Assembly: GCA_013822345.1 (NCBI GenBank)
Contig: PNKH01000028.1
Coordinates: 1 to 64,000, forward strand
DNA: 64,000 bases
Reading direction: 5' to 3'
From: Isosphaera sp.
GTDB taxonomy: Bacteria; Planctomycetota; Planctomycetia; Gemmatales; Gemmataceae
Within the stretch, counting starts at the first letter, position 1; each line of letters opens with the position of its first letter. This document shows, one piece after another, positions 1-64,000 of this stretch. Both the position numbers and the translations under genes were made by a program. The notes under the pieces were generated by a model. That model was not told the origin of the DNA, did no database searches, and saw only the letters and a list, made by a program, of their open reading frames with translations.

Positions 1-3
1 CGG

Positions 4-3000
4 TCAGGCCAGGCGGAGCAGCTTCCGGGTCAGCCACTCCCACCCGAGCAGCAGCACCACCGCCAGCAGGACCCAGCTCACGGCCACCTGCACCGGCGGC
101 TTGCCGTCCGCGCCGGCCTCCGGCCGGGACGGCTGCCCCTCCGGGCCGGTGCGGAACATCCGCGGCCCGCGGGTGAAGAACTCGCCGGCCGGGGTCGCCG
201 CCCGCTCGGTGTCGCCGAGCCGCCGGAACCCCCACCGCTCCAGCCGGGCCGCCCAGTCCGTGGCCCCTTCCTTGCTCGGGTCCGGGCCCCAGACGTTGAA
301 CAGCTCGATCTTCTCGTCCCACAGGTCCTCGACCGGGCCGCGGATGTCCGACCGGCTCGGGACCGTCTTGAAGCAGTCCGGGATGTACTTGATCAGGTGC
401 CGGTCGGCCAGCCGGAACGCCAGCTTCGGCACCCCGGCCTCCTTCGGCAGCCCGGCCGCCAGCGCGGCCGCGGCCGCCGCCGGCACCCGCTCCTGGAACC
501 CCGGGGTGAACGCGCTGGCCATCCGCACCCCGGCGGCGAAGTTCGGGACCGCGTCCTTCATCTCCCGGTCGACCCGGGTGACCGCGAACCCGGTCGACAG
601 CTTCTCCCCGGGGCTGTCCGGGACCTCCACCTCGACGGTGTACACGTAGTCCCCGACCGGGAACCGCCGCGGGTCGGCGGTCACCTGCCCCTTGAAGTAC
701 CCGTCCACCCCGGACGGGGCCAGCTCGAACGGCCCCTCCCGGGCCAGCACCATCCCGTCCGGGGCGGTCCGGACGACGCTGAACTTCGCGTCCACCCCCC
801 CGGCCGGGTACGGCTTGGACGCGGTGTCGAGCAGCTGGGCGGTCACCCGGATCGGGTCCCCGGACTGGACCTCCTTGGTGGTCAGCACCCGCCCGCGGGC
901 GGCCTTCACGTTCCGCTTCGCCGCCATGTACCGGAGGAACTTCGCCCAGAACCGGTCGTAGAAGTCCTTCCCGACCACCGGGTCGTACTGGTGGAACCGG
1001 AACAGTTCCCCGCTCGCCAGGTACGCGGTCCGGAACCCGGCCGCCGGGTTCGACACCACCAGCCACGGGCGGAGCAGCTTCTGCCCCTGCTCGTCCACGT
1101 CGGCGAACTCGGCCAGCGTCTTGGCCCCGGCCTTCACCCGGTTCTCCTTCAGCGGGTAGGCGGAGTAGAACCCGTACTTCGGGAACAGCTCGACCTTGTC
1201 GTCCCGGTTCGGCTCGTACCTCTCCCGCCCGGTGAAGAACTTCTCCCACCCGGCGACCGGGTCGTCCGGCTTCTCCTTCTCGTCCTTCTTCTCCTCCGAC
1301 GGAGGCGGGTCGTCGATCTTCAGGAGATCGGACCCCGGCATCGGGCTGAGGTACAGCCGGCGGAAGTGCTTCGGGATGGACCGGATCTTGACCGCGACGA
1401 TGTCGTCCGGGACGACCGGTAGCACCTCCAGGACCGGGCTTAGCCGGCTCCCCTGCTCCACCCGGGCGAGCTGGTAGGTGTTGATCCGGTCGGCCACCAG
1501 GATCAGCCCGCCGCCCTGCCGCTCGACCCACGCCTGCAGGTCGTCGGCCTGCTGCTTCGACACGTTCGGGTCGTTCAGGTCCGCCCCGTTCCAGTCCGGG
1601 TCGAACGCCACGATCACGTCGTACTCGTTCAGGTTGTACGGCCGGGGGTCGACGTTCGGGTCGATCTTCCCGTCGTCCTTCGGGTCGACCTTCACCTCGG
1701 CCTTCGGGTCCGGCCGGCTCGACACGTCGAGCTTGAGCGGCCACCGGAGGAGCAGCTTCTCCCCGGCGTTCGGGGTGAAGTTCCCGCCCCGGCCGGCCTC
1801 GTTCTGGAGCAGGATGGCGAACGTCGCCCGGTTCTCCACCACCTCCCGGTTCATGAACGTCCGGAAGAAGTGGAACTCCCGGCTCGGGGCGCTGGCGATG
1901 GCCAGCACCCGGACCTTCTTCGGGATGACCTGCACCCCGCCCCGGTCCCGGGTGTGGAACTCGTCGGCGAACGTCTCGTTCTCGTCCCGGGCGATCCGGG
2001 CCCGGAACGCCCACGTCCCCTCGCGGAGCACCATCTTGGTGAACGCCCCCTTGTCCGACTCCGCCACCAGGCCCCGGGCCATCGGGTCCGGGTCGGCCGC
2101 CAGCTGGTCCGGCTTGATGACGAACTCGACCGTCCCGTGCGGCGGGTCGCCGTCGGCGAAGGTGAGGGCGTACGGGGTCGGGGTCCCCTTGGTCTTGTCC
2201 TCCCGGCTGTCCTTGAACGTGTAGCTCGGCTTGGTGTTCGGGTCCTTCGGGTCCAGCCCGGGGAGGAACACGTCCAGCTCGACGTTCACCGTCTTCCCGG
2301 CCAGGTTCCCCCCGTCCGCCCCGACCGACACCTTCCCGCCCTCCTGCGGGGACAGGACGTCGTCCACCTGGATGTCGGTGATGGCGATCTCGGTGTTCTT
2401 CCGCTCCAGCCCGACGGCGACGGTGAACACCGGGACGGACGCCCGGTCGGCGGCCGCCTTCAGGTCCCGGTACTGGGCGTCCGACTCGGCGTTGCTCCGC
2501 AGGTCGGAGAAGACGATCACCCCCTGGACCATGTTCGGGGACTCGCGGTTGATGGCGTCCGCGACCGAGTCCGGGACGTTCGTCCCGGTGGCGATGGCCC
2601 GGGCCACGTCGACCCGCCGCTCCAGCCGCTCCAGGTTCTCCCGCAGCACCTTGGTGTCCGCGTCCGACAGCCCGGCGGCCAGGACCGGCTCCGCCTTCCG
2701 GTCGGTCCACAGCTTCACCCACGCGGCCCAGTCGGCCGGCTCGGGCGTGGCGGCGCCGGCCGGCGGCTTCGGCCCGGACCAGGCGACCGGCTGGGTCGTC
2801 ATCCTCAGCTTGTTCTGCCCATCGTCGGACAGCCCCTGGAGGAGGAACGGGCGGAAGTCGTAGGCGGCGACCGACCTCCACTCGTCCGGCCCCCAGGCGG
2901 CCGCCCCGGGGGCGTTCGGGATCACCCGCGGGGTCTCGTCCAGGCGGGTGCCGAACGGGTAGACGGCGACCGGGTTGGTCTTCAGGATGTTGGCGATCAG

Positions 3001-3669
3001 GGCCACGTCCTGGTCGGTCAGCAGCTCGACGAGCGTCTCCATCCGGGTCTTCTGCTTCGACCCCTTGCGGGCCACGTCGTCGCTGATCTTGGTCATGCTC
3101 GGGGAGATGTCGATCAGCACCACGACCCGGGACCGCTTCTCGGTCCGCTCCCACGTCTCCCGGGCCGGGAGGAGGAAGACGAAGCAGAGCAGCGCGTACA
3201 CGGCGATCCGGACGAGTGCCAGCTTGGCCGCCCAGAACCAGCGGACCGACCGGGCGTCCCGGACGTACATCCAGACGACGAACGCGGACCCGAGGGCGAA
3301 CACGCCGCCGACGAACACCCACCACCGGGTGGCGTTGTCCTCCCCGAGGGACGACAGGCTGGACGCCCCGGTCCGGGTCTGGTCGGCGTCCGCCTTGTAG
3401 AAGGCGACCAGGGTCCAGCCGACCAGGGCCAGGACGGATAGGGCCGCCCCCCACCCGAGCCAGTACACGGCGGCGTCCGGCTTGGCGTGCGGGTGGGCCC
3501 GGCGGTGGTACGCCCCGTACCACACCCGGGCGACCACGGCCGCGGCCGCGAGCACCAGGAGCGGGATCGGGACGGACTCCCACAGGTCCGTGCGGAACTG
3601 GGAGAACGACTCCCCGAGCCGCCGCAGGTCGTACACGCTCTCCTTCACCGGCTCGGTCGTCGGGTTCAT
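4..3669 (-). CDS. Large VWA-domain membrane protein
   Basis: A 1221-residue membrane protein. Residues about 33-51, 66-90, 117-135 and 148-168 are hydrophobic segments, followed by a von Willebrand A domain with an intact metal-site motif DISPS at about 187-191. A long extracytoplasmic region follows, and a last membrane segment lies near 1197-1217. The family pairs with MoxR ATPases and DUF58/BatA proteins; the exact role in planctomycetes is not established. The start chosen is the ATG at 3669. An in-frame extension to 3792 exists, but it would translate one arm of a 41-bp palindrome, so it is rejected. The gene lies downstream of the BatA-type gene on the same strand, separated by that palindrome. 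Confidence 0.8.
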   Translation of the reverse strand: MNPTTEPVKESVYDLRRLGESFSQFRTDLWESVPIPLLVLAAAAVVARVWYGAYHRRAHPHAKPDAAVYWLGWGAALSVLALVGWTLVAFYKADADQTRTGASSLSSLGEDNATRWWVFVGGVFALGSAFVVWMYVRDARSVRWFWAAKLALVRIAVYALLCFVFLLPARETWERTEKRSRVVVLIDISPSMTKISDDVARKGSKQKTRMETLVELLTDQDVALIANILKTNPVAVYPFGTRLDETPRVIPNAPGAAAWGPDEWRSVAAYDFRPFLLQGLSDDGQNKLRMTTQPVAWSGPKPPAGAATPEPADWAAWVKLWTDRKAEPVLAAGLSDADTKVLRENLERLERRVDVARAIATGTNVPDSVADAINRESPNMVQGVIVFSDLRSNAESDAQYRDLKAAADRASVPVFTVAVGLERKNTEIAITDIQVDDVLSPQEGGKVSVGADGGNLAGKTVNVELDVFLPGLDPKDPNTKPSYTFKDSREDKTKGTPTPYALTFADGDPPHGTVEFVIKPDQLAADPDPMARGLVAESDKGAFTKMVLREGTWAFRARIARDENETFADEFHTRDRGGVQVIPKKVRVLAIASAPSREFHFFRTFMNREVVENRATFAILLQNEAGRGGNFTPNAGEKLLLRWPLKLDVSSRPDPKAEVKVDPKDDGKIDPNVDPRPYNLNEYDVIVAFDPDWNGADLNDPNVSKQQADDLQAWVERQGGGLILVADRINTYQLARVEQGSRLSPVLEVLPVVPDDIVAVKIRSIPKHFRRLYLSPMPGSDLLKIDDPPPSEEKKDEKEKPDDPVAGWEKFFTGRERYEPNRDDKVELFPKYGFYSAYPLKENRVKAGAKTLAEFADVDEQGQKLLRPWLVVSNPAAGFRTAYLASGELFRFHQYDPVVGKDFYDRFWAKFLRYMAAKRNVKAARGRVLTTKEVQSGDPIRVTAQLLDTASKPYPAGGVDAKFSVVRTAPDGMVLAREGPFELAPSGVDGYFKGQVTADPRRFPVGDYVYTVEVEVPDSPGEKLSTGFAVTRVDREMKDAVPNFAAGVRMASAFTPGFQERVPAAAAAALAAGLPKEAGVPKLAFRLADRHLIKYIPDCFKTVPSRSDIRGPVEDLWDEKIELFNVWGPDPSKEGATDWAARLERWGFRRLGDTERAATPAGEFFTRGPRMFRTGPEGQPSRPEAGADGKPPVQVAVSWVLLAVVLLLGWEWLTRKLLRLA

Positions 3670-3702
3670 CGCCTGCTCGTCGGTGGGCGTCGTGTCGGGG
3701 TT

Positions 3703-3797
3703 GTAGGGTGGGCCGAGCCGGCGCCCCGCCGGCGAGTCCCACCGTCGCTCCGGGGTGGTGGGACTCGCCGGCGGGGCGCCGGCTCGGCCCACCCTAC
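3703..3797. repeat. Palindrome family A, copy 1 (perfect 41-bp arms)
   Basis: Arms 3703-3743 and 3757-3797 are perfect reverse complements with a 13-nt loop. Outer sequence is GTAGGGTGGGCCGAGC. Degenerate copies lie at 44499-44588 and 59138-59234. It sits between two same-strand genes and could act as a terminator or mRNA stabiliser. One arm is open in frame with the downstream VWA gene, which makes gene finders extend that start. Confidence 0.9.
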
Positions 3798-3810
3798 TAC
3801 TCGACCGCGG

Positions 3811-6705
3811 TCACGCCCGCGGGGCGTCGTCGGCCGCCACCGGGGCGGCGGTCCGGGCGGCCATCGCGGCCGCCGCCGTCGGGGCGAACGTCTCCAGCTC
3901 GTCCGGGCGGCCGTGGTAGCTGAGCTTCACCGCCCACGCCTGCTCGAAGATCAGCACCAGCAGGATCACGAGGTAGATCCACCGCCCGCTCGACAGGTCG
4001 GTCGGCTTCTGCTCCAGGGTGTTCAGCCAGGCGTCGTCCTCCGGCGAGTGGACCGCCTCGGCCCCCTTCGCCACCGCCTTGAACTCGTCCGTGTTGGCCC
4101 GCTTCAGGTCGCCCTCCCGCTCGGTGTCGAAGTTGACCACCGCGGCGGCGTACTCGGGCTTCGTCCCCGCGGCGTCCGGCGGGTCGCCGACCTTCCGCTT
4201 CAGCGCGAACAGGTACGCCCCGGGCCGCAGGGTGTCGGCCTCGTTCAGCCTCAGCTTCAGCCCCCCCCCGTCCCGGCTGACCAGGGTGACCGGCTTGGGC
4301 TCCGGCCGCTCCTCCGGTTTCGGGTCCGGCGGCAGGTTCTGGGTCACGTCCGGCTTGGCCGCGTCGAACGACCGGAACGACCACTCCGCCTTCGAGTCGT
4401 ACCGGTCGGCCTCGTACAGGAACTCGAGCGGGGCGTTCACCGCCCGGTTCTCGTCCACCCCGCCGGCCCCTAGGTACTTCTGCAGCTCGGTCATCACCAC
4501 CACCCACCCCGGGCCGCCGGGGCCGTCCGGCCAGTCGGTCCACCGCCCGGACAGGTGCTTCGCCCCGGCGTCCACGGTGAACACCCCGACCCGGCCGCCG
4601 CCGAACCGCCGGGCGACGTACAGCGGGTCGCCGTACTTGGCCGAGTCCCGTAGCCCCTGGGCGGTCGCCTTGATCTCGGCGAACTCGGCGTGGCCCCAGA
4701 ACTCGCGGAGCAGGGCCTCGGTCGCGTCCCCCTCCGTGACCTGGTCGGACAGCAGCTTGTCCAGCTCCTGGGCGAGCTTCGCCAGGGTCTCGTCCGACCC
4801 GGCGGCCGAGGTCGCCCGGAGCTTCGCCAAGAGCCCGTCGACCGTCGCCCGGTACTTCTCGAACTTCGGCTCGCCGTACCTCTTGCGGATCGACTCCGCC
4901 AGGTCGTTGATCCGGCCCTGGAACTCGTCCGGGGCGGCCTCGTTCGGAAGGCAGTACAGCTCCTGGATGTTCCGGTCGGTCCGCCACCCGCCGATCCGGG
5001 CGACCGGCCAGTGCTGGTCGATCCCGACCAGCAGGAACGTCGCCTCGACCTTCAGGGCGGAGTCCTTGTCCCCGCCGCCGGCCCCCTCGCCGTAGATCCC
5101 CTGGAGGGCCGGGTGGGCCTTCGCCGCGGCGTCCCGGATCAGCACCTTCTTGGTCAGCGAGCTGCCGCTGAACAGCCCTCGCTTGAGCTTCTGATCGGGG
5201 GTCGGCGGCTCGGTCGGCGAGCCCGGCAGCGGGAACGGGAAGAACCCCTCCCCCTTGCGGTACAGCTCCTCGTTGTACTTCGTCGCGTTCACGTTCGGGC
5301 CGAGGAACACCCCGACCCCGCCGCCGTCCCGGACGTACCGCTCCAGGGCCTCCCGCTCCGCCTTCTTCAACTCCGGGACGTTCACCAGGTAGACGCTGGC
5401 GAAGTCGCGCAGGTCGAGCTTCGCCAGCTGGTCGGCCGTCCCGCCGACCACCTCGATCCCGCTGAACTTGACCTCGAACAGCCGGCGGAGGTGGAAGCTG
5501 TCCCCGTCCTTGTCGTCCGGCTTGTCCTCCGGGCGGGTGACCAGCAGGACGGCCATCTTCTCCCGCACCTCGACGACGGCGTGCCGGGCGTTGTCCCCGG
5601 GCAGCGCGTCCGGGCCGGTGTCGGCGAGCCGGGCGGTGACCACGTTGAACCGCCCGAGCGGGTCCTCCCGGGTGCCGACCGTGGCCCCCTGCTCGGGGGC
5701 GAACTTCACCTCGAACGCCCGGACCGCCTCCTGCCCCGGCGGGAGCGACTCGAACCGGACGCTGGCGAACCGGTTCACCTTGCCGTTGACGTACACCTCG
5801 GCCCGCACCCCCTTCAGGTCCGCCTTCCCGTAGTTCTTCACCCGCAGCTCGAACTCGACCTCCCGGTCCAACGCCGTCACCCGGCTCCGCGGGCGGAGGT
5901 CGAGGACGCCGACGTTGTCGCTGTGGCTCGGGGACTTGCGGTCCGGCTTGCGGTTCGGCGGGGCGACGTCGATCAGGTGGACCTTGATTCCCAGCTCGGC
6001 CAACTCCTTGACCGCCTTGCCGATGGCCTCGGCGTCGCGTCCCCAGTCCGGGGCCCGCAGGTCGGAGACGACGTGGACGACCTTGGCCACCTCGTTCCCC
6101 GGGGCCAGGTCGAGGAGGGCCTTGGCCCGGTCCAGCCCCTGGGCGAGCGGGACGTGGTGCCCGACCGGCTTCTGCCCGGCGAGCACGCCCCGGGCCCGGT
6201 CGATCAGCCCGCCGGTGACCGCCTCGGGGGCCCTGTCCTCGTTCAGCACGTCCTTCCCGTCGGACAGCCGGACGATCCGGACGGACTGCGGGGTGGTGGC
6301 CTTGGCGGCGGCGGCCAGGAGCTTGTCGGCGACCAGGGCCCGGCCGCGGCTGAACGCGTCGGCGCCCGGCCCGCCCTCTCCGGCGTCGGCCATGCTGGCC
6401 GAGTCGTCGAGCAGGACGACGTGGAGGACCGGGCGGGTCTCCTTGCCGGCCTCCGGGTCGGCGCCGAGGAACCGGGCGACGAGGGCGGCGGCCAGGAGCA
6501 CCAGGAGGACGCGGAGGAGCAGGAGCAGGAGTTGCTCCAGCACCTTCTTCCGCCGCATCTTCTTCTGGGCCTTGAGCAGGAACTCCATCGCCGCCCACTT
6601 GACCCGCCGGAACCGCATCCGGTTGATCAGGTGGATGATGATCGGCGTCGAGGCGAGGCCGATGCCGGCCGCCAGCGTCCACGGGTTCAGGAAGAAGGAC
6701 ATCAT
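3811..6705 (-). CDS. BatA-domain VWA protein
   Basis: A 964-residue protein with a BatA-type N-terminus. Residues 3-30 form a membrane segment followed by a basic stretch (RRVKW and KKMRRKK). A second very hydrophobic segment is at about 57-80, and a VWA domain begins with DDSAS at 100-104, which fits the DxSxS metal-site pattern. A C-terminal membrane segment is near 905-925. Middle parts resemble the CARDB/glutamine-amidotransferase-like folds of other planctomycete BatA proteins, but this is inference. The first two codons are ATG ATG, so the start may be 6705 or 6702. It is preceded by the DUF58 gene and a perfect palindrome. BatA, DUF58 and MoxR proteins typically act together, the MoxR ATPase remodelling VWA partners. 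Confidence 0.85.
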   Translation of the reverse strand: MMSFFLNPWTLAAGIGLASTPIIIHLINRMRFRRVKWAAMEFLLKAQKKMRRKKVLEQLLLLLLRVLLVLLAAALVARFLGADPEAGKETRPVLHVVLLDDSASMADAGEGGPGADAFSRGRALVADKLLAAAAKATTPQSVRIVRLSDGKDVLNEDRAPEAVTGGLIDRARGVLAGQKPVGHHVPLAQGLDRAKALLDLAPGNEVAKVVHVVSDLRAPDWGRDAEAIGKAVKELAELGIKVHLIDVAPPNRKPDRKSPSHSDNVGVLDLRPRSRVTALDREVEFELRVKNYGKADLKGVRAEVYVNGKVNRFASVRFESLPPGQEAVRAFEVKFAPEQGATVGTREDPLGRFNVVTARLADTGPDALPGDNARHAVVEVREKMAVLLVTRPEDKPDDKDGDSFHLRRLFEVKFSGIEVVGGTADQLAKLDLRDFASVYLVNVPELKKAEREALERYVRDGGGVGVFLGPNVNATKYNEELYRKGEGFFPFPLPGSPTEPPTPDQKLKRGLFSGSSLTKKVLIRDAAAKAHPALQGIYGEGAGGGDKDSALKVEATFLLVGIDQHWPVARIGGWRTDRNIQELYCLPNEAAPDEFQGRINDLAESIRKRYGEPKFEKYRATVDGLLAKLRATSAAGSDETLAKLAQELDKLLSDQVTEGDATEALLREFWGHAEFAEIKATAQGLRDSAKYGDPLYVARRFGGGRVGVFTVDAGAKHLSGRWTDWPDGPGGPGWVVVMTELQKYLGAGGVDENRAVNAPLEFLYEADRYDSKAEWSFRSFDAAKPDVTQNLPPDPKPEERPEPKPVTLVSRDGGGLKLRLNEADTLRPGAYLFALKRKVGDPPDAAGTKPEYAAAVVNFDTEREGDLKRANTDEFKAVAKGAEAVHSPEDDAWLNTLEQKPTDLSSGRWIYLVILLVLIFEQAWAVKLSYHGRPDELETFAPTAAAAMAARTAAPVAADDAPRA

Positions 6706-6748
6706 CGCGGCGCGTCTCGGATGCGGGGCGGTGTTCGGGGTGCCGTCA

Positions 6749-6835
6749 CGTTTAGCCGCGACGCGGAGTCCTCGGAGCGGAGCGCGGGGGCACAGGTCGC
6801 GCTCCGCTCCGAGGACTCCGCGTCGCGGCTAAACG
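6749..6835. repeat. Palindrome family B, copy 1 (perfect 38-bp arms)
   Basis: Arms 6749-6786 and 6798-6835 are perfect reverse complements with an 11-nt loop. The core is AGCCGCGACGCGGAGTC. Near-identical elements lie at 35079-35167 and 58189-58274. It separates the DUF58 and BatA genes. Confidence 0.9.
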
Positions 6836-6845
6836 ACCGCGGGTG

Positions 6846-7784
6846 TCACTTCCGGACCGGGGCGGCCCGCTGGGACGCCCGGGCGAACAGGAACCGGGAC
6901 AGCACCGCGTCCAGGTAGTCGCTGGTCCGGACCAGGTGGTAGTCGATCCCGATCTTGGTGCACCCGCGGCGGACCTCGACCAGGTACTCCTCCAGCGCCT
7001 CCAGATACCCGTCCCGCAGGCTCCGCGGGTCGCACAGCAGGTGCGGCAGGTCTTCCAGCCCCTCGAACCGGGTCATCCCGGAGAACGGGAACGCCAGCTC
7101 GTCGTCGTCCAGGACGTGGAACACCATCACGTCGTGCCGCCGGTGCCGGAGCATCTCCAGCCCCTTGAACAGCGGCTCCCGGTCGCACAGCAGGTCGGAG
7201 AAGATGGCGACCAGCCCGCGGGCCGGCATCGCCTCGGCCACCTGCCGCATGATCTTCAGCGGGTCGGTCTTGGCCTTCGGGTCGCTGACGTGCAGCGCCT
7301 TGACGACCGCGTCCATGTGCCGCTGGCTGCTCCGCGGCGGGACCTGCTGGCGGACGTCCTCGTCGAACGTGATCAGCCCGCACGAGTCCTGCTGCTTGAC
7401 CGTCAGGTACGACAGGCAGGCGGCGGCGGTGGCGGCGTAGTCGTACTTGTACAGCCCGCCGGCCCGCCGCCGCTTGTCCGCCCCGTAGAGCATCGACTCG
7501 CTGGCGTCGACCACCACGTAGGAGCGGAGGTTGGTCTCCGCCTCGTACTGCTTGATGACGAACTTGTCCGACCGGCTCCACACCTTCCAGTCGATCCGCC
7601 GGAGGTCGTCCCCGGGCATGTACTCCCGGTGCTGGACGAACTCGACCGACTGGCCGTACACCGGGCTCTTGTGCATCCCGCTGAGGAACCCCTCGACCAC
7701 CTGCCGGGCGCGCAGCTCGAGCTGCGAGATCTTGGCGATCACGGTCGGGTCGAGGAACCGGCGGGGGTCGTCGTTGCGGGCCAT
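6846..7784 (-). CDS. DUF58 domain-containing protein
   Basis: 312 residues, the usual length for cytoplasmic DUF58 proteins. The DUF58 signature REYMPGDDLRRIDWKVWSR is at 53-71, and a VWA-like metal site DASES is at 93-97. No membrane segment is seen. Such proteins are encoded next to MoxR AAA+ ATPases and VWA membrane proteins, as here: MoxR lies just upstream on the same strand and BatA/VWA genes downstream. The biochemical role is poorly known; a chaperone-like or metal-insertion system is usually inferred. Confidence 0.9.
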   Translation of the reverse strand: MARNDDPRRFLDPTVIAKISQLELRARQVVEGFLSGMHKSPVYGQSVEFVQHREYMPGDDLRRIDWKVWSRSDKFVIKQYEAETNLRSYVVVDASESMLYGADKRRRAGGLYKYDYAATAAACLSYLTVKQQDSCGLITFDEDVRQQVPPRSSQRHMDAVVKALHVSDPKAKTDPLKIMRQVAEAMPARGLVAIFSDLLCDREPLFKGLEMLRHRRHDVMVFHVLDDDELAFPFSGMTRFEGLEDLPHLLCDPRSLRDGYLEALEEYLVEVRRGCTKIGIDYHLVRTSDYLDAVLSRFLFARASQRAAPVRK

Positions 7785-7788
7785 AGTT

Positions 7789-7875
7789 CGGGAGTTCCAG
7801 GTTCAAGTTTCAAGTTGAAAACGACAGCGGTCCGGGTTCCGAACTTGGAACTTGGAACCTGGAACCTGGAACTCC
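7789..7875. repeat. Imperfect palindrome family F, copy 1
   Basis: Left arm is built on GTTCCAGGTTCAAG and the right arm on CTTGGAACCTGGAAC. The spacer is about 20 nt, and the right arm has an extra repeat of the TTGGAACC/TGGAACC unit. A cleaner copy is at 25800-25883. It lies between the moxR and DUF58 genes and is AT-richer than its surroundings. Confidence 0.75.
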
Positions 7876-7876
7876 C

Positions 7877-8950
7877 CTAGGACGCGAAGATCTTCTTGAA
7901 CCGCTCGTCGCCGGTCAGGGCGCCTTCCTTCTCCGGCGTCTCGGCGAGGATCTTCTTGACCACCGCGTCGGTGGTCACGCCCTCGGACGCGGCGGTGAAG
8001 TTGGTCAGGATGCGGTGCCGCAGGACCGGGTACGCCAGCGCCTTCACGTCCTCGGTGGTGACGTGCGCCCGGCCGTACAGCAGCGCCCGGGCCTTCGCCC
8101 CGAGGACCAGGTTCTGCACCGCTCGCGGCCCGGCCCCCCAGCTCAGCCAGTCCTTGACGAACTTCGGCACCCCCGGCTCCCCGACCCGCGTCTGCCGGAC
8201 CAGGGCCAGGCAGTAGTGGATCACGTGGTCGGTCACCGGCACCTTCCGGACGAGCTGCTGGATCTCGATGATCTGCTCGCCGGACAGCACCGGGGTGATG
8301 TCGTCGGACTGGACGCCGGTCGTCCGCCGGGCGATCTCGAACTCCTCCTTGAACGTCGGGTACTTCACGAACACCTTGAACATGAACCGGTCCTGCTGCG
8401 CCTCGGGCAGCGGGTAGGTCCCTTCCTGCTCGATCGGGTTCTGCGTCGCCAGCACGAAGAACGGGTTCTGCAGCTTGTGCCGGACGCGGCCGACCGACAC
8501 CTGCCGCTCCTGCATGGCCTCCAGGAGGGCGGCCTGGGTCCGCGGCGGGGTCCGGTTGATCTCGTCCGCGAGGATCATGTTCGAGAACAGCGGGCCGGGG
8601 CGGAACAGCAGCTCGAACGTCCCGGTCGCCGGGTTCTTCTCGATGAAGTCGGTCCCGGTGATGTCCGCCGGCATGAGGTCCGGCGTGAACTGGATCCGGC
8701 TGAACTCCAGCGACAGGCACCGCGACAGGGTGCTGATCATGAGCGTCTTGGCGAGCCCGGGCACGCCCTCGAGCATGCAGTGGCCGCGGGCGAACAGGGC
8801 GATCAGGAGCTCCTCGATCACCTGGTCCTGGCCGACGATGACCCGGTTCAGTTGCTGCTTGATGCCGTCGAACGCGGCCTTCAGCTTCTTGATCGCGCCG
8901 AGGTCGCCCTCGCCCATCGCCGGCATGTGGTTCGCGCCTTCGGGGGTCAT
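7877..8950 (-). CDS. MoxR-family AAA+ ATPase
   Basis: 357 residues. Walker A is GVPGLAKT at 62-69; Walker B with a DEINR box is at about 126-133; sensor 1 ([10 protein letters not shown]) and an arginine-finger region follow, and the C-terminal lid domain is complete. MoxR ATPases couple ATP hydrolysis to remodelling of partner VWA proteins. It is first in the order MoxR, DUF58, BatA, VWA on the minus strand, so a single functional module is likely. The ATG at 8950 is used; an internal Met at residue 9 is an alternative. Confidence 0.93.
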
Positions 8951-8994
8951 CGCGGTCCGCTCTGTGGTGGGGGTGGTAAGGGGTTGGTCGTGAC

Positions 8995-9057
8995 GTCCGA
9001 GCCGGAAGCGTGAGCGACGGATAGCAAGGCACCGTCGCTCACGCTTCCGGCTCGGAC
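8995..9057. repeat. Palindrome family D, copy 1 (perfect 26-bp arms)
   Basis: Arms 8995-9020 and 9032-9057, loop 11 nt. The core is GGAAGCGTGAGCGACGG. Related copies are at 30379-30434 and 57477-57543. It lies between the toroid-protein gene and moxR. Confidence 0.9.
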
Positions 9058-9071
9058 GGCGGGGTCGTGGG

Positions 9072-10298
9072 TCACCGCTGGTAGATGGGGAGCAGCCCCT
9101 TCTCCAGCTGGAGGATGGTCAGGTTGACGCAGGTGGCGAACACCGGGCCGATCCCGTACCCGCCGCCGGCGTTCCACGACCCGCCGTTCTTGTCCTGCTG
9201 GTCGATGATGTACGGGAACATCACCTCCTTGTACCTGGACCACGTCAGCAGGCCCGCCCGCTCGGCCTCGGTCAGGTCCTTCAGGGCCTTCGGCTTGCCG
9301 TCGGCCCCCTTGATCGGGAACAGGTCGAGGTACCGGTCCTCGCCGAGGACGTAGACGAACTGGGCGTAGTAGTAGCTCTGGTACTCGTCGTGGGCGACGC
9401 GGCCCTTGGCGACCGGGATCTTCTCCTTGCAGAAGGTGATCCACTTCTTCGCCAGGTCGCTCTTGTACTGCCCGGCGGAGAACGCGCAGGCGACGGCGGC
9501 GGCGGTGATCGGCGGGTGGCCGGGGCCGCGGGCCTGCCCGCCGCTGCCGGCGTAGCTGTAGATCACCCCGCCGTCGGTCGAGGTGCACGCCTCCAGGTAG
9601 TCGGTCGCCTTCTGGATGTTCTCCTTCGGGACCGGGATGCCGGCGTTCCGGGCGGCCCGCAGCCCCTGCAGGGCGGTGATCGTCACCGACCCCTCGTCGA
9701 AGTTGTTCGCGTCGGTGGCGCTGACGTACCCCCACCCGCCGATGTCGACCTCCTTGCCCTCCGGCTTGCGGTGCCGCTTGTTCGTCTGCGCCTTGCAGAT
9801 GAACTCGACCGCCTTCTTCAGGCACTTCTCCAGCTTCTCCCGTTGGTCCTTGTCCTCCTCCTCCCCGTACGCGCAGGCCAGGAACATCGTCCCGAACCCC
9901 TGCCCGTACATGTACCGGGTGCTCTCGGTCGGGTTCCGGACGTCCCCGATCAGCCCGTTCGGCTGCTGCCGGTTCGGGGCCAGGAACCAGTCGACCGCCT
10001 TCTTCACCTGCTCGGAGTACTTCCCCTCCTTCAGGGTGCTCCCCTCCATCAGGAAGGCCATGCCGGCCAGCGCCGTCATGCTCGTCGGGTACTGCCCGCC
10101 GGGGGCGTCCCAGTGCCCGTCGGCGGCCTGGGTCCGCTTCAGCCACTCCAGGCCCCGCTCGACCGCCTCCTCGGTCCGCTTCTTCAGGTCCGCCTGCTTG
10201 GCCGCGTCCGGCTTCTTCTCCTGGGCCGGGGCCGGGACGCCGGCCAGGACCGCCGCCGCGCCGGCGGCCGCCACCGCCAGCAACCACTTCCGGGGCAT
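9072..10298 (-). CDS. Secreted alpha/alpha-toroid protein (prenyltransferase/squalene-cyclase fold)
   Basis: 408 residues with an N-terminal signal sequence (basic start, hydrophobic run, AQA-like cleavage region near residue 25). Repeated helical units of the prenyltransferase and squalene oxidase repeat type carry blocks such as [16 protein letters not shown] and [15 protein letters not shown]. The fold binds hydrophobic or protein substrates, but no DXDD or DCTAE cyclase motif is visible, so true terpene cyclase activity is doubtful. Such secreted toroid proteins are common in planctomycetes and often lie near MoxR/VWA genes, as here. The start is the ATG at 10298. Confidence 0.8.
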
Positions 10299-10422
10299 GG
10301 GGGACTCTCCCTCGCTTGGGGGGCGCGCCCGCCTCGCGGCGGGTGGGGTTGTGGGAAAGGACGAGCCGGGGGTGGAAAACTAACAGCCACCCGGGGTTCG
10401 GGGGGGGTAGGTTCTGTGTGTA

Positions 10423-10470
10423 GCCGCTCGCGGCGTTGCGGGCGGCACCCCCCGCAACGCCGCAAGCGGC
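10423..10470. repeat. Palindrome family C, copy 1
   Basis: Arms 10423-10442 and 10451-10470 are 20 bp with one mismatch. The core is GCCGCTCGCGGCGTTGCG. It lies between the PQQ-protein gene end and the toroid gene start. Other copies are at 18481-18527 and 21293-21370, with a shorter relative at 16736-16772 next to the RAYT gene. Confidence 0.85.
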
Positions 10471-10483
10471 CCGACCGTCCGGG

Positions 10484-13400
10484 TCACGGCCCGGCCGGCT
10501 TCGGGTCGTCGGCCGACACCAGGATGCGGAGGTCGCCGCGGTTCATGTCGACCGTCCCGGCCCGCACGTTCACGTTCACGTTCAGAAAGAAGTTCTGCCC
10601 GGTCTGCTGGTTCTGGTACGGGATCGGCCGGTCGAACACCAGCCGGCCGCGGGCCTTCTCCAGCACCACCACCTGGTGGACGTTCTGGCCGTTGGCCACG
10701 TTCTGGGCCGGGCCGGTGAACAGCAGCACCGGCACGTCGGCGAGCTGCTCCAGCACCAGGTACTGGTTCTCCAGCAGCCCCCCGCCGAAGTGCCACAGCC
10801 GCTTCCCGGTCCCGCGGTCGAACGCGTACAGCGGGCCGTTCACCGGGGCCGTCCTCAAAGTGACGTTGTACAGCTGCATCCGCCGGGTGTTGTTCGTCGA
10901 CGGCTTGGACGGGTCCCGGTCCAGGAACAGGTAGAACCGGTCGGCGTCGGCGAACAGTTGGGCCGAGACGCATGGCTTCACGTCCGCCTCCAGGTTGGCC
11001 TCGTCCACCTGCAGGGTCGCGGCCACCTTCCCGGTCCGCAGGTCGATCACCTCCGCCTTCCCGCCCGGGGTGACGAACCCGGCCCACCCGCCGTGCGCCT
11101 TGATCGGGATCGACCCGTCCGGCTTCGCGTGCCGCCACACGTCCTTGCCGGTCCCCAGGTCGTACAGCCGGAGCACCCGCTCCTCCCCCGGCCCGCCCTC
11201 GGTCAAGAGGGCCGTCCGGCCGATGATCTGGAACGTCTTGGCGGCCGACAGCACCCGCCCGGCCTCCCGGGCGTCGCCCTCGACCGCGGCCCCGTCGGCC
11301 GCCCGGAGGAGTTGGACGTTGACCGGCTTGCGGGTGGCGTCGGTGTCGACCACCACCAGGTGCCGGGCGTCCCCGTACAGCTGGGTCCGCTCGGGCATGT
11401 TTCGGCGCGTCCACATGACCCGGCGGGTCATCGGCTCGACCACCTCCAGCCCGTCCCGGGTGTACAGGGCGACGTACCCGGGCTGGAGGACGGCCGCCCG
11501 CCCGAGGGTGACCATGTACCCCTCGGCGTACGGGACCGTCACCTCCCCGTCCGCCCCGGGCATCTGGATGTTGACCGGCTGCCGGCCGGGCTGCGGGGCC
11601 GCCTCCCCGATCAGGTTCCGCTCCCACCGCGGCTTCCCGGTCGCCAAGTCCAGGCAGTACACCCACGGCCCGAGTTGGACCAGGAGCAGCTGCCCGCACC
11701 CCTGGACGTAACGGGAGAACGGGAAGCTGGCCGGGTTGTGGATGTTCGGGTGGGCCAGCCGGGTGAACCGGGCCTTCTCCGCCCCGGTCGCCCGGTCCAG
11801 GGCCTTCAGCATCCACGTCCCGTCCCCGGACGACTGGATGTCGATCACGAACCGGTACCGCTGGTACATCGGGAACAGCTCCCCGCCCGGCTCGATCTCG
11901 AACGCCTGCATGTAGTTCTGGTTCACCCCCGGCGCCTGCTCCGCCTTCACCCGGGTCGGCAGCGGGTACCGGCTCGGCTCCAGGTACGGCAGCAGCCGCT
12001 TGTCGGTCAGCAGGCTGCGGAGGAAGTCCCCGCCGGTCTTCCCGTCCCGGACTACCACGTCCGGGAACTCCTTGCCGAGTTGCAGGTACAGCCCGACCGC
12101 GTCCTCCAACTGGCGGGCGGCGACCATCATCCGGGCCAGCGCCTCGGTCGCCCGGGCCCGGACGGCCGGCTCCTCGGCCGTCGCCCGGACCTGGGCCAGG
12201 TGCGTCTGGGCGTCCCGCTGGTCGGCCTCGTTGCCGGTCCTCGCCAGGGTCTCGGCCAGGAGCAGCTGGGCCTCGGCCCCGGCGGCGAAGAACGGGCCGA
12301 ACACGGACACGAACTCGCGGAGCCGCGGCAGGTCCGGGTTCCCCTTGACCGCCGCCCACTCCTTCCCGACCCGGTCCTCCAGCGCCTTCCGGGCGGCCGG
12401 GTCGACCGCCCGCCGGACCATCCCCTCGATCCGCCCGCGGGCCCACACGTCCGGCCGCATCCGGACGTTCGGCTCGTCCGGCATGTCGAGCAACTGCTTC
12501 CCCTCCCCGAGCCGGGCCAGCTTCAGGTACTCGTCGAACGCCTCGCCGAGCCGGCCCTGGGCCTCCCGCCCGCGGGCCACCAGGTGGAGGTACAGGCGGC
12601 GGCGGCGGTCGCTCTCGTCCCGCCGGCGGATCCTCTCCTCCGGCTCGACCGCCTCGTCGGCCGGGACCTCGCACAGGGCCTCGTACTCGGGGAGGACGGC
12701 CTCCGCCCCGGCGAAGTCGTTCCGCAGCATCTCGGTGTACGCGACGTACAGCTTCTCCCGCAGCAGCGGCTGCTTCTCCGGCGGGAGGTTGTTCGCCTTG
12801 GCCGCCCGGAAGTCGGCGACCGCCTCGGCCAGCTTGCCGTCGTCGAGGAGCAGCTCGCCGCGGGTCAGGAGGCCGATCGGGTCCTTCGGGTTGTCCGCCA
12901 GCCGCTTGTTCGCCTCGGCCTTCTTCAGCTCCAGCTGCGGGAAGCAAGCCAGCTCCAGGGCGGACTGGGCGAACACCTGGCCGTCCTGGAAGACGAGGTT
13001 GCCGAGCCCGTACCGGGCCAGCTCGGCGTTGGCGTTCGGGTCGCTCCGCTTCCGGGCCGAGGTCTTGCTCGGGACCTGCCCGGTCTCGACGTTGACCGCC
13101 CACAGCTCGGCCGGCGGGACGGCGTCCCGCCCGGCCCCGTCGTTGCGGACCGGGAGGTAGAACACGCCCTTCCCGCCGACCCCGTGCCCGGTCGGGGTGG
13201 CCCCGCCCAGGGCGAGCGGCGGGAACGCCTCCTTGGGGGCCGTCTTCCCCGCCTCGGGGGCGAGGTGGAACCCCTTCACCTGGTTCCGCCCGACGACGAC
13301 CACCCGGTCGTTCACCACCCCGCCGACGTACAGGTCGGACGGCTCCCGCTTCACCTCCCACAGGAGCTTGCCGGTCCGCAGGTCGAGGCACTGGAGGTAG

Positions 13401-15517
13401 TCCGAGTCGTAGGCGGTCAGGAGCACCTTCCCGCCGCTGACGACCGGCCCGGCCGACCGCCACCGGTCGTCCTTCAGCTGCTCCGGCAGGATCGGTCGGC
13501 CGGTGTTCGGGTCGATCTGGACGCCCCCGGGGCGGACGAACTTCGGGTTCTGGTCGAGCTTCCGGTAGGCGTGGGCCCAGAGCAGGCTGCGGGACATGAT
13601 GTCGACGGCGACGACGGCCCCGGAGTTGGTCGGGCAGACGATGATCCCGTCGCCGGCGGCCAGGGTACAGCCCTGGAACCGGCGGACCGGGTCCTGGGCG
13701 AGGACGCTGTTCGGCCGGCCGAGCTTCTGGCTCCAGACCAGGGTCGGCTTGCGGGTCTGGCCGGGGACGGGGACCAGGGTCTTCGGGTCGAGGCACAGGA
13801 GGCGGACCACCCCGGCCTGCTCGGCCAGGACGTACAGCTTGCCGTTGAGCGGCAGCGGCGGGCCGAGGAAGACGGCGTCCAGGCACAGGTGGAAGGCGCT
13901 GGTGGTCTTGTCCGCCTCGTCCTCCTTGAGCGGGGCCGGGACCGGCTCCGGCTTGACCGCGTCCTTCGAGTCGGCCGAGACCGGGCGGACCCGGCCGAGG
14001 TCCCACCGGACGTTCCCGGTCTTCAGGTCGACGGCGGCCAGCCGGCCGGCGCGGACGGCGGCGGCCAGCTCGCTGTTCTGGCGGTACTGCTGCGGCTGCG
14101 GGTTGAACCCGAACTCGGGGCTGGAGAACACCGGGGGCGGCGGGACGGCGAGGTCGTCGACGAAGTAGACGCAGTCGCCGTCGTGGGAGAGGGCCCCGAG
14201 GAGCGGGTTCTCGTACAGCACGCTGGTCACCTTGGTCTGGCCGTAGGTGGCCCACCAGTCCTTGGTGTTCTTGGCCAGGTCGCTGTCCTCGGTCTCCCCG
14301 CTGGACAGCATCTGGTGGACCCCGAAGGTGGTCTTCGACACCCACCGGGTCTCCCCGGCCCGGACCACCCGCCCGCCGGCCACCTGGTCCCGGGTGGCGA
14401 CCGCGTACACCCCGTTGTACCCGCGGTACACCACGAGGTCGGCGGTGGTGACCGGGAAGAAGGCCGGCAGCGGCAGCCCCTTGGCCTTGCCGTCGCGGCC
14501 GAACAGCTCGTCCAGCCGGGCCCGGATCCACCCGTTCGCCTCCTCGTCGCCCTCCCGGGCCGGGAACATCGGGGCCCGGAACGTCGGGTCGAGGAACGGC
14601 GGGCCGCCGTCGACGGTGGCGGACCGGGCGGCGTTCCCGCCGCGGCCGGCCCACTCCCCGACGGTGGTGCTGGCCCGCAGCAGGTCCAGCGGGCGGTCGA
14701 CCTCGGCCTTCAGCTTGTCGAACGGGTAGAGGCCGCGGCCGATCGCCAGCGGCTCCTTCTCGGTCGCCTTGCGGAGGTCCTCGAGCACCAGCTTGAGCGG
14801 CTCGGCGTGCCGCGGGTCGCCGCCGCGCTTGAACGCCAGGGCGGCCTTGAACAGGGTCCGCGGGGTGACGAAGTCGGCCGCCCCGTTCCGGCCGAGGACC
14901 CGCTCGAAGGCGTAGGCGGCCTCGAGGTAGTTGCCGCGCTCCAGGTGGAGGGTGCCGAGCAGGACGGTGGCCTCGGCCCCGGCCTTGGTGTGGAAGAACT
15001 TCTGGGAGATGTCGGCCAGCATCGGCAGGTCGTAGTTCGCCTTGATCGCGTCGTCCAGGGCGGCCGACGCCTGCTGGCCGTACGCCTGCTGGTAGAACTC
15101 GAGCCCGGCCTTCGGGAACGCGTCGATGATCCGGTTGGCCTCGGTCCGGACGCTGATCCGGTGGACCCGCTTCTCCCCGCCGACCACCTGGACGACGTCG
15201 AAGAACGAGTCGGTCGGGGAGGTCAGGATGCTCTGCAGGAGCGGGGCGACGGTGCCCCACGGGATGTCCTTGAACTCCAGGTACTCGCGGGCCGCCTGGA
15301 GCTGGTTCTTGTGGTCCCGGTCGCGCGGGAACGCGAACGGGATGTCGATCTCCTCCGGCGGCCGGTCGTCCTTCTTCTCGTCCTTCTTGTCCTTCTTCCC
15401 CGGCTGGCCGGGCTGGCCCGGGGCGACGACCACCTGGCCGCCGGCGAGGGCGACGGCCCACGCGAACAGGGCGGCGAGCAGCCCGGCGGAAGCCAACCGG
15501 AGGTACGAGCGGCGCAT
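10484..15517 (-). CDS. Giant secreted PQQ-propeller/TPR protein
   Basis: 1677 residues. An N-terminal hydrophobic signal (residues about 8-30) is followed by a charged KKDKKDEKKD linker. Helical TPR-like segments precede two clusters of PQQ-like beta-propeller blades recognised by recurrent G-x-x-x-W-x-x and LYDLxTGK/DLRTGKLLW/DLATGKPRW units. Such proteins sit at the planctomycete cell surface or periplasm; substrates are unknown, and PQQ binding itself is not implied. It is upstream of and on the same strand as the toroid gene. The length far exceeds typical quinoprotein dehydrogenases (about 600 residues), and no Cys-ring or calcium-binding dehydrogenase active site was recognised, so a scaffold role is more likely than catalysis. 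Confidence 0.75.
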   Translation of the reverse strand: MRRSYLRLASAGLLAALFAWAVALAGGQVVVAPGQPGQPGKKDKKDEKKDDRPPEEIDIPFAFPRDRDHKNQLQAAREYLEFKDIPWGTVAPLLQSILTSPTDSFFDVVQVVGGEKRVHRISVRTEANRIIDAFPKAGLEFYQQAYGQQASAALDDAIKANYDLPMLADISQKFFHTKAGAEATVLLGTLHLERGNYLEAAYAFERVLGRNGAADFVTPRTLFKAALAFKRGGDPRHAEPLKLVLEDLRKATEKEPLAIGRGLYPFDKLKAEVDRPLDLLRASTTVGEWAGRGGNAARSATVDGGPPFLDPTFRAPMFPAREGDEEANGWIRARLDELFGRDGKAKGLPLPAFFPVTTADLVVYRGYNGVYAVATRDQVAGGRVVRAGETRWVSKTTFGVHQMLSSGETEDSDLAKNTKDWWATYGQTKVTSVLYENPLLGALSHDGDCVYFVDDLAVPPPPVFSSPEFGFNPQPQQYRQNSELAAAVRAGRLAAVDLKTGNVRWDLGRVRPVSADSKDAVKPEPVPAPLKEDEADKTTSAFHLCLDAVFLGPPLPLNGKLYVLAEQAGVVRLLCLDPKTLVPVPGQTRKPTLVWSQKLGRPNSVLAQDPVRRFQGCTLAAGDGIIVCPTNSGAVVAVDIMSRSLLWAHAYRKLDQNPKFVRPGGVQIDPNTGRPILPEQLKDDRWRSAGPVVSGGKVLLTAYDSDYLQCLDLRTGKLLWEVKREPSDLYVGGVVNDRVVVVGRNQVKGFHLAPEAGKTAPKEAFPPLALGGATPTGHGVGGKGVFYLPVRNDGAGRDAVPPAELWAVNVETGQVPSKTSARKRSDPNANAELARYGLGNLVFQDGQVFAQSALELACFPQLELKKAEANKRLADNPKDPIGLLTRGELLLDDGKLAEAVADFRAAKANNLPPEKQPLLREKLYVAYTEMLRNDFAGAEAVLPEYEALCEVPADEAVEPEERIRRRDESDRRRRLYLHLVARGREAQGRLGEAFDEYLKLARLGEGKQLLDMPDEPNVRMRPDVWARGRIEGMVRRAVDPAARKALEDRVGKEWAAVKGNPDLPRLREFVSVFGPFFAAGAEAQLLLAETLARTGNEADQRDAQTHLAQVRATAEEPAVRARATEALARMMVAARQLEDAVGLYLQLGKEFPDVVVRDGKTGGDFLRSLLTDKRLLPYLEPSRYPLPTRVKAEQAPGVNQNYMQAFEIEPGGELFPMYQRYRFVIDIQSSGDGTWMLKALDRATGAEKARFTRLAHPNIHNPASFPFSRYVQGCGQLLLVQLGPWVYCLDLATGKPRWERNLIGEAAPQPGRQPVNIQMPGADGEVTVPYAEGYMVTLGRAAVLQPGYVALYTRDGLEVVEPMTRRVMWTRRNMPERTQLYGDARHLVVVDTDATRKPVNVQLLRAADGAAVEGDAREAGRVLSAAKTFQIIGRTALLTEGGPGEERVLRLYDLGTGKDVWRHAKPDGSIPIKAHGGWAGFVTPGGKAEVIDLRTGKVAATLQVDEANLEADVKPCVSAQLFADADRFYLFLDRDPSKPSTNNTRRMQLYNVTLRTAPVNGPLYAFDRGTGKRLWHFGGGLLENQYLVLEQLADVPVLLFTGPAQNVANGQNVHQVVVLEKARGRLVFDRPIPYQNQQTGQNFFLNVNVNVRAGTVDMNRGDLRILVSADDPKPAGP

Positions 15518-15569
15518 AGCGGGTCCCGTTGCGGGGCCGGGCGGCCGGGGCCGCCGGGGTCATGATCCG

Positions 15570-15598
15570 ATTGTGCCAACCGGCCGCCCGGCCCACAA
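15570..15598 (-). promoter_or_regulatory. Possible sigma-70 promoter for the PQQ-propeller gene
   Basis: On the minus strand TTGTGG and CACAAT are separated by 17 nt, about 50 nt upstream of the ATG at 15517. The match to the consensus is moderate and no other evidence is available. Confidence 0.3.
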
Positions 15599-15714
15599 GG
15601 AGGATTCCCCGTATGGGTTACACTCCCGGGGGCGGTCGGATCAGTTTACGACGAGCGAGGCCGTCCGGCGCTAACCGGCGGGCGGCGGCCGGGGTCCCGT
15701 CGCCGGGCCGCCCG

Positions 15715-16032
15715 TCACATCACCCGGTCGTGCGCCCACGGGAAGCGGCGGCCGGTCCGGAACTCCTTGTAGTTCGCCCCGGTCGGCTCGTGGATCGTCG
15801 CCGGGTCGAACGCCGCGTTGACCGCCCGCAGGAGGGGGACGATGTCCGCGTCCGGATACCCGACCCCGCGGACCTCGACGTAGTCCTTGTTCACGTCGAC
15901 GACCTGGTACCGGTCCGCCCAGACGCGGACCAGCCAGAGCTCGCGCAGCTCCCACCGCGGGCGCTTGAGGAACTCCAGCGCGGCCGGCAGGCCGCCGGGG
16001 AGGAAGTCGTGGGTGGCGACGGGGGTGGGCAT
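15715..16032 (-). CDS. Conserved-looking hypothetical protein (105 aa)
   Basis: 105 residues, soluble, rich in aromatic residues, with the stretch WELRELWLVRVWADRYQVVD around 27-46 suggesting a small alpha/beta fold. No family was recognised. It starts at the ATG at 16032 and ends 28 nt before a divergent-facing region; the transposase gene stops at 16061 on the same strand. Codon use matches neighbouring genes. Function unknown. Confidence 0.6.
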   Translation of the reverse strand: MPTPVATHDFLPGGLPAALEFLKRPRWELRELWLVRVWADRYQVVDVNKDYVEVRGVGYPDADIVPLLRAVNAAFDPATIHEPTGANYKEFRTGRRFPWAHDRVM

Positions 16033-16060
16033 GGCGCGATGCCGCGGGCGGCGGGGGGAG

Positions 16061-16711
16061 TTAGGGGTAGCGGCCGACTTCGCGGAGGCGCCTCGCGTAG
16101 GGCGAGTTCGGGCTGTGGCCGGGATGCAGCGGCCAGCCGTCGTAGGGCTGCACGAACGGCCAGGATTGTCGCGGGAAGCCGATCTTGACCGGGTTGCGTT
16201 CGATGTAGCCGACGGTCCGCCGCACCTCGTCCGGGTGGTCGAGGAAGACTTTCCACCCGTGACCCGCGGTCCAGATCGGGTGGTCCGCGTCGCGGTGCCG
16301 CCCCCGGATCAGCCTGTCCCGGCTGACCTGAACCAGGGTCTCGATCATCTCCTCGGCGACGTGCTTGTGCTTGCGGATCAGGATGTGGACGTGGTCCGGC
16401 ATCACGGCGCAAGCGTAGCAAGTGTATTGCTCCCGCGCGACGACCTCGGCGAAGGCGTCGGCGATCACCGCCCGTTCCGTCTCGTCGAACGTCAGCAGCG
16501 GATGCCGCAGCAGCTCCGCCGCCCGCTCGTAGAACCGCCTGACCTCTCGGCCGGTCGGCTGGACCTTCTTGCGACCGAAGTGGATGTCGCCGAGCTCCGC
16601 CAGTACGTCGTTCCGGAGTTCATGCGACCCGCTCCCGCGCGGGTCGTTCGGGAGCCACCAGCCGTAGGCGGTCCAGATCAGGTGGTGGGCGATGACCAGG
16701 GGATTCGGCAC
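16061..16711 (-). CDS. REP-associated tyrosine transposase (RAYT, Y1/HUH family)
   Basis: 216 residues. The N-terminal block HHLIWTAYGWWLPNDPRGSG is typical of REP-associated transposases. The HUH metal motif appears as PDHVHILI (about 110-117), and the helix with the likely catalytic tyrosine is VGYIERNPV. These single-strand nucleases recognise and move REP-type hairpins rather than full insertion sequences. The GTG at 16711 is chosen because a GAAAGG ribosome site lies just upstream. A perfect 17-bp hairpin lies 25 nt upstream of the start, and related hairpins are dispersed in the window. Confidence 0.88.
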   Translation of the reverse strand: MPNPLVIAHHLIWTAYGWWLPNDPRGSGSHELRNDVLAELGDIHFGRKKVQPTGREVRRFYERAAELLRHPLLTFDETERAVIADAFAEVVAREQYTCYACAVMPDHVHILIRKHKHVAEEMIETLVQVSRDRLIRGRHRDADHPIWTAGHGWKVFLDHPDEVRRTVGYIERNPVKIGFPRQSWPFVQPYDGWPLHPGHSPNSPYARRLREVGRYP

Positions 16712-16735
16712 GGATGTTCGCCTTTCTGATCAGCT

Positions 16736-16772
16736 GCTCGCGGCTTCGCGCTGTGAGCGCGAAGCCGCGAGC
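16736..16772. repeat. REP-like hairpin beside the RAYT gene
   Basis: Perfect 17-bp arms (16736-16752 and 16756-16772) around a GTG loop. The core is GCTCGCGGCTTCGCG, similar to palindrome family C (GCTCGCGGCGTTGCG). It lies between the transposase start and the end of the oxidoreductase beta gene, so it is a candidate substrate hairpin of the adjacent RAYT. Confidence 0.8.
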
Positions 16773-16786
16773 GGCGAAGACACCAC

Positions 16787-18451
16787 CTACCGCAGCCCGG
16801 CCAGGTCCTGGAGGGTGTGCCAGTTCTCGAGCCGGTCCTGCTTGGCGGCGAGCAGCGTCTCGGACGGGTTGCCGTCCTTGTCGAAGTGCTTCACGAACCG
16901 GCCCTCGCTCCGGGCGAAGTCGACGAACGTCACCTCCTTGCCGGTCTTCGGGTGGACGTACCAGTCGCCCTTCATGTTCGGGTTGCCCATGAGGGAGATG
17001 CGGCTCTTGATCGTGTCGCCGGCGCGCGGGTCGTAGATGATGAGCGGGAACGCCCGGGTGTCGACCGCCAGCCGGGCCTGCTCCCCGGCCATATTGTCCG
17101 CCACCCCGTGCTCCGGCTGGCAGGTGGTGTAGCAGACGACGATCGCCGGCCCGTCGAACTCCATCGCCCCGAGCACCGCCTTGTAGAAGTGGTTGATGTG
17201 GGCGCAGGTCGTTTGCGCGACGTACGTCCGGGGGTGCATCATCGCGATCTGGGCGATCTCCTTCCGCCGCTCCTGCTTCCCGCCGAACACGCTCCCGTGG
17301 ACCGTCATCTTCGTGTTCTGCCCGGTGAAGCTGGCGGTCGACGCCTGCCCGCCGGTGTTCGAGTACACCTGGGTGTCCAGGACGAACACCTTGATGTTCA
17401 TCCCGCTCGCGAACATCCGGGACAGGGCCTGGAACCCGATGTCGTACATCGCCCCGTCCCCGCCCACCACCCACAGCGGGCGGTCCCTCCACCCCATCTG
17501 GTCCCACCGCATCCGCACCCCGATGGCGTACGTCGGGGCGTTCTCGAACAGCGAGTTCGTCCACGGCACCAGGTACGGGTTGTACGGGTACGTCGAGGTG
17601 TACACCGTGTTGCACCCGGTGGCCGCGACGATCCCCCAGTTCTCCCCGTGCTTGCTCCCGGTGGCCGCGCACATCATCCGCAGGGCCGTCCCCTCCCCGC
17701 ACCCGGCGCACGACCCGGCCCCGCCGGTGTAGATGTGGGTCTGCTCCTTGAGCATCATGTCGATCAGCAGGTTGCCGCCGATGAACTTCTCGTCCGACGG
17801 CCCCATGTTCTTGAACAGCCGGTGGCTCTTCCGGGCCTTCGTCATCAGCTCGTCGGTCTTCCCGACCATCTTCAGGGCGTCGTCGTCGCACACGGTGACG
17901 CACTCGGCGCACCCCTTGCACTTCGACGGGTCGATGATGATGTTGAACATCCCGCCGACGCCCTGCTTCTTCTTCCCCGCGTCGTAGTACTTCTTGGTCC
18001 GCGACCACTGGGCCTTGAACATCTCCCGGTCGGCCTCCGGCACGTCCGCCAGCTTCCGCTCCCACGCGTCCTCGCCGAGCACCTTGCCAAGGATCGCGGT
18101 GTCCGGGCACTCGGTCACGCAGTCCATGCACCCGGTGCAGTTCTCCGGGATGTACTCGGGGATCTCCGGGGCGATGTAGCTGAAGTCCCGGAGCGACGCG
18201 GTCCCGGCCGGGACCAGCGACCGGGCGACCGACAGGTCGGCCGGCAGCTCCTTCTCCCCGTACCCCTCCTCGTACCCGCGGATGACCCGCTCGTTGAAGT
18301 CGGTCACGTCCAGCACCGGCAGGCTGAGGTGCGTCCTCAGCCCGACCGGCTTGTACGGCCGGTCGACCGTGGTCCCGTAGCAGTTGTTGTTGAAGGGGTC
18401 GTGGTCGCTCGCCTCGTTCATGGACGGCGGGGCGGTGATGGTCGCACTCAT
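16787..18451 (-). CDS. 2-oxoacid:ferredoxin oxidoreductase, beta (TPP) subunit with fused ferredoxin domain
   Basis: 554 residues. An N-terminal two-cluster ferredoxin domain is seen as CTGCMDCVTECP (about 104-115) and CKGCAECVTVC. The TPP-binding beta domain follows, with CAGCGEG and the GDGAMYDIGFQALSRM/NTGGQ blocks. With the upstream alpha-gamma subunit it would oxidise pyruvate (or another 2-oxoacid) to the acyl-CoA, reducing ferredoxin. This matches the C-terminal half of NifJ-type pyruvate:ferredoxin oxidoreductase, here encoded separately. The genes are separated by 90 nt holding a palindrome, and both lie on the minus strand. Substrate preference cannot be fixed by eye. Confidence 0.9.
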   Translation of the reverse strand: MSATITAPPSMNEASDHDPFNNNCYGTTVDRPYKPVGLRTHLSLPVLDVTDFNERVIRGYEEGYGEKELPADLSVARSLVPAGTASLRDFSYIAPEIPEYIPENCTGCMDCVTECPDTAILGKVLGEDAWERKLADVPEADREMFKAQWSRTKKYYDAGKKKQGVGGMFNIIIDPSKCKGCAECVTVCDDDALKMVGKTDELMTKARKSHRLFKNMGPSDEKFIGGNLLIDMMLKEQTHIYTGGAGSCAGCGEGTALRMMCAATGSKHGENWGIVAATGCNTVYTSTYPYNPYLVPWTNSLFENAPTYAIGVRMRWDQMGWRDRPLWVVGGDGAMYDIGFQALSRMFASGMNIKVFVLDTQVYSNTGGQASTASFTGQNTKMTVHGSVFGGKQERRKEIAQIAMMHPRTYVAQTTCAHINHFYKAVLGAMEFDGPAIVVCYTTCQPEHGVADNMAGEQARLAVDTRAFPLIIYDPRAGDTIKSRISLMGNPNMKGDWYVHPKTGKEVTFVDFARSEGRFVKHFDKDGNPSETLLAAKQDRLENWHTLQDLAGLR

Positions 18452-18480
18452 GGGGGGGAGGTCCCTGTGTATGGTGTGTC

Positions 18481-18527
18481 CGCCGCTCGCGGCGTTGCGG
18501 CGTAGTGCCGCAACGCCGCGAGCGGCG
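18481..18527. repeat. Palindrome family C, copy 2 (perfect 21-bp arms)
   Basis: Arms 18481-18501 and 18507-18527 around a 5-nt loop; the core is GCCGCTCGCGGCGTTGCG. It sits between the alpha-gamma and beta oxidoreductase genes, where it may set their expression ratio. Confidence 0.9.
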
Positions 18528-18541
18528 TGAGCGGCTGTGTG

Positions 18542-20536
18542 TCAGTGGGCGTAGATCACGTCCTGCGGGATCTCCTTCATCTCGGTCGCCCCGCGCTTGA
18601 TGCACCTCATGTTGTCCCGGATCACCTGCTCGCCGCGCTTGCCGAAGTACTTGCGGAGGGCCTTCTCCACCCCGGCGTCCACCTGCTCGTCGGACATCTC
18701 GGCCTCCTTGGCGTACGGCGTCAGCCGGAGGAACGCGCCGAGCAGGACGATCCCCTGCATCCGCATCTGCAGGTCCGGCTCGTCCGCCTCCTCCCGGGCG
18801 ATCCGGACCATGTCGCAGTAGTACACCCGGATCTTCTTCTCCCGGATCGTGTGCTTGTTGTCGTGCGGGATCCGGGCCCACACGTCCGCCGGGTCGGAGT
18901 ACGGGGTCTGCATGAACACGGCCCCGCCGGCGACCAGCCCCTTGAGGGTGAGCGGGCTGAGCATCGCGGTCGGGTCGTTCACGCACAGCAACTCGACCTT
19001 CTCCAGCTCGGAGTGCATGAAGATGTGCGTCTCGGCGATGGTCAGGTAGTACGTGGTCGGCAGCCCCTTCTTCTCCGACCCGTACTTCGGGTACGCCTGC
19101 ACGTCCTTCCCGAACACGTTCCCGGCGATGGTGGCGATCACCTTGTTGGTGGTCACGCTCCCGAACCCGCCGACCGAGTGCCCGCGCATCGAGAACCCGC
19201 CCTTCGGCCGCAGGTCCGGGTCGTCCTTCCGCGGCAGGGCGGTCTTGTGGTCGACCCCGACGCAGAAGAAGTCCGGCCCGCCCATCATCATGTTGTGAAA
19301 GGCGGCGATGATGTCGCCCGGCCGCACGTCCCGGCTGCCGAGCCCGGCCGCCCCGTGGTACACCTTCGGCGGCGGGTCGGCCAGCCGCTCCTGCCCGTTC
19401 TGGCCGGTGACGGCGTCGTAGAACGCGGCCTTGACCTCGCGGGTCAGGTGGTTGCCGGTGGTCGAGAGCGGGTCGTCCATCCGCTCGAACACGGTGAACG
19501 CCTCGCACCCCTTGAGCGCGTCCACGACGGCCTTGCCGGGGAACGGGCGGAACACGAACACCGTCAGGCACCCGGCCTTGATTCCCTTCACGTCCCGCAG
19601 GTAGTCGACCGTGGCCCGGGCCGTCTCCATGTAGCAGCCCATCCCGACCAGGACGTACTCGGCGTCGTCGCACCGGTACGCCTCGACGCTCCCGTACCGC
19701 CGCCCGGTCTTGCGGGCGAACTCGTCGAACGCGTCCTGCAGCTTGTCCGGCACCTGGTCGTAGTACCACCGCTGGGCGATCTTCCCCTTCATGTACGAGT
19801 CCTGGTTCTGCACCACCCCGGACATCATCGGGTGGGCCGGGTCCATCAGGTTCGTCAGCTTCTCCTTCGGGTCGCCGACGAACTCCTTCATGAACTCCGG
19901 CTCGATGAGGCGGACGGTCTCGACCGTGTGGGTGGTGAGGAACCCGTCCTGGATGCTGAAGAACGGGGTCTGGGTGGCCTCGGCGGCCCGGCGGGCGATC
20001 AGGCAGAAGTCGCCGGCCTCCTGGGCGTTCCGGGCGAACAGCATGCCCCACCCGCAGTCGGCCACGCTCATCACGTCGTCGTGCCCGGCGTGGACGTTGA
20101 GCCCCTGGCTAGTGAGCGCCCGGGCGCCGATGTTCATGACCACCGGGAGCCGCTTCCCGCTGATCGTGTACAGCACCTCCTTCATCAGCACGAGGCCCTG
20201 CCCGGAGGTGAAGTTGGTGACCCGCCCGCCGGCGACCGCGAACCCCTCGCACACGGCGGCGGCCGAGTGCTCGCTCTCCGGCTCGAAAAACATCAGCGGG
20301 TCGCCCCACAGGTTCGTCCGCCCGTTCATCACGGACGCGTTGAACCCCCCGCCCATGGTGGTCGAGCTGGTAATCGGGTAGGCCCCGGCGGCCTGGCTGA
20401 TGTGCACCTCGACGTGGACGACGGCCTCCGCCCCGTCGCAGGTGGTGGGGATGCCGGGGTACTGGTAGGAGGTCTCCTCGGGCCGCTCCTGCGGCTCCGC
20501 GGCGCGGGCGGGACGGTCGGCGACGGCAGCGGTCAT
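18542..20536 (-). CDS. 2-oxoacid:ferredoxin oxidoreductase, alpha-gamma fused subunit
   Basis: 664 residues. The N-terminal pyrimidine-binding alpha domain shows TSSTTMGGG, the block ESEHSAAAVCEGFAVAGGRV and LTSQGLNVHAGHDDVM. A C-terminal gamma domain carries GHSVGGFGSVTTNKVIATIA. The domain order alpha-gamma followed by a separate delta-beta subunit corresponds to a single NifJ-type chain cut in two. It supplies acetyl-CoA and reduced ferredoxin, or the reverse carboxylation. The ATG at 20536 has an AAGGAA ribosome site 7 nt upstream. Confidence 0.9.
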   Translation of the reverse strand: MTAAVADRPARAAEPQERPEETSYQYPGIPTTCDGAEAVVHVEVHISQAAGAYPITSSTTMGGGFNASVMNGRTNLWGDPLMFFEPESEHSAAAVCEGFAVAGGRVTNFTSGQGLVLMKEVLYTISGKRLPVVMNIGARALTSQGLNVHAGHDDVMSVADCGWGMLFARNAQEAGDFCLIARRAAEATQTPFFSIQDGFLTTHTVETVRLIEPEFMKEFVGDPKEKLTNLMDPAHPMMSGVVQNQDSYMKGKIAQRWYYDQVPDKLQDAFDEFARKTGRRYGSVEAYRCDDAEYVLVGMGCYMETARATVDYLRDVKGIKAGCLTVFVFRPFPGKAVVDALKGCEAFTVFERMDDPLSTTGNHLTREVKAAFYDAVTGQNGQERLADPPPKVYHGAAGLGSRDVRPGDIIAAFHNMMMGGPDFFCVGVDHKTALPRKDDPDLRPKGGFSMRGHSVGGFGSVTTNKVIATIAGNVFGKDVQAYPKYGSEKKGLPTTYYLTIAETHIFMHSELEKVELLCVNDPTAMLSPLTLKGLVAGGAVFMQTPYSDPADVWARIPHDNKHTIREKKIRVYYCDMVRIAREEADEPDLQMRMQGIVLLGAFLRLTPYAKEAEMSDEQVDAGVEKALRKYFGKRGEQVIRDNMRCIKRGATEMKEIPQDVIYAH

Positions 20537-20626
20537 GGGGTTCCTTTCTGGTGGCCGGATGCGCGGAGGACGGGCCGGTTCCGGCGGACGGAACCGGTCG
20601 GGGGGTTGCGGGGGCGGCCGCCGGGC

Positions 20627-20998
20627 CTACTGGCGGGGGCGGCGGAACACGAGGGACAGGTGGCGGGCGTCGTCCACGTCCGGGAACGCGGCCGGCCGCT
20701 CGCCGGAGCCGGGCCGCCCCGGGCACCACCGCAGGACCCCGCCCTCGAGCTGGTAGAGGCAGCGGACGACGCTGCCGACGTGCCTCGCCGGCCCCGCCTC
20801 GATCCGGATGTCCATCCCGCCGGGGGCGAGGTCGAAGGTGCCCGTGTAGATGCCGTCGCCGTCCAGCTCGATGGTGAACCGGCTCCCGGCGACGAGCAGC
20901 CGGGCCCCCCGCGGGCCGGCCACGGACACCCACGCCCCCTGGATCAGCTCCTGGTCGGGGCGGACGGCCGGCTCGGCCGGGGGTGCGAGAACAGCCAT
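20627..20998 (-). CDS. TIGR03067-type small protein
   Basis: 123 residues matching the pattern of the planctomycete TIGR03067 domain: an LIQGAW opening near residue 16, a central GTFDLAPGGMDIRI block, LYQLEGGVLRWCPG, and a final beta strand ending in LVFRR. Function unknown; the fold is a small beta barrel, probably lipocalin-like. No signal peptide is visible. The ATG at 20998 is preferred over a GTG seven codons upstream because AGGAG is placed 6-7 nt before it. Confidence 0.75.
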   Translation of the reverse strand: MAVLAPPAEPAVRPDQELIQGAWVSVAGPRGARLLVAGSRFTIELDGDGIYTGTFDLAPGGMDIRIEAGPARHVGSVVRCLYQLEGGVLRWCPGRPGSGERPAAFPDVDDARHLSLVFRRPRQ

Positions 20999-21414
20999 CG
21001 CACGTCTCCTGCTGGACACACGGAGGGGAAAGGTGGTCCGGAACGCGAACGTGCCCTCGGCGCCGAGCCGCGCGACCCGCCCGGGGCGAATTGGGGGGCG
21101 GGTGGGAACCGGGTGCCCGGGCCGCGTGGCCCGGGTCTGCCGACCCGGTCGCCCTTGCGGGCGGCGCCGATCGGATCTCTGCCGAGAACTACGTGTCGCG
21201 CTGGGAGGTGAGTCCGAACTGGGACATCACGTTCCCAGAACGATGGCAGAATTTGGATGAAGTGTACCCCCCGCCCCCGCCCGCCGCAACGGGTCGTGTC
21301 TCGGTTTCGCCGCTCGCGGCGTTGCGCCGCCCGGAGCGCAACGCCGCGAGCGGCGAAACCGAGACACGACCCCAGAACCGCTAGAATTCCATCCGCCCTC
21401 CCCCGGAGTGTTCC
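20999..21414. other. Intergenic region between divergent genes
   Basis: 416 nt without a gene. It holds a short perfect palindrome CCCGGGCC-GCGT-GGCCCGGG at 21116-21135, an AT-richer stretch at about 21230-21260, and the long palindrome of family C at 21293-21370. No small open frame resembling a RiPP precursor for the following radical SAM gene was seen. Confidence 0.6.
21293..21370. repeat. Palindrome family C, copy 3 (perfect 35-bp arms)
   Basis: Arms 21293-21327 and 21336-21370 are perfect reverse complements with an 8-nt loop. It contains the same GCCGCTCGCGGCGTTGCG core as copies 1 and 2 plus an outer GTCGTGTCTCGGTTTC extension. It ends 44 nt before the radical SAM start. Confidence 0.92.
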
Positions 21415-22497
21415 ATGGTGCCCCGCGCGCGGAGCTCGCAACCCCAGCTCCCGCGGGCGTTCCGGCCGCGGTACTTGATGCTGGCCCCCGGCTACCAGTG
21501 CAACCTGGCGTGCCCGCACTGCTGCGTCCCGATCGAGTGGACCGACCGCCTCCCGATCCCGACGGCGGTGCGGTTCCTCGAACAGGCCCACGCCGCCGGC
21601 ATCCGCATGCTCGGGTTCACCGGCGGCGAGCCGTTCCTGTACCCCGAGTTCCTCGTCGCCCTCACCCGCCGGGCGGCCGACCTCGGGTTCCGATTCGACA
21701 AGCTGATGACCAACGGCGTCTGGCACCGGGACGCGGCCCACCTCCGCGAAGTCCTCACCGACCTGCGGGACGCCGGGTTCGCGGGGAAGGTCGGGCTCTC
21801 CGTGGACAAGTTCCACGGGATGGAGGTGGCGAAGTTGGCCGAGTTCTGCCGGGTCACCCGCCGGGTGTTCGACCGCGACACCATCTTGTCACTGAGCTAC
21901 GCGAGCCGACACCCCGACCAGGGGTTGGAGCCGGTCCGCCGGCTGGCGGGCGAACTCGGGGCGGTGGTCGAGTGGTCGGACCTGCTGAGCCGGTACCTGG
22001 TGGTGAGCGACGAGCTGACGATGACGGCGTGCTGGAACCACCTGGCGACGGTGGAGAGGGCGGAGGGGCTGCCGGGCGACCCGTGGGACGGCGAGTGGTT
22101 CGCGGAGGACTACTGCGAGGGGCCGGGGCAGGCGCTGGTGGTGAACCCGCGCGGCGAGGTGAAGCCGTGCTGCGGGTTCGCGTCCGACCTCGACCAGTTG
22201 ACGATCGGCAACATCCACACCGACACGGTCGAGGAGGTGATCGCGGCGGGCCGCCGGCACCCGGTGGTGGGGACGATCTTCCGGGATGGGCTGACGGCGG
22301 TGCGGGACGAGATCCTGGCGCGCGACCCGGCGGCGCTGCCGGGGGCGACGAGCAACCACTGCTACTTCTGCTGGTACGTCCTGACGCGGGGCCTGGCCGG
22401 GGGAGTGAACGGGGGCGGCGGGAAGGTCGGCGGGTGGGTCGGGGAGAAGCCGAACTTCACCGGCGAGTTGATCCAGTTGGGGCGGCGGGTATCCTGA
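21415..22497 (+). CDS. Orphan radical SAM protein with a C-terminal Cys-rich region
   Basis: 360 residues. The radical SAM cluster motif is C29-x3-C33-x2-C36 (CNLACPHC), followed by TGGEPF at 69-74. The C-terminal part has a CC pair within VKPCCGF and NHCYFCW near the end, which resembles a reduced SPASM-type auxiliary cluster domain. Such proteins modify peptides or act as maturases. No partner or precursor is adjacent: upstream is a palindrome, downstream a nested palindrome and a PP2C gene. The ATG at 21415 is used although a clear ribosome site is not seen; GTGTTCC precedes it. Confidence 0.8.
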   Translation: MVPRARSSQPQLPRAFRPRYLMLAPGYQCNLACPHCCVPIEWTDRLPIPTAVRFLEQAHAAGIRMLGFTGGEPFLYPEFLVALTRRAADLGFRFDKLMTNGVWHRDAAHLREVLTDLRDAGFAGKVGLSVDKFHGMEVAKLAEFCRVTRRVFDRDTILSLSYASRHPDQGLEPVRRLAGELGAVVEWSDLLSRYLVVSDELTMTACWNHLATVERAEGLPGDPWDGEWFAEDYCEGPGQALVVNPRGEVKPCCGFASDLDQLTIGNIHTDTVEEVIAAGRRHPVVGTIFRDGLTAVRDEILARDPAALPGATSNHCYFCWYVLTRGLAGGVNGGGGKVGGWVGEKPNFTGELIQLGRRVS

Positions 22498-22544
22498 GGT
22501 GGCCCGAGTGCCTGGGGTTGGCACCCGCCCGGGGTCCGCATCGG

Positions 22545-22657
22545 CCGCCCGGGGTTCACACCCCGGGCTATTCCCTCCCCACCCCTTCGGGGTTCAAGGC
22601 AGTCTTCAGCCCCGAAGGGGCGTCCAGGGAATAGCCCGGGGTGTGAACCCCGGGCGG
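22545..22657. repeat. Nested palindrome, family H
   Basis: Outer arms 22545-22576 and 22626-22657 are perfect over 32 bp. The interior holds a second hairpin, CCCCTTCGGGG pairing with CCCCGAAGGGG. It lies between the radical SAM gene and the sigma-54-like site of the PP2C gene. Confidence 0.9.
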
Positions 22658-22686
22658 CCTCGGCGGCGGGTATCCTGACGGCGGCC

Positions 22687-22705
22687 GGCACCGTTGTTGC
22701 ATCCC
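22687..22705 (+). promoter_or_regulatory. Sigma-54-like -24/-12 promoter of the PP2C gene
   Basis: GGCAC-N5-TTGCAT with exactly 10 nt between GG and GC, 35 nt upstream of the ATG at 22741. It differs from the site before the Mn catalase gene only in positions between the conserved blocks. The consensus for RpoN promoters is TGGCAC-N5-TTGCW. Confidence 0.65.
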
Positions 22706-22740
22706 GTTCGTTCGGAACCTTCGCTCCCGGGGGTCGGGGT

Positions 22741-23643
22741 ATGGGCGTCGCGTTCGACTGCTTCGGGATGACCGACCTCGGCCGGGTGCGGCGGAACAAC
22801 GAGGACCAGTTCCTCGTCGCCGAGCTGGTCAAGCGGCTCCGGGTCGTCCGGACCAGCGTGCCGGACATCCGGGAGGCGGACTGGTCGGACGGGGTGGTCG
22901 GGCACCTGCTGGTGGTCGCCGACGGGATGGGCGGGATGGCCGGCGGGGAGGTGGCCAGCGGCCTGGCGGTCGAGACCATCTCGTGGTACGTCACCCAGAC
23001 GATGCCGTGGTTCTACCGCCAGCAGGACGGGCGGGAGGCGGAGCTGGAGGCCGAGCTGCGGCAGGCGGTCGAGGCGTGCCAGCGGACGGTCGCCGACGCC
23101 GCCGCCAACTCCCACCTCCGCCGGATGGGCACCACCCTGACGATGGCCTACGTCCTGTGGCCGCGGGTGTACGTGGTCCACGCCGGGGATAGTCGGTGCT
23201 ACCTCCGCCGCGGGACCGTCCTGCACCGGATGACCAAGGACCACACCGTCGCCCAGCGGGCGGTCGACGCCGGGGTGATGACCGCCGCCCAGGCCGAGAA
23301 CTCCCCGCTCGGGCACGCCCTGTGGAACTGCATCGGCGGGTGCGAGGTCGGGGTCAAGCCGGACGTGTACAAGGCCACGCTGGAGCCGGGCGACGAGCTG
23401 CTGCTGTGCAGCGACGGGCTGACCCGCCGGTTGTCCGACGTGGAGGTCGGCAACCTGTTGCTGGCCGGGGCCACCGCCGAGGCCGCCGCCCGCAGCCTGG
23501 TCCAGGCCGCGAACGACGCCGGCGGGGAGGACAACATCACCGTGGTGGTCGCCCGGCTGGGCCGGCCGGTGGCCGTCGCACCGGCGGTGAGCGCGTCCGC
23601 GGTCACCCCGGTCGAGGGGACCGCCGAGCTGCCGCGGGTGTGA
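22741..23643 (+). CDS. PP2C-family serine/threonine phosphatase
   Basis: 300 residues with all main PP2C motifs: DLGRVRRNNEDQ near the N-terminus, VADGMGGMAGGE (about 60-71), VVHAGDSRCYL, LLLCSDGLTRRL and GGEDNITVVV. These Asp residues bind the two metal ions. The protein is soluble and likely reverses Ser/Thr kinase phosphorylation; no kinase is adjacent. Its promoter-like site is sigma-54-type, as for genes of the stress island 20 kb away. A palindrome follows the stop codon. Confidence 0.93.
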   Translation: MGVAFDCFGMTDLGRVRRNNEDQFLVAELVKRLRVVRTSVPDIREADWSDGVVGHLLVVADGMGGMAGGEVASGLAVETISWYVTQTMPWFYRQQDGREAELEAELRQAVEACQRTVADAAANSHLRRMGTTLTMAYVLWPRVYVVHAGDSRCYLRRGTVLHRMTKDHTVAQRAVDAGVMTAAQAENSPLGHALWNCIGGCEVGVKPDVYKATLEPGDELLLCSDGLTRRLSDVEVGNLLLAGATAEAAARSLVQAANDAGGEDNITVVVARLGRPVAVAPAVSASAVTPVEGTAELPRV

Positions 23644-23662
23644 GCGTCTGCGGGTGGCGTCA

Positions 23663-23718
23663 GGCGAGCCGCGACCGCCAGGCAGACCCCAACCGCTCCC
23701 TGGCGGTCGCGTCTCGCC
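23663..23718. repeat. Palindrome family I, copy 1
   Basis: 20-bp arms 23663-23682 and 23699-23718 with one mismatch, core GAGCCGCGACCGCCAGG. Related to the element inserted in treY (51312-51380) and to 38249-38309. It lies between convergent genes and may terminate both. Confidence 0.8.
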
Positions 23719-23728
23719 GAACCGACGA

Positions 23729-25738
23729 CTACCCCGCCTTCACCCGCCGCGCCTTCGCCGGCTTCTCCTCGGCAGCCACCTCCGCCCCGTCCACGAACCG
23801 CTTCGCGTCCGGCAGGGCGTCCAGGAACACCCGGCCGTACGGCTTGGTCAGCACCCGCGGGTCGAACAGGACGACGATCCCGGTGTCGGTGGCGGTCCGG
23901 ATCAGCCGGCCGAACCCCTGCTTCAGCTTGATCACCGCCTGCGGCACCTGGTAGTCCATGAACGGGTTCCCGCCGGCGGCCGCGATCGCCTCCAGCCGGG
24001 CCTCGGTCAGCGGCCGGTCCGGGACGGCGAACGGCAGCTTCGTGATGATCACGTTCGAAAGCGCCTCGCCGCGCACGTCGACGCCCTGCCAGAAGCTGTC
24101 GACCCCGAACAGCACCGCCTTCTTCGCGTCCCGGAACTGGTCGAGCAGCTTCGGGGCCGGGAGCCCGGTCCCCTGGGCGAGGAGCGTGTACCCGTTGCGG
24201 GCGAAGAACGGCCCGAGCTTCTCGGCCGCCCGGTTCAGGAAGGCGTAGCTGGTGAACAGGACGAACGCCCGGCCCTGCGTCCTCGCCACGTACTCGGGGA
24301 TGCGGGCGAGCACCTCGTCCTCGTACTTCGCCGCCTGCGCCGACGGGTCCGGGAGGTTCTTGAACAGGTGGAGTTCGGCCTGGCGGCGGAAGTCGAACGG
24401 GCTGCCGAGCTGCTTGGTGTCCGCCCCCTCCAGCCCGAGCCGCTGCTGGGCGAGTTTGAACCCGCCCTCGTCACCCGCCGCGGACAGCGTCGCGCTCGTG
24501 AGGATCACGGTCGGGACGCGGTCGTAGAGCTGCTGCTTCAGCGCCGCCCCGACCTCGATCGGGGCGCTCGCCAGCGCCACCCGCGGGACCCGCCCCGGCC
24601 GCACCTCGACCCAGTACACCTGGCCGTCGAGCTCCTGCCGCAGCCACTCCCGGACCGACTTCGCCATCCCGGCCAGCCGGTCGCCGCGGCTCGTCAGCTC
24701 CAGCCGCTCCTCCTCGGAGTCGCGGCCCTTCGCCAGCTCGTGGAGCTGCCCGCCGAGCTTCTTCAGCTCCTCCGACAGGTGGTCCGGCACGACGCCCGGT
24801 TCCCGCACCCGCCCGGTGCCGCGCGGCTGGCTCTGGTTCCACTGGTAGACGGCGGTGAAGAACTTCTCGGACGCCTGCCGGGTCGCCTCCAGTTGGGCGA
24901 CCGCGTCGCCGTCCCCGAGGATCGCGAGAATCCCCTTGTTCGTCCGCGGGGCGAGCAACTGGTTCAGGACGTACTCGACCCCGCCCTGCGAGACCGACAG
25001 CCCGAGGTGGTCGGCGGCCACGTCTTCGAGGGTGTGGGCCTCGTCGAAGATCACCGCGTTGTAGTCCGGCAGCAGCCCGCCGCCGGTCCGCCGCAGGGCC
25101 AGGTCGGAGAAGAACAGGGCGTGGTTGACGACGAGGAGGTTGGCCCCGAACACCCGCTTGCGGGCCTGGAAGTAGAAGCAGTCGGTGTGGCTCGGGCATT
25201 TCCGCCCGAGGCAGTTCGCGCTGTCGCTCTGGACCAGGTCCCAGACCGGTTCGTACGGCTGCACCGGCAGGTCCGACTTCGTCCCGTCGGTCGTCTGCCG
25301 CGACCACCGGCCGATCTGCACCAGTTGGTCGACGGCCGCGGGGGTGTCGAGGAGGCCGGCCGCCCGGGACTGGGCGGCCCGGAGCCGGCGGAGGCTGAGG
25401 TAGTTGCCGCGACCCTTGACCAGCACCGGCCGGAAGTCGCCGGGCATGACCGACTGGAGGAACGGAATGTCCTTGCGGACCAACTGCTCCTGCAGGCTGA
25501 TGGTGTGGGTGGAGATGACGACCTTGAAGTCCTTGCGGGACGCGACCGCCTGGATCGCCGGGACCAGGTAGGCGAACGACTTGCCGACGCCGGTCCCGGC
25601 CTCGACGAGCAGCTTCCGCTTCTCGCCGATGGCCCGGTCGACGGCGTCGGCCATGTCGAGCTGCTGCGGCCGGGACTCGAACCCCGGCCACGTCCGGGAG
25701 ACGAGTCCGCCCGGCCCCAGAACGTGACGTGCGTCCAT
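23729..25738 (-). CDS. DinG-type ATP-dependent DNA helicase
   Basis: 669 residues from the ATG at 25738. Walker A is AGTGVGKS at about 47-54, and the DEAH box is [10 protein letters not shown]. Between them a Cys cluster, [12 protein letters not shown], plus a later Cys matches the iron-sulfur domain of XPD/DinG helicases. The C-terminal helicase motifs ([20 protein letters not shown]) are complete. It would unwind DNA 5' to 3', possibly R-loops or G-quadruplexes. An upstream in-frame Met at 25774 is rejected: it lies in low-complexity sequence and the family begins near [11 protein letters not shown]. Confidence 0.9.
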
Positions 25739-25799
25739 TCGGGAATTGTTGCCGTGCGGGCGGGCGGGGGGCAAGGCCGGTTGCCTTCGAGAGTTTCAA

Positions 25800-25883
25800 G
25801 TTCCAGGTTCCAAGTTGAAAACCCCGCCCCGGGCAGCGCCGCGAAGGTCGGGGTGGTGTCGTCTTCAACTTGGAACCTGGAAC
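25800..25883. repeat. Palindrome family F, copy 2 (perfect 20-bp arms)
   Basis: Arms 25800-25819 and 25864-25883 are exact reverse complements (GTTCCAGGTTCCAAGTTGAA) separated by 44 nt of GC-rich spacer. It lies between the BON gene end and the helicase start. Confidence 0.85.
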
Positions 25884-25899
25884 CTGGAACCCCCGTCGG

Positions 25900-26601
25900 T
25901 CACCAGAACTTCACCCGCCAGTAGTCGTGCGGGGCGGAGTTGCGGCCGAGGTACCAGTGGCCGTCGGTCCACTCGAGGGTGACCTTCCGCCAGCCGAGCG
26001 GGACCTTCGGGAACGGGTAGTACGGGCCGATGAACGGGAAGGCGTTGTACGGGTAGGCGGTCGGGTACGCGACCCGGCTGACGTTGTTGTAGGGGGCGTA
26101 GGTCGGCCAGGCGTACCCCGGCAGGTTCGGGGCCTGCATGTCCGGGGAGTACTGGCCGGGGACGCCGAGCGGGGCCGGCTCGACGATCGGGCCGTCGCCG
26201 TGGCCCGCGGGCGGGCCGCCGGCCGGGGGGAGCGGCATCGGCGGGACCGGGGCGGGGGTCGGGGCGAACTGGGCCGGGGTGACGGCGTCCTTTTCGACCT
26301 CGACGACCGGCATCCAGCGGACCCCGTCGCGGATCTGGACGACCCCGGTCACCCCCTGCACCTCGCGGAGGATCTTCCCCTTCTGGCCGTAGTCACGGGC
26401 GGAGCCGGTCAGGGTGACGACCCCGGCCTCGGTGTCGATCCGGATGTCGGCCCCGTCGCCGAGGCCGGCGGCCTGGAGGCGGGTCTTGACGGCGTCGGCC
26501 AGGGCCTGGTTGGGGTTGGGGGGCGGCTGCTGGGCGTGGGCCGAGCCGGCGAGCCAGAACCCGGCGGCGGCGGCGAGGGGGAACAAGGCGCGCACGTTCA
26601 C
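25900..26601 (-). CDS. Secreted BON-domain protein
   Basis: 233 residues from the GTG at 26601, which has GGAGG 6 nt upstream. A signal sequence (NVRALFPLAAAAGFWLAGS, AHA-like cleavage) is followed by a BON domain at about 35-95 with the block IDTEAGVVTLTGSARD. A Pro-rich linker and a Tyr/Pro/Trp-rich tail ending in DYWRVKFW follow. BON domains associate with membranes or bind small ligands. An in-frame extension to 26877 would run through the tRNA gene region and is rejected. Confidence 0.8.
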   Translation of the reverse strand: MNVRALFPLAAAAGFWLAGSAHAQQPPPNPNQALADAVKTRLQAAGLGDGADIRIDTEAGVVTLTGSARDYGQKGKILREVQGVTGVVQIRDGVRWMPVVEVEKDAVTPAQFAPTPAPVPPMPLPPAGGPPAGHGDGPIVEPAPLGVPGQYSPDMQAPNLPGYAWPTYAPYNNVSRVAYPTAYPYNAFPFIGPYYPFPKVPLGWRKVTLEWTDGHWYLGRNSAPHDYWRVKFW

Positions 26602-26828
26602 GACAAACCTCCGTGTACGCGGGAAGGTGCGGCATGCACTGGAACGCCGTGAACTATCGCCCGCGGCCCGGGCCGGGGCAAACCGGTCGGAGTCGGAAGT
26701 CGGGGCCCGGCGGGGGCCGGCCCCCGCACGGGAGGTAGAATCGGGCGGGCGGGCGGGACGGGATGAACCGGACGCGGAAACCGGGGTGTGGTCCGGAACC
26801 GCGGCGGAATCGTTCAAGTCCGTCGGCG

Positions 26829-26857
26829 TTGACGGCCGGGTCGGGGCGGGGTACCAT
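26829..26857 (+). promoter_or_regulatory. Sigma-70 promoter of tRNA-Arg
   Basis: TTGACG and TACCAT are separated by exactly 17 nt; the -10 box ends 12 nt before the tRNA 5' end. Confidence 0.7.
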
Positions 26858-26869
26858 TCACCCGGACGG

Positions 26870-26943
<74 letters not shown>

Positions 26944-26962
26944 CTTGGGTAACCGGACCCGA

Positions 26963-27286
26963 TCAGACCCCGCCCGCCGCAACTCGACCGCACGCGACAG
27001 AACCACCCTCTCGGCAGACACTTCGGCGGTTTCTGGCTTCTGCCGTCCGGTGGGGTTCGCCCCCCGACTGAGCTACGTTCTGCGCCGCGGGTGTGCCGCT
27101 TTCTGCGCCGCCCTGGACTGCCTTCTCGAAGTCCGATTCGAGGGTCTGGAGGTAGTGGCCGATGGCCACGCTCGGGGTGTTGCCGATCCAGGCGGTGACG
27201 ACGTGGATCGGGTGGTGCTGCACCAAGTCCGTCTCGCGGCTCGCCCGCAGGTCGTGGAACGGCTTCGGCCACGGCTTCAGCCCGGC
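26963..27286 (-). pseudogene. Tyrosine recombinase (integrase) C-terminal remnant
   Basis: About 107 residues of the catalytic domain remain: the box II motif FHDLRASRETDL, HVVTAWIGN and the catalytic tyrosine region IGHYLQT. The reading frame then runs through a typical C-terminal tail to the stop at 26963. The N-terminal domain and box I arginine are absent; upstream sequence switches into a methyltransferase remnant. The gene points toward tRNA-Arg, whose end lies 20 nt away, so this is a decayed integrase at its attachment site. Confidence 0.8.
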
Positions 27287-27900
27287 CCGCGGGGCGGTAT
27301 GAACGGCGGCGAGTAGGCGTGGAACGGGACCTCGTCCTCGTGCGGGGTCAGGGTGAGGAAGACCCGGCGGGCGACGGCCCCCGCGATCCGCTCGGCCCGC
27401 TCCCGGATGCCCCGGCGGGAGCCGGCCAGGACCGCCCGGCATAGCCCGAGCCGGTACCGCCACGCGAGCCCGCCCGCGCCGTTCCGGCCTCCATCAACTC
27501 CCGCCCGTCCACCGGGAAGTACGCCGCCTCGGCAAGTTGGGTGAGGGCCCCGGCGGTCGGCAGCCACTCGGCCGCGTGGTTCGGGAAGTCGTACAGGGCG
27601 GTCCCGTCCGGCAGCCCGTGGGCGACCGGCCCGTCGACCAGAACCACCGTCCCCGGGTGGCAGCAGTGCCGGACCTGGGCCAGCGCCGGGAGCGGGGCGT
27701 GCAGGTGGTGGTACACCCCGAGGGATTGGATGATGTCGAACGTCCGCCCGAGCCCGGCCAGGTCGTACACCGACCGGCGGGTGTCGGTCTCGACCTTCGA
27801 CCCGAGCACCGCCCGTGCCCGCAGCCCGTCCCCGAAGTCGAGCACCAGCGGATCTCGTCGATCAGCCGCTCGACGGCGGCGCGGTCAATCGGATCCCGTG
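27277..27900 (-). pseudogene. Frameshifted class I SAM methyltransferase remnant
   Basis: Three consecutive frames carry parts of one methyltransferase. RAAVERLIDEIR (near 27850-27890) precedes VLDFGDGLRARAVLGSKVE from 27845. Then come FDIIQSLGVYHHLHAPLP and VVLVDGPV in the same frame, and near 27480 the frame changes again to WRYRLGLCRAVLAGSRRG and ARRVFLTLTPHEDEVPFHAY, ending at 27277. At least two frameshifts are therefore needed, and the N-terminus is missing. It may be cargo of the lost element. A sequencing error cannot be excluded for either shift. Confidence 0.65.
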
Positions 27901-28034
27901 ACCGGGTATGAGGGTCTGCGGCGGAAACGGCCGCGACCGGCCGAACGTCAACCCCGACCCCGGGGACGGTCGGGACGACACGCGACCCGTACACCAGCGG
28001 TGCGCCTCGTGCACCCAGCCCCGGAACCCCTCCT

Positions 28035-29216
28035 ATGCCCTCCCCCGGCCTCCGGCTCGCCGCAGCCCTCACCCTCCTTGCCGCGGCCCCGGCCCCGGCC
28101 GACGACGCCGCGAAGCGGCGCCCGACCACCTTCGCCGTCGTCTACAACCAGGGGTACGCCGGCGACCACCTGCCGGCGGAACCCGAGCCGTTCGAGAAGC
28201 TCGTCGCGGCCGCCAAGGCCGCCCACTTCACCGTCATCCTCTGCCCGTACGAGCCGTGGCGGGCGGATGTCTGCAAGAAGCACGGGGTCAAGCTGTTCGT
28301 CGACCTCGTGGCCCCGAAGCACCACGTCTACAAGGCCCCGGACGAGGCGAAGAAGCTGTGCGAGAGCCTCAAGGGGAACGAGGTCGTGTACGGCTACCAC
28401 CTGTGGAGCGACAACATCACCGACGCGACCGTCGCCGGCCGGACCCGGGACGCGAAGAACGTCCGCGAGTGGGACCCGACGCACCCGGTGTACGTCGGCA
28501 CCACGGCGATGAACCGCATCGGCCGGGTCGAGGGGCCGGACGTGTTCGGGTACTACGACTTCCACTGGAAGCGCGGCGGGCACTGGGAGCACCTGACCAA
28601 GGCCCGCGGCCTGGCCGAGGCGAAAAAGGTGCCGTTCCTCCGGTACGACGACGCCACCTCGGGGATCGTCGGCAAGGGGAACGTGAACCGCGTCGGGTAC
28701 ACGTTCGCCACCTCGGTCCCGTTCGGGTTGAAGGGCTACCTGTACCACTACGCCGGCCCCGTCATCGACCCGAAGACGTTCGCCCTCACCCCGCTCGGCG
28801 AGGACGTGAAGAAGGTGAACGCCCGGTTCGCCGCGGTCGGCGACGAGCTGATGAAGGTCGGGGTGTCGTCGGCCGTGTACTCGACGCCGATCACGAAGTC
28901 GGCGAAGAACGACCCGGTCCCGGCGGGGGTGCCGGCCGGGCTGACCGCGGTGCCGGCCGACCACTGGTTCCGGGTCGCCGCCGGCGAGGTGCTGGTCGGC
29001 CAGTTCGCCGACGCCGAGAAGCGTGACGTCTTGGTGTTCGCGAACCACAACCCGTACGAGTCGCAGGCCGTGAGGCTGGAGGTGCCGGGCGGGGCGAAGT
29101 CGGCCGAGGTGTTCGACCGGGCGGCGCGGAAGTGGGCGCCGCTGAAGCCGGACGGCAAGGCGTTCAAGTTCCAGGTCGAGGACTACGGGGTCGAGCTGGT
29201 CCGCCTGGTGCGGTGA
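28035..29216 (+). CDS. Secreted hypothetical protein, possible TIM-barrel enzyme
   Basis: 393 residues with a signal sequence (residues about 5-22, cleavage after PADD-like region). The body alternates strands and helices; VILCPYEPWRADVCKKHGVK, NEVVYGYHLWSDNITD and VFGYYDFHWKRGGHWEHL fit a glycoside-hydrolase-like barrel. A C-terminal beta domain (residues about 310-393) follows. No catalytic pair could be assigned with confidence. It is flanked by a methyltransferase remnant upstream and a hairpin terminator downstream. Confidence 0.65.
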   Translation: MPSPGLRLAAALTLLAAAPAPADDAAKRRPTTFAVVYNQGYAGDHLPAEPEPFEKLVAAAKAAHFTVILCPYEPWRADVCKKHGVKLFVDLVAPKHHVYKAPDEAKKLCESLKGNEVVYGYHLWSDNITDATVAGRTRDAKNVREWDPTHPVYVGTTAMNRIGRVEGPDVFGYYDFHWKRGGHWEHLTKARGLAEAKKVPFLRYDDATSGIVGKGNVNRVGYTFATSVPFGLKGYLYHYAGPVIDPKTFALTPLGEDVKKVNARFAAVGDELMKVGVSSAVYSTPITKSAKNDPVPAGVPAGLTAVPADHWFRVAAGEVLVGQFADAEKRDVLVFANHNPYESQAVRLEVPGGAKSAEVFDRAARKWAPLKPDGKAFKFQVEDYGVELVRLVR

Positions 29217-29220
29217 CGTG

Positions 29221-29252
29221 GTCGGGGGCCGCCAGGGAGGGCGGCCCCCGAC
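29221..29252. terminator. Bidirectional hairpin between convergent genes
   Basis: Perfect 13-bp stem GTCGGGGGCCGCC with a 6-nt loop, located between the stops of the 393-aa gene and the convergent glutathione peroxidase gene. No T-tract, so it may work with Rho or simply block read-through. Confidence 0.6.
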
Positions 29253-29257
29253 ACGAG

Positions 29258-29764
29258 TCATGCCCCCGGTTCGCCGAGCAACTCTTCGATCCGCCGGCGG
29301 AGCCGCCTCGGCGGGGTCAGCGCGCTGTACCGGCCGACCACCTCGCCGGCCCGGCTCACCAGGAACTTCGCGAAGTTCCACTTGATCGACCGGGTCCACA
29401 GGAACCCGCGGCGGGCCGCCTTCAGGTGGCGGTACAAGGGGTGGGCGTTCGGGCCGTTCACGTCGACCTTGGCGAACACCGGGAACGTCACGTCGTACTT
29501 CGTCGAGCAGAACTGTCGGATGTCGGCCTCGGTGCCCGGCTCCTGGGACAGGAACTGGTTGCACGGGAACCCGAGGACGACCAGGCCGCGGTCCTTGTAC
29601 TCCCGGTACAGGGCTTCGAGCCCGGCGTACTGCGGGGTGAACCCGCACCGGCTGGCGACGTTCACCACCAGCAGAACCTTCCCGCGGTACTCGGCCAGGG
29701 TGCGGGTGGTGCCGTCGAGGGCGGTCACCGGGAGGTCGTAGATTTCGGCCGCGGTCGTTGGCAT
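29258..29764 (-). CDS. Glutathione peroxidase family protein
   Basis: 168 residues. The peroxidatic cysteine is C40 in NVASRCGFT, with Q70 (in FPCNQF) and W129/N130 (IKWNF) completing the conserved tetrad. It is the Cys type, so thioredoxin is the likely reductant. No signal peptide, hence cytoplasmic peroxide or lipid-peroxide detoxification. ATG 29764 is used; an in-frame GTG one codon upstream exists. A TATAAA box lies about 10 nt before the ATG, too close for a normal leader, so leaderless transcription is possible. Confidence 0.93.
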   Translation of the reverse strand: MPTTAAEIYDLPVTALDGTTRTLAEYRGKVLLVVNVASRCGFTPQYAGLEALYREYKDRGLVVLGFPCNQFLSQEPGTEADIRQFCSTKYDVTFPVFAKVDVNGPNAHPLYRHLKAARRGFLWTRSIKWNFAKFLVSRAGEVVGRYSALTPPRRLRRRIEELLGEPGA

Positions 29765-29899
29765 CACGTCTCGTTTATAGCCGCCCCGCTTCGCGGCGGA
29801 AAGTCGTGCTACGGTTCACGGCGTGCCGGCGGCCGCCGCCCCCGGTCGGGGCTTGGCGGGCCGGCGGGTCACGAACCCGTATCGCGAAAGGGGACTGTC

Positions 29900-30367
29900 A
29901 TGGCGAGCGGAACCACCGCCGCGCGGGCCGAGGTCGGGGGGTCGTTCGTGGAGAAGTTCGGGGCGCAGGCCCCGAAGGTGATGATCGGGGCGGCGGTGCT
30001 CGGGCTGGTCGCGGTCTTCCTGCCGGCGGTGACGGTGAGCATCGCCGCCCTGAACGTCTCGGAGTCGGTGTCGGCGGTGCAGGCGTGGCAGGGGAAGCTC
30101 GGCCTGGTGGCGTACGTCGGGGTCGGGGTGCTGGCCGGGCTGATGCTGAAGGGGCCGGCGGCCCGGCCGAAGGTGCTGGCGTGCGTGATCGCCGCCGGGG
30201 TCGCCCTGGTGCTGGCCGTGTGGCTGCTGGTGAGCGCGGGGAACGTGGCCGGGAGCATGATGGGGGCGGCGGTGAAGACCGGGTTCGGGGTGTACGTCAA
30301 CGTCCTGGCGGCGGCCGCGCTGGCGGCCGGGGCCGCCCTCCTGGCGAAGCGGGAGAAGCTGTTCTGA
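29900..30367 (+). CDS. Small four-helix membrane protein
   Basis: 155 residues with about four hydrophobic segments (near 28-48, 65-85, 92-115, 125-148) and a KREKLF end. No family was recognised. The ATG at 29900 has AAAGGGG about 8 nt upstream. A longer open frame upstream is not supported by a start site. Confidence 0.6.
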   Translation: MASGTTAARAEVGGSFVEKFGAQAPKVMIGAAVLGLVAVFLPAVTVSIAALNVSESVSAVQAWQGKLGLVAYVGVGVLAGLMLKGPAARPKVLACVIAAGVALVLAVWLLVSAGNVAGSMMGAAVKTGFGVYVNVLAAAALAAGAALLAKREKLF

Positions 30368-30378
30368 CCGCCGCCGCC

Positions 30379-30434
30379 CGGGCCGGAAACGTGAGTGACG
30401 GTCTTGGTCTTCCGTCGCTCACGCGTCCGGCTCG
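30379..30434. repeat. Palindrome family D, copy 2 (imperfect)
   Basis: Arms 30379-30401 and 30412-30434 pair with about four mismatches; the core is GTGAGTGACGG/CCGTCGCTCAC. It lies between convergent genes (membrane protein and EF-P). Confidence 0.7.
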
Positions 30435-30441
30435 CCCCGCG

Positions 30442-31017
30442 TCACTTCCCTTCCTTCACCCGCTTCAGGTACTTCTTGTCCTCGGTCTGGATGACGATCA
30501 GTTCGCCCTCGGTGATGAACGACGGGACCTGCACGACCAGTCCGGTCTCCAGGGTGGCGGCCTTCGTCTGGGCGGCGGCCGTCGCCCCCTTGATCCCCGG
30601 CTCCGTCTCGGTCACCTTCAGCGTCACCGTCTGCGGCAGCTCCATCGACAGCGCCTTGCCGTCGTAGAAGGTGATCTTGACCGGGTCGTTCTCCCGCAGG
30701 AACGGCATCATGTGGCCGACCATGTCGGCCCCGAGGGTGACCGGCTCGAACGTCTCCGCGTCGACGAACACGAAGTCGTCCCCGTCCTTGTACGAGTAGT
30801 TGTAGTCCTTCGTGTCGAGGTACACGACGTCCACCTTGTCGTCCGGGTGGACCCGCTCGTCGGTGATGCTCCCGGTGGTCAGGTTCTTCAGCTTCAGGTA
30901 CAGGATCGCCCGCCAGTTCCCGGGCGTGTTCAGGTCCCGGTCGAGGCAGTAGAACAGCGTCCCGCCCATGTTCAGGACCATGCCCCGCCGGATGTCGATC
31001 ATCTTCGTGGACGCCAT
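30442..31017 (-). CDS. efp: Elongation factor P, PGN-tip variant
   Basis: 191 residues, the normal EF-P length, with the three OB/KOW domains. The C-terminal block ATLETGLVVQVPSFITEGEL and the KRVKE end are typical. The domain I loop that enters the peptidyl-transferase centre reads TPGNWRA, so the position of the modified lysine (34 in E. coli) or arginine is Asn34. EF-P relieves ribosome stalling at polyproline. I recall similar PGN loops in related phyla, so this is likely a lineage variant rather than a defect. ATG 31017 is used; the open frame beyond it is antisense to the next gene. Confidence 0.93.
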   Translation of the reverse strand: MASTKMIDIRRGMVLNMGGTLFYCLDRDLNTPGNWRAILYLKLKNLTTGSITDERVHPDDKVDVVYLDTKDYNYSYKDGDDFVFVDAETFEPVTLGADMVGHMMPFLRENDPVKITFYDGKALSMELPQTVTLKVTETEPGIKGATAAAQTKAATLETGLVVQVPSFITEGELIVIQTEDKKYLKRVKEGK

Positions 31018-31155
31018 TGGAAGCCCTCCGCTGTCGGGCGCTGCGGCCCGGGTGAATGCCGACCAGGTTACCGGTCGTTTTACCACCCGGGGCGGGACGG
31101 GAGAAGGGCGGCCGGTTACACTGCCGCATACCCCGTGCCCCCGCGAGGACCCCCG

Positions 31156-33204
31156 ATGGTCGCGCGCCTGCTGCCCGCGCTGCTCGCCGCCGTGGTCGCC
31201 CTGCCGGCGGCCGCCGACGGCCCGAAGGACAACCTGCCGGACGACGTCCGCCCGATCCCGCCGAAGGGGACCGAGCTGCCGGCCGACGTGAGGGCCGACA
31301 TCAGGAAGGGCCTGGCCGAACTCCAGCAACTCGTCACGGACGCCGGCAAGCACGACCTCCTGCCGGACGTGCAGATCTACGAGAAGGCGGTGCGGTGGGC
31401 GCTCGACTACGACGAGGTGTACGACGGCAAGGCCGGGAAGGACGGCAAGGCTCCGCCGCCCGGCGGGAACGTGAAGAAAGTGCTCGCCGCCGGCCTCGAA
31501 CGGGCGAAGGCGCTGAAGGACGGCAAGACGCCGTGGACGACGCAGACCGGCCCGGTGCTCCGCGGCTACCGGTCGAAGATCGACGGCAGCGTCCAGCCGT
31601 ACTGGCTGGTCGTCCCGAAGGAGTACGACTTCGCGGCGAAGGCGGCGCACCGGCTCGACTTCTGGTGGCACGGCCGCGGGGAGACGCTGAGCGAGGCGAA
31701 CTTCATGGCCAACCCGGCGAACGCGTCGGGGATCATCCCGGCCCCGGGGGCGTTCGTCCTCCACCCCTACGGGCGGTACTGCAACGCGAACAAGTTCGCC
31801 GGCGAGGTGGACACGTTCGAGTGCCTGGAGCACGCGAAGCGGCACTACCGGATCGACGAGTCGCGGCTGGTGGCCCGCGGGTTCAGCATGGGCGGGGCGG
31901 CGTGCTGGCAGTTCGCCACCCACTACCCGACGCTCTGGTGCGCGGCCGCCCCCGGGGCCGGGTTCGCCGAGACGCCGGAGTTCCTGAACGTGTTCCAGAA
32001 CGAGAAGGTCGAGCCGACGTGGTACGAGAAGAAGCTGTGGCACCTGTACAACGCGACCGACTACGCCCAGAACCTGTTCAACCTGCCGACGGTCGCGTAC
32101 AGCGGGGCGGACGACCGGCAGAAGCAGGCGGCCGACGTGATGGCCCGGGAGATGAAGAAGGTCGGCCTCGAACTGACCCACGTCATCGGCCCGAAGACGG
32201 GTCACAGCTACGAGGCGAACGCGAAGGCCGAGGTGAATAGGCGGATCGACCGACTCGTCGAGGAGGGCGTGGGGGGGCGGAGGCCGGAAAAGTTCCGCTT
32301 CGTCACCTACACGCTGCGGTACAACCAGGGGCCGTACGTCGCCGTCCGCGGCCTGGAAAAGCACTGGCAGAAGGCCCGGGTTGAAGGCACTTACAAGGAC
32401 AAAACGTTCGTCCTGAAAACCACAGGCATTACCGAACTCACCGTGTACCACGAGTTCACGCGCCACCCCGGCGTCCTCGACGTCTCTGACGTGAGCGTGG
32501 TTCTCGACACCGACAGGTTCGACGTCCCGTTCGGGAAATTACCCGAGCTGGGCAGCGGGTTGACGTTCCACAAGGCGGACGGGGCGTGGCGCAAAGGGCC
32601 GTCCTCAGACCCGTTCACCAAGGGCGAGCTTCGCAAACTCCCCGGCCTCCAGGGGCCGATCGACGACGCCTTCATGGACCGGTTCGTCATGGTGAAGCCC
32701 GGCGGTAAGGCGATGAACGCGAAGGTCGGGGAGTGGGCCGAGAAGGAGATGAGGCACGCCGTCGATCACTGGCGGAAGCAGTTCCGCGGCGACGCCCCGG
32801 TCAAGAAGGACACCGAGGTCACGGCCGACGACATCGCGACCCGCAACCTCGTCCTGTGGGGCGACCCGCAGAGCAACGCGGTGCTCGCCAAGATCGCCGA
32901 CAAGCTCCCGGTCAAGTGGACCGACAAGGGCGTAGTCGTCGGCGACAAGACGTACGACGCCGCCACCCACGTCCCGGTGCTGATCTACCCGAACCCGCTG
33001 AACCCGAAGCGGTACGTCGTCCTGAACAGCGGGTTCACGTTCCGCGAGTACGACCAGCTCAACAACGCCCGCCAGGTGCCGAAGTTGCCGGACTACGCCG
33101 TGATCGACGTCACCACCCCGCCGAACAGCCGGTACCCCGGGAAGGTCGTCCGGGCCGGGTTCTTCGGCGAGAAGTGGGAACTGCTCCCCGACGACGGGAA
33201 GTGA
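31156..33204 (+). CDS. Secreted alpha/beta hydrolase (prolyl-oligopeptidase/esterase-like)
   Basis: 682 residues with a signal peptide (first about 21 residues). The nucleophile elbow is GFSMGG with Ser244; an oxyanion HGRGE motif precedes it near residue 175, and the likely catalytic His is in KTGHSY near 352. A C-terminal beta-rich region (about 400-680) carries phosphorylase-like WTDKGVVVGDKTY segments. The substrate is unknown; a peptidase or carbohydrate esterase is possible. It is divergent from efp. Confidence 0.75.
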   Translation: MVARLLPALLAAVVALPAAADGPKDNLPDDVRPIPPKGTELPADVRADIRKGLAELQQLVTDAGKHDLLPDVQIYEKAVRWALDYDEVYDGKAGKDGKAPPPGGNVKKVLAAGLERAKALKDGKTPWTTQTGPVLRGYRSKIDGSVQPYWLVVPKEYDFAAKAAHRLDFWWHGRGETLSEANFMANPANASGIIPAPGAFVLHPYGRYCNANKFAGEVDTFECLEHAKRHYRIDESRLVARGFSMGGAACWQFATHYPTLWCAAAPGAGFAETPEFLNVFQNEKVEPTWYEKKLWHLYNATDYAQNLFNLPTVAYSGADDRQKQAADVMAREMKKVGLELTHVIGPKTGHSYEANAKAEVNRRIDRLVEEGVGGRRPEKFRFVTYTLRYNQGPYVAVRGLEKHWQKARVEGTYKDKTFVLKTTGITELTVYHEFTRHPGVLDVSDVSVVLDTDRFDVPFGKLPELGSGLTFHKADGAWRKGPSSDPFTKGELRKLPGLQGPIDDAFMDRFVMVKPGGKAMNAKVGEWAEKEMRHAVDHWRKQFRGDAPVKKDTEVTADDIATRNLVLWGDPQSNAVLAKIADKLPVKWTDKGVVVGDKTYDAATHVPVLIYPNPLNPKRYVVLNSGFTFREYDQLNNARQVPKLPDYAVIDVTTPPNSRYPGKVVRAGFFGEKWELLPDDGK

Positions 33205-33210
33205 CCGGCC

Positions 33211-33271
33211 GAGCGGGGGGCGTGAGCCCCCTGAGCGCCGTGACAACTCAGGGGGCTCACGCCCCCCGCTC
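33211..33271. repeat. Palindrome family G (perfect 25-bp arms)
   Basis: Arms 33211-33235 and 33247-33271, loop 11 nt. The core is GGGGGGCGTGAGCCCCC. It lies between two same-strand secreted-enzyme genes; the right arm ends 12 nt before the next start. Confidence 0.9.
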
Positions 33272-33283
33272 AGGTGAGGAACC

Positions 33284-35077
33284 ATGCCCCGCCCCGTCCG
33301 CGTCGCCCTGTTCTCGCTCCTGGCCGCCGCCGCGGTGGTGACCGGCTACTTCGCTTACGAGCACTACCGCCCAAAGGTCGACCCGCCCGCCGGCCCACCG
33401 ACCCCCGCCCCGGTCGCCGCCAGGCCGCCGGCCAAACTCGTCGTCCTCGTCGTCTTCGACCAACTGCACGGCGACTACCTGGCGAAGTGGGCCGGCCACT
33501 TCGGGCCGGACGGGTTCGAGCGGCTGAAGCGCGAGGGGGTGTGGTACGCCGACGCCCACGTCCCGTACGCCTGCACGTCCACCGGCCCCGGCCACGCCTC
33601 GCTCGTCACCGGCGCCCCGCCGTCCGCCCACGGGATCGTCGAGAACGAGTGGTGGGACCGCGGCCCGGGGGTGAAGGGCCGGGTCTACTGCTGCCAGCCG
33701 ACCCGCGAGTTCCCGCTCGTCCCGCCCCCGCCGAAGCAGGACGGCCCGGCCAGCCGCGGCACCGACCTCGGGTTCAGCCCGGAGCGCCTCCTCGCCGAGA
33801 CCGTCGGCGACCGGCTCAAGGCCGCGACCGGCGGGAAGGGGCGGGTGGTGTCGCTCTCGCTCAAGGACCGGACCGCGGTGCTGATGGGCGGGAAGCGGCC
33901 GGACGCGGTGTACTGCTTCGACACCCGCGACGGGCTGTTCCACACCGGGGCGTACTACCGCGACCAGGCCCACCCGTGGGCCGCCGAGTTCAACGCCGGC
34001 CGGCCGGCCGACCGCTGGTTCGGCCAGGCGTGGGAGCGCGTCCGCCCGGACCTCGACTACGCGAAGGTGACCGGCAACGAGGACGGGGCGGCCGGCGAGG
34101 GGTACGGGCTGAACGACCAGGGCCGGCTGTTCCCGCACCCGTTCAAGGGGAAACTCGCCGCGCCCGGCAAGGGGTACTACGAGGCCCTGGAGTGCTCCCC
34201 GGCCGGGAACGAGCTGCTGCTCGACCTGGCGAAGCGGGCGGTCGCCGGCGAGAAGCTCGGGCAGGGCGAGGCGGCCGACCTCCTGTGCCTGAGCTTCTCG
34301 TCGGTCGACCTCGTCGGGCACCTGTACGGGCCGGACTCGTGGGAGGTGTTCGACATGGTCGTCCGGGCCGACCGGCTCGTCGCCGACCTCCTCGCCTCCC
34401 TCGACGCGACCGTCGGCAAGGACCGGTACGCGGTGGTGCTGTCGGCCGACCACGGGGTCTGCCCGCTGCCCGAGCAGGGGCGGATCCCCGGCGCCCGGCG
34501 GGTGCTGCTGACGGACAAGGCGGGCGAGGACGAGGTGTTCGGCCGGCTCGCGGCGAAGCTGGACGACGCGTTCGGCCGGCACCCGTCCGGCCCGACCCGG
34601 TGGTTCGAGACGGCCGACGCGAGGGAGCACGACCGGGTGTGGCCGTGGGTGTACCTGAACCACGCGGCGCTGGCGGCCCGCGGCCTGGCCCCGGAGGAGG
34701 TGGCGGTCGTGGCCCGGGACTTCCTCGCCGGCCGGGCGTTCGTCGAGGCGGCGTTCACCCGGAAGGACGTGGAGTCCGGGGCGTTCGAGCCCGGCGGCGT
34801 GGGGGCGAAGGTGAGGCTGGCGTACCACCCGGACCGGTGCGGGGACGTGATCGTGGTGCCGAAGCGCGGGGTGCTGGTCACCCGCTACCCGAACGGCACG
34901 ACCCACGGCAGCCCGCACGACTACGACACGCACGTCCCCGTCCTGGCGGCCGGCCCCAACATCCCGGCGCTCGGCCGGAAGGCGGGTATGCTGTCGTCGC
35001 TGGTCGTCGCCCCGATCCTGGCGAAGGCGCTCGGCGTCGACCCGCCGAAGGACGCGGTCGAGAAGGCGCCGTGGTGA
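33284..35077 (+). CDS. Alkaline-phosphatase-superfamily phosphodiesterase/nucleotide pyrophosphatase
   Basis: 597 residues with an N-terminal signal anchor (residues about 4-22) and a Pro-rich linker. The metal and nucleophile motif is STGPGHASL, with the catalytic Thr near 98, preceded by VVFDQLHGDYL. Later metal ligands appear as SSVDLVGHLYGP and SADHGVCPLP, and HDYDTHVP near the C-terminus. These are typical of the type I phosphodiesterase/nucleotide pyrophosphatase branch. It acts outside the cytoplasmic membrane. The gene has AGGTGAGG just upstream of the ATG. Confidence 0.88.
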   Translation: MPRPVRVALFSLLAAAAVVTGYFAYEHYRPKVDPPAGPPTPAPVAARPPAKLVVLVVFDQLHGDYLAKWAGHFGPDGFERLKREGVWYADAHVPYACTSTGPGHASLVTGAPPSAHGIVENEWWDRGPGVKGRVYCCQPTREFPLVPPPPKQDGPASRGTDLGFSPERLLAETVGDRLKAATGGKGRVVSLSLKDRTAVLMGGKRPDAVYCFDTRDGLFHTGAYYRDQAHPWAAEFNAGRPADRWFGQAWERVRPDLDYAKVTGNEDGAAGEGYGLNDQGRLFPHPFKGKLAAPGKGYYEALECSPAGNELLLDLAKRAVAGEKLGQGEAADLLCLSFSSVDLVGHLYGPDSWEVFDMVVRADRLVADLLASLDATVGKDRYAVVLSADHGVCPLPEQGRIPGARRVLLTDKAGEDEVFGRLAAKLDDAFGRHPSGPTRWFETADAREHDRVWPWVYLNHAALAARGLAPEEVAVVARDFLAGRAFVEAAFTRKDVESGAFEPGGVGAKVRLAYHPDRCGDVIVVPKRGVLVTRYPNGTTHGSPHDYDTHVPVLAAGPNIPALGRKAGMLSSLVVAPILAKALGVDPPKDAVEKAPW

Positions 35078-35078
35078 C

Positions 35079-35167
35079 CCGTTCAGCCGCGACGCGGAGT
35101 CCGCGGAGCGGAGCGCGGGCGTCTCCGTCGCGCTCCGCTCCGCGGACTCCGCGTCGCGGCTGAACGG
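35079..35167. repeat. Palindrome family B, copy 2 (perfect 39-bp arms)
   Basis: Arms 35079-35117 and 35129-35167, loop 11 nt. It lies between the convergent phosphodiesterase and PBP4-type genes. Confidence 0.92.
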
Positions 35168-35176
35168 GGGTGTGGT

Positions 35177-36748
35177 TTACGGCCCGTGCTCGTGCAGCAG
35201 CTCGCACAGCTTCCCGAGCACCCTCCCCTCGCGGCCGGTGCCGACGCCCTCCGGCAGCGGCACGTTGTTCACGAACGCCGCGAAGAACAGCCCGGTCCCG
35301 GCCTTCGTCGTCATCGTCCCGGCCAGCGCCTTGCTGGTCAGCACCGACCGCTCGTTCGCCGCGTCGTACCACACCAGCGTCCCGGTCTTGGCGAAGGCCT
35401 TACCGCGGGCCGGGCTGTCGGGCGGCACCACCTCGGCCAGCGTCCCGTCCACCCCGAGCACCGGCAAGGCGTCGCGGTACGCCTCCCACTCCGGCCGCTT
35501 CGCCATCCCCTGCAGGAGCTGCACCGTCGCCCGCGCCGTGACGTGGTCCGCCCGGGCCCCGCCGGCCCCGCCGCCGAACGACACCTGGCTCACGTCCACC
35601 CCGAGGTCCTTCAGGATCTTCCGCTGCTCCCGCAGCCCGGCCTCGGCGGTGGTGTGCCCCTTCGACACCGCCACCAGGCACGGCAGCGTGCTGGCGTACA
35701 GGTTGTGGCTCACCTTCAGCGTCACGGCGACCGCCTCCTTCAGCGGCGGGGAGGTGAACGCCGCCACCTTGGTCAGCTTCGCGTAGCCGTCGCGGGGCGG
35801 GAAGTCGACCCGGTCCGGGCGGAGGACCGGGGCCGCCACCGCCACCCCGGCCCGCCGCAGCGCCTCGACGAACAACGTCCGGGCGACGACCGCCGGCTCG
35901 TCGACCGGGAAGATCCGGACCAGCGGCTTCCCGCCCGCCGGCACCCGCCCGCGGACGGTGAACTGGTTCACCCCCACCTGCCGCAGCTCCAGGGTCACGG
36001 CCGACTTCGCCGGGCCGGTGGCGACGCTCGCGTCCATGTGGTACGCCGCCGACTCCGGGCGGGCGGTCACCCTCGCCGGGTCGCCTTCCTTCTCCCCCGG
36101 CTCGACCACGATGTCCACCACGTTGTCGTTGACCAGGATCGGGGAGACGGCGTCCGGGCCGCTGCCGCTGCCGCGGGTGCGGGCGAACAGCCGGTCGTCG
36201 ACCAGCACCTCGCCGTCGACCCGGGTGACGCCGGCGGCCTTGACCTGCTTGGCCAGGTCGTTCAGGGCGGCGAGCGGGTCGGTGTCGGTCAGTTCCGCCC
36301 CGCCCCCGCTGTTCGCGTAGGTGTGGTCCTTGTCCTTGAAGACGGTCTTCCCGCCCTTCGCCCGCCCGCCGAACGTCAGGTCCCCGGCGGCGACCAGGAT
36401 CAGGTCGCCGCGGAGGGTGCCGTTCGCCCGCACCCCGCGCTCGTAGACGGCGGTCTCGGTGGTGGAGTCCGGGCCGAGGGCGACCAGGGCGGCGGCGCAC
36501 GAGAATAGCTTGGTGACCGACGCCGGGACGAGCAGCGCCTCCGGGTTCCGGGCGTACACCGTGTCGCCGGTCTTCGCGTCGACGACCAGGACGCCCCAGG
36601 TCGCGTGCCGGTAGTCCGGGCCGTCCATGACCGCGTCGAGGTGCCGGGCGAGGTCCGGGTGCTTCGGCCCGGGCGGGGCGGCGGGGGCGGGGAGGACGGC
36701 GAGGGCCGCGAGGAGCGCGGCCGGGATCAGGGTGGGCGCGCGGGGCAC
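35177..36748 (-). CDS. dacB: D-alanyl-D-alanine carboxypeptidase/endopeptidase (PBP4 family)
   Basis: 523 residues from the GTG at 36748, with a signal sequence (residues about 7-24). The class C penicillin-binding motifs are present: S77-x-x-K (ASVTKL), SHN (KVSHNLYAS) and KTG (FAKTGTL) near the C-terminus. PBP4-type enzymes trim peptidoglycan cross-links in the periplasm; finding one supports a murein wall in this planctomycete lineage. A much longer frame upstream is not coding. It is divergent from purA. Confidence 0.9.
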   Translation of the reverse strand: MPRAPTLIPAALLAALAVLPAPAAPPGPKHPDLARHLDAVMDGPDYRHATWGVLVVDAKTGDTVYARNPEALLVPASVTKLFSCAAALVALGPDSTTETAVYERGVRANGTLRGDLILVAAGDLTFGGRAKGGKTVFKDKDHTYANSGGGAELTDTDPLAALNDLAKQVKAAGVTRVDGEVLVDDRLFARTRGSGSGPDAVSPILVNDNVVDIVVEPGEKEGDPARVTARPESAAYHMDASVATGPAKSAVTLELRQVGVNQFTVRGRVPAGGKPLVRIFPVDEPAVVARTLFVEALRRAGVAVAAPVLRPDRVDFPPRDGYAKLTKVAAFTSPPLKEAVAVTLKVSHNLYASTLPCLVAVSKGHTTAEAGLREQRKILKDLGVDVSQVSFGGGAGGARADHVTARATVQLLQGMAKRPEWEAYRDALPVLGVDGTLAEVVPPDSPARGKAFAKTGTLVWYDAANERSVLTSKALAGTMTTKAGTGLFFAAFVNNVPLPEGVGTGREGRVLGKLCELLHEHGP

Positions 36749-36835
36749 GGGTCGGCCTTTCGCTGGGTGTCGGGGGTCACCGGGAGAACACACATGGTAA
36801 CCGGGGGTTGGCGGCGGCGGGAGGGGCCGCCGCCC

Positions 36836-36864
36836 TTGACGCCCCGCGCCGCGCGAACTAGCGT
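36836..36864 (+). promoter_or_regulatory. Sigma-70 promoter of the purA operon
   Basis: TTGACG-N17-TAGCGT, 83 nt upstream of the purA ATG. The same -35 and spacing occur at the tRNA-Arg promoter in this window. Confidence 0.65.
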
Positions 36865-36889
36865 GATGCGGGGTGTCCACGGACCGAGT

Positions 36890-36917
36890 CGCCCGGGCGA
36901 TCGCCCCGGGCGTTTTT
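36890..36917 (+). terminator. Intrinsic terminator in the purA leader (possible attenuator)
   Basis: Hairpin CGCCCGGG-N7-CCCGGGCG followed directly by TTTTT, located between the purA promoter (ending 36864) and the ATG at 36947. The upstream gene is divergent, so the terminator can only act on the purA leader transcript. A short frame covers it (ATG 36866 to TGA 36922, 18 codons), but its ATG lies above the predicted transcription start. Confidence 0.6.
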
Positions 36918-36946
36918 CGTGACCGCCCCACCGAGACGGGACCGCA

Positions 36947-38245
36947 ATGGCCGGAACGTGCGTGGTCGGGCTGCAGTGGGGCGACGAGGCCAAGGGGAAG
37001 ATCGTCGACCTGCTCGGCGACACCTTCGACCTCGTCGTCCGGTACAACGGCGGGGCGAACGCCGGGCACACCGTCGTCGTCGGCGGCAAGACGTTCAAGC
37101 TCTCGCTGCTGCCGACCGGGGTCATCCGCCCGAACGTCACCTCGGTCATCGGCAACGGCGTCGTCGTCTACCCGCCGCGGTTCGTCGAGGAGGTCGGCCA
37201 GCTCGCCAAGGCCGGCATCGACCTGTCGAACGGGCTGGTGCTGAGCGACCACGCCCACGTCATCTTCCCGTACCACATGGAGGAGGAACGCCTGGCCGAG
37301 AGTGGCACGGAAGGGAAGATCGGCACCACCGGCCGCGGCATCGGCCCGTGCTACCAGGACAAGGTCGGGCGGCGGTTCGGCGTCCGGGTCGGCGAGCTGC
37401 TGCGGCCGGACCACCTGCGGGAGCGGCTCGGGCAGATCGTCCCGTTCAAGAACCGGCTGATGGCGGCGTTCGCCAACGGGCACGCCGACACCCTGAAGGC
37501 GTTCGACCCGGCCGCGGTCGCCGACGAGTACCTCGGGTACGCGGAGCAACTCCGGCCGTACGTCGCCGACACCTCGCGGCTGCTACAGGACGCGGTGAAG
37601 GCCGGGAAGCGGGTGCTGTTCGAGGCGGCCCAGGGGTCGCTGCTCGACGTGGACCACGGGACGTACCCCTACGTGACGAGTTCGAGCAGCCTGCCGTCGG
37701 GCATCTGGGGCGGGTCGGGGTTGCCGGCGAAGCACGTCACCCGGGTGATCGGGGTGGTGAAGGCGTACACGACGCGGGTCGGCCGCGGCCCGTTCCCGAC
37801 CGAGCTGGACGACGGCCCGGACGGGACCGGCGAGCGGATCCGGCGGGTCGGGCGGGAGTACGGGACGGTGACCGGGCGGCCGCGGCGGTGCGGGTGGTTC
37901 GACGCGGTGGCGGTGCGGTACACGGCGGCCCTGGCCGGCGCTGACGAGATCACGGTGATGCTGCTCGATGTGCTGAGCGGGCTTCCCGAACTGAGGCTGT
38001 GCGTCGCCTACGACCTCGACGGCGACCGGCGGACGCACTTCCCGAGCGACGCCTACGAGCTGGAGCGCTGCAAGCCGGTGTACGAGACGCTGCCCGGGTG
38101 GGGCGAGGACATCACGGCGGCGCGGACGCTGTCTGACCTGCCGGCGGCGGCCCGCCGGTACCTCGACCGGGTGTCGGAGTTGGTCGGGCTGCCGGCGGCG
38201 GTGGTGTCGGTCGGCCCCGACCGCGAGCAGACCATCCGGGTGTGA
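36947..38245 (+). CDS. purA: Adenylosuccinate synthetase
   Basis: 432 residues. The N-terminal GTP-binding block is LQWGDEAKGK (about 8-17), followed by NGGANAGHT, GTTGRGIGPCY and the C-terminal DLDGDRRTHFPSD region. It catalyses IMP plus aspartate plus GTP to adenylosuccinate, the first committed step to AMP. The first gene of a likely operon with uppS, cdsA and phoH; preceded by a promoter and an intrinsic terminator. Confidence 0.96.
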   Translation: MAGTCVVGLQWGDEAKGKIVDLLGDTFDLVVRYNGGANAGHTVVVGGKTFKLSLLPTGVIRPNVTSVIGNGVVVYPPRFVEEVGQLAKAGIDLSNGLVLSDHAHVIFPYHMEEERLAESGTEGKIGTTGRGIGPCYQDKVGRRFGVRVGELLRPDHLRERLGQIVPFKNRLMAAFANGHADTLKAFDPAAVADEYLGYAEQLRPYVADTSRLLQDAVKAGKRVLFEAAQGSLLDVDHGTYPYVTSSSSLPSGIWGGSGLPAKHVTRVIGVVKAYTTRVGRGPFPTELDDGPDGTGERIRRVGREYGTVTGRPRRCGWFDAVAVRYTAALAGADEITVMLLDVLSGLPELRLCVAYDLDGDRRTHFPSDAYELERCKPVYETLPGWGEDITAARTLSDLPAAARRYLDRVSELVGLPAAVVSVGPDREQTIRV

Positions 38246-38248
38246 GCC

Positions 38249-38309
38249 GGCGAACCCGGAGCGTGGCCGACGGGGTGCGTCACCCCCTCCCTCACGGTCG
38301 GGGTTCGCC
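38249..38309. repeat. Palindrome family I, copy 2 (degenerate)
   Basis: Arms 38249-38277 and 38281-38309 pair imperfectly. The right arm, read in reverse, resembles the arm of the palindrome inserted in treY (GGCGAACC...GACCGT). It lies between purA and uppS. Confidence 0.6.
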
Positions 38310-38317
38310 CGAACACG

Positions 38318-39100
38318 ATGACTCCGTCCCACGACCCCGCCGCGCACGCACGCTCCGTCGGCCTCGACCCGGCCCGGCTGCCGCGCCACGTCGCGGTCAT
38401 CATGGACGGCAACGGCCGGTGGGCGCAGGCCCAGGGCAAGGAGCGCGTCGAGGGGCACGCCCGCGGGGCGAAGTCGGTCGACGAGGTGACCGAGGAGTGC
38501 TGCCGGCTCGGGATCGGCCAGCTCACCCTGTACTGCCTGTCGTCCGAGAACTGGAAGCGGCCGAAGCCCGAGATCGACTTCCTGATGGCCCTGCTGAAGC
38601 AGTACCTCCTCGCCGAGCGGGCGAAGATCCTCGCCCAGAACATCCGGTTCGTCGTCATCGGCCGCCGCGACGGGCTCCCCCCGGAGGTGCTGGCCGAGAT
38701 CGACGAGAACGAGCGGCTGACCCGCGGCAACACCGGCCTGACCCTGTGCCTGGCCATCAACTACGGCAGCCGGGCGGAGATCGTCGACGCCGTCCGGGCG
38801 ATCGCCGGGCGGGTGCGGCGCGGCGAACTCGACCCCGACCGGGTGGACGAGGCGGTGATCGGCGGCCACCTGTACACGGCCGGGATGCCGGACCCGGACC
38901 TGCTCGTCCGGACGGCCGGGGAGATGCGGGTGAGCAACTACCTGCTGTGGCAGATCTCGTACGCCGAGCTGTGGGTGACGCCGCGGTTCTGGCCGGAGTT
39001 CGGCCCGGCCCTGCTGCACGACGCGCTCCGCGACTACGCCCGCCGGGAGCGGCGGTTCGGCGGCCTCACCCCGGAGCTGCCGGATGACGCACGGGCCTGA
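38318..39100 (+). CDS. uppS: Isoprenyl (undecaprenyl) diphosphate synthase
   Basis: 260 residues. The catalytic Asp30 is in VIMDGNGRW, with GHARGAKS binding the allylic substrate, SSENWKRP and the C-terminal RTAGEMRVSNYLLWQ/AELW block. The cis-prenyl transferase makes the lipid carrier for cell-envelope synthesis. It precedes cdsA by 3 nt, which suggests translational coupling. Confidence 0.95.
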   Translation: MTPSHDPAAHARSVGLDPARLPRHVAVIMDGNGRWAQAQGKERVEGHARGAKSVDEVTEECCRLGIGQLTLYCLSSENWKRPKPEIDFLMALLKQYLLAERAKILAQNIRFVVIGRRDGLPPEVLAEIDENERLTRGNTGLTLCLAINYGSRAEIVDAVRAIAGRVRRGELDPDRVDEAVIGGHLYTAGMPDPDLLVRTAGEMRVSNYLLWQISYAELWVTPRFWPEFGPALLHDALRDYARRERRFGGLTPELPDDARA

Positions 39101-39103
39101 GCG

Positions 39104-39955
39104 ATGATCCGCACCCGGCTCGCCGTCGGCGCCGCCCTCGCCCTCGCCGCCGCCGGCGTGCTGGTCGGCGACGACCACCTCACCGTCCCCGGCCTGCCGT
39201 TCCCCTGCCTGTTCGCCTGCCTGATGCTGATGGGCGTGCTCGGCCCGCTCGAACTCCTCCGCCTCCTCCCCGAGCCGACCCGCCCGTCCGGGCCGCTCGT
39301 CCCGGCCGGCGTCCTCCTCTGCCTGGCCGCCAACTGGTACCCGCCCGGGTCGGTGTGGGGGATGCTCGTCGCCGTGTCCTGCGGGGTGCTGGTCGCCGCG
39401 TTCGTCGTCGAGATCGCCCGGTACGACGGCGAGCCGGGGCGGGCGGTGCCGCGGGTCGCGGCCACGGTGCTCGCCGTCGGGTACCTCGGCGTCCTGCCGG
39501 TGTTCTTCGCCCAGACGCGGTTCCTCTCGGCGTCCCACGGCGCCCTGCTCCTCGCCCTGACGATCGCCGTCCCGAAGGGGAACGACGTTTTCGCGTTCTT
39601 CACCGGCCGGTTCCTCGGCCGGCACCCGATGGCCCCGCGGCTCAGCCCGAAGAAGACGTGGGAGGGGTTCGCCGGCGGGATGGCCGGCGGGGCGGCGGTG
39701 GCGGTCGGGATCGACCTGGCGGCCGGGGTGTTCCCGGGTGGTATGATCGAGGCGGCCGGGTTCGGGCTGGCGGTCGGGCTGGCCGGGGTGTTCGGCGACC
39801 TGGCCGAGTCGGTCGTGAAGCGGGACGGGCTGGCGAAGGACGCGTCGAAGGCCATCCCCGGGTTCGGCGGGCTGCTCGACGTGGTCGACTCCGTCCTGTT
39901 CGCCGCCCCGGTCGCGTACCTGTGGTTCCTGGTCACCCTCCGAGGCCCCTCATGA
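39104..39955 (+). CDS. cdsA: Phosphatidate cytidylyltransferase
   Basis: 283 residues, about seven to eight hydrophobic segments, and the CDP-diglyceride synthetase signature near the C-terminus (VKRDGLAKDASKAIPGFGG...DVVDS). It makes CDP-diacylglycerol from phosphatidate and CTP in the cytoplasmic membrane. Its TGA overlaps the phoH ATG (ATGA), and uppS ends 3 nt before it. Confidence 0.93.
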   Translation: MIRTRLAVGAALALAAAGVLVGDDHLTVPGLPFPCLFACLMLMGVLGPLELLRLLPEPTRPSGPLVPAGVLLCLAANWYPPGSVWGMLVAVSCGVLVAAFVVEIARYDGEPGRAVPRVAATVLAVGYLGVLPVFFAQTRFLSASHGALLLALTIAVPKGNDVFAFFTGRFLGRHPMAPRLSPKKTWEGFAGGMAGGAAVAVGIDLAAGVFPGGMIEAAGFGLAVGLAGVFGDLAESVVKRDGLAKDASKAIPGFGGLLDVVDSVLFAAPVAYLWFLVTLRGPS

Positions 39956-40917
39956 CCGACCCGACCGTGACCCGGAACCTGACCCTCGACGGCCGGGACG
40001 AGGCGGTCATCCTGTTCGGCCCGCGGGACGCGTACCTGCGGGCGGTCCGGGACGCCCTGGGGGTGAAGGTGGTGGCCCGCGGCGACCTGCTCCTGATCGA
40101 GGGGCCGGCGGAGGCGGCCGGCCAGGCCGAGCGGGTGTTCGGGCAACTCCGTCAGGTACTCCGGAAGCAGGGGAAGCTGACGATCGAGGACGTCCGCGGG
40201 GTAGTCGAGGTGGTCCGCGGCGGCGGCGACCCGGGGCGGAACGTGACGCTGACGGAGTCCGGCCGGGGGCTGCGGGCGCGGACCGACGGGCAGGGGCGGT
40301 ACGTGCAGGCGCTGCGGAGCCACGACGTGGTGATCTGCGTCGGCCCGGCCGGGAGCGGGAAGACGTACCTGGCGGTCGGGTGGGCGGTCGGGCTGCTGCG
40401 GAGCGGGGCGGTGAAGAAGATCGTGCTGGTCCGGCCGGCGGTCGAGGCCGGGGAGCGGCTCGGGTACCTGCCGGGCGACCTGGTGGCGAAGATCAGCCCG
40501 TACCTCCGTCCGCTGTTCGACGCCCTGGCCGAGATCATGGACGCGGAGACGGTGAAGAAGTACATGGAGAACGACATCATCGAGATCCTCCCGCTGGCGT
40601 ACATGCGGGGCCGGACCTTGAACCAGTCGGTCATCATCCTCGACGAGGGGCAGAACGCGACGGCGGCGCAGATGAAGATGTTCCTCACCCGGATGGGGCT
40701 GAACTCGAAGATCGTGGTGACCGGCGACCCGACCCAGACGGACCTGCCCAAGACCGTCCGGAGCGGGCTCGCCGACGCCCTGCAGCGGCTCAAGGACGTG
40801 GAGGGGTTGGCGATCGTCCACCTCGACCAGGCGGACATCGTCCGCAACCCGCTGGTGACCCGGATCGTCAAGGCGTACGAGGAGGACGCCCCGAAGGGGA
40901 AGCGGCCGCCGGGCTGA
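39952..40917 (+). CDS. PhoH-family ATPase
   Basis: 321 residues. The Walker A motif is GPAGSGKTYLA near 127-137, and Walker B is IILDEGQNAT; the TGDPTQTDLP motif is typical of PhoH. An N-terminal KH-like region precedes it. PhoH proteins are linked to RNA metabolism. ATG 39952 overlaps the cdsA stop; the longer open frame upstream is a shadow of cdsA. Its 3' end overlaps the convergent PAP2 gene by 50 nt. Confidence 0.9.
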   Translation: MTDPTVTRNLTLDGRDEAVILFGPRDAYLRAVRDALGVKVVARGDLLLIEGPAEAAGQAERVFGQLRQVLRKQGKLTIEDVRGVVEVVRGGGDPGRNVTLTESGRGLRARTDGQGRYVQALRSHDVVICVGPAGSGKTYLAVGWAVGLLRSGAVKKIVLVRPAVEAGERLGYLPGDLVAKISPYLRPLFDALAEIMDAETVKKYMENDIIEILPLAYMRGRTLNQSVIILDEGQNATAAQMKMFLTRMGLNSKIVVTGDPTQTDLPKTVRSGLADALQRLKDVEGLAIVHLDQADIVRNPLVTRIVKAYEEDAPKGKRPPG

Positions 40918-41551
40918 CGCCGGCGAAGTGGGCCGCGTACACGCCCACAGCTCCGCCGACGAACCCGCCGGCGACCACGTCGCCGACGAAGTGGTAGTTC
41001 ATCCCGACCAGCCCGACGGCGACCGCCGCCGACGCCAGCACCCCCGCCCACCGCCACCGCGGGTACGCCAACCAGAGCACGGCCGCGGCGGCGACGGTCC
41101 GGGCCTCGTGCCCGGACGGGAAGCTGCCGTAGGCCGACCCGCCGTGGAACGGGTGGAACCCGTACGCCCCGCCCCCGATGTACGACGGGTTGTCGTCGAC
41201 CCAGGTCTCCGGCCAGTACCGGCCGGCGAGGTACGACAGGCTCTCGCGGAACTGGTCGGCCAGGACGATTGCCGCCCCGGCCGCGAACACCGCCCACTCC
41301 CACCGGCGGAACGGCCCCAACGCCCGTCGCACCGCGAGTGCGGCGAGCACCGCCGGCACCCACGCCTGGACCACCGGCGGCGGGTAGGTGAGCGGCTTCA
41401 GGTACGGGACTGCGACCGCGTTGTGCGCGTGGACGAAGGTGGCGACGGGGCGGTCGACGAACTGGTAGCAAAGGAGCACGAGGGCGGCGCAAGCGGCCAG
41501 CCCCACCCCGGTGTTCCGCAGGAGCCGGGCGAACTCGGGGTCGCGAGGCAC
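40868..41551 (-). CDS. PAP2-family membrane phosphatase
   Basis: 227 residues with about five to six membrane segments. The phosphatase motifs are GSFPSGHEART and NYHFVGDVVAGG, with a FRESLSYLAGR region standing in for the first motif. Such enzymes dephosphorylate lipid phosphates, for example undecaprenyl diphosphate, outside the membrane, which would complement uppS on the other strand. The gene converges on phoH with a 50-nt overlap. Confidence 0.88.
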   Translation of the reverse strand: MPRDPEFARLLRNTGVGLAACAALVLLCYQFVDRPVATFVHAHNAVAVPYLKPLTYPPPVVQAWVPAVLAALAVRRALGPFRRWEWAVFAAGAAIVLADQFRESLSYLAGRYWPETWVDDNPSYIGGGAYGFHPFHGGSAYGSFPSGHEARTVAAAAVLWLAYPRWRWAGVLASAAVAVGLVGMNYHFVGDVVAGGFVGGAVGVYAAHFAGVSPAAASPSGRPPRTP

Positions 41552-41585
41552 GGCGGGCAGCTCCCGAACCAGGCCGGGAAAGTGG

Positions 41586-41616
41586 AACGGGCACCCGGTA
41601 GCAGCGGGTGCCCGTT
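41586..41616 (-). terminator. Terminator hairpin after tRNA-Gln
   Basis: AACGGGCACCCG pairs exactly with CGGGTGCCCGTT over 12 bp with a 7-nt loop, 18 nt downstream of the tRNA 3' end on the minus strand. A moderately T-rich TTCCACTTT follows it. Confidence 0.65.
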
Positions 41617-41633
41617 CCCGTTTGGCCGCGGAA

Positions 41634-41704
41634 CTGGGGATCTAGGATTCGAACCTAGACTAACTGATCCAGAGTCAGTCGTGCTACCGTTACACCAATC
41701 CCCA
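41634..41704 (-). tRNA. tRNA-Gln (CTG)
   Basis: On the minus strand: acceptor TGGGGAT/ATCCCCA with U1-A72 typical of tRNA-Gln, D-loop with AACGGTAG, an anticodon loop CTCTGGA (anticodon CTG, reading CAG) and a T-arm with GGTTCGAATCC. CCA is not encoded. Confidence 0.93.
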
Positions 41705-41724
41705 AGGGCGGGCGTGACGGTGCA

Positions 41725-41753
41725 ATCATAACGCCGCCGGCGGCCGGCGGCAA
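41725..41753 (-). promoter_or_regulatory. Sigma-70 promoter of tRNA-Gln
   Basis: On the minus strand TTGCCG-N17-TATGAT, with the -10 box 20 nt upstream of the tRNA 5' end. Confidence 0.65.
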
Positions 41754-41813
41754 GGCGACCCCGGCGCGGGGCGTACAATGGCCGGGTGCGTTCCGGGGCC
41801 GGGAGGGCGTGCC

Positions 41814-42674
41814 GTGGCCGGGTCCGAGTGGGTCGTCGACGCGACCGCCGAGAACTTCCAGCAGCGGGTGGTCGACGCCTCGCTCGACCGGCCGGTGGTG
41901 GTCGACTTCTGGGCCCCGTGGTGCGGGCCGTGCCGGGCGCTCGGGCCGCGCCTGGAGGCGGCCGCCGCCGGCCGGGATGGCGGGTTCCTGCTGGTGAAGG
42001 TCAACACCGACGAGGAGCCGGGCTTGGCCCAGGCGTTCGGGGTCGAGACGATCCCGGCGGTGTTCGCCCTCCGCAACGGCAAGGTCGTCGACCAGTTCAC
42101 CGGCGTCATCCCGGACGACCAACTGACGGCGTTTCTCGACGGGCTAGCGCCGACCGAGGCCGAGACCGCCGCCGCGGCGGCGCTGGAACTCGAAGGCCGC
42201 GACCCGCCCGCCGCCGTCGCCGCGTACCGGGCGATCCTCGCCGCCGACCCGAAGTCGGCGGCCGCGCGCGCCGGCCTGGCCCGGCTGCTGCTCGCCACCC
42301 CCGGCAACGAGTCCGAAGCGGCCAGGCTGCTCGCCGGGTCGGACTGGGGGGAGTTCGCCGCCGAGGCGGGGCGGCTGAAGGCGGTGGTTGCGCTGCTCGA
42401 GGCCGCCCACGCCGACGCCGACTTGAAGGCGGCGCGGGCGGCGGTCGCGGCGGACGGCGAGGACGCGCAGGCGCGGTACCGGTTGGGCGAGGTGCTGGCC
42501 GGGCGCGGCGAGTACACCGCGGCGCTGGCGGAGTTGCTCGCGGCCGCCGAGAACGACAAGGCGCTCGCCCGCGGCCCGGTCCGGCAGCTGATGCTCAAGG
42601 TGTTCGACGTGATCGGCCCCCGCAGCCCGGCGGCCGACGCCGCCCGCCAGAAGCTCCAGATGCTGCTGTACTGA
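41814..42674 (+). CDS. Thioredoxin-TPR protein (CnoX/YbbN-like)
   Basis: 286 residues from the GTG at 41814, which has GGGAGG 7 nt upstream. A thioredoxin domain covers about 1-108 with an intact WCGPC at 36-40; TPR-like helices fill 120-286. Full-length CnoX-type co-chaperones protect proteins from oxidation and pass them to GroEL, and the intact CxxC would allow redox activity. An ATG 12 codons upstream (41778) overlaps a TACAAT box that looks like its -10 element, so it is less likely. Confidence 0.88.
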   Translation: MAGSEWVVDATAENFQQRVVDASLDRPVVVDFWAPWCGPCRALGPRLEAAAAGRDGGFLLVKVNTDEEPGLAQAFGVETIPAVFALRNGKVVDQFTGVIPDDQLTAFLDGLAPTEAETAAAAALELEGRDPPAAVAAYRAILAADPKSAAARAGLARLLLATPGNESEAARLLAGSDWGEFAAEAGRLKAVVALLEAAHADADLKAARAAVAADGEDAQARYRLGEVLAGRGEYTAALAELLAAAENDKALARGPVRQLMLKVFDVIGPRSPAADAARQKLQMLLY

Positions 42675-42698
42675 AGCATCGGTGCCGGACGACCTTCG

Positions 42699-42760
42699 GA
42701 ACGGGAGGGCGAGGCTCCTGCCGAGCCTGGCGTCCGCGGCTCGGCAGGAGCCTCGCCCTC
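42699..42760. repeat. Palindrome family E, copy 1 (perfect 26-bp arms)
   Basis: Arms 42699-42724 and 42735-42760, loop 10 nt, core GGGAGGGCGAGGCTCC. A near-identical element is at 60978-61043. It lies between the convergent thioredoxin and sulfatase genes. Confidence 0.9.
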
Positions 42761-42793
42761 CCGGGTTGGTCGGGGCCGCCCTCCGCGCCAGCG

Positions 42794-44170
42794 TCACTCC
42801 TTCTCCTTCTTCCCCGGCAGCTCCGGCTTGTTCTCGGTCGGCAGCCGCTTCGCCAACTCCTTCTTCACGTCCGCGTACTTCGGGTCGGCCGCCAGGTTCG
42901 CCCACTCGTAAGGGTCGGAGGCGTGGTCGTACAGTTCCTCGTCGCCGTTCGCGTACCGGATGTACCGCCACTTCTCCGTCCGCACCGCGTGGTTGTTCCG
43001 GTTGAACGTGGTCACCGCCGCGTGCTCCCACTTCGCCGCCGGGTCGGCGAGCAGCGGCTTCAGGCTCGGGCCGGCGACGTGCTTCGGCACCGGGATCCCG
43101 CACAGGTCGCAGAGCGTCGGGTAGAGGCTCATGAAGTCGACCGTCCGGTCGCACACCCCGCCCGGTTTCGTCACCCCCGGGGCGACCCAGACCAGCGGGG
43201 CCCGCGTCGCCTCCTCCCACAGGCTGAACTTCCGCCAGTGCTCCTTCTCCCCGAGGTGCCAGCCGTGGTCGCCCCACAGCACCACCACCGTGTTCCCCTT
43301 GTGCGGCGACTTGTCCAGGGCGTCGAGGAGCCGGCCGATCTCGGCGTCGGCGTAGGCGCACGCCGCCAGGTACGCCTGCACCGCCTCCTTCCACCGCCCG
43401 GACTTCAGGATCGCCGCGTGGTCCCCGTCCGGCTTCGCCATCCGCACCCCGGCCGGCGGCACGTCCTTCAGGTCGTCCTTCGTCGTCGGCGGCAACTCGA
43501 TCGCCTCCAGCGGGAACAGGTCGTAGTACTTCCGCGGCACGTCCCACGGCATGTGCGGCTTGTGCAGCCCGATCGCCAGGAAGAACGGCTTGTCGTGCTT
43601 CGCCGCGAGGTGCCTGATCCCGTAGTCGACGGTCTTGTGGTCGCCGAGGTCGGCGTCGTCGCAGGCGAGCGGCTTGAACCGGATCCCGCCGACCCCGTCG
43701 TCCTTCGCGGTCGGGTGCGGCTTCAGCCCCTTGGCGTCGGCGCCGACGAAATAGTCGTCCCACTCGCCCGGGCGGTGGGCGCTGGAGTGGTAGATCTTGC
43801 CGGCCCCGTAGACGACGTACCCGGCGTTCCGGAACTGGGTGGTGAGCGTCTGCTCGACCGGGATGACCGGCTTCCAGTCCTGGCCGTTGTCGTACACCCC
43901 GGTCTGGCCCGGCCGCAGCCCGGACATGAGCGCCGCCCGGGACGGATTGCACAGCGGGGCGGCGCAGTACGCCCGGGTGAAGGTGACGCCGGCTTTGGCC
44001 AGCCGGTCGATGTTCGGGGTCTTGGCCTGCCTGTTCCGGCCGAGGTGGCCGAGCCAGTGGTTCAGGTCGTCGGCGGCGATGAACAGGACGTTCGGCTTCT
44101 CCGCGTCGGCGGAGTGGGCGGGCGGGGCGAACAGCGCGAGGGCGGCGGCCGCGAGCCAGCGGGCGGGCAT
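42794..44170 (-). CDS. Secreted Cys-type sulfatase
   Basis: 458 residues from the ATG at 44170 (GGAGG nearby), with a signal peptide (residues about 4-20). The formylglycine motif is C74-N-P-S-R, the Cys type that needs a formylglycine-generating enzyme. Metal ligands are in IAADDLNHW (D34, D35) and LWGDHGWHLGEKEHW. Planctomycetes carry many such enzymes for sulfated polysaccharides; the sequence resembles the iduronate-2-sulfatase-like subgroup. Substrate not determined. Last gene of the minus-strand trehalose block. Confidence 0.92.
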   Translation of the reverse strand: MPARWLAAAALALFAPPAHSADAEKPNVLFIAADDLNHWLGHLGRNRQAKTPNIDRLAKAGVTFTRAYCAAPLCNPSRAALMSGLRPGQTGVYDNGQDWKPVIPVEQTLTTQFRNAGYVVYGAGKIYHSSAHRPGEWDDYFVGADAKGLKPHPTAKDDGVGGIRFKPLACDDADLGDHKTVDYGIRHLAAKHDKPFFLAIGLHKPHMPWDVPRKYYDLFPLEAIELPPTTKDDLKDVPPAGVRMAKPDGDHAAILKSGRWKEAVQAYLAACAYADAEIGRLLDALDKSPHKGNTVVVLWGDHGWHLGEKEHWRKFSLWEEATRAPLVWVAPGVTKPGGVCDRTVDFMSLYPTLCDLCGIPVPKHVAGPSLKPLLADPAAKWEHAAVTTFNRNNHAVRTEKWRYIRYANGDEELYDHASDPYEWANLAADPKYADVKKELAKRLPTENKPELPGKKEKE

Positions 44171-44215
44171 CGGGTGTCCTCCGGGAGGGGCACCCGACAG
44201 CATACGCGCCGCCCG

Positions 44216-44422
44216 TCACCTCGACTTCTTCGCACCCTTCGCGGCCGGCTTCCGCCCGGACCCGCCCGGCTTCTTCCCGCCGCCGTCCTGCTTGTTCACC
44301 GTCGCCCACGCCTTCGCGGCCGCCGCCTCCTCCGGCACCCCGCGCTCGACGTACCCCTCCTCGATGTGCTCCGCCTTCCGCTTCTGCTTGTCGGTGTACT
44401 TACTCTTGTCGCCCTGCGGCAT
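44216..44422 (-). CDS. Small Lys/Gly-rich stress-type protein (KGG-like)
   Basis: 68 residues. The block KYTDKQKRKAEHIEEGYVER and the AWATVNKQDGGG motif match a widespread small family annotated as plasmid stabilization or KGG-type protein and often found in stress islands. The C-terminal tail is Lys/Gly-rich. Function unknown. The ATG at 44422 is used; a longer frame upstream would start in the palindrome. A sigma-54-like site lies 44 nt upstream. Confidence 0.8.
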   Translation of the reverse strand: MPQGDKSKYTDKQKRKAEHIEEGYVERGVPEEAAAAKAWATVNKQDGGGKKPGGSGRKPAAKGAKKSR

Positions 44423-44466
44423 GACGCCCTCCGGTTCGGGTCGGGGCGCCACCGGCCCCGTGAGGA

Positions 44467-44485
44467 GGGTTGCAAACGGTGTTCC
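44467..44485 (-). promoter_or_regulatory. Sigma-54-like promoter of the KGG-like gene
   Basis: On the minus strand GGAAC-N5-TTTGCAA with 10 nt between GG and GC, 44 nt upstream of the ATG. Confidence 0.6.
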
Positions 44486-44498
44486 CAGGGCCGCCGGC

Positions 44499-44588
44499 GT
44501 AGTGGGCCGAGCGGGCGCTTCGCCCGCGAGTCCCACCACCCCCGGCGCGGTGGGACTCGCCCGCAAAGCCGGGCTCGGCCCACCCTAC
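44499..44588. repeat. Palindrome family A, copy 2 (imperfect)
   Basis: Left arm from 44499 and right arm to 44588 carry the GTAG(GG)TGGGCCGAGC ends and the GCGAGTCCCACC interior, with several mismatches in the middle. It lies between the KGG-like and trehalase genes, on the far side of the sigma-54-like site. Confidence 0.8.
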
Positions 44589-44595
44589 ACCCCGG

Positions 44596-45867
44596 TCAGT
44601 CCGCCGGGGCCGGCTCGCCGGGCATCAGGCCGAGCCGGCGGGCGAAGTCCACCAGCACCCCGTTCGTCCACCCGAACCCCTCGACCAGCCCGTAGTACCC
44701 GCTCTCCGGCTTCGCCGCCGGCTCGGCCACGTTGTACTTCTCCAGGAGCGTCCCGCGGGCCGCGAAGTCGGCGGCACAGGTCGCGCACCACCGCCGCCGC
44801 ACCTCCTCCGCCTCCGCCCCGAACCCGTACCGGTCCAGCCCCCCGGCCACCACCCACTGGAGCGGCGCCCACCCGTTCGGGTACGCCCACTGCCGACCGG
44901 GGAAGGCGTCCAGGCTGGTCACCAGGCCGCCCGGCAGGAGGAACTTCGGCAGCCACCGGGCGACCACCGCGTCCGCCTGCTGCTGCGTCGCCCACCCGGC
45001 CCAGAGCGGGAAGAACCCGGCCAGCGACGGGCACGGGGACCGCTCCCCGTGCTTCCAGTCGAAGTCCAGGAAGAACTCCCGGTGCGGGTCCCAGAACAGC
45101 TCCCGCATGACCGCCGCCCGCTCGTCCGACACCGTCTCCCAGTACCGGGCCCGGTCCGGGTCGGCGAGCCGGTCGAACGCCCACTCCAGGTCCAGCTCCC
45201 GGGCGTACAGGATGCTGTTCAGGCACACCGGGAGGAAGTCCAGCCACCGCCCGGCCTCGGTCCCCGGGCGGGCCCCGTCGCACCGGGTCGAGTGGTCCCA
45301 CCCGCTCTCGCACGACGCCAGGAAGTGGCTGTAGTTGATGTCGTGGTACCGGGACAGCCCGCGGTACTTCATCCGCTCGTGCGGGTGCTTCTCCCCGAGC
45401 CAGCACGTCTCGTGCTCCCGGACCGCGGCGGTCAGCATCCGGCGGAGGAAGTCCTCCGCGTCCGGGTCGTGCCGGCGGACCTTGGCGTAGTGGGCCAGCC
45501 GGAGCATGCGGGTGAAGAACGGCGGCTGGCTGCGGGACGTGAAGTAGTACCGGGTGCCGTTCGGGATGAACCCGAACCGGTCGACCAGGTACAGGCAGTT
45601 CTCGGCCGCGTCGATGACCAGCCAGTCCCGGGCGGTGTCCCACACCCCAAGGGTCATGAAGTACGTGTCCCAGTAGTAGAACTCCTGGAACAGCGGGCGG
45701 TGCGGGTCGACGCTCGGGACGAGGAACGGCCGGGGCAGCCCGATCAGGGTGCCGCGGTCCTCCGTCTGGTGCCGGATCAGCCGGTCCCAGAACCCGTCGA
45801 CGTACGCCAGTGCCGGGCCGTAGCCCGGGGCCGGGTCGGCCGGCACCACCGTCGGTTCGCGCGCCAC
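44596..45867 (-). CDS. Trehalase (GH37)
   Basis: 423 residues from the GTG at 45867 (GAGGAG upstream). GH37 signatures: FQEFYYWDTYF near 78-88, IPNGTRYYFTSRSQPPF, the ESGWDHSTR motif carrying the likely acid Asp, and QWAYPNGWAPLQW near the C-terminus. No signal peptide, so it probably hydrolyses cytoplasmic trehalose to two glucoses. It lies among trehalose-synthesis genes on the same strand, which gives a make-and-recycle system. Confidence 0.9.
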   Translation of the reverse strand: MAREPTVVPADPAPGYGPALAYVDGFWDRLIRHQTEDRGTLIGLPRPFLVPSVDPHRPLFQEFYYWDTYFMTLGVWDTARDWLVIDAAENCLYLVDRFGFIPNGTRYYFTSRSQPPFFTRMLRLAHYAKVRRHDPDAEDFLRRMLTAAVREHETCWLGEKHPHERMKYRGLSRYHDINYSHFLASCESGWDHSTRCDGARPGTEAGRWLDFLPVCLNSILYARELDLEWAFDRLADPDRARYWETVSDERAAVMRELFWDPHREFFLDFDWKHGERSPCPSLAGFFPLWAGWATQQQADAVVARWLPKFLLPGGLVTSLDAFPGRQWAYPNGWAPLQWVVAGGLDRYGFGAEAEEVRRRWCATCAADFAARGTLLEKYNVAEPAAKPESGYYGLVEGFGWTNGVLVDFARRLGLMPGEPAPAD

Positions 45868-45937
45868 GCACGGACTCCTCGGTCGGCGGGGCGGTCGGCC
45901 CCTCCCCACCCCGGCCGCCCCGGCGGCCGCCGGGCAC

Positions 45938-46450
45938 TCACCCCAGCTTCCGGTCCTCGCCCTTGGCGTGCTCCATCGCCTCGGGCTCCAACTCCTCCGC
46001 GCTCCGGTTCAGCCGGACGAACACACCCCACGCGGCCAGCAGGGCGGCCGCGGCCACCCCGACCGCGGCCGCCTGGGGGAGGCGGGCCGGGTCCTCGTGG
46101 GCCAGCCGGAACACGGCCACCAGCGTCTCGACCGACAGGGCGACGACGACCACCACCAGGAACCGCGAGAGGAACCGCCGGACCCGGGTCGGGGCGCTCA
46201 TGTGGGCCTTCCGCAGCACCTCCTCCTCCAGGACCGTCTGCCCGAGCTCGAGGGCGACCACGGCCACCGTCAGCAGCCCGACCGCCTCCAGCACGGCGGC
46301 GAACCGGGCGTGCGCCGCCCGGCCGCCGCCCGGGTCCACCCCGTGCCACAGCTCCCGGGCGGCGAACCCGAGGAGGGCGACGCCGGCGCAGAGGAACAGG
46401 AGGGCGACGGCCGCGTACCCCGCGGCGAACACCCACTGGATCGTCTTCAC
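45938..46450 (-). CDS. Four-helix membrane protein
   Basis: 170 residues from the GTG at 46450. Four hydrophobic segments lie near 4-26, 45-65, 88-108 and 120-140, with an acidic soluble tail (EELEPEAMEHAKGED). No family was recognised. The predicted start has no strong ribosome site. It lies between TreZ and the trehalase on the same strand, so it may be co-transcribed. Confidence 0.6.
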   Translation of the reverse strand: MKTIQWVFAAGYAAVALLFLCAGVALLGFAARELWHGVDPGGGRAAHARFAAVLEAVGLLTVAVVALELGQTVLEEEVLRKAHMSAPTRVRRFLSRFLVVVVVALSVETLVAVFRLAHEDPARLPQAAAVGVAAAALLAAWGVFVRLNRSAEELEPEAMEHAKGEDRKLG

Positions 46451-46487
46451 CCCACACCCCCCGGCCGGCGGACGGGTCCCGGCCCCG

Positions 46488-48377
46488 TCACGCGTGACTC
46501 CGGTCCCCCGGCTTGTGGACCGGGCGGGCCCCAAGCACCACCGCCGCCTCGCCCGGGACCTGCCAGTTCTGGTCGGTGTCGAGCGGTGCCGTCCCGTGCC
46601 CGCCGTACCTCGGGTCCTCGCTCGACCAGACCGGGTGCCAGTGGGTGCCGGCCAGCGGCGGGGCCAGCAGCGGCTCCGGGGCCGGGTCCAGGTGCAGGTC
46701 GCGCCCGAGGTTCACCACCAGCAGCCGGTCCTCCCCGTCCGGGACGAAGAACCGGAGCACGAACGCCGACGGCCCGAGCACCGCCCCGTCCATCCTGGTC
46801 GTGCCGCCGTGGAACGCCGGGTCGCTCTTGCGGAGGGCGAGCAAGTCCTTGTGCAGGGCCAGCCACTCGGTCCGGGACGAACGCTCCGCCGGGTCCAACT
46901 TGCACCGCTCGAACGTCTGCGGGTCGGCCGGGTCCGGGACCAGCCGCAGCCCCTCCGGCCCGGCCTGGCTGCGGAACCGCCGCATCGCCTCCCGCCGCCC
47001 CTGGAACACCATCGCCGACAGGTCCGGGTGGTGGTCGGCGAAGTACAGGAACGGGCGGGTGCTGGCGTACTCCTGCCCCTGGAACAGCATCGGCGTCGCC
47101 GGGATCAGCAGGACGTACGCGGTCGCCGCCCGGTACCGGGCCGGGCTGGTCATCTGGTGCACCCGCAGCCCGCGGCCGGAGTTCGCGATCTGGTCGTGGT
47201 TCTCGATGAACCCGACGAACCGGTGCGGGGCGATGCCGAACGCCGGCTTCCCGCGCCGCTTGTGGTGGAAGCTGTACGGCTGGCCCTGGTACAGGAACCC
47301 CCACTTCGCCGCGCTCACCCACTCCTGCGGGCTGCCGAGGTAGTCGCGGAAGTACCCCTCGTTCTTCCCGGTCAGGGCGACCCGGGCGGTGTGGTGCAGG
47401 TCGTCGTTCCACACCGCGTCCAGGCCGTAGCCCCCCTTCTCCACCGGCCGGACCAGGTTCGCGTCCTGCGGCTCGTTCTCGCCCATGATGTACGTCTGCC
47501 GGCCGCGGCCCTTCTCCCGCACCCGCCGGCCGATCGCCGCCAGGATGTGGTCCCCTGAGTCGTCGTAGATCGCCTGCGTCGCGTCCAGCCGGAGGCCGTC
47601 GATGTGGTACTCGTCGATCCAGTACCCGGCGTTCGCGACGAAGAACTCGCGGACCGGGCCGGCGTCCGGGCCGTCGAAGTTGAACGGCTCGCCCCACTCG
47701 GTCGTGTGGATCGTGCTGAGGAACTGCGGGGCGAACTCCCGGATGTAGTTCCCGTCCGGGCCGAAGTGGTTGTAGACGACGTCGAGGATGACCCCGAGGC
47801 CGAGGCCGTGGGCGGCGTCCACGAACCGGCGGAAGTCGTCCGGGCCGCCGTACAGCCGGGTCGGGGCGTACAGGCAGGTGCCGTCGTACCCCCACCCGAA
47901 CCGGCCCGGGAAGTCGGCGACCGGCATCACCTCGACGGCGGTGACGCCGAGGTCGGCCAACTCCGGCAGCTTCGCCGCCGCCGCCGCCCACGTCCCCTCC
48001 TTCGTGAACGTGCCGACGTGCAACTCGTACAGCACCTGGCCGGTGTCCGGCACCCCGGGCCAGTCCGCGTCGGTCCAGGGGAACGGGTTCGGGTCGACGA
48101 CCTCCGACGGGCCGTGTGGGCCGTCCGGCTGGAACCGTGAGGCCGGGTCGGGGAACAGGCCGGGGCCGCCGTCCATCCGGAACCGGTACCGGGCGCCGGC
48201 CCCGACCCCCTCGCCGAACCCGGAGAAGTACCCGCCGCCCTCCGGGGCGAGGTCGAGGGTCGGGCCGCCCTCGAGCACCACCTCGACCCGGCTGCGGATC
48301 GGGGCCCACACCCGGAAGTGGGTGCCGCCGCGGGTGACCTCGGCCCCGACCGGGAGCCGGCGTTCAACGTCGCGCAA
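46488..48377 (-). CDS. treZ: Malto-oligosyltrehalose trehalohydrolase (TreZ)
   Basis: 629 residues. An N-terminal CBM48-like beta domain (THFRVWAP) is followed by a GH13 barrel: DVVYNHFGPDGNY, the nucleophile in GLRLDATQAI (about 263), the acid/base in YIMGENE (about 295) and GFIENHDQ. It releases trehalose from maltooligosyltrehalose made by TreY. Its start overlaps the end of the SRPBCC gene by 14 nt, so the two are coupled. Confidence 0.94.
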   Translation of the reverse strand: MRDVERRLPVGAEVTRGGTHFRVWAPIRSRVEVVLEGGPTLDLAPEGGGYFSGFGEGVGAGARYRFRMDGGPGLFPDPASRFQPDGPHGPSEVVDPNPFPWTDADWPGVPDTGQVLYELHVGTFTKEGTWAAAAAKLPELADLGVTAVEVMPVADFPGRFGWGYDGTCLYAPTRLYGGPDDFRRFVDAAHGLGLGVILDVVYNHFGPDGNYIREFAPQFLSTIHTTEWGEPFNFDGPDAGPVREFFVANAGYWIDEYHIDGLRLDATQAIYDDSGDHILAAIGRRVREKGRGRQTYIMGENEPQDANLVRPVEKGGYGLDAVWNDDLHHTARVALTGKNEGYFRDYLGSPQEWVSAAKWGFLYQGQPYSFHHKRRGKPAFGIAPHRFVGFIENHDQIANSGRGLRVHQMTSPARYRAATAYVLLIPATPMLFQGQEYASTRPFLYFADHHPDLSAMVFQGRREAMRRFRSQAGPEGLRLVPDPADPQTFERCKLDPAERSSRTEWLALHKDLLALRKSDPAFHGGTTRMDGAVLGPSAFVLRFFVPDGEDRLLVVNLGRDLHLDPAPEPLLAPPLAGTHWHPVWSSEDPRYGGHGTAPLDTDQNWQVPGEAAVVLGARPVHKPGDRSHA

Positions 48378-48846
48378 GGACCTCCCCCTTTCCGGCGGCG
48401 AGCCGGCCCGACTCCACCGCGGCCTTGAGGGCGGCGAGCCGCTTCCGGGTGTCGCGGGCGAACACCCGGGCGAGCAGCGGGGTGAGCAGCCACGCCAGCC
48501 ACCGGGGGCGGGCCCGCAGGGCGTACCGGAACCCGACCCGCGTCCGCCCGGGGGCCAACTCGGTGAACCGCCAGGACCCGGCGAACGACCCGATGACCCA
48601 CGGCCCGCGGGTCATCCGGACGGCGGCGACCCGGGGCGGGGTGTAGGACACGTACTCGGTCTCCATCCCCAACCCGGAGCGGGCGACGCACCAGGCCCGC
48701 ACCCCGACGGCCGGGGCGGCGGCCCCGCCGACCAGTTCGGCCGACCGGAGGAACGGGTCCCACCCCAGCCGGCGGCCGTAGTCCTGGGTCAGGGCGAACA
48801 GGTCCGCGGGCGAGGCGGACACCTCCACCGACTGCTCGAACGTCAT
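48364..48846 (-). CDS. SRPBCC-family protein
   Basis: 160 residues with the polyketide-cyclase/START-like fold: FEQSVEVSASPADLFALTQD at the start, a beta-sheet core (VRAWCVARSGLGMETEYVSY), and FTELAPGRTRVGFRY before a C-terminal helix. Such domains bind hydrophobic ligands. It overlaps treZ by 14 nt. Ligand unknown. Confidence 0.8.
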   Translation of the reverse strand: MTFEQSVEVSASPADLFALTQDYGRRLGWDPFLRSAELVGGAAAPAVGVRAWCVARSGLGMETEYVSYTPPRVAAVRMTRGPWVIGSFAGSWRFTELAPGRTRVGFRYALRARPRWLAWLLTPLLARVFARDTRKRLAALKAAVESGRLAAGKGEVLARR

Positions 48847-48900
48847 GCCGCGCTCCCTGGCTTCCGCCGAGCGACCGAGTTCGACACGCCCGGTGGGTCA

Positions 48901-49410
48901 TCAGTCCTGGTCGTACATCGCCTTACCGCGGCGGAGAACGTACACCTGCACCCCGTTGTCCTTCGTGGAGTTGAACTCCTTGGGCCGGGCCGGGTAGTCC
49001 TCGCCCTTGCCGAGCTTCCGCTCTTTCGTCCAGTCGGCCAGTGCGACGATCAGCTTTTCGCCGTCGAACTTGAAGATGCCCGGCCTGATCCCGTCTGTGC
49101 CGTCCAGCATGTCGAACCGCATCGGGTCGGCGGTGGCGTCGACCCGGACGCCACGGTCGGCCCGGGCGGCGGACGACTCGCCCCGACGGTCCCAGGCGTA
49201 CCACTTGTCCCCCCCGAACAGGAACCCGCAGAGGTAGGACGGGTCGGTCGTCCGCTTGCCCCCGACCGTTTGCTCCTCCTGCAGCCAGACCCCGTAGAAC
49301 TGCCGCCCCGCCTCCTCCGGATCGCGCTTCCGCTCCGCCGGCGGGTCGGCCGCCACCAACCCCAGCCCGGTCGAGGCGGTCAGTAAGGCCAGCGCCGCTC
49401 GCCACAACAT
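48901..49410 (-). CDS. Secreted TIGR03067-type protein
   Basis: 169 residues from the ATG at 49410 (GGAGGG upstream), with a signal peptide (about 1-21). The TIGR03067 pattern is clear: GVWLQEEQTVGG, a VRVDATADPMRFDML core, GIFKFDGEKLIVALAD and ARPKEFNSTKDNG before the final VYVLRR strand. Function unknown. The gene sits between treY and the SRPBCC gene on the same strand. Confidence 0.85.
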   Translation of the reverse strand: MLWRAALALLTASTGLGLVAADPPAERKRDPEEAGRQFYGVWLQEEQTVGGKRTTDPSYLCGFLFGGDKWYAWDRRGESSAARADRGVRVDATADPMRFDMLDGTDGIRPGIFKFDGEKLIVALADWTKERKLGKGEDYPARPKEFNSTKDNGVQVYVLRRGKAMYDQD

Positions 49411-49447
49411 GACGTGCCCTCCACCGAACTCGGATCGGTTTGCACCT

Positions 49448-52400
49448 TCACTCCGGCTCCCGCACCAGAAGGGCGACCGGGAACACCCCCAGCGCCTCGG
49501 CCACCGCGACCGGCCCGGCCGCGGCCACCACCTCCCCGGTGAACGCGTTCGCCCACCGCCCGCCGGCGTACCCCTCGGGCAGTGACACCGCGGTGTCACC
49601 CCACACCCGGCGGCCGAGCGGGAGGCGGTCGCGGTCCGGCACCAGCCCGACCGGGAGCCGCGGCAGCACCACCAGCGCCGCGGCCCGGTCGCCGCCGGTC
49701 CGGAGGAACGCGAACACGTGGTTCGCCTTCGCCCCGGTCGCGGCCAGCGGGACGTACCCGCCGGTGGCGAACAGGTCCGGCCGGTCGCGGCGGCACCGCA
49801 GCGCCCGGGAGACGACGAACGCCTTCGTCCGCGGGTCAGCCGGATTCCGGGATAGTTCCAGGGCCAGCCGGCACGACGAGCGGTCTCCCCGGGCCGCCGA
49901 CTCGTCCAGGTCGCGGAGCCACCCGGCCCGGGCCGCGTAGTCGACCGGCCGGCGGTTGTCCGGGTCGACCAGCGACAGGTCCCACCCTTCCGTCCCCTGG
50001 TACGTGTCCGGGACGCCCGGGGCGGTACACCGGAGCAACGTCTGGGCCAACCCGTTCACCCGCCCGAAGAACGCCACCCGGTCCGCGAACCCGGCCAGGT
50101 CCGCCAGGAACTCGGCCGACCCGTCCGGGTCGAGGATGCGGTCCACGAACGCCGCGACCGCCGCCTCGTACTCCGCGTTCGGGCTGATCCAGCTCGTGTG
50201 GACCTTCGCCTCGGCCAGGGCCTTCCGTGTGTACTGCTTGATCCGATCCCGGAAGCCCTCCCAATCGGCCGAAGGGGTGAAGGGGTGAAGGGGTGAAGGG
50301 GTGAATCCCCCCCCGACACTTTCTGCCGTCACCCGTTCACCCCCACCCCCCTGCACCCCCACTCCGGGAAAAGCCCCGACCAGCGTCTGGTACAGCAGGT
50401 ACTCTTCGTTCGGGTCCGGGGCCACCACCCCGTCCTCGACCTCCACCTTACACCCGCGGTTCAGCTCCGCCCACCGCAGCACCCGGGCGGCCCACTCGGC
50501 CGGCAGCTCGGATAGCACGTTCAGCCGGGCCCGCACGTCCTCGCCGCGCTTGGTGTCGTGCGTCGAAAGCGGGGACAGCCCGCCGGGGGCGGCCGCCCGC
50601 TCCCCGAGGAACCGGTGGACGGCGTCCGGCGACCACCCCCACCGGCCAGGCTCGCCGCCGACCTCGGTCAGCGACCCGAGCCGGTTGAACACGTAGAACG
50701 CGGTGTCCTCGACCCCCTTCGCGGTGACCGGGGCGGTCGCCTGCTGGAATTTCCCGGCGAACCGCCGCTGCAGCTCCCGGTACTCGTCCGTCGCCGGCCC
50801 GCTCGGCGAGTCCTTCAAGAGCACCGTGTCCCGAACGAAGTCGAACACCGCCTTCCCGAGCAGCGGGTTCCGCCGGTACGCCCACCGGGTCGCCTTCCCG
50901 ACCGCCGCCTTGTCCGAGTCGTGGACCGCCCCGTCCACGTAGGACCGGTACACCGGGAAGCACGCCACGACTTCCCGCAGCGCCTTGCGGATGCCGTTCA
51001 GGGTGAAGTCGCGGCTCCGCCGGTCGAGCCGGGCGATCCGGTCGAGCTGGTGGGCCAGGGCGTTCAGCTCGCTCGCCAGCGACCCCTGCGACACCTGCCG
51101 CTTCGACCGGTACACCACCTCCGGCCACGGGTCGTCCAGCCCGGTGAACCGCTGGTAGAAGGCGGTGACCGGCCCCTCCCCGGCCGGGTCGACGAACAGC
51201 CCGTTCGCGGCGTGGATGAACTCGTACCCGGTCGTCCCGTCGCACGCCCAGTCGGCCGGCAACTTCTCCCCGTCCCCGAGGATCTTTTCCACGACGACGT
51301 ACAGCGGTTCGGGCGAACCGCGACCGTCAGGGAGCGGGTGTCGCCCACGAACACCCGCTCCCTGACGGTCGCGGTTCGCCACCGCCTCCCGGTACTCCGC
51401 CTGCAGCCGCTCCAGATACCCCTTCGGGTCGAACAGCCCGTCCGGGTGGTCGATCCGCAGCCCGTCGACCAGGCCATCCGCGGCCCACCGGAGCCACGTC
51501 GCGTGGACGGCCCGGAACACGTCCTCCCGCTCGGTGCTCAGGGCGACCAACTCGTTCACGTCGAAGAACCGGCGGTAGTTGATCTCGTCGGACGCGACCC
51601 GCCAGAAGCACGGGCGGTACGCCTGGGCCTCCAGCAACTCGTCGAGCGCCGCGAAGCTGGCCGGGTCGCCGGGGCTGCCGGCCACCGCCGCCACCGCCCC
51701 CGCCACCGCGCCGGCCGCCTCCGGGAACCGCTCCGGGAGTTCGCCCAGCCGCCGGCGGATCGCCGCGCACTCGACCCGCCCCTCGGCGACCCGCTGCGGG
51801 TCGGGGTCGTCGCGCGGCGGGAGGTTGCGGACCGCGTGCAGGAGGCTCAGCAGCTCGACCGCGGCCGGGTGGGCGTCGCCCAGGTCGGCCCGCAGGCGGT
51901 CGGCCGCCGGGCCGAGGATCAGCCCGTACGTCCGCGGGTCGAGCGGCAGCCGGCTCTCGTGGACGCGGACGTGGAACCCGCCGTCCGCGAACACCGGCAC
52001 GATCCCGCCGGACTCTAGGACCGCCCCGTACTGGTCGCCGAGCACCGGTAGGAGCAGTCGGCCGTGCATCTGCGGCCGCGGGGAGTCGGACCAGGCGATG
52101 TCGAAGTACCCGGCGAACGGGGACGCCGGGCCGTGCTCCAGCACGTCCGCCCACCAGGCGTTCCCCGGGCCGACCGACATGTGGTTCGGGACGGCGTCGA
52201 GGAGCAGGCCCATCCCCCGCGCGCGGAGCGCCGCCGACAGGGCGGCCAGGTCGTCCTCGGTCCCGACCTCGGGGTTCAGGCCGGCGTGGTCGGTGACGTC
52301 GTACCCGTGGGTGCTCCCGGGCCGGGCGGTCAGGAGCGGCGAGGCGTACAGGTGGGTGACGCCGAGGGCGTGCAGGTACGGGACGGCGGCCAGCGCGTCG

Positions 52401-52471
52401 CGGAGGGTGAACCCGGTGTGGAACTGGACCCGGTACGTCGCCCCGGGGACGCGGGCGGTCGGCGTGGTCAT
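49448..52471 (-). CDS. treY: Maltooligosyl trehalose synthase (TreY) with two in-frame inserts
   Basis: 1007 residues; the family is usually about 700-960. GH13 motifs: DAVPNHM, GLRIDHPDGL (nucleophile Asp, about 339), VVVEKILGDGEKLP (acid/base Glu, about 394). It converts the reducing end of maltodextrins to a trehalose unit. Two insertions are visible. Residues about 364-387 are encoded by a 69-nt perfect palindrome (51312-51380). Residues about 702-733 are low-complexity and contain four 8-nt repeats. Flanking sequence reads normally on both sides, so the gene is probably still functional. Confidence 0.92.
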   Translation of the reverse strand: MTTPTARVPGATYRVQFHTGFTLRDALAAVPYLHALGVTHLYASPLLTARPGSTHGYDVTDHAGLNPEVGTEDDLAALSAALRARGMGLLLDAVPNHMSVGPGNAWWADVLEHGPASPFAGYFDIAWSDSPRPQMHGRLLLPVLGDQYGAVLESGGIVPVFADGGFHVRVHESRLPLDPRTYGLILGPAADRLRADLGDAHPAAVELLSLLHAVRNLPPRDDPDPQRVAEGRVECAAIRRRLGELPERFPEAAGAVAGAVAAVAGSPGDPASFAALDELLEAQAYRPCFWRVASDEINYRRFFDVNELVALSTEREDVFRAVHATWLRWAADGLVDGLRIDHPDGLFDPKGYLERLQAEYREAVANRDRQGAGVRGRHPLPDGRGSPEPLYVVVEKILGDGEKLPADWACDGTTGYEFIHAANGLFVDPAGEGPVTAFYQRFTGLDDPWPEVVYRSKRQVSQGSLASELNALAHQLDRIARLDRRSRDFTLNGIRKALREVVACFPVYRSYVDGAVHDSDKAAVGKATRWAYRRNPLLGKAVFDFVRDTVLLKDSPSGPATDEYRELQRRFAGKFQQATAPVTAKGVEDTAFYVFNRLGSLTEVGGEPGRWGWSPDAVHRFLGERAAAPGGLSPLSTHDTKRGEDVRARLNVLSELPAEWAARVLRWAELNRGCKVEVEDGVVAPDPNEEYLLYQTLVGAFPGVGVQGGGGERVTAESVGGGFTPSPLHPFTPSADWEGFRDRIKQYTRKALAEAKVHTSWISPNAEYEAAVAAFVDRILDPDGSAEFLADLAGFADRVAFFGRVNGLAQTLLRCTAPGVPDTYQGTEGWDLSLVDPDNRRPVDYAARAGWLRDLDESAARGDRSSCRLALELSRNPADPRTKAFVVSRALRCRRDRPDLFATGGYVPLAATGAKANHVFAFLRTGGDRAAALVVLPRLPVGLVPDRDRLPLGRRVWGDTAVSLPEGYAGGRWANAFTGEVVAAAGPVAVAEALGVFPVALLVREPE
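50271..50306. repeat. Tandem 8-nt repeat inside treY
   Basis: Four perfect copies of GAAGGGGT plus a partial GAAT on the plus strand, coding for the FTPSPLHPFTPS segment of TreY on the minus strand. Because the unit is 8 nt, loss or gain of one copy shifts the frame. Confidence 0.9.
51312..51380. repeat. Palindrome family I inserted in frame in treY (perfect 30-bp arms)
   Basis: Arms 51312-51341 and 51351-51380 are exact reverse complements with a 9-nt loop. The total of 69 nt is 23 codons, so the treY frame continues. It shares the GGCGAACC...GACCGTCAGGGAG core with intergenic elements at 23663 and 38249. Confidence 0.93.
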
Positions 52472-52502
52472 GCCGCCCCCCCGGGACGGGGGGTCTGGTC
52501 TT

Positions 52503-52640
52503 CACCTCTCCCCGTTGGGGAGAGGTCGGACCCGCGCTTCGCGGGGCCGGGTGAGGGGGTGAGCGACACGGATGTCCGCAGACGTGTGCCCCTCACCCGC
52601 CGGCGAAGCGCCGGCGACCTCTCCCCGACGGGGAGAGGTG
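52503..52640. repeat. Large compound palindrome between treY and glgX
   Basis: Outer arms CACCTCTCCCCG/CGGGGAGAGGTG, each forming its own small hairpin (CTCTCCCC/GGGGAGAG), and inner CTTCGCGGGG and CACCCGCCGG segments. Total span about 138 nt. This type of element (CTCTCCCC-GGGGAGAG) is common in many bacterial genomes. Confidence 0.8.
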
Positions 52641-52682
52641 GATGACACGACGGGCCGCCGGGGCCGCTCGGGTCGACCGGGG

Positions 52683-54878
52683 TCATGGCTGCTCCGTCGG
52701 GAGGGGGCGGGGCCGGTCGCCGCCGGCGGCCTTCCGCATCATCTCCGCCTGCAGCGGGGTCACGTCCGGCTCGCGCTCGACCCGCGGGCGGGTCCGGAAC
52801 ACCACCACCGACCGGGCCGCCACCGGGCACCGGTGCCCGCCGTCGAACAGGTCCGGCCGGCGGGCCGGGTCCGCCGTGTCCAGCACCCGCTCCCACACCT
52901 GCCGGGGGTGCGTCTTCGGGAGGGCGAACGCGGTCCCCTGCCCGCCGGCGTTCAGCGCCACGTACAGCGTGTCCCCGGCCACCGGCTCGCCGCGCTCGTC
53001 CGTGTCCGGGATCAGGTCCCCGGCCAGCCGCACCGCGATCGCCTGCGTCGGCGCCTCCCAGTCGTCGTCCGTCAGCTCCCGCCCGACCGGGGTGAACCAG
53101 GCCACGTCGTCCGCCCCCTCCCCGCGGATCGGCCGGCCCTGGAAGAACGTCCGCCGCCGCAGCACCGGCTGCTCCCGCCACAACCGGGTGAGCGACCGGA
53201 CGAAGTCGAGGAACGCGGTCCGCGGCCCGGACTCCTGCCAGTCGAGCCACGTCAGGTCGTTGTCCTGGCAGTAGCAGTTGTTGTTCCCGCCCTGGGTGTG
53301 CCCGAGCTCGTCCCCGGCCAGCAGCATCGGCACCCCCTGCGACAGGAACAGCGTCGCCAGCAGGTTCCGCCGCTGCCGCTCCCGCACGGCGTTGATCTCC
53401 GGGTCGGCCGTCGGCCCCTCGTGCCCGCCGTTCCAGGACCGGTTGTCGTTGTGCCCGTCGTTGTTGTCCTCCCCGTTCGCCTCGTTGTGCTTCTCGCCGT
53501 AGCTCACGAGGTCGGCGAGGGTGAACCCGTCGTGGCAGGTGACGAAGTTGATGCTCGCGTGCGGCCGCCGGCCGGACCGGTCGTACAGGTCCGGGGACCC
53601 GCACAGCCGCAGGGCCAGCGTCTTCGCCGGGACCTCGTTCCCGGCCCAGAAGTCGCGCAGGGTGTCGCGGTACTCGCCGTTCCACTCCGCCCACCCGTGC
53701 GGGAAGTTCCCGACCATGTACCCGCCCGGGCCGACGTCCCACGGCTCGGCGATCAGCTTCACCCGCGACAGCACCGGGTCCTGCTGCACGATCCGGAAGA
53801 ACGCCCCGAGCACGTCGACGTCGATCGTCTCACGGGCCAGTGCGGTCGCCAGGTCGAACCGGAACCCGTCGACGTGCATCTCCGTCACCCAGTACCGGAG
53901 GCTGTCGGCGATCAGCCGGAGGACCGCCGGGTGGGCCATCCGGGGGGTGTTGCCGCACCCGGTGAAGTCCATGTAGTACCGCGGGTCGTCCGGCGACAGG
54001 AAGTAGTAGTTGGCGTTGTCCAGCCCCTTGAACGAGAGCGTCGGGCCGAGCTGGTTCCCCTCGGCGGTGTGGTTGTACACCACGTCCAGGATCACCTCGA
54101 TCCCGGCCGCGTGGAGTGCCCGGACCATCGTCTTGAACTCCCACACCGCCCGGTCCGGGGAGGAGGCCAGGCGCGGGTCCGGGGCGAAGAACCCGAGCGT
54201 GTTGTACCCCCAGTAGTTCGTCAGCCCCTTCTCCCCGAGGTGCCGGTCGTCCGGCCGGTAGTGGACCGGGAGCAACTCGACCGCCGTCACGTTCAGGGCC
54301 TTGAGGTGGCGGATGGCGGCCGCCGACCCGAGGCCGGCGTAGGTGCCGCGGAGCCGCTCGGGCACGCCCGGGAGCTTCTTCGTGAACCCCTTGACGTGGA
54401 CCTCGTAGACGAGCGACTCGTGCCACGGGCGGCCGGGGTGGCGGTCGTCGCCCCAGGTGAAGGCGGTGTCGGCGACGACCGCGAGCGGGGCGAACGGGGC
54501 GCTGTCCCGGGTGTCGAACGACAGGTCGGCGTCGGAGTGGCCGATCTCGTACCCGTACAGAGCGTTGTCCCACGTCACCCCGCGGCCGACGGCCTTGGCG
54601 TACGGGTCGAACAGGAGCTTGTGCGGGTTGAACCGGTGCCCGGCGGCGGGGTCGTATGGGCCGTGGGCCCGGTAGCCGTAGAGCTGTCCGGGGACGGCGT
54701 CCGGGAGGTAGGCGTGGAACACCTGGTCGGTCCGCTCGCGCAGCTCGACGCGCGTCTCGCCGCCGTCGAACAGGCAGAGTTCGACCTTCGTGGCGTGTTC
54801 GCTGAAGACGGCGAAGTTCACCCCGGTGCCGTCCCAGGTGGCCCCGCGGGGGTACGGTCGTCCGGGCCAGACGCGCAT
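52683..54878 (-). CDS. glgX: Glycogen debranching enzyme (GlgX)
   Basis: 731 residues. An N-terminal CBM48-like domain (WDGTGVNFAVFSEHATKVEL) is followed by a GH13 barrel with DVVYNHTAEGN, GFRFDLATAL (nucleophile Asp, about 341), LIAEPWDVGPGG (acid/base Glu, about 376) and FVTCHDG. It removes limit-dextrin branches from glycogen and so feeds TreY/TreZ. First of the minus-strand trehalose genes, with a weak sigma-54-like site 32 nt upstream of the ATG. Confidence 0.94.
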   Translation of the reverse strand: MRVWPGRPYPRGATWDGTGVNFAVFSEHATKVELCLFDGGETRVELRERTDQVFHAYLPDAVPGQLYGYRAHGPYDPAAGHRFNPHKLLFDPYAKAVGRGVTWDNALYGYEIGHSDADLSFDTRDSAPFAPLAVVADTAFTWGDDRHPGRPWHESLVYEVHVKGFTKKLPGVPERLRGTYAGLGSAAAIRHLKALNVTAVELLPVHYRPDDRHLGEKGLTNYWGYNTLGFFAPDPRLASSPDRAVWEFKTMVRALHAAGIEVILDVVYNHTAEGNQLGPTLSFKGLDNANYYFLSPDDPRYYMDFTGCGNTPRMAHPAVLRLIADSLRYWVTEMHVDGFRFDLATALARETIDVDVLGAFFRIVQQDPVLSRVKLIAEPWDVGPGGYMVGNFPHGWAEWNGEYRDTLRDFWAGNEVPAKTLALRLCGSPDLYDRSGRRPHASINFVTCHDGFTLADLVSYGEKHNEANGEDNNDGHNDNRSWNGGHEGPTADPEINAVRERQRRNLLATLFLSQGVPMLLAGDELGHTQGGNNNCYCQDNDLTWLDWQESGPRTAFLDFVRSLTRLWREQPVLRRRTFFQGRPIRGEGADDVAWFTPVGRELTDDDWEAPTQAIAVRLAGDLIPDTDERGEPVAGDTLYVALNAGGQGTAFALPKTHPRQVWERVLDTADPARRPDLFDGGHRCPVAARSVVVFRTRPRVEREPDVTPLQAEMMRKAAGGDRPRPLPTEQP

Positions 54879-54910
54879 TGCCCCCTCCCGTGTCGCGGGT
54901 CCCGGTCCGG

Positions 54911-54929
54911 AGAATGCGAATTCCGTACC
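54911..54929 (-). promoter_or_regulatory. Weak sigma-54-like site of glgX
   Basis: On the minus strand GGTAC-N7-GCAT with 10 nt between GG and GC, but TTC replaces the usual TTG before GC. It is 32 nt upstream of the glgX ATG and forms a divergent pair with 55048-55066. Confidence 0.35.
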
Positions 54930-55047
54930 GCCGCCGGCACCCGGCCGCGCGGGACCGGGCAGTCACCTGCGCCACAGCCGGGCGGGCGGCCCACGGGCGC
55001 GGGAATTGATCCGTTCCCGGGGTCCGAGCCCCCGGCCGTCAGCGTCC

Positions 55048-55066
55048 GGCACACGACGTGCATTCA
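55048..55066 (+). promoter_or_regulatory. Sigma-54-like site of the 238-aa membrane-protein gene
   Basis: GGCACACGACGTGCATTCA: GG and GC are 10 nt apart, and GGCACAC and GCAT match the Mn catalase site. It is 98 nt upstream of the GTG at 55165, farther than the other sites. Confidence 0.45.
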
Positions 55067-55164
55067 CCCGGGGTCATCCGGCAGCCGCCGGCCGACGACC
55101 GGCCGGGCGCGACCACATGGACCGAACCGGGGGCGAGCCGGCAACCCCCGGACGAGGGTAAACC

Positions 55165-55881
55165 GTGGCCGATACCACTGTCGATTCGCGCGAGCCGCGC
55201 GACCTCGCCCCGGACCTGGTCGGGGTGAAGAGCCGGGTGTCGTGGGGCGCGATCCTGGCCGGGGCCGTGATCGGCCTGGCCACGCTCATCGTGCTCAGCC
55301 TGTTCTTCGGGGCGATCGGGGTCAGCCTGGCGGACGCCGGGGTGAAGGGGTCGAACGTCGGGGTCGGGGTGCTGATCGCCCTGTTCGTGTCGGTGATCGC
55401 GTCCATGTTCCTGGCCGGGTGGGTGGCGTCCCAGATGACGGTCGGGGAGAACCGCCAGGAGGCGGCCCTGTACGGGCTGCTCACCTGGGCGACCGTGGCC
55501 GCCCTGTCCATGGCCCTGGTCGGGGCCGGGGTGCGGGCCGGGTACTTCGCCGTCGTCGGCGGCGGGCTGATGGCCCAGAACAGCAACATGTCGGCCGCGG
55601 ACGCCGCCCGCCAGCTCGGGATGACCGAGCAGCAGATCAACGAGGCCCGGGCCCGGCTCAGCCTGCCCGCCCTGCGGGACGCGGCCAACGACCCGGCGAA
55701 CCAGGAGGCGGCCCAGAACGCGGCCGTCTGGAGCTCCTGGACCGCCCTGGTCGCGCTGATGCTGTCGATGGGGGCGTGCGTCGGCGGGTCGTGCGTCGGG
55801 CGGGGGATGGCGTTCCGCCTGTTCCCGGTCGCCGCCGCCCGCCGCGACCCGGCCACCCGGCTGATCGTCCCGACCGCCTGA
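55165..55881 (+). CDS. Membrane protein with cytoplasmic or loop insert
   Basis: 238 residues from the GTG at 55165 (no good ATG). Four hydrophobic segments lie near 28-52, 65-88, 100-125 and 190-215. A polar helical region containing RQLGMTEQQINEARARL (about 150-180) lies between the third and fourth. No family was recognised. It is divergent from glgX and precedes the FAD-Rieske gene on the plus strand. Confidence 0.65.
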   Translation: MADTTVDSREPRDLAPDLVGVKSRVSWGAILAGAVIGLATLIVLSLFFGAIGVSLADAGVKGSNVGVGVLIALFVSVIASMFLAGWVASQMTVGENRQEAALYGLLTWATVAALSMALVGAGVRAGYFAVVGGGLMAQNSNMSAADAARQLGMTEQQINEARARLSLPALRDAANDPANQEAAQNAAVWSSWTALVALMLSMGACVGGSCVGRGMAFRLFPVAAARRDPATRLIVPTA

Positions 55882-55885
55882 CCCC

Positions 55886-55904
55886 GGCGTGACGTTTGCA
55901 AACC
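55886..55904 (+). promoter_or_regulatory. Sigma-54-like site of the FAD-Rieske gene
   Basis: GGCGTGACGTTTGCAAACC: GG and GC 10 nt apart, with TTTGCAA identical to the KGG-gene site. Ends 51 nt before the ATG. The GGCGT block departs from GGCAC. Confidence 0.45.
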
Positions 55905-55955
55905 TTCGGGGCGGCGGTCCGCGGGCCGCCGCCCCCCTCATTTCCAGGAGTTCCC

Positions 55956-57461
55956 ATGTCCGGCTCGACCCGTTCCGTCTGGGAACTCCCCGGTCCGGAC
56001 CCGTCCGCCGCCCCGCTCGCCCGGGACGCCACCGCCGACGTGTGCGTGGTCGGCGGCGGGATCGCCGGGCTGACCGCCGCGTACCACCTGGCCGGGGCCG
56101 GCCGGTCCGTCATCCTGCTCGACGCCAAGGACGCGGTCGGGAACGGGGAGACGGCGGCGACCACCGCCCACCTCGCCTGGGTGCTCGACGACCGGTTCGC
56201 CCGGGTCGCCTCGATCCGCGGGGACGCGGTCGCCAGGGCCGCGGCCGAGAGCCACCGGGCGGCGGTCAACGAGGTCGGCGAGATCGCCCGCCGGGAGGGG
56301 ATCGACTGCGACTACCGGCACCTCGACGGGTATCTGTTCCCCGGGGCCGACGGGCCGTCCGCGGTCGAGAAGGAGTCGGACGCCCTGAAGCGGCTCGGGC
56401 TGCCGTTCGAGAAGGTGACCCGCCCGCCGGTCGCGGGCCTGGCCGGCCCGGCGATCCGGTTCCCCGGGCAGGGGCAGTTCCACCCGCTCAAGTATGTCGC
56501 CGGGCTGGCCGCCGCCGCCCGCCGCCGCGGGGCGACGGTCCACCCCAGGACGCTGGCCCAGAAGATCGAGGGCGGCGACACCTGCACGGTGAAGACCGAG
56601 GCCGGGCCGACGGTGACCGCGGGGGCGGTCGTGGTCGCCACCGGGGCGCCGTTCGACGCCGGGGTGACGCTGCACACGAAGCTGGCCGCGTACCAGACGT
56701 ACGCGGTCGCGTTCCGGGTGCCGAAGGGGTCGGTGCCGCACGCCCTGTTCTGGGACACCGAGGACCCGTACCACTACGTCCGCACGTCGCCCGGGGGCGG
56801 GGAATCGGACTTCCTGATCGTCGGCGGGGAGGATCACAAGACGGGGCAGGCGGACGACCAGGCGGCCCGGTGGGACCGGCTCGACGCCTGGGCCCGGAAG
56901 GCGTTCCCGGCCGCCCGGGCGGTGACGCACCGGTGGTCCGGGGAGGTGTTCGAGACGCCGGACGGGTTGGGGCTGATCGGGGCGGCGCCGTGGGGCCGGA
57001 ACGTGTTCGTGATCACCGGCGACTCGGGCATGGGGATGACGCACGGGACGCTCGGCGGGCGGCTGGTGGCGAACCTGGTCCGCGGCGAGGCCGACCCGCT
57101 GGCCGACGTGTACACCCCGTCCCGGGTGATGCCGGGGGCGCTGCTGACGTTCCTGAAGGAGAACCTGAACGTCGCCGCCCGGTACACCGACTGGCTCCGC
57201 GGCGGGGACGTGTCGTCGGCCGACGACATCCCGCCCGGGCAGGGGGCGGTGGTGCGGCGGGGGCTGTCGAAGGTGGCGGTGTACCGGCGGGACGACGGGA
57301 CGGTGTGCGAGCGGTCGGCGAGGTGCCCGCACCTGAGGGCGGTGGTGCGGTGGAACCCCGGTGAGAAGACGTGGGACTGCCCGGCCCACGGGTCGCGGTT
57401 CGGGTGCGAGGGCGACCTGGTCCACGGCCCGGCGGTGCAGGGGCTGGACCCGGCGGGGTGA
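55956..57461 (+). CDS. FAD-dependent oxidoreductase fused to a Rieske domain
   Basis: 501 residues, ATG with CAGGAG 5 nt upstream. An N-terminal DAO-type FAD fold (VVGGGIAGLTAAYHLAGAG, about 31-49, and EKESDALKRLGLPF) is followed by a C-terminal Rieske domain: CPHLRAVV and WDCPAHGSRF give the Cys-x-His and Cys-x2-His ligands of a 2Fe-2S centre. This fused architecture occurs in predicted redox enzymes of stress regions; electron donor and substrate are unknown. Site 55886-55904 may drive it. Confidence 0.85.
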   Translation: MSGSTRSVWELPGPDPSAAPLARDATADVCVVGGGIAGLTAAYHLAGAGRSVILLDAKDAVGNGETAATTAHLAWVLDDRFARVASIRGDAVARAAAESHRAAVNEVGEIARREGIDCDYRHLDGYLFPGADGPSAVEKESDALKRLGLPFEKVTRPPVAGLAGPAIRFPGQGQFHPLKYVAGLAAAARRRGATVHPRTLAQKIEGGDTCTVKTEAGPTVTAGAVVVATGAPFDAGVTLHTKLAAYQTYAVAFRVPKGSVPHALFWDTEDPYHYVRTSPGGGESDFLIVGGEDHKTGQADDQAARWDRLDAWARKAFPAARAVTHRWSGEVFETPDGLGLIGAAPWGRNVFVITGDSGMGMTHGTLGGRLVANLVRGEADPLADVYTPSRVMPGALLTFLKENLNVAARYTDWLRGGDVSSADDIPPGQGAVVRRGLSKVAVYRRDDGTVCERSARCPHLRAVVRWNPGEKTWDCPAHGSRFGCEGDLVHGPAVQGLDPAG

Positions 57462-57476
57462 GCGCGGTGCCGGGCC

Positions 57477-57543
57477 GGCGAGCCGGGAGCGTGAGCGACC
57501 GGAGGTTTCGCCTTCCTCCGGTCGCTCACGCTCCCGGCTCGCC
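57477..57543. repeat. Palindrome family D, copy 3 (perfect 29-bp arms)
   Basis: Arms 57477-57505 and 57515-57543, loop 9 nt, core GGGAGCGTGAGCGACCGG. It ends 24 nt before the sigma-54-like site of the next gene. Confidence 0.9.
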
Positions 57544-57566
57544 AGTTCCGGGCGTCCGGTTCCCGC

Positions 57567-57585
57567 GGCACACCGGTTGCGGACC
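57567..57585 (+). promoter_or_regulatory. Sigma-54-like promoter of the glycine-zipper gene
   Basis: GGCAC-N5-TTGCGG, GG and GC 10 nt apart, 42 nt upstream of the ATG. Almost identical to 60192-60210 (17 of 19). Confidence 0.65.
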
Positions 57586-57627
57586 GGTGACCCGGACTTC
57601 GCCCCACGCGAACCGGAGAACACCACC

Positions 57628-58182
57628 ATGGCCAACACCCGGAAGACGGACGACGCCGGCCGGAAGGACCCGGAGAAGACGGTCGACCTGCCGCCGTACG
57701 GCCCGCGCAACCCGGACCCGCTGACCGACGCCCCGGGGTCGCACCCGATCGAGACCGGGGTCGGGGCGGTGGTCGGCGGGGCGCTCTCGGGGCTGGCGGT
57801 CGGCACCCTGACGGCCGGCCCGCTCGGGGCGGTGGCCGGGGCGATCGCCGGCGGGGCGGTGGCCGGCGGGTACGCCGGCAAGGGCGTCGGGGAGCTGCTC
57901 GACCCGACCACCGAGGACAACTGGATCCGCGACTACCTGGCCCGCCGCCGGGCCGAGCCGGACTACGACGCCGCGACCGACCCGGCCGCGACCGACGCGT
58001 ACCGGTTCGGGCTCCGGGCCGAGGCCCGGTTCCACGGCCGGTCGTTCGCCGAGAGCGAGGCGGCCCTGCGGGCCGAGTGGGAGGCGCTGCACCCGAACCG
58101 GGGCTGGTCGGACGCCCGCCGCCCGGCCCAGGACGGGTTCGACCGGGCCCGCGACATGCGCGGCGTCCCGGCCGGGCGCTAA
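57628..58182 (+). CDS. Glycine-zipper protein of the stress region
   Basis: 184 residues, ATG with CCGGAG about 12 nt upstream. A polar N-terminus is followed by a glycine-zipper hydrophobic stretch (about 46-90: GAVVGGALSGLAVGTLTAGP and GAVAGAIAGGAVAGG) that can insert in membranes, then a polar C-terminal region containing ENWIRDYLARRR and DARRPAQDGF. It resembles uncharacterised proteins near catalase and trehalose genes in other bacteria. Function unknown. Confidence 0.75.
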   Translation: MANTRKTDDAGRKDPEKTVDLPPYGPRNPDPLTDAPGSHPIETGVGAVVGGALSGLAVGTLTAGPLGAVAGAIAGGAVAGGYAGKGVGELLDPTTEDNWIRDYLARRRAEPDYDAATDPAATDAYRFGLRAEARFHGRSFAESEAALRAEWEALHPNRGWSDARRPAQDGFDRARDMRGVPAGR

Positions 58183-58188
58183 TCCCTT

Positions 58189-58274
58189 CGCGTAGCCGCG
58201 GCGCGGAGTCCTCGGAGCGGAGCGCAGGCCTTAACCCGCGCTCCGCTCCGAGGACTCCGCGCCGCGGCTACGCG
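58189..58274. repeat. Palindrome family B, copy 3 (perfect 37-bp arms)
   Basis: Arms 58189-58225 and 58238-58274, loop 12 nt, between convergent genes; the right arm overlaps the stop of the small gene ending at 58268. Confidence 0.92.
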
Positions 58275-58513
58275 GGTTCGGGTTGCCGTCGCTCGTCCCG
58301 GCAGGGGCACGCCGCCGGGGCGGTCCGGACGCCCATCGTCAGGTTCTTCTGCAGCCGCACGTCCTTGTTCGGGAACACCCAGCACTCCCCGGTCTCGCTC
58401 ACGAAGCACACGAACAGGACGTAGTGCTCCTGCCCGTAGTCGATGGCCAGGTGGGCGAACGCCGGCCCCTTCGGGGTGTCGAGCGGGATCGGCGGGTTCA
58501 GTTGCAGCATCAT
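58268..58513 (-). CDS. Small conserved-looking protein (81 aa)
   Basis: 81 residues starting at tandem ATG codons that overlap the stop of the upstream hydrolase gene (ATGA), so it is translationally coupled to it. The sequence IPLDTPKGPAFAHLAIDYG, FVCFVSETGECWVFPN and a C-terminal ACPCRDERR tail suggest a small beta-rich protein. No function recognised. Confidence 0.65.
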   Translation of the reverse strand: MMLQLNPPIPLDTPKGPAFAHLAIDYGQEHYVLFVCFVSETGECWVFPNKDVRLQKNLTMGVRTAPAACPCRDERRQPEPA

Positions 58514-59124
58514 GACGGGACTCCGACCCGGCGGAGTTCCGCCTCCGTCCACCCGTCGGCCGGGCGGGTGTCGGCCTTCAGCACCTTCCGCATCTGCCCG
58601 ACCGCGGCGGCGGTGTCCTCCGCGGTGTTCGACGCCACCCCGTCCGGCGGGACGGCGAGCCGCAGGTCGCGCATGTACGCGTCGTTGGCGGTGAACAGGA
58701 CGCAGATGTTGGCCGCGAACCCGCCGACGAGGACGGTGCGGGTGCCGAGGTAGTCGAGCAGGGTGTCGAGGGTGGTCGAGTAGAACGCCGAGTGCTTCGG
58801 CTTGAGGACGAAGTAGTCGTCCGGGTCGGGGCGGAGCCGCTCGGCCAGCGGCCGGCCCTTGCAGTCCGGGCGGAGGCACCGGTCGACCACCGCGGACAGG
58901 TCCGACCGCCACCGCCCGAAGTTGTCGTTCGCGTACACGACCGGCACCCCGGCCGCCCGGCAACGGGCCTTCAGCGCGGCGAGCCGGTCGGCGGCCGGGA
59001 CGGCCGCCCGGAGGAGGTCGTCGGCCTCCGGGAAGTCGAGCGGGTTGATCACGTCGACCAGCAGCAGGGCCGCCGCCGACTGGTCCGGGGCGGCCCCGTG
59101 CAGGTCCGGGTTCGGCTTGGTCAT
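58510..59124 (-). CDS. Isochorismatase-family cysteine hydrolase
   Basis: 204 residues from the ATG at 59124. The family triad is visible: Asp24 in LLVDVINPLD, Lys in VLKPKHSAF and the catalytic Cys in FAANICVLFTA. Nicotinamidase and other amidases share this fold, so the substrate is open. It is coupled to the following 81-aa gene. Confidence 0.85.
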   Translation of the reverse strand: MTKPNPDLHGAAPDQSAAALLLVDVINPLDFPEADDLLRAAVPAADRLAALKARCRAAGVPVVYANDNFGRWRSDLSAVVDRCLRPDCKGRPLAERLRPDPDDYFVLKPKHSAFYSTTLDTLLDYLGTRTVLVGGFAANICVLFTANDAYMRDLRLAVPPDGVASNTAEDTAAAVGQMRKVLKADTRPADGWTEAELRRVGVPS

Positions 59125-59137
59125 CGGCGTGACTGGG

Positions 59138-59234
59138 GGTAGGGTGGGCCGAGCCCGGCTCTGCCGGGCGAGTCCCACCGGGCGTCGGCGGGGGTGGGAC
59201 TCGCCGGCGAAGCGCCGGCTCGGCCCACCCTACC
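59138..59234. repeat. Palindrome family A, copy 3 (imperfect)
   Basis: Left arm 59138-59179 and right arm 59193-59234 share GGTAGGGTGGGCCGAGC ends and GGCGAGTCCCACC interiors with mismatches in the middle. It lies between the Mn catalase stop and the hydrolase start. Confidence 0.8.
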
Positions 59235-59247
59235 ACCGGAGGCGGGG

Positions 59248-60132
59248 TCACTTCATCTTCTTGAGGATGTCCTTCATCGTGTCCGGGTCGAGCGGGGCCT
59301 GGAGCTGGGGCTCCGGCTCCAGGTCCGGGACCGGGGCCCCGAAGTCCTTCGGCAGGTGCTGGAAGACCAGCTCCTGCCCGTCCTCCGGGTGCTTCCCGTT
59401 CCACACCTGCCCGGCCTGCTTGTAGTCCTCCGGGCTGAACTGGTACAGCTTCAGGTGCACCCCCTTGTCCTCGTGGGCCTTCGCCTCCGGGAACTTCTTG
59501 TTGCTGATGTCCGGGATCGGCAGGAGCTTGCCCACGTCCACGCCGGTCAGCTTCTCAAGGGCCTTGGCGTAGGCCACGATGTGCACCCCGCCGCGGACCA
59601 GCAGGTACCCGATCATCGCCCGGGCGGTGTTGTTCGAGGTGCTCTCGTACGCCCGGATCTTGTTCAGCCGGGCCCCGCACTCCAGGTTGAAGTTGAACAG
59701 CAGGTCCTGCTTCAGGTTCCCGGTGTTGTTCACGTAACTGCCGTTCCACGGGGCCCCCTGGGAGTCGACCGGCAGGGCGGTCATCCCGCCGGCGATCCAG
59801 TGGTACGAGTTCCGGGCGTCCTTGAGCGGGTTGAGCGGCTCCTTGGTCGGGTCGGTGTCCCGCTTCGCCGCCCCGGTCAGGATCAGGTTGATGGTGTAGC
59901 TCACCAGCTCGATGTGCCCGTACTCCTCGGCCGCGATGTTGGCGATCAGGTCGTAGAACGGGCGGAGCTGGTTCCGCCCCCGCATGTTGAACGACTGGAA
60001 CGTGTAGTTCATCAGCGTCGACATCTCCCCGTACTTCCCGCCGAGCAGCTCCTGGACGGCCGCGGCGGCGTTCGCGTCCGGGTTGTTCGACTTCGGGAGG
60101 TCGATCAGCAGCCGGTCCATGCGCAGGATCAT
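59248..60132 (-). CDS. Manganese catalase
   Basis: 294 residues. Expected dimanganese ligands are visible: Glu36 (KYGEMSTL), Glu69/70 and His73 (AAEEYGHIE), Glu151 (LECGARLN) and His184 (RGGVHIVAY). It disproportionates hydrogen peroxide without heme in the cytoplasm, which suits a stress island with trehalose synthesis. Start at ATG 60132; an internal Met at residue 5 is possible. A strong sigma-54-like site lies 34 nt upstream. Confidence 0.93.
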   Translation of the reverse strand: MILRMDRLLIDLPKSNNPDANAAAAVQELLGGKYGEMSTLMNYTFQSFNMRGRNQLRPFYDLIANIAAEEYGHIELVSYTINLILTGAAKRDTDPTKEPLNPLKDARNSYHWIAGGMTALPVDSQGAPWNGSYVNNTGNLKQDLLFNFNLECGARLNKIRAYESTSNNTARAMIGYLLVRGGVHIVAYAKALEKLTGVDVGKLLPIPDISNKKFPEAKAHEDKGVHLKLYQFSPEDYKQAGQVWNGKHPEDGQELVFQHLPKDFGAPVPDLEPEPQLQAPLDPDTMKDILKKMK

Positions 60133-60166
60133 GGATGTCTCGTCGGGGGGTTGGGGGACGCGGCTG

Positions 60167-60185
60167 GGGATGCAACGGGTGTGCC
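60167..60185 (-). promoter_or_regulatory. Sigma-54-like promoter of the Mn catalase gene
   Basis: On the minus strand GGCAC-N5-TTGCAT, 10 nt between GG and GC, the best match in the window to the RpoN -24/-12 consensus. It is divergent from the site at 60192-60210. Confidence 0.72.
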
Positions 60186-60191
60186 GGGGGC

Positions 60192-60210
60192 GGCACGCCG
60201 GTTGCGGCCC
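60192..60210 (+). promoter_or_regulatory. Sigma-54-like promoter of the SnoaL gene
   Basis: GGCAC-N5-TTGCGG, GG and GC 10 nt apart, 25 nt upstream of the ATG at 60236. Its -24 region is only 6 nt from that of the divergent Mn catalase promoter. Confidence 0.68.
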
Positions 60211-60235
60211 GGCCGTGAACTCACGGAGTCCCGAC

Positions 60236-60643
60236 ATGGCGACGAACGACACGGCGAAGCGGTTCATGGCCGCCCTCCAACGCACCGAGAAGTCCGGCGA
60301 CCCGAACGGGCTCGCCGACCTGTTCACCGACGACGCCGAGCTGACCAACCTGGCCAAGCCGGAGCCGGCCCGCGGGCGGGACGGGGCGCGGGCGTTCTGG
60401 GCCGACTACCTGAAGGCGTTCGGGTCGATCCGGTCCGAGTTCGGGCTGGTGGTCGCGGACGGCCCGGCGGCGGTGATGGAGTGGACGTCCGAAGGGACGC
60501 TGCCGAACGGCAAGCCGATCACCTACCGCGGGGTGAGCGTGGTCGAGACGGCCGGGGACAGGGTGGCGAGGTTCCGGACGTACTACGACACCGCCGCGTT
60601 CGTCACCCCCGCCCCGGTCAGCTCGGTGATGAGTGATGAGTGA
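60236..60643 (+). CDS. SnoaL/NTF2-like protein
   Basis: 135 residues with the cone-shaped SnoaL/NTF2 fold: an N-terminal helix (AKRFMAALQRTEKSGDPNGL), LADLFTDDAEL and a C-terminal strand GDRVARFRTYYDTAAF. Such domains bind small ligands or act as isomerases; function open. The 3' end lies in a (GATGAGT)3 repeat and overlaps the next start by 8 nt. Confidence 0.8.
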   Translation: MATNDTAKRFMAALQRTEKSGDPNGLADLFTDDAELTNLAKPEPARGRDGARAFWADYLKAFGSIRSEFGLVVADGPAAVMEWTSEGTLPNGKPITYRGVSVVETAGDRVARFRTYYDTAAFVTPAPVSSVMSDE

Positions 60644-60648
60644 TGAGT
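60628..60648. repeat. Three tandem copies of GATGAGT at a gene overlap
   Basis: The exact 21-nt repeat spans the SnoaL stop (60641-60643) and the ATG of the next gene (60636). Loss of one 7-nt unit would join the two reading frames. Confidence 0.95.
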
Positions 60649-60974
60649 CGAAGACGCCGCGCACCCCGGACGGGCGGTACGTCGTGGTCCGCGGGCGGCT
60701 GTGGCGGGCGGCGAACCCGCACCTGCCGGAGGCCGAGCGGGCGGCGCTGGTGACGGCGCTGATGGCCGCCCGGTCGGACGTGGCCCGGGCGAACCGCACG
60801 GAGGACGCGACGTTGTTGACGGACGCCCGCCGGCGGGTGCACGCCGCGAAGGTCGGGCTCGGCGAGCGCGGCCCGGTGTGGTGGGCCGACGGCGCCCCGG
60901 ACTACAACCGCCGCCTGGCCAGGAACACCCCGTACGCCGACTGGTACGCGAAGCTCGGCGGGCCGGGGGCGTGA
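60636..60974 (+). CDS. Small conserved protein, TPDGRYVVVRGRLWR family
   Basis: 112 residues. The N-terminal TPDGRYVVVRGRLWRAANP block, the central HAAKVGLGERGPVWWADGAPDYN and the NTPYADWYAKL end are features of a widespread uncharacterised bacterial family that occurs with stress genes. Its ATG lies inside the previous gene. A GTG one codon earlier is an alternative start. Function unknown. Confidence 0.75.
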   Translation: MSDESKTPRTPDGRYVVVRGRLWRAANPHLPEAERAALVTALMAARSDVARANRTEDATLLTDARRRVHAAKVGLGERGPVWWADGAPDYNRRLARNTPYADWYAKLGGPGA

Positions 60975-60977
60975 GCG

Positions 60978-61043
60978 GGGCGGGAGGGCGAGGCTCCCGC
61001 CGAGCCTACGCCTCGGCTCGGCGGGAGCCTCGCCCTCCCGCCC
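60978..61043. repeat. Palindrome family E, copy 2 (perfect 29-bp arms)
   Basis: Arms 60978-61006 and 61015-61043, loop 8 nt, same GGGAGGGCGAGGCTCC core as copy 1. It lies between the convergent small protein and cNMP/FHA genes. Confidence 0.9.
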
Positions 61044-61052
61044 GGATGCCCG

Positions 61053-61862
61053 TCAGTCCTCGTCGCGGGTTACCGCCACGCGGAACTGGTACGGCGAGTC
61101 GGGCAGCCCGACGACCAGCACGTGGTCCCCGGGCGGGAGCTTCGCCGACTGCGACCACGCCCGCCCGCCGATCGCCCGCCCGTCGACCACGCACCCGAGC
61201 CGGCTGCCGCGGTCCCGGACCACCAGCCCGCGCCACGTCAGGTCCAGCTCGCAGTGGTTCCGGGACACGTCGAACGGCTCCTCGTCGAGCAGCCACACGT
61301 CGTTCAGGTCCATCGCCCCGCGCTCCCGGGACTCGGCCGCCCGGCCGATCCGCAGCGGGAACCGGGTGACCTTCAGCCCCTCGTCGGGCAGGGTCGCGGC
61401 CGCCTCGGGGGTGAGCGGGTAGAGGACGACGGTGAGGCCGGGCGGGGCCGGGGTGCCGTGCCCGTCGGGCGGCAGCTCGGCCGGGGCCTCCGGCTCGTCC
61501 GGGACCGGGTCGCCGGTCTCGCCCGCGGCCCGGGCGGTGAGCGACCGGAGCCGCTCGAACAGCGACCGGAGGTAGTGCCGGCAGTGGGCCGGGTCGTCGG
61601 TCAGGAGCCGCTCGAACTCGTCCCGGGTGACCGGGCTGACGCGGACGGCGGTGGCCGCCCGGGCGGTCCCGCCGTGCCGCCGCTCCTGCACCAGGCTCAT
61701 CTCCCCGAACACGTCCCCGGGGCCGTGCCGGGCGACCGGGTACCCGCCGTCGGCCGGGCCGTGGAACACGTCGACGTGCCCGTCGACCAGCAGGAACGCC
61801 TGCTCGGCCGGGTCCCCGGGGCGGAAGAAGACGTGCCCGGCCGCGAACTCCTGCTCGGTCAT
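61053..61862 (-). CDS. Cyclic-nucleotide-binding domain plus FHA domain protein
   Basis: 269 residues. The cNMP-binding-like domain covers about 1-115 (FFRPGDPAEQAFLLVDGHVD and GDVFGEMSLVQERRHGGTAR). A Pro-rich linker leads to an FHA domain at about 165-255 with FPLRIGR, SRNHCELDL and VVRDRGSRLGCVVDG, which binds phosphothreonine peptides. No DNA-binding helix-turn-helix is seen, so it may link second-messenger and Ser/Thr kinase signalling. ATGA overlap with the upstream gene's stop. Confidence 0.85.
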   Translation of the reverse strand: MTEQEFAAGHVFFRPGDPAEQAFLLVDGHVDVFHGPADGGYPVARHGPGDVFGEMSLVQERRHGGTARAATAVRVSPVTRDEFERLLTDDPAHCRHYLRSLFERLRSLTARAAGETGDPVPDEPEAPAELPPDGHGTPAPPGLTVVLYPLTPEAAATLPDEGLKVTRFPLRIGRAAESRERGAMDLNDVWLLDEEPFDVSRNHCELDLTWRGLVVRDRGSRLGCVVDGRAIGGRAWSQSAKLPPGDHVLVVGLPDSPYQFRVAVTRDED

Positions 61863-62683
61863 CCCGCCCCCCGGTTACGGCCCCCGCCCCGCCGGCGGAG
61901 CGCCGCCGCGGCCAACGGCAGGAGGCCCGAGACGACCAGGGCGGCCGACCCGGGCGCGGGGACGGCGGCGACCTGTCGGAAGTTGTCCAGGAAGACGACG
62001 AACGGGCCGGCCGCCGGGCCGACCGGGGTGAAGGCCAAGTGCTCCAGCACCCCCCGGCCCGTGTCGAGCTGCCCGTTGCCGGTGAACGCCCGCACCGACT
62101 CGGACGGGAAGTCGAACGTCACCGTCACCCACGCGTCCTTCTGGGTGATCAGCCGGCCGACCGGGGCCGTCCCCTGCACGGCGGTCGCGCCCACGAACTC
62201 GATCGGCCCGACCGCCCCCCCGTCCGCCCCGACCGCGGCGGACCCGCCGGTCTCCCGGACGCCGAGCGTCAGGAAGAAGTCCGGCGTGGTGCCCGGGACG
62301 AAGATGTCGAACCGGAGCGGGAGCGACAGGTCCAGGGTCGGGTTGGGGACGTTCGTCGTGTTGAAGGTCGTCAGGCGGAGCCAGGGGTTCGCCGGCCCGG
62401 GCAGGAACTGCCAGGCGACCTGGAGCGACTGGGCCCCGTCGGACGCCCGCTCGGCGGTCACCACCGCCAGGTTGGGGGCGGCGGCGAGGAACCCGGCCGT
62501 CGAGCCGGAGAAGCTCGGCTGCCGGAACAGGGCCGCGCCGTTCTGGCCGGTCGGGAGGCCCTCGAAGCTGGTGATCGGGACCGCCGGGGCGGCCGGGGCC
62601 ACCCCGGCGAGGACGACCAACCCCAGGAGGGTCGGCCGGGCGGCGCGGGGCGCCGTCGCGCGGGAGTTCGGGCGGAGTGACAT
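61859..62683 (-). CDS. PEP-CTERM-like surface protein
   Basis: 274 residues with a signal sequence (about 15-35). A beta-rich region (about 38-240) with FDNFRQV precedes a sorting signal: VPAPGSAALVVSGLLPLAAA then RRRGGGR. This fits PEP-CTERM proteins with a PAP variant of the motif; an exosortase is expected elsewhere. Its stop overlaps the cNMP/FHA start by 4 nt, so the two genes are coupled. Confidence 0.8.
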   Translation of the reverse strand: MSLRPNSRATAPRAARPTLLGLVVLAGVAPAAPAVPITSFEGLPTGQNGAALFRQPSFSGSTAGFLAAAPNLAVVTAERASDGAQSLQVAWQFLPGPANPWLRLTTFNTTNVPNPTLDLSLPLRFDIFVPGTTPDFFLTLGVRETGGSAAVGADGGAVGPIEFVGATAVQGTAPVGRLITQKDAWVTVTFDFPSESVRAFTGNGQLDTGRGVLEHLAFTPVGPAAGPFVVFLDNFRQVAAVPAPGSAALVVSGLLPLAAAALRRRGGGRNRGAG

Positions 62684-62800
62684 GGTACGGCCCCCGTGAT
62701 GCGACACCTGACGAGGTTGCAGAATACGGGGGCGGGCGTGGGGTCGCAAACGTAATCTTCTACCCACTCGCAGCAGCGTGAAGCCGGTCGGTACGACCGG

Positions 62801-62837
62801 ACCCGGCCCCGGCGGGCGCGACCCGCCGGGGCCGGGT
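62801..62837. terminator. Perfect 16-bp hairpin downstream of the last gene
   Basis: ACCCGGCCCCGGCGGG pairs with CCCGCCGGGGCCGGGT around a 5-nt loop, 13 nt beyond the stop of the minus-strand gene ending at 62850. No T-tract is present. Confidence 0.65.
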
Positions 62838-62849
62838 GACACGGTCACG

Positions 62850-64000
62850 TCACTTCTGCGGCGGGGCCACCTCCCGGATCAGCGCCCCGCGGTCGTCGCT
62901 CAGCACCAGGATCGCGAACTTCTCGACCGCCTGCCGCTCCGGCGTGTTCACCGACGCGTAGTCGAACCGCCCGCGCAGGTCCGTGTACCCGTCCTTGTGG
63001 AACTTCACGCTCCCGTCGGCCAGCTTCGCGTACACCTTCACGTACGCCTTCCCGACCGCCCGCCCGTCGGCCGTCTCCGTCACCCGCAGCTGCCCGTAGT
63101 TCTCGGACAGCCCGGCCGACATCGTCGTCGCCAGGTGGGGCACCGCCTTCGTCTTCCCGGCCGCGGTCACCTCGACCAGCACGTTCCGCCCCTCGAACTG
63201 GGCCGGCAGCGGGACCGTGTGCTTGGTCCGCCCGCCGGGCAGCTTCACCGTCTCGGCCGCGTTCGGCTTGATCGTCGAGAACTGCCCGCCCGCCTTCTGC
63301 ACGAACGGGCTGGTGCTGAACAGCAACTCCACGTCCATCAGGTAGTAGTTGACCTTCACCGCGTCGAGGTTCTGCCACGTCAGGTTGACGCCCGCGGCGT
63401 TCACCGTGAACTCGAACCCCGGCTCGGTCGCGGCCAGCCCGCCCTGGGCCTGGTCGCGCTCGTCCTTGTCCACCACCTTCGGGCCCTTCCCCTCGATCTC
63501 GTCGATCTGGGCGACGACCGCGGCGAACGCGTTCCGCCACCGGTCGACTGGGTGGAACAGGTACTGGGTGGCGATCGCCCGGGCCCGCTTCGGGTCGTCC
63601 TTGAACAGCTCCAGGTACGCGGCGCAGTAGTCGTACTGCATCCGCGTCGCCACCCGGTCCGGGTTCACCCGCCCGAACGCGTCGAACGCCTCGTCGACCC
63701 GGTCCTGCAGCAGCAGGTAGTACACCGTCGCCAGCAGCGTGGTGTCGTCCGGCTCCTTCTGGTACGTCAGGGTCTTCAGGAACGCGTGGTACTGGTGCAG
63801 GACCGCCTCGTTCACGATCTGCCGCCGGCTCCCGAGGCTGTGCGCCCGGGCGTTCACCAGCGGCTTGTACTCCAGGTGCTCGTACTGGTGCCGGGCGACC
63901 GGGTCGACGGTCAGCAGCGGGCTGTCGATCGGCCCGCCGCACTGGGCCACCAGGTTGTCGGCGTGGAGCAGGAACTGCCGGGCCGTCGGCACGTCCGCGT
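62850..64000 (-). CDS. Large helical-repeat/beta protein, partial (C-terminal part)
   Basis: About 383 residues of open frame running off the window edge. Helical TPR-like segments (LLATVYYLLLQDRVDEAFDA, YLELFKDDPKRARAIATQYL) are followed by beta-rich regions (FTVNAAGVNLTWQNLDAVKV and DLRGRFDYASV) with a KVYAKLADGSVKF strand. No signal or catalytic motif in the visible part. The GTG at 63992 is not necessarily the start. Function unknown; a surface or binding protein is plausible. Confidence 0.6.
   Translation of the reverse strand, partial: ADVPTARQFLLHADNLVAQCGGPIDSPLLTVDPVARHQYEHLEYKPLVNARAHSLGSRRQIVNEAVLHQYHAFLKTLTYQKEPDDTTLLATVYYLLLQDRVDEAFDAFGRVNPDRVATRMQYDYCAAYLELFKDDPKRARAIATQYLFHPVDRWRNAFAAVVAQIDEIEGKGPKVVDKDERDQAQGGLAATEPGFEFTVNAAGVNLTWQNLDAVKVNYYLMDVELLFSTSPFVQKAGGQFSTIKPNAAETVKLPGGRTKHTVPLPAQFEGRNVLVEVTAAGKTKAVPHLATTMSAGLSENYGQLRVTETADGRAVGKAYVKVYAKLADGSVKFHKDGYTDLRGRFDYASVNTPERQAVEKFAILVLSDDRGALIREVAPPQK

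Follow-up and report, generated by a model that had tools for sequence, protein, structure and literature searches.

A probable REPIN in frame in the treY gene of an Isosphaera genome and hairpin inserts in enzyme loops of its relatives

The inverted repeat in treY

The gene treY of Isosphaera sp. carries a long inverted repeat and keeps its reading frame. The stretch analysed (hereafter the window) comprises 64,000 nt, positions 1 to 64,000 of contig PNKH01000028.1 (assembly GCA_013822345.1). In it treY, coding for malto-oligosyltrehalose synthase, lies at 49448-52471 on the minus strand and contains a perfect inverted repeat of 69 nt at 51312-51380. The left arm of this REPIN-type element (51312-51341, GGCGAACCGCGACCGTCAGGGAGCGGGTGT, supported by the family consensus from 76 copies) and the right arm (51351-51380), its perfect reverse complement, are 30 nt long and 100% complementary, and enclose a copy-specific loop of 9 nt (51342-51350, CGCCCACGA). 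The initial annotation had described a perfect 30-bp palindrome. The match is indeed perfect, but the size was wrongly worded, as it is the arms that measure 30 nt in an inverted repeat of 69 nt in total. RNA of the region folds with -86.9 kcal/mol (z = -11 against shuffles), and the core 17-mer of the element has 9 matches in the window at up to 3 mismatches versus 1.83 expected, a number that was reached by 0 shuffles.

Probably the repeat, attributed in the initial annotation to an intergenic family, is more precisely a REPIN, a doublet of REP units which as a non-autonomous element can be moved by a RAYT transposase, and which has landed in a loop of TreY and been kept as an extension of 23 residues. 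Two REP units in inverted orientation would form one hairpin, and such a mobile element would be of the type served by the RAYT (TnpA-REP) HUH/tyrosine transposases. A copy may have been inserted as a single-stranded hairpin between a helix of the TreY barrel and the strand bearing the catalytic Glu. The length of the element with its junctions is divisible by three, and in the frame used the arms contain no stop, for which reason it could survive as a peptide extension. The insert would be neutral for enzyme function, and purifying selection would leave copies only in tolerant loops.

The frame of 1007 amino acids crosses the inverted repeat without a stop, and the protein passes the equivalog model TIGR02401 with 920 bits (cut-off 499), in agreement with the earlier claim that 23 residues are added and the frame is intact. 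The identity of TreY also follows from its similarity to solved maltooligosyl trehalose synthases and from its fold, for which the best matches are 6lcu, 6lcv, 5zcr and 1iv8. The insert occupies about residues 365-387 (ANRDRQGAGVRGRHPLPDGRGSP). The alignment proposed earlier bore out its expectation: around the site the 23 residues are absent from TreY of 21 of 21 alignable relatives, the nearest of which in the comparison are 74-75% identical. Close orthologues read, for example, LQSACGGEEPLYVVVEK, where the present protein has LQAEYREAV-ANRDRQGAGVRGRHPLPDGRGSP-EPLYVVVEK. The site is a loop of variable length among TreY relatives, and in two of them (G007 and G016) the same loop holds other repeat-like inserts.

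Invariant residues of TreY are retained on both flanks of the insert, including D341 and E395. According to the AlphaFold model, the insert connects helix 349-369 with strand 391-394 and lies right before the invariant E395, where the initial annotation had placed it. It is modelled as a loop with pLDDT below 50 at residues 373-386, and the extension is thus probably disordered. In (beta/alpha)8 barrels the helix-to-strand loops lie on the face opposite the active site, and a position away from the active site fits the tolerance of the insert. Judged from the sequence, the insert is tolerated as to reading frame and conserved residues. The earlier statement that it is tolerated as a peptide insertion stands to this extent, whereas for enzyme activity the tolerance is presumed.

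A second repeat-type insert was observed in treY at 50271-50363 of the window. It consists of an 8-nt tandem repeat, GAAGGGGT, with an inverted partner, and corresponds to a low-confidence stretch at TreY residues 705-728. In G008 and G010 this stretch, too, varies and contains hairpins.

The repeat family and its candidate mover

The genome is a draft of 226 contigs, 95% complete and with 73% GC. With up to 3 mismatches, a 21-nt core was found at 188+185 = 373 half-sites in its 7.47 Mb and once in the reversed control. The half-sites correspond to about 190 elements genome-wide; 71 of these have two perfect 27-nt arms. The genome-wide count called for earlier thus upholds the proposed repeat family, which is of high copy number and mobile-like. 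For a closer description an unbiased contiguous sample of 1.66 Mb was used, together with selected regions (2.0 Mb in all), and genes were called with a custom simple gene caller. At up to 4 mismatches, which lets some background in among the singles, the 1.66 Mb sample holds 28 elements built like that of treY (-+), 10 in which the nesting is reversed (+-) and 12 singles. With up to 2 mismatches, the 2.0 Mb hold 101 elements (76 -+, 14 +- and 11 singles). Inverted pairs make up 90 of the 101, and their loops measure 3-29 nt. From copy to copy the 29-nt arms show 98.3% identity and the loops 47%. In 86% of copies the arms match perfectly, and among 76 loops 75 are distinct. Eleven changes are present identically in both arms of one copy, mostly at two positions, which indicates that the arms evolve together. 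The family consensus extends at its end to CCGGGCGAACC, and no GTAG or CGTC tetranucleotide is present at the unit end of this consensus; a GTAG tag is characteristic of classical REPs.

Replication slippage or template switching could also create a palindrome on the spot, with no transposition at all. Some hairpins do run a few bases into their flanks (e.g. TCCGC/GCGGA in ThrC, threonine synthase), but about 190 unrelated sites share one 29-nt arm at 98% identity, and we regard this origin as highly unlikely.

The family had been reported to occur also at 23663 and 38249. The former is a member, albeit a diverged one: it lies at 23663-23718 between two convergent genes and has 23-nt arms that are 91% complementary. 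The latter is a chimeric element (38242-38316), whose arms are just 75% complementary. Its right arm resembles the treY family and its left arm the AGCGTG type, so that the family assignment holds for the right arm and for the GGCGAACC/GGTTCGCC ends, which are common to it and the treY family. Arms from two families suggest exchange between REP families. In the 1.66 Mb sample, which includes the window, hairpins with arms of 17 nt or more number 328 and belong to many families.

RAYT genes with elements of the treY family on both sides exist in related genomes (G031:C109, G013, G003:C749 and G004:C89). The encoded proteins are IS200-like, match Y1_Tnp and carry invariant H90-V91-H92 and Y150, i.e. 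the HUH motif and the catalytic tyrosine; their scores fall below the cut-off of the NCBIfam model REP_Tyr_transpos. Searches of the 95%-complete draft itself with Pfam PF01797 and a RAYT profile found no RAYT flanked by the treY family, and the RAYTs of this genome (on C35, on C14 and one in the window) adjoin palindromes of other families. The cognate RAYT may be missing from the assembly or may have been lost; alternatively, the elements may be served in trans by a different RAYT. The RAYT gene of the window (16202-16693, minus strand) adjoins a palindrome of another family, the GCCGCTCGCGGCTTCGC type, at 16733-16775, and related RAYTs in G015 and G003 adjoin GCCGCTCGCGGCTTCGC-type palindromes too.

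Elements inside genes and the reuse of loops

In the 1.66 Mb sample 19 of the 28 -+ elements are intergenic and 8 are intragenic, while 86% of the sequence is coding (p = 1e-11). Coding sequence is avoided by the family. In the 2.0 Mb set, 18 of the 76 -+ elements lie inside genes, all in frame, as follows from the way they were called; this is the tally in coding sequence that the initial annotation had called for. The intragenic share does not differ significantly between -+ and +- elements (p = 0.06). Host genes were identified by family models or solved homologues. They code for threonine synthase, a RarA/AAA ATPase, HisF, an acyl-CoA carboxylase subunit, glutamate synthase, TreY, a YdiJ/GlcD-like dehydrogenase, PurL, RecD2, chorismate synthase (AroC), QueG, an ABC ATPase, an aminotransferase and a TIGR03936 protein. 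The inserts of HisF and PurL align to gaps of solved homologues, and HisF has a double insert, 39 residues beyond solved HisF. A second close copy of ThrC, RarA, HisF, PurL or AroC was not found in the assembly, so the interrupted genes are presumably the working ones. The claim of direct evidence for movement into genes thus stands as regards presence within genes; movement itself is suggested by copy number, presence and absence among relatives and the RAYT association.

As the genome is a draft of a metagenome bin, an assembly artefact at the repeat has to be considered. However, many genes keep their frame, the loops are unique, and other assemblies, near-complete ones like G014 among them, contain similar inserts. 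An artefact is therefore very improbable.

Among the 18 intragenic pairs the frame of the second arm gives HPLPDGRGSP in 15 and TRSLTVAVRP in 3; the third frame has a stop. Given that the first two frames are equally open, the bias is significant (two-sided binomial p = 0.0075). Together with the very stable RNA hairpin, it could speak for a selected functional peptide, for example a loop that serves interaction or regulation, or for a pause in translation caused by the mRNA hairpin. The inserts, however, lie in unrelated proteins, differ by species and are absent from many orthologues, and the same bias would be expected if hydrophilic loops alone are tolerated. We consider selection for a function improbable.

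Families differ in their entry into genes. Those with GGCGA ends enter genes, while the GCCGCAAGCGGC and GGCAGACAGGAATG families almost never do, despite more open frames. Open reading frames were for this reason rejected as the cause of gene entry. The intragenic share is 0/38 in family C, 0/20 in D and 1/30 in E against 13/68 in A+B+H (Fisher p = 9e-5, with a post hoc grouping).

Comparison with relatives has shown that the same loops are occupied by different palindromes. In ThrC hairpins with different arms lie in the same 4-residue linker in G014, G011, G003 and G005, and eleven other genomes have empty or short linkers. RarA carries different hairpins in G009, G015, G005, G003 and G004, and long repeat-like inserts in others. 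AccCT, GlcD, PurL, RecD2, QueG and HisF behave likewise, in fewer species. In orthologous genes 18 of 21 hairpins (arms of at least 20 nt) fall within 40 amino acids of the site used in this genome, against 3.1 expected (p = 4e-13); the uniform placement behind this expectation is a crude null because inserts are tolerated in loops alone, and hairpins from related species cannot count as wholly independent. In a FastTree tree of two genes, several nodes of which are weak, occupied and empty species are interspersed, a pattern that calls for several events of gain, loss or replacement. Most simply, RAYT-type hairpins would be supplied steadily, and the tolerance of the proteins would act as a filter.

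Two other readings of this pattern have to be weighed. According to the first, each loop received an ancestral palindrome early in the genus, which was later overwritten by gene conversion or template switching among families with GGCGA ends, so that the apparent repeated insertion would be turnover. The ThrC elements of this genome (G000) and of G014, G011 and G003 have GGCGAACC ends in common, lie in similar frames and use the same 4-residue linker, and the window contains a chimeric element. On the other hand, the interspersion of occupied and empty species argues against it, as do occupants that have no common end sequence (G005 ThrC, G013 RarA and the GAAGGCGG types), and we hold this reading to be unlikely, though well ahead of a functional peptide. 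The second reading is about as doubtful: core-enzyme loops could be docking sites shared in the genus and repeatedly entered by several unrelated RAYT-type hairpin families, through directed insertion or because the flexible sequence is useful, the proteins being continually re-tagged with peptides from mobile DNA.

In L296/G014, L304/G013 and L359/G008 the same loops hold long inserts, among whose peptides are PTPPAPLPKGKG and PSPLRGGVGEG. These inserts apparently stem from further repeat families and are not simple perfect hairpins.

Relation to known repeat systems

REPINs and their RAYT transposases are well established (Bertels and Rainey 2011, PMC3116915). The treY family resembles them in its short palindromic units of high copy number, in the inverted pairs that form a hairpin with a variable spacer, in its mostly intergenic position and in the RAYT gene flanked by the same units, here in related genomes. 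It differs from them in arms with almost perfect complementarity along about 30 nt, and in the lack of a cognate RAYT in the draft assembly of its own genome. In P. fluorescens SBW25, 14 of 1,067 most-abundant 16-mers overlap genes (PMC3116915); unlike there, a quarter of the hairpin-form copies are intragenic here, an unusually high share.

In Rickettsia the palindromic elements called RPE lie in frame in genes of conserved proteins and are translated as extra peptide (Ogata et al. 2000, reviewed in PMC2229807). The present case is similar, as read from the reading frame alone. The RPE, however, measure 105-146 bp, have no known mover and occur in a reduced intracellular genome (PMC2229807), while the treY element has 69 nt, belongs to a RAYT-linked family of a large GC-rich genome and does not qualify as an RPE, a type specific to Rickettsia. 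REP dimers of the GTAG/CGTC type within ORFs encode 20-30 amino acids, also in PVC bacteria (Opitutus terrae), and different REPs at about one site have been reported in a single case, recB of Xanthomonas (PMC3733652). The present family differs from these in its CCGGGCGAACC ends, and the recurrence of inserts in the same loop is seen in most of the host genes compared. Among the papers searched for the peptide and the core, none names the family of the treY element or its peptide.

The analysis adds a RAYT-linked REPIN family that often sits in frame in core enzymes of a GC-rich, planctomycete-like genome, and loops that are systematically used again by different families. Two phenomena that are usually kept apart are thereby joined, namely RAYT-associated REPINs, which are thought of as intergenic, and protein-coding palindromes, which are known mainly from Rickettsia. 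Empty, occupied and differently occupied loops exist in single-copy enzymes of one genus (threonine synthase, RarA, HisF, PurL, RecD2 and QueG), and thus the supply of new protein segments by mobile DNA, and its cost, become directly testable.

Different phyla can share a short REP sequence unchanged over 24 nt. The exact 24-mer CGAACCGCGACCGTCAGGGAGCGG was found in at least 63 stretches from Planctomycetota, Acidobacteriota, Armatimonadota and Proteobacteria/Legionellaceae, many of them metagenome bins whose placements may err. By our own estimate about 0.002 matches of 24 bases would arise by chance in 257 Gb, so that none is expected. The pattern of both arms had no match in named genomes; the single 24-mer did match, and its named hits suggest a placement of the present genome near Gemmataceae. 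In an Abditibacteriaceae contig (L387, from an Armatimonadota MAG) 17 nt separate the exact 24-nt core from one end of a RAYT frame, and a degenerate inverted copy lies at the other end, so that the frame is partly bracketed. Transfer of REP-RAYT pairs, contamination of bins or strong constraint may account for a core shared across phyla. In L366-L428, which come from several phyla, the core often stands as a single REP instead of a hairpin.
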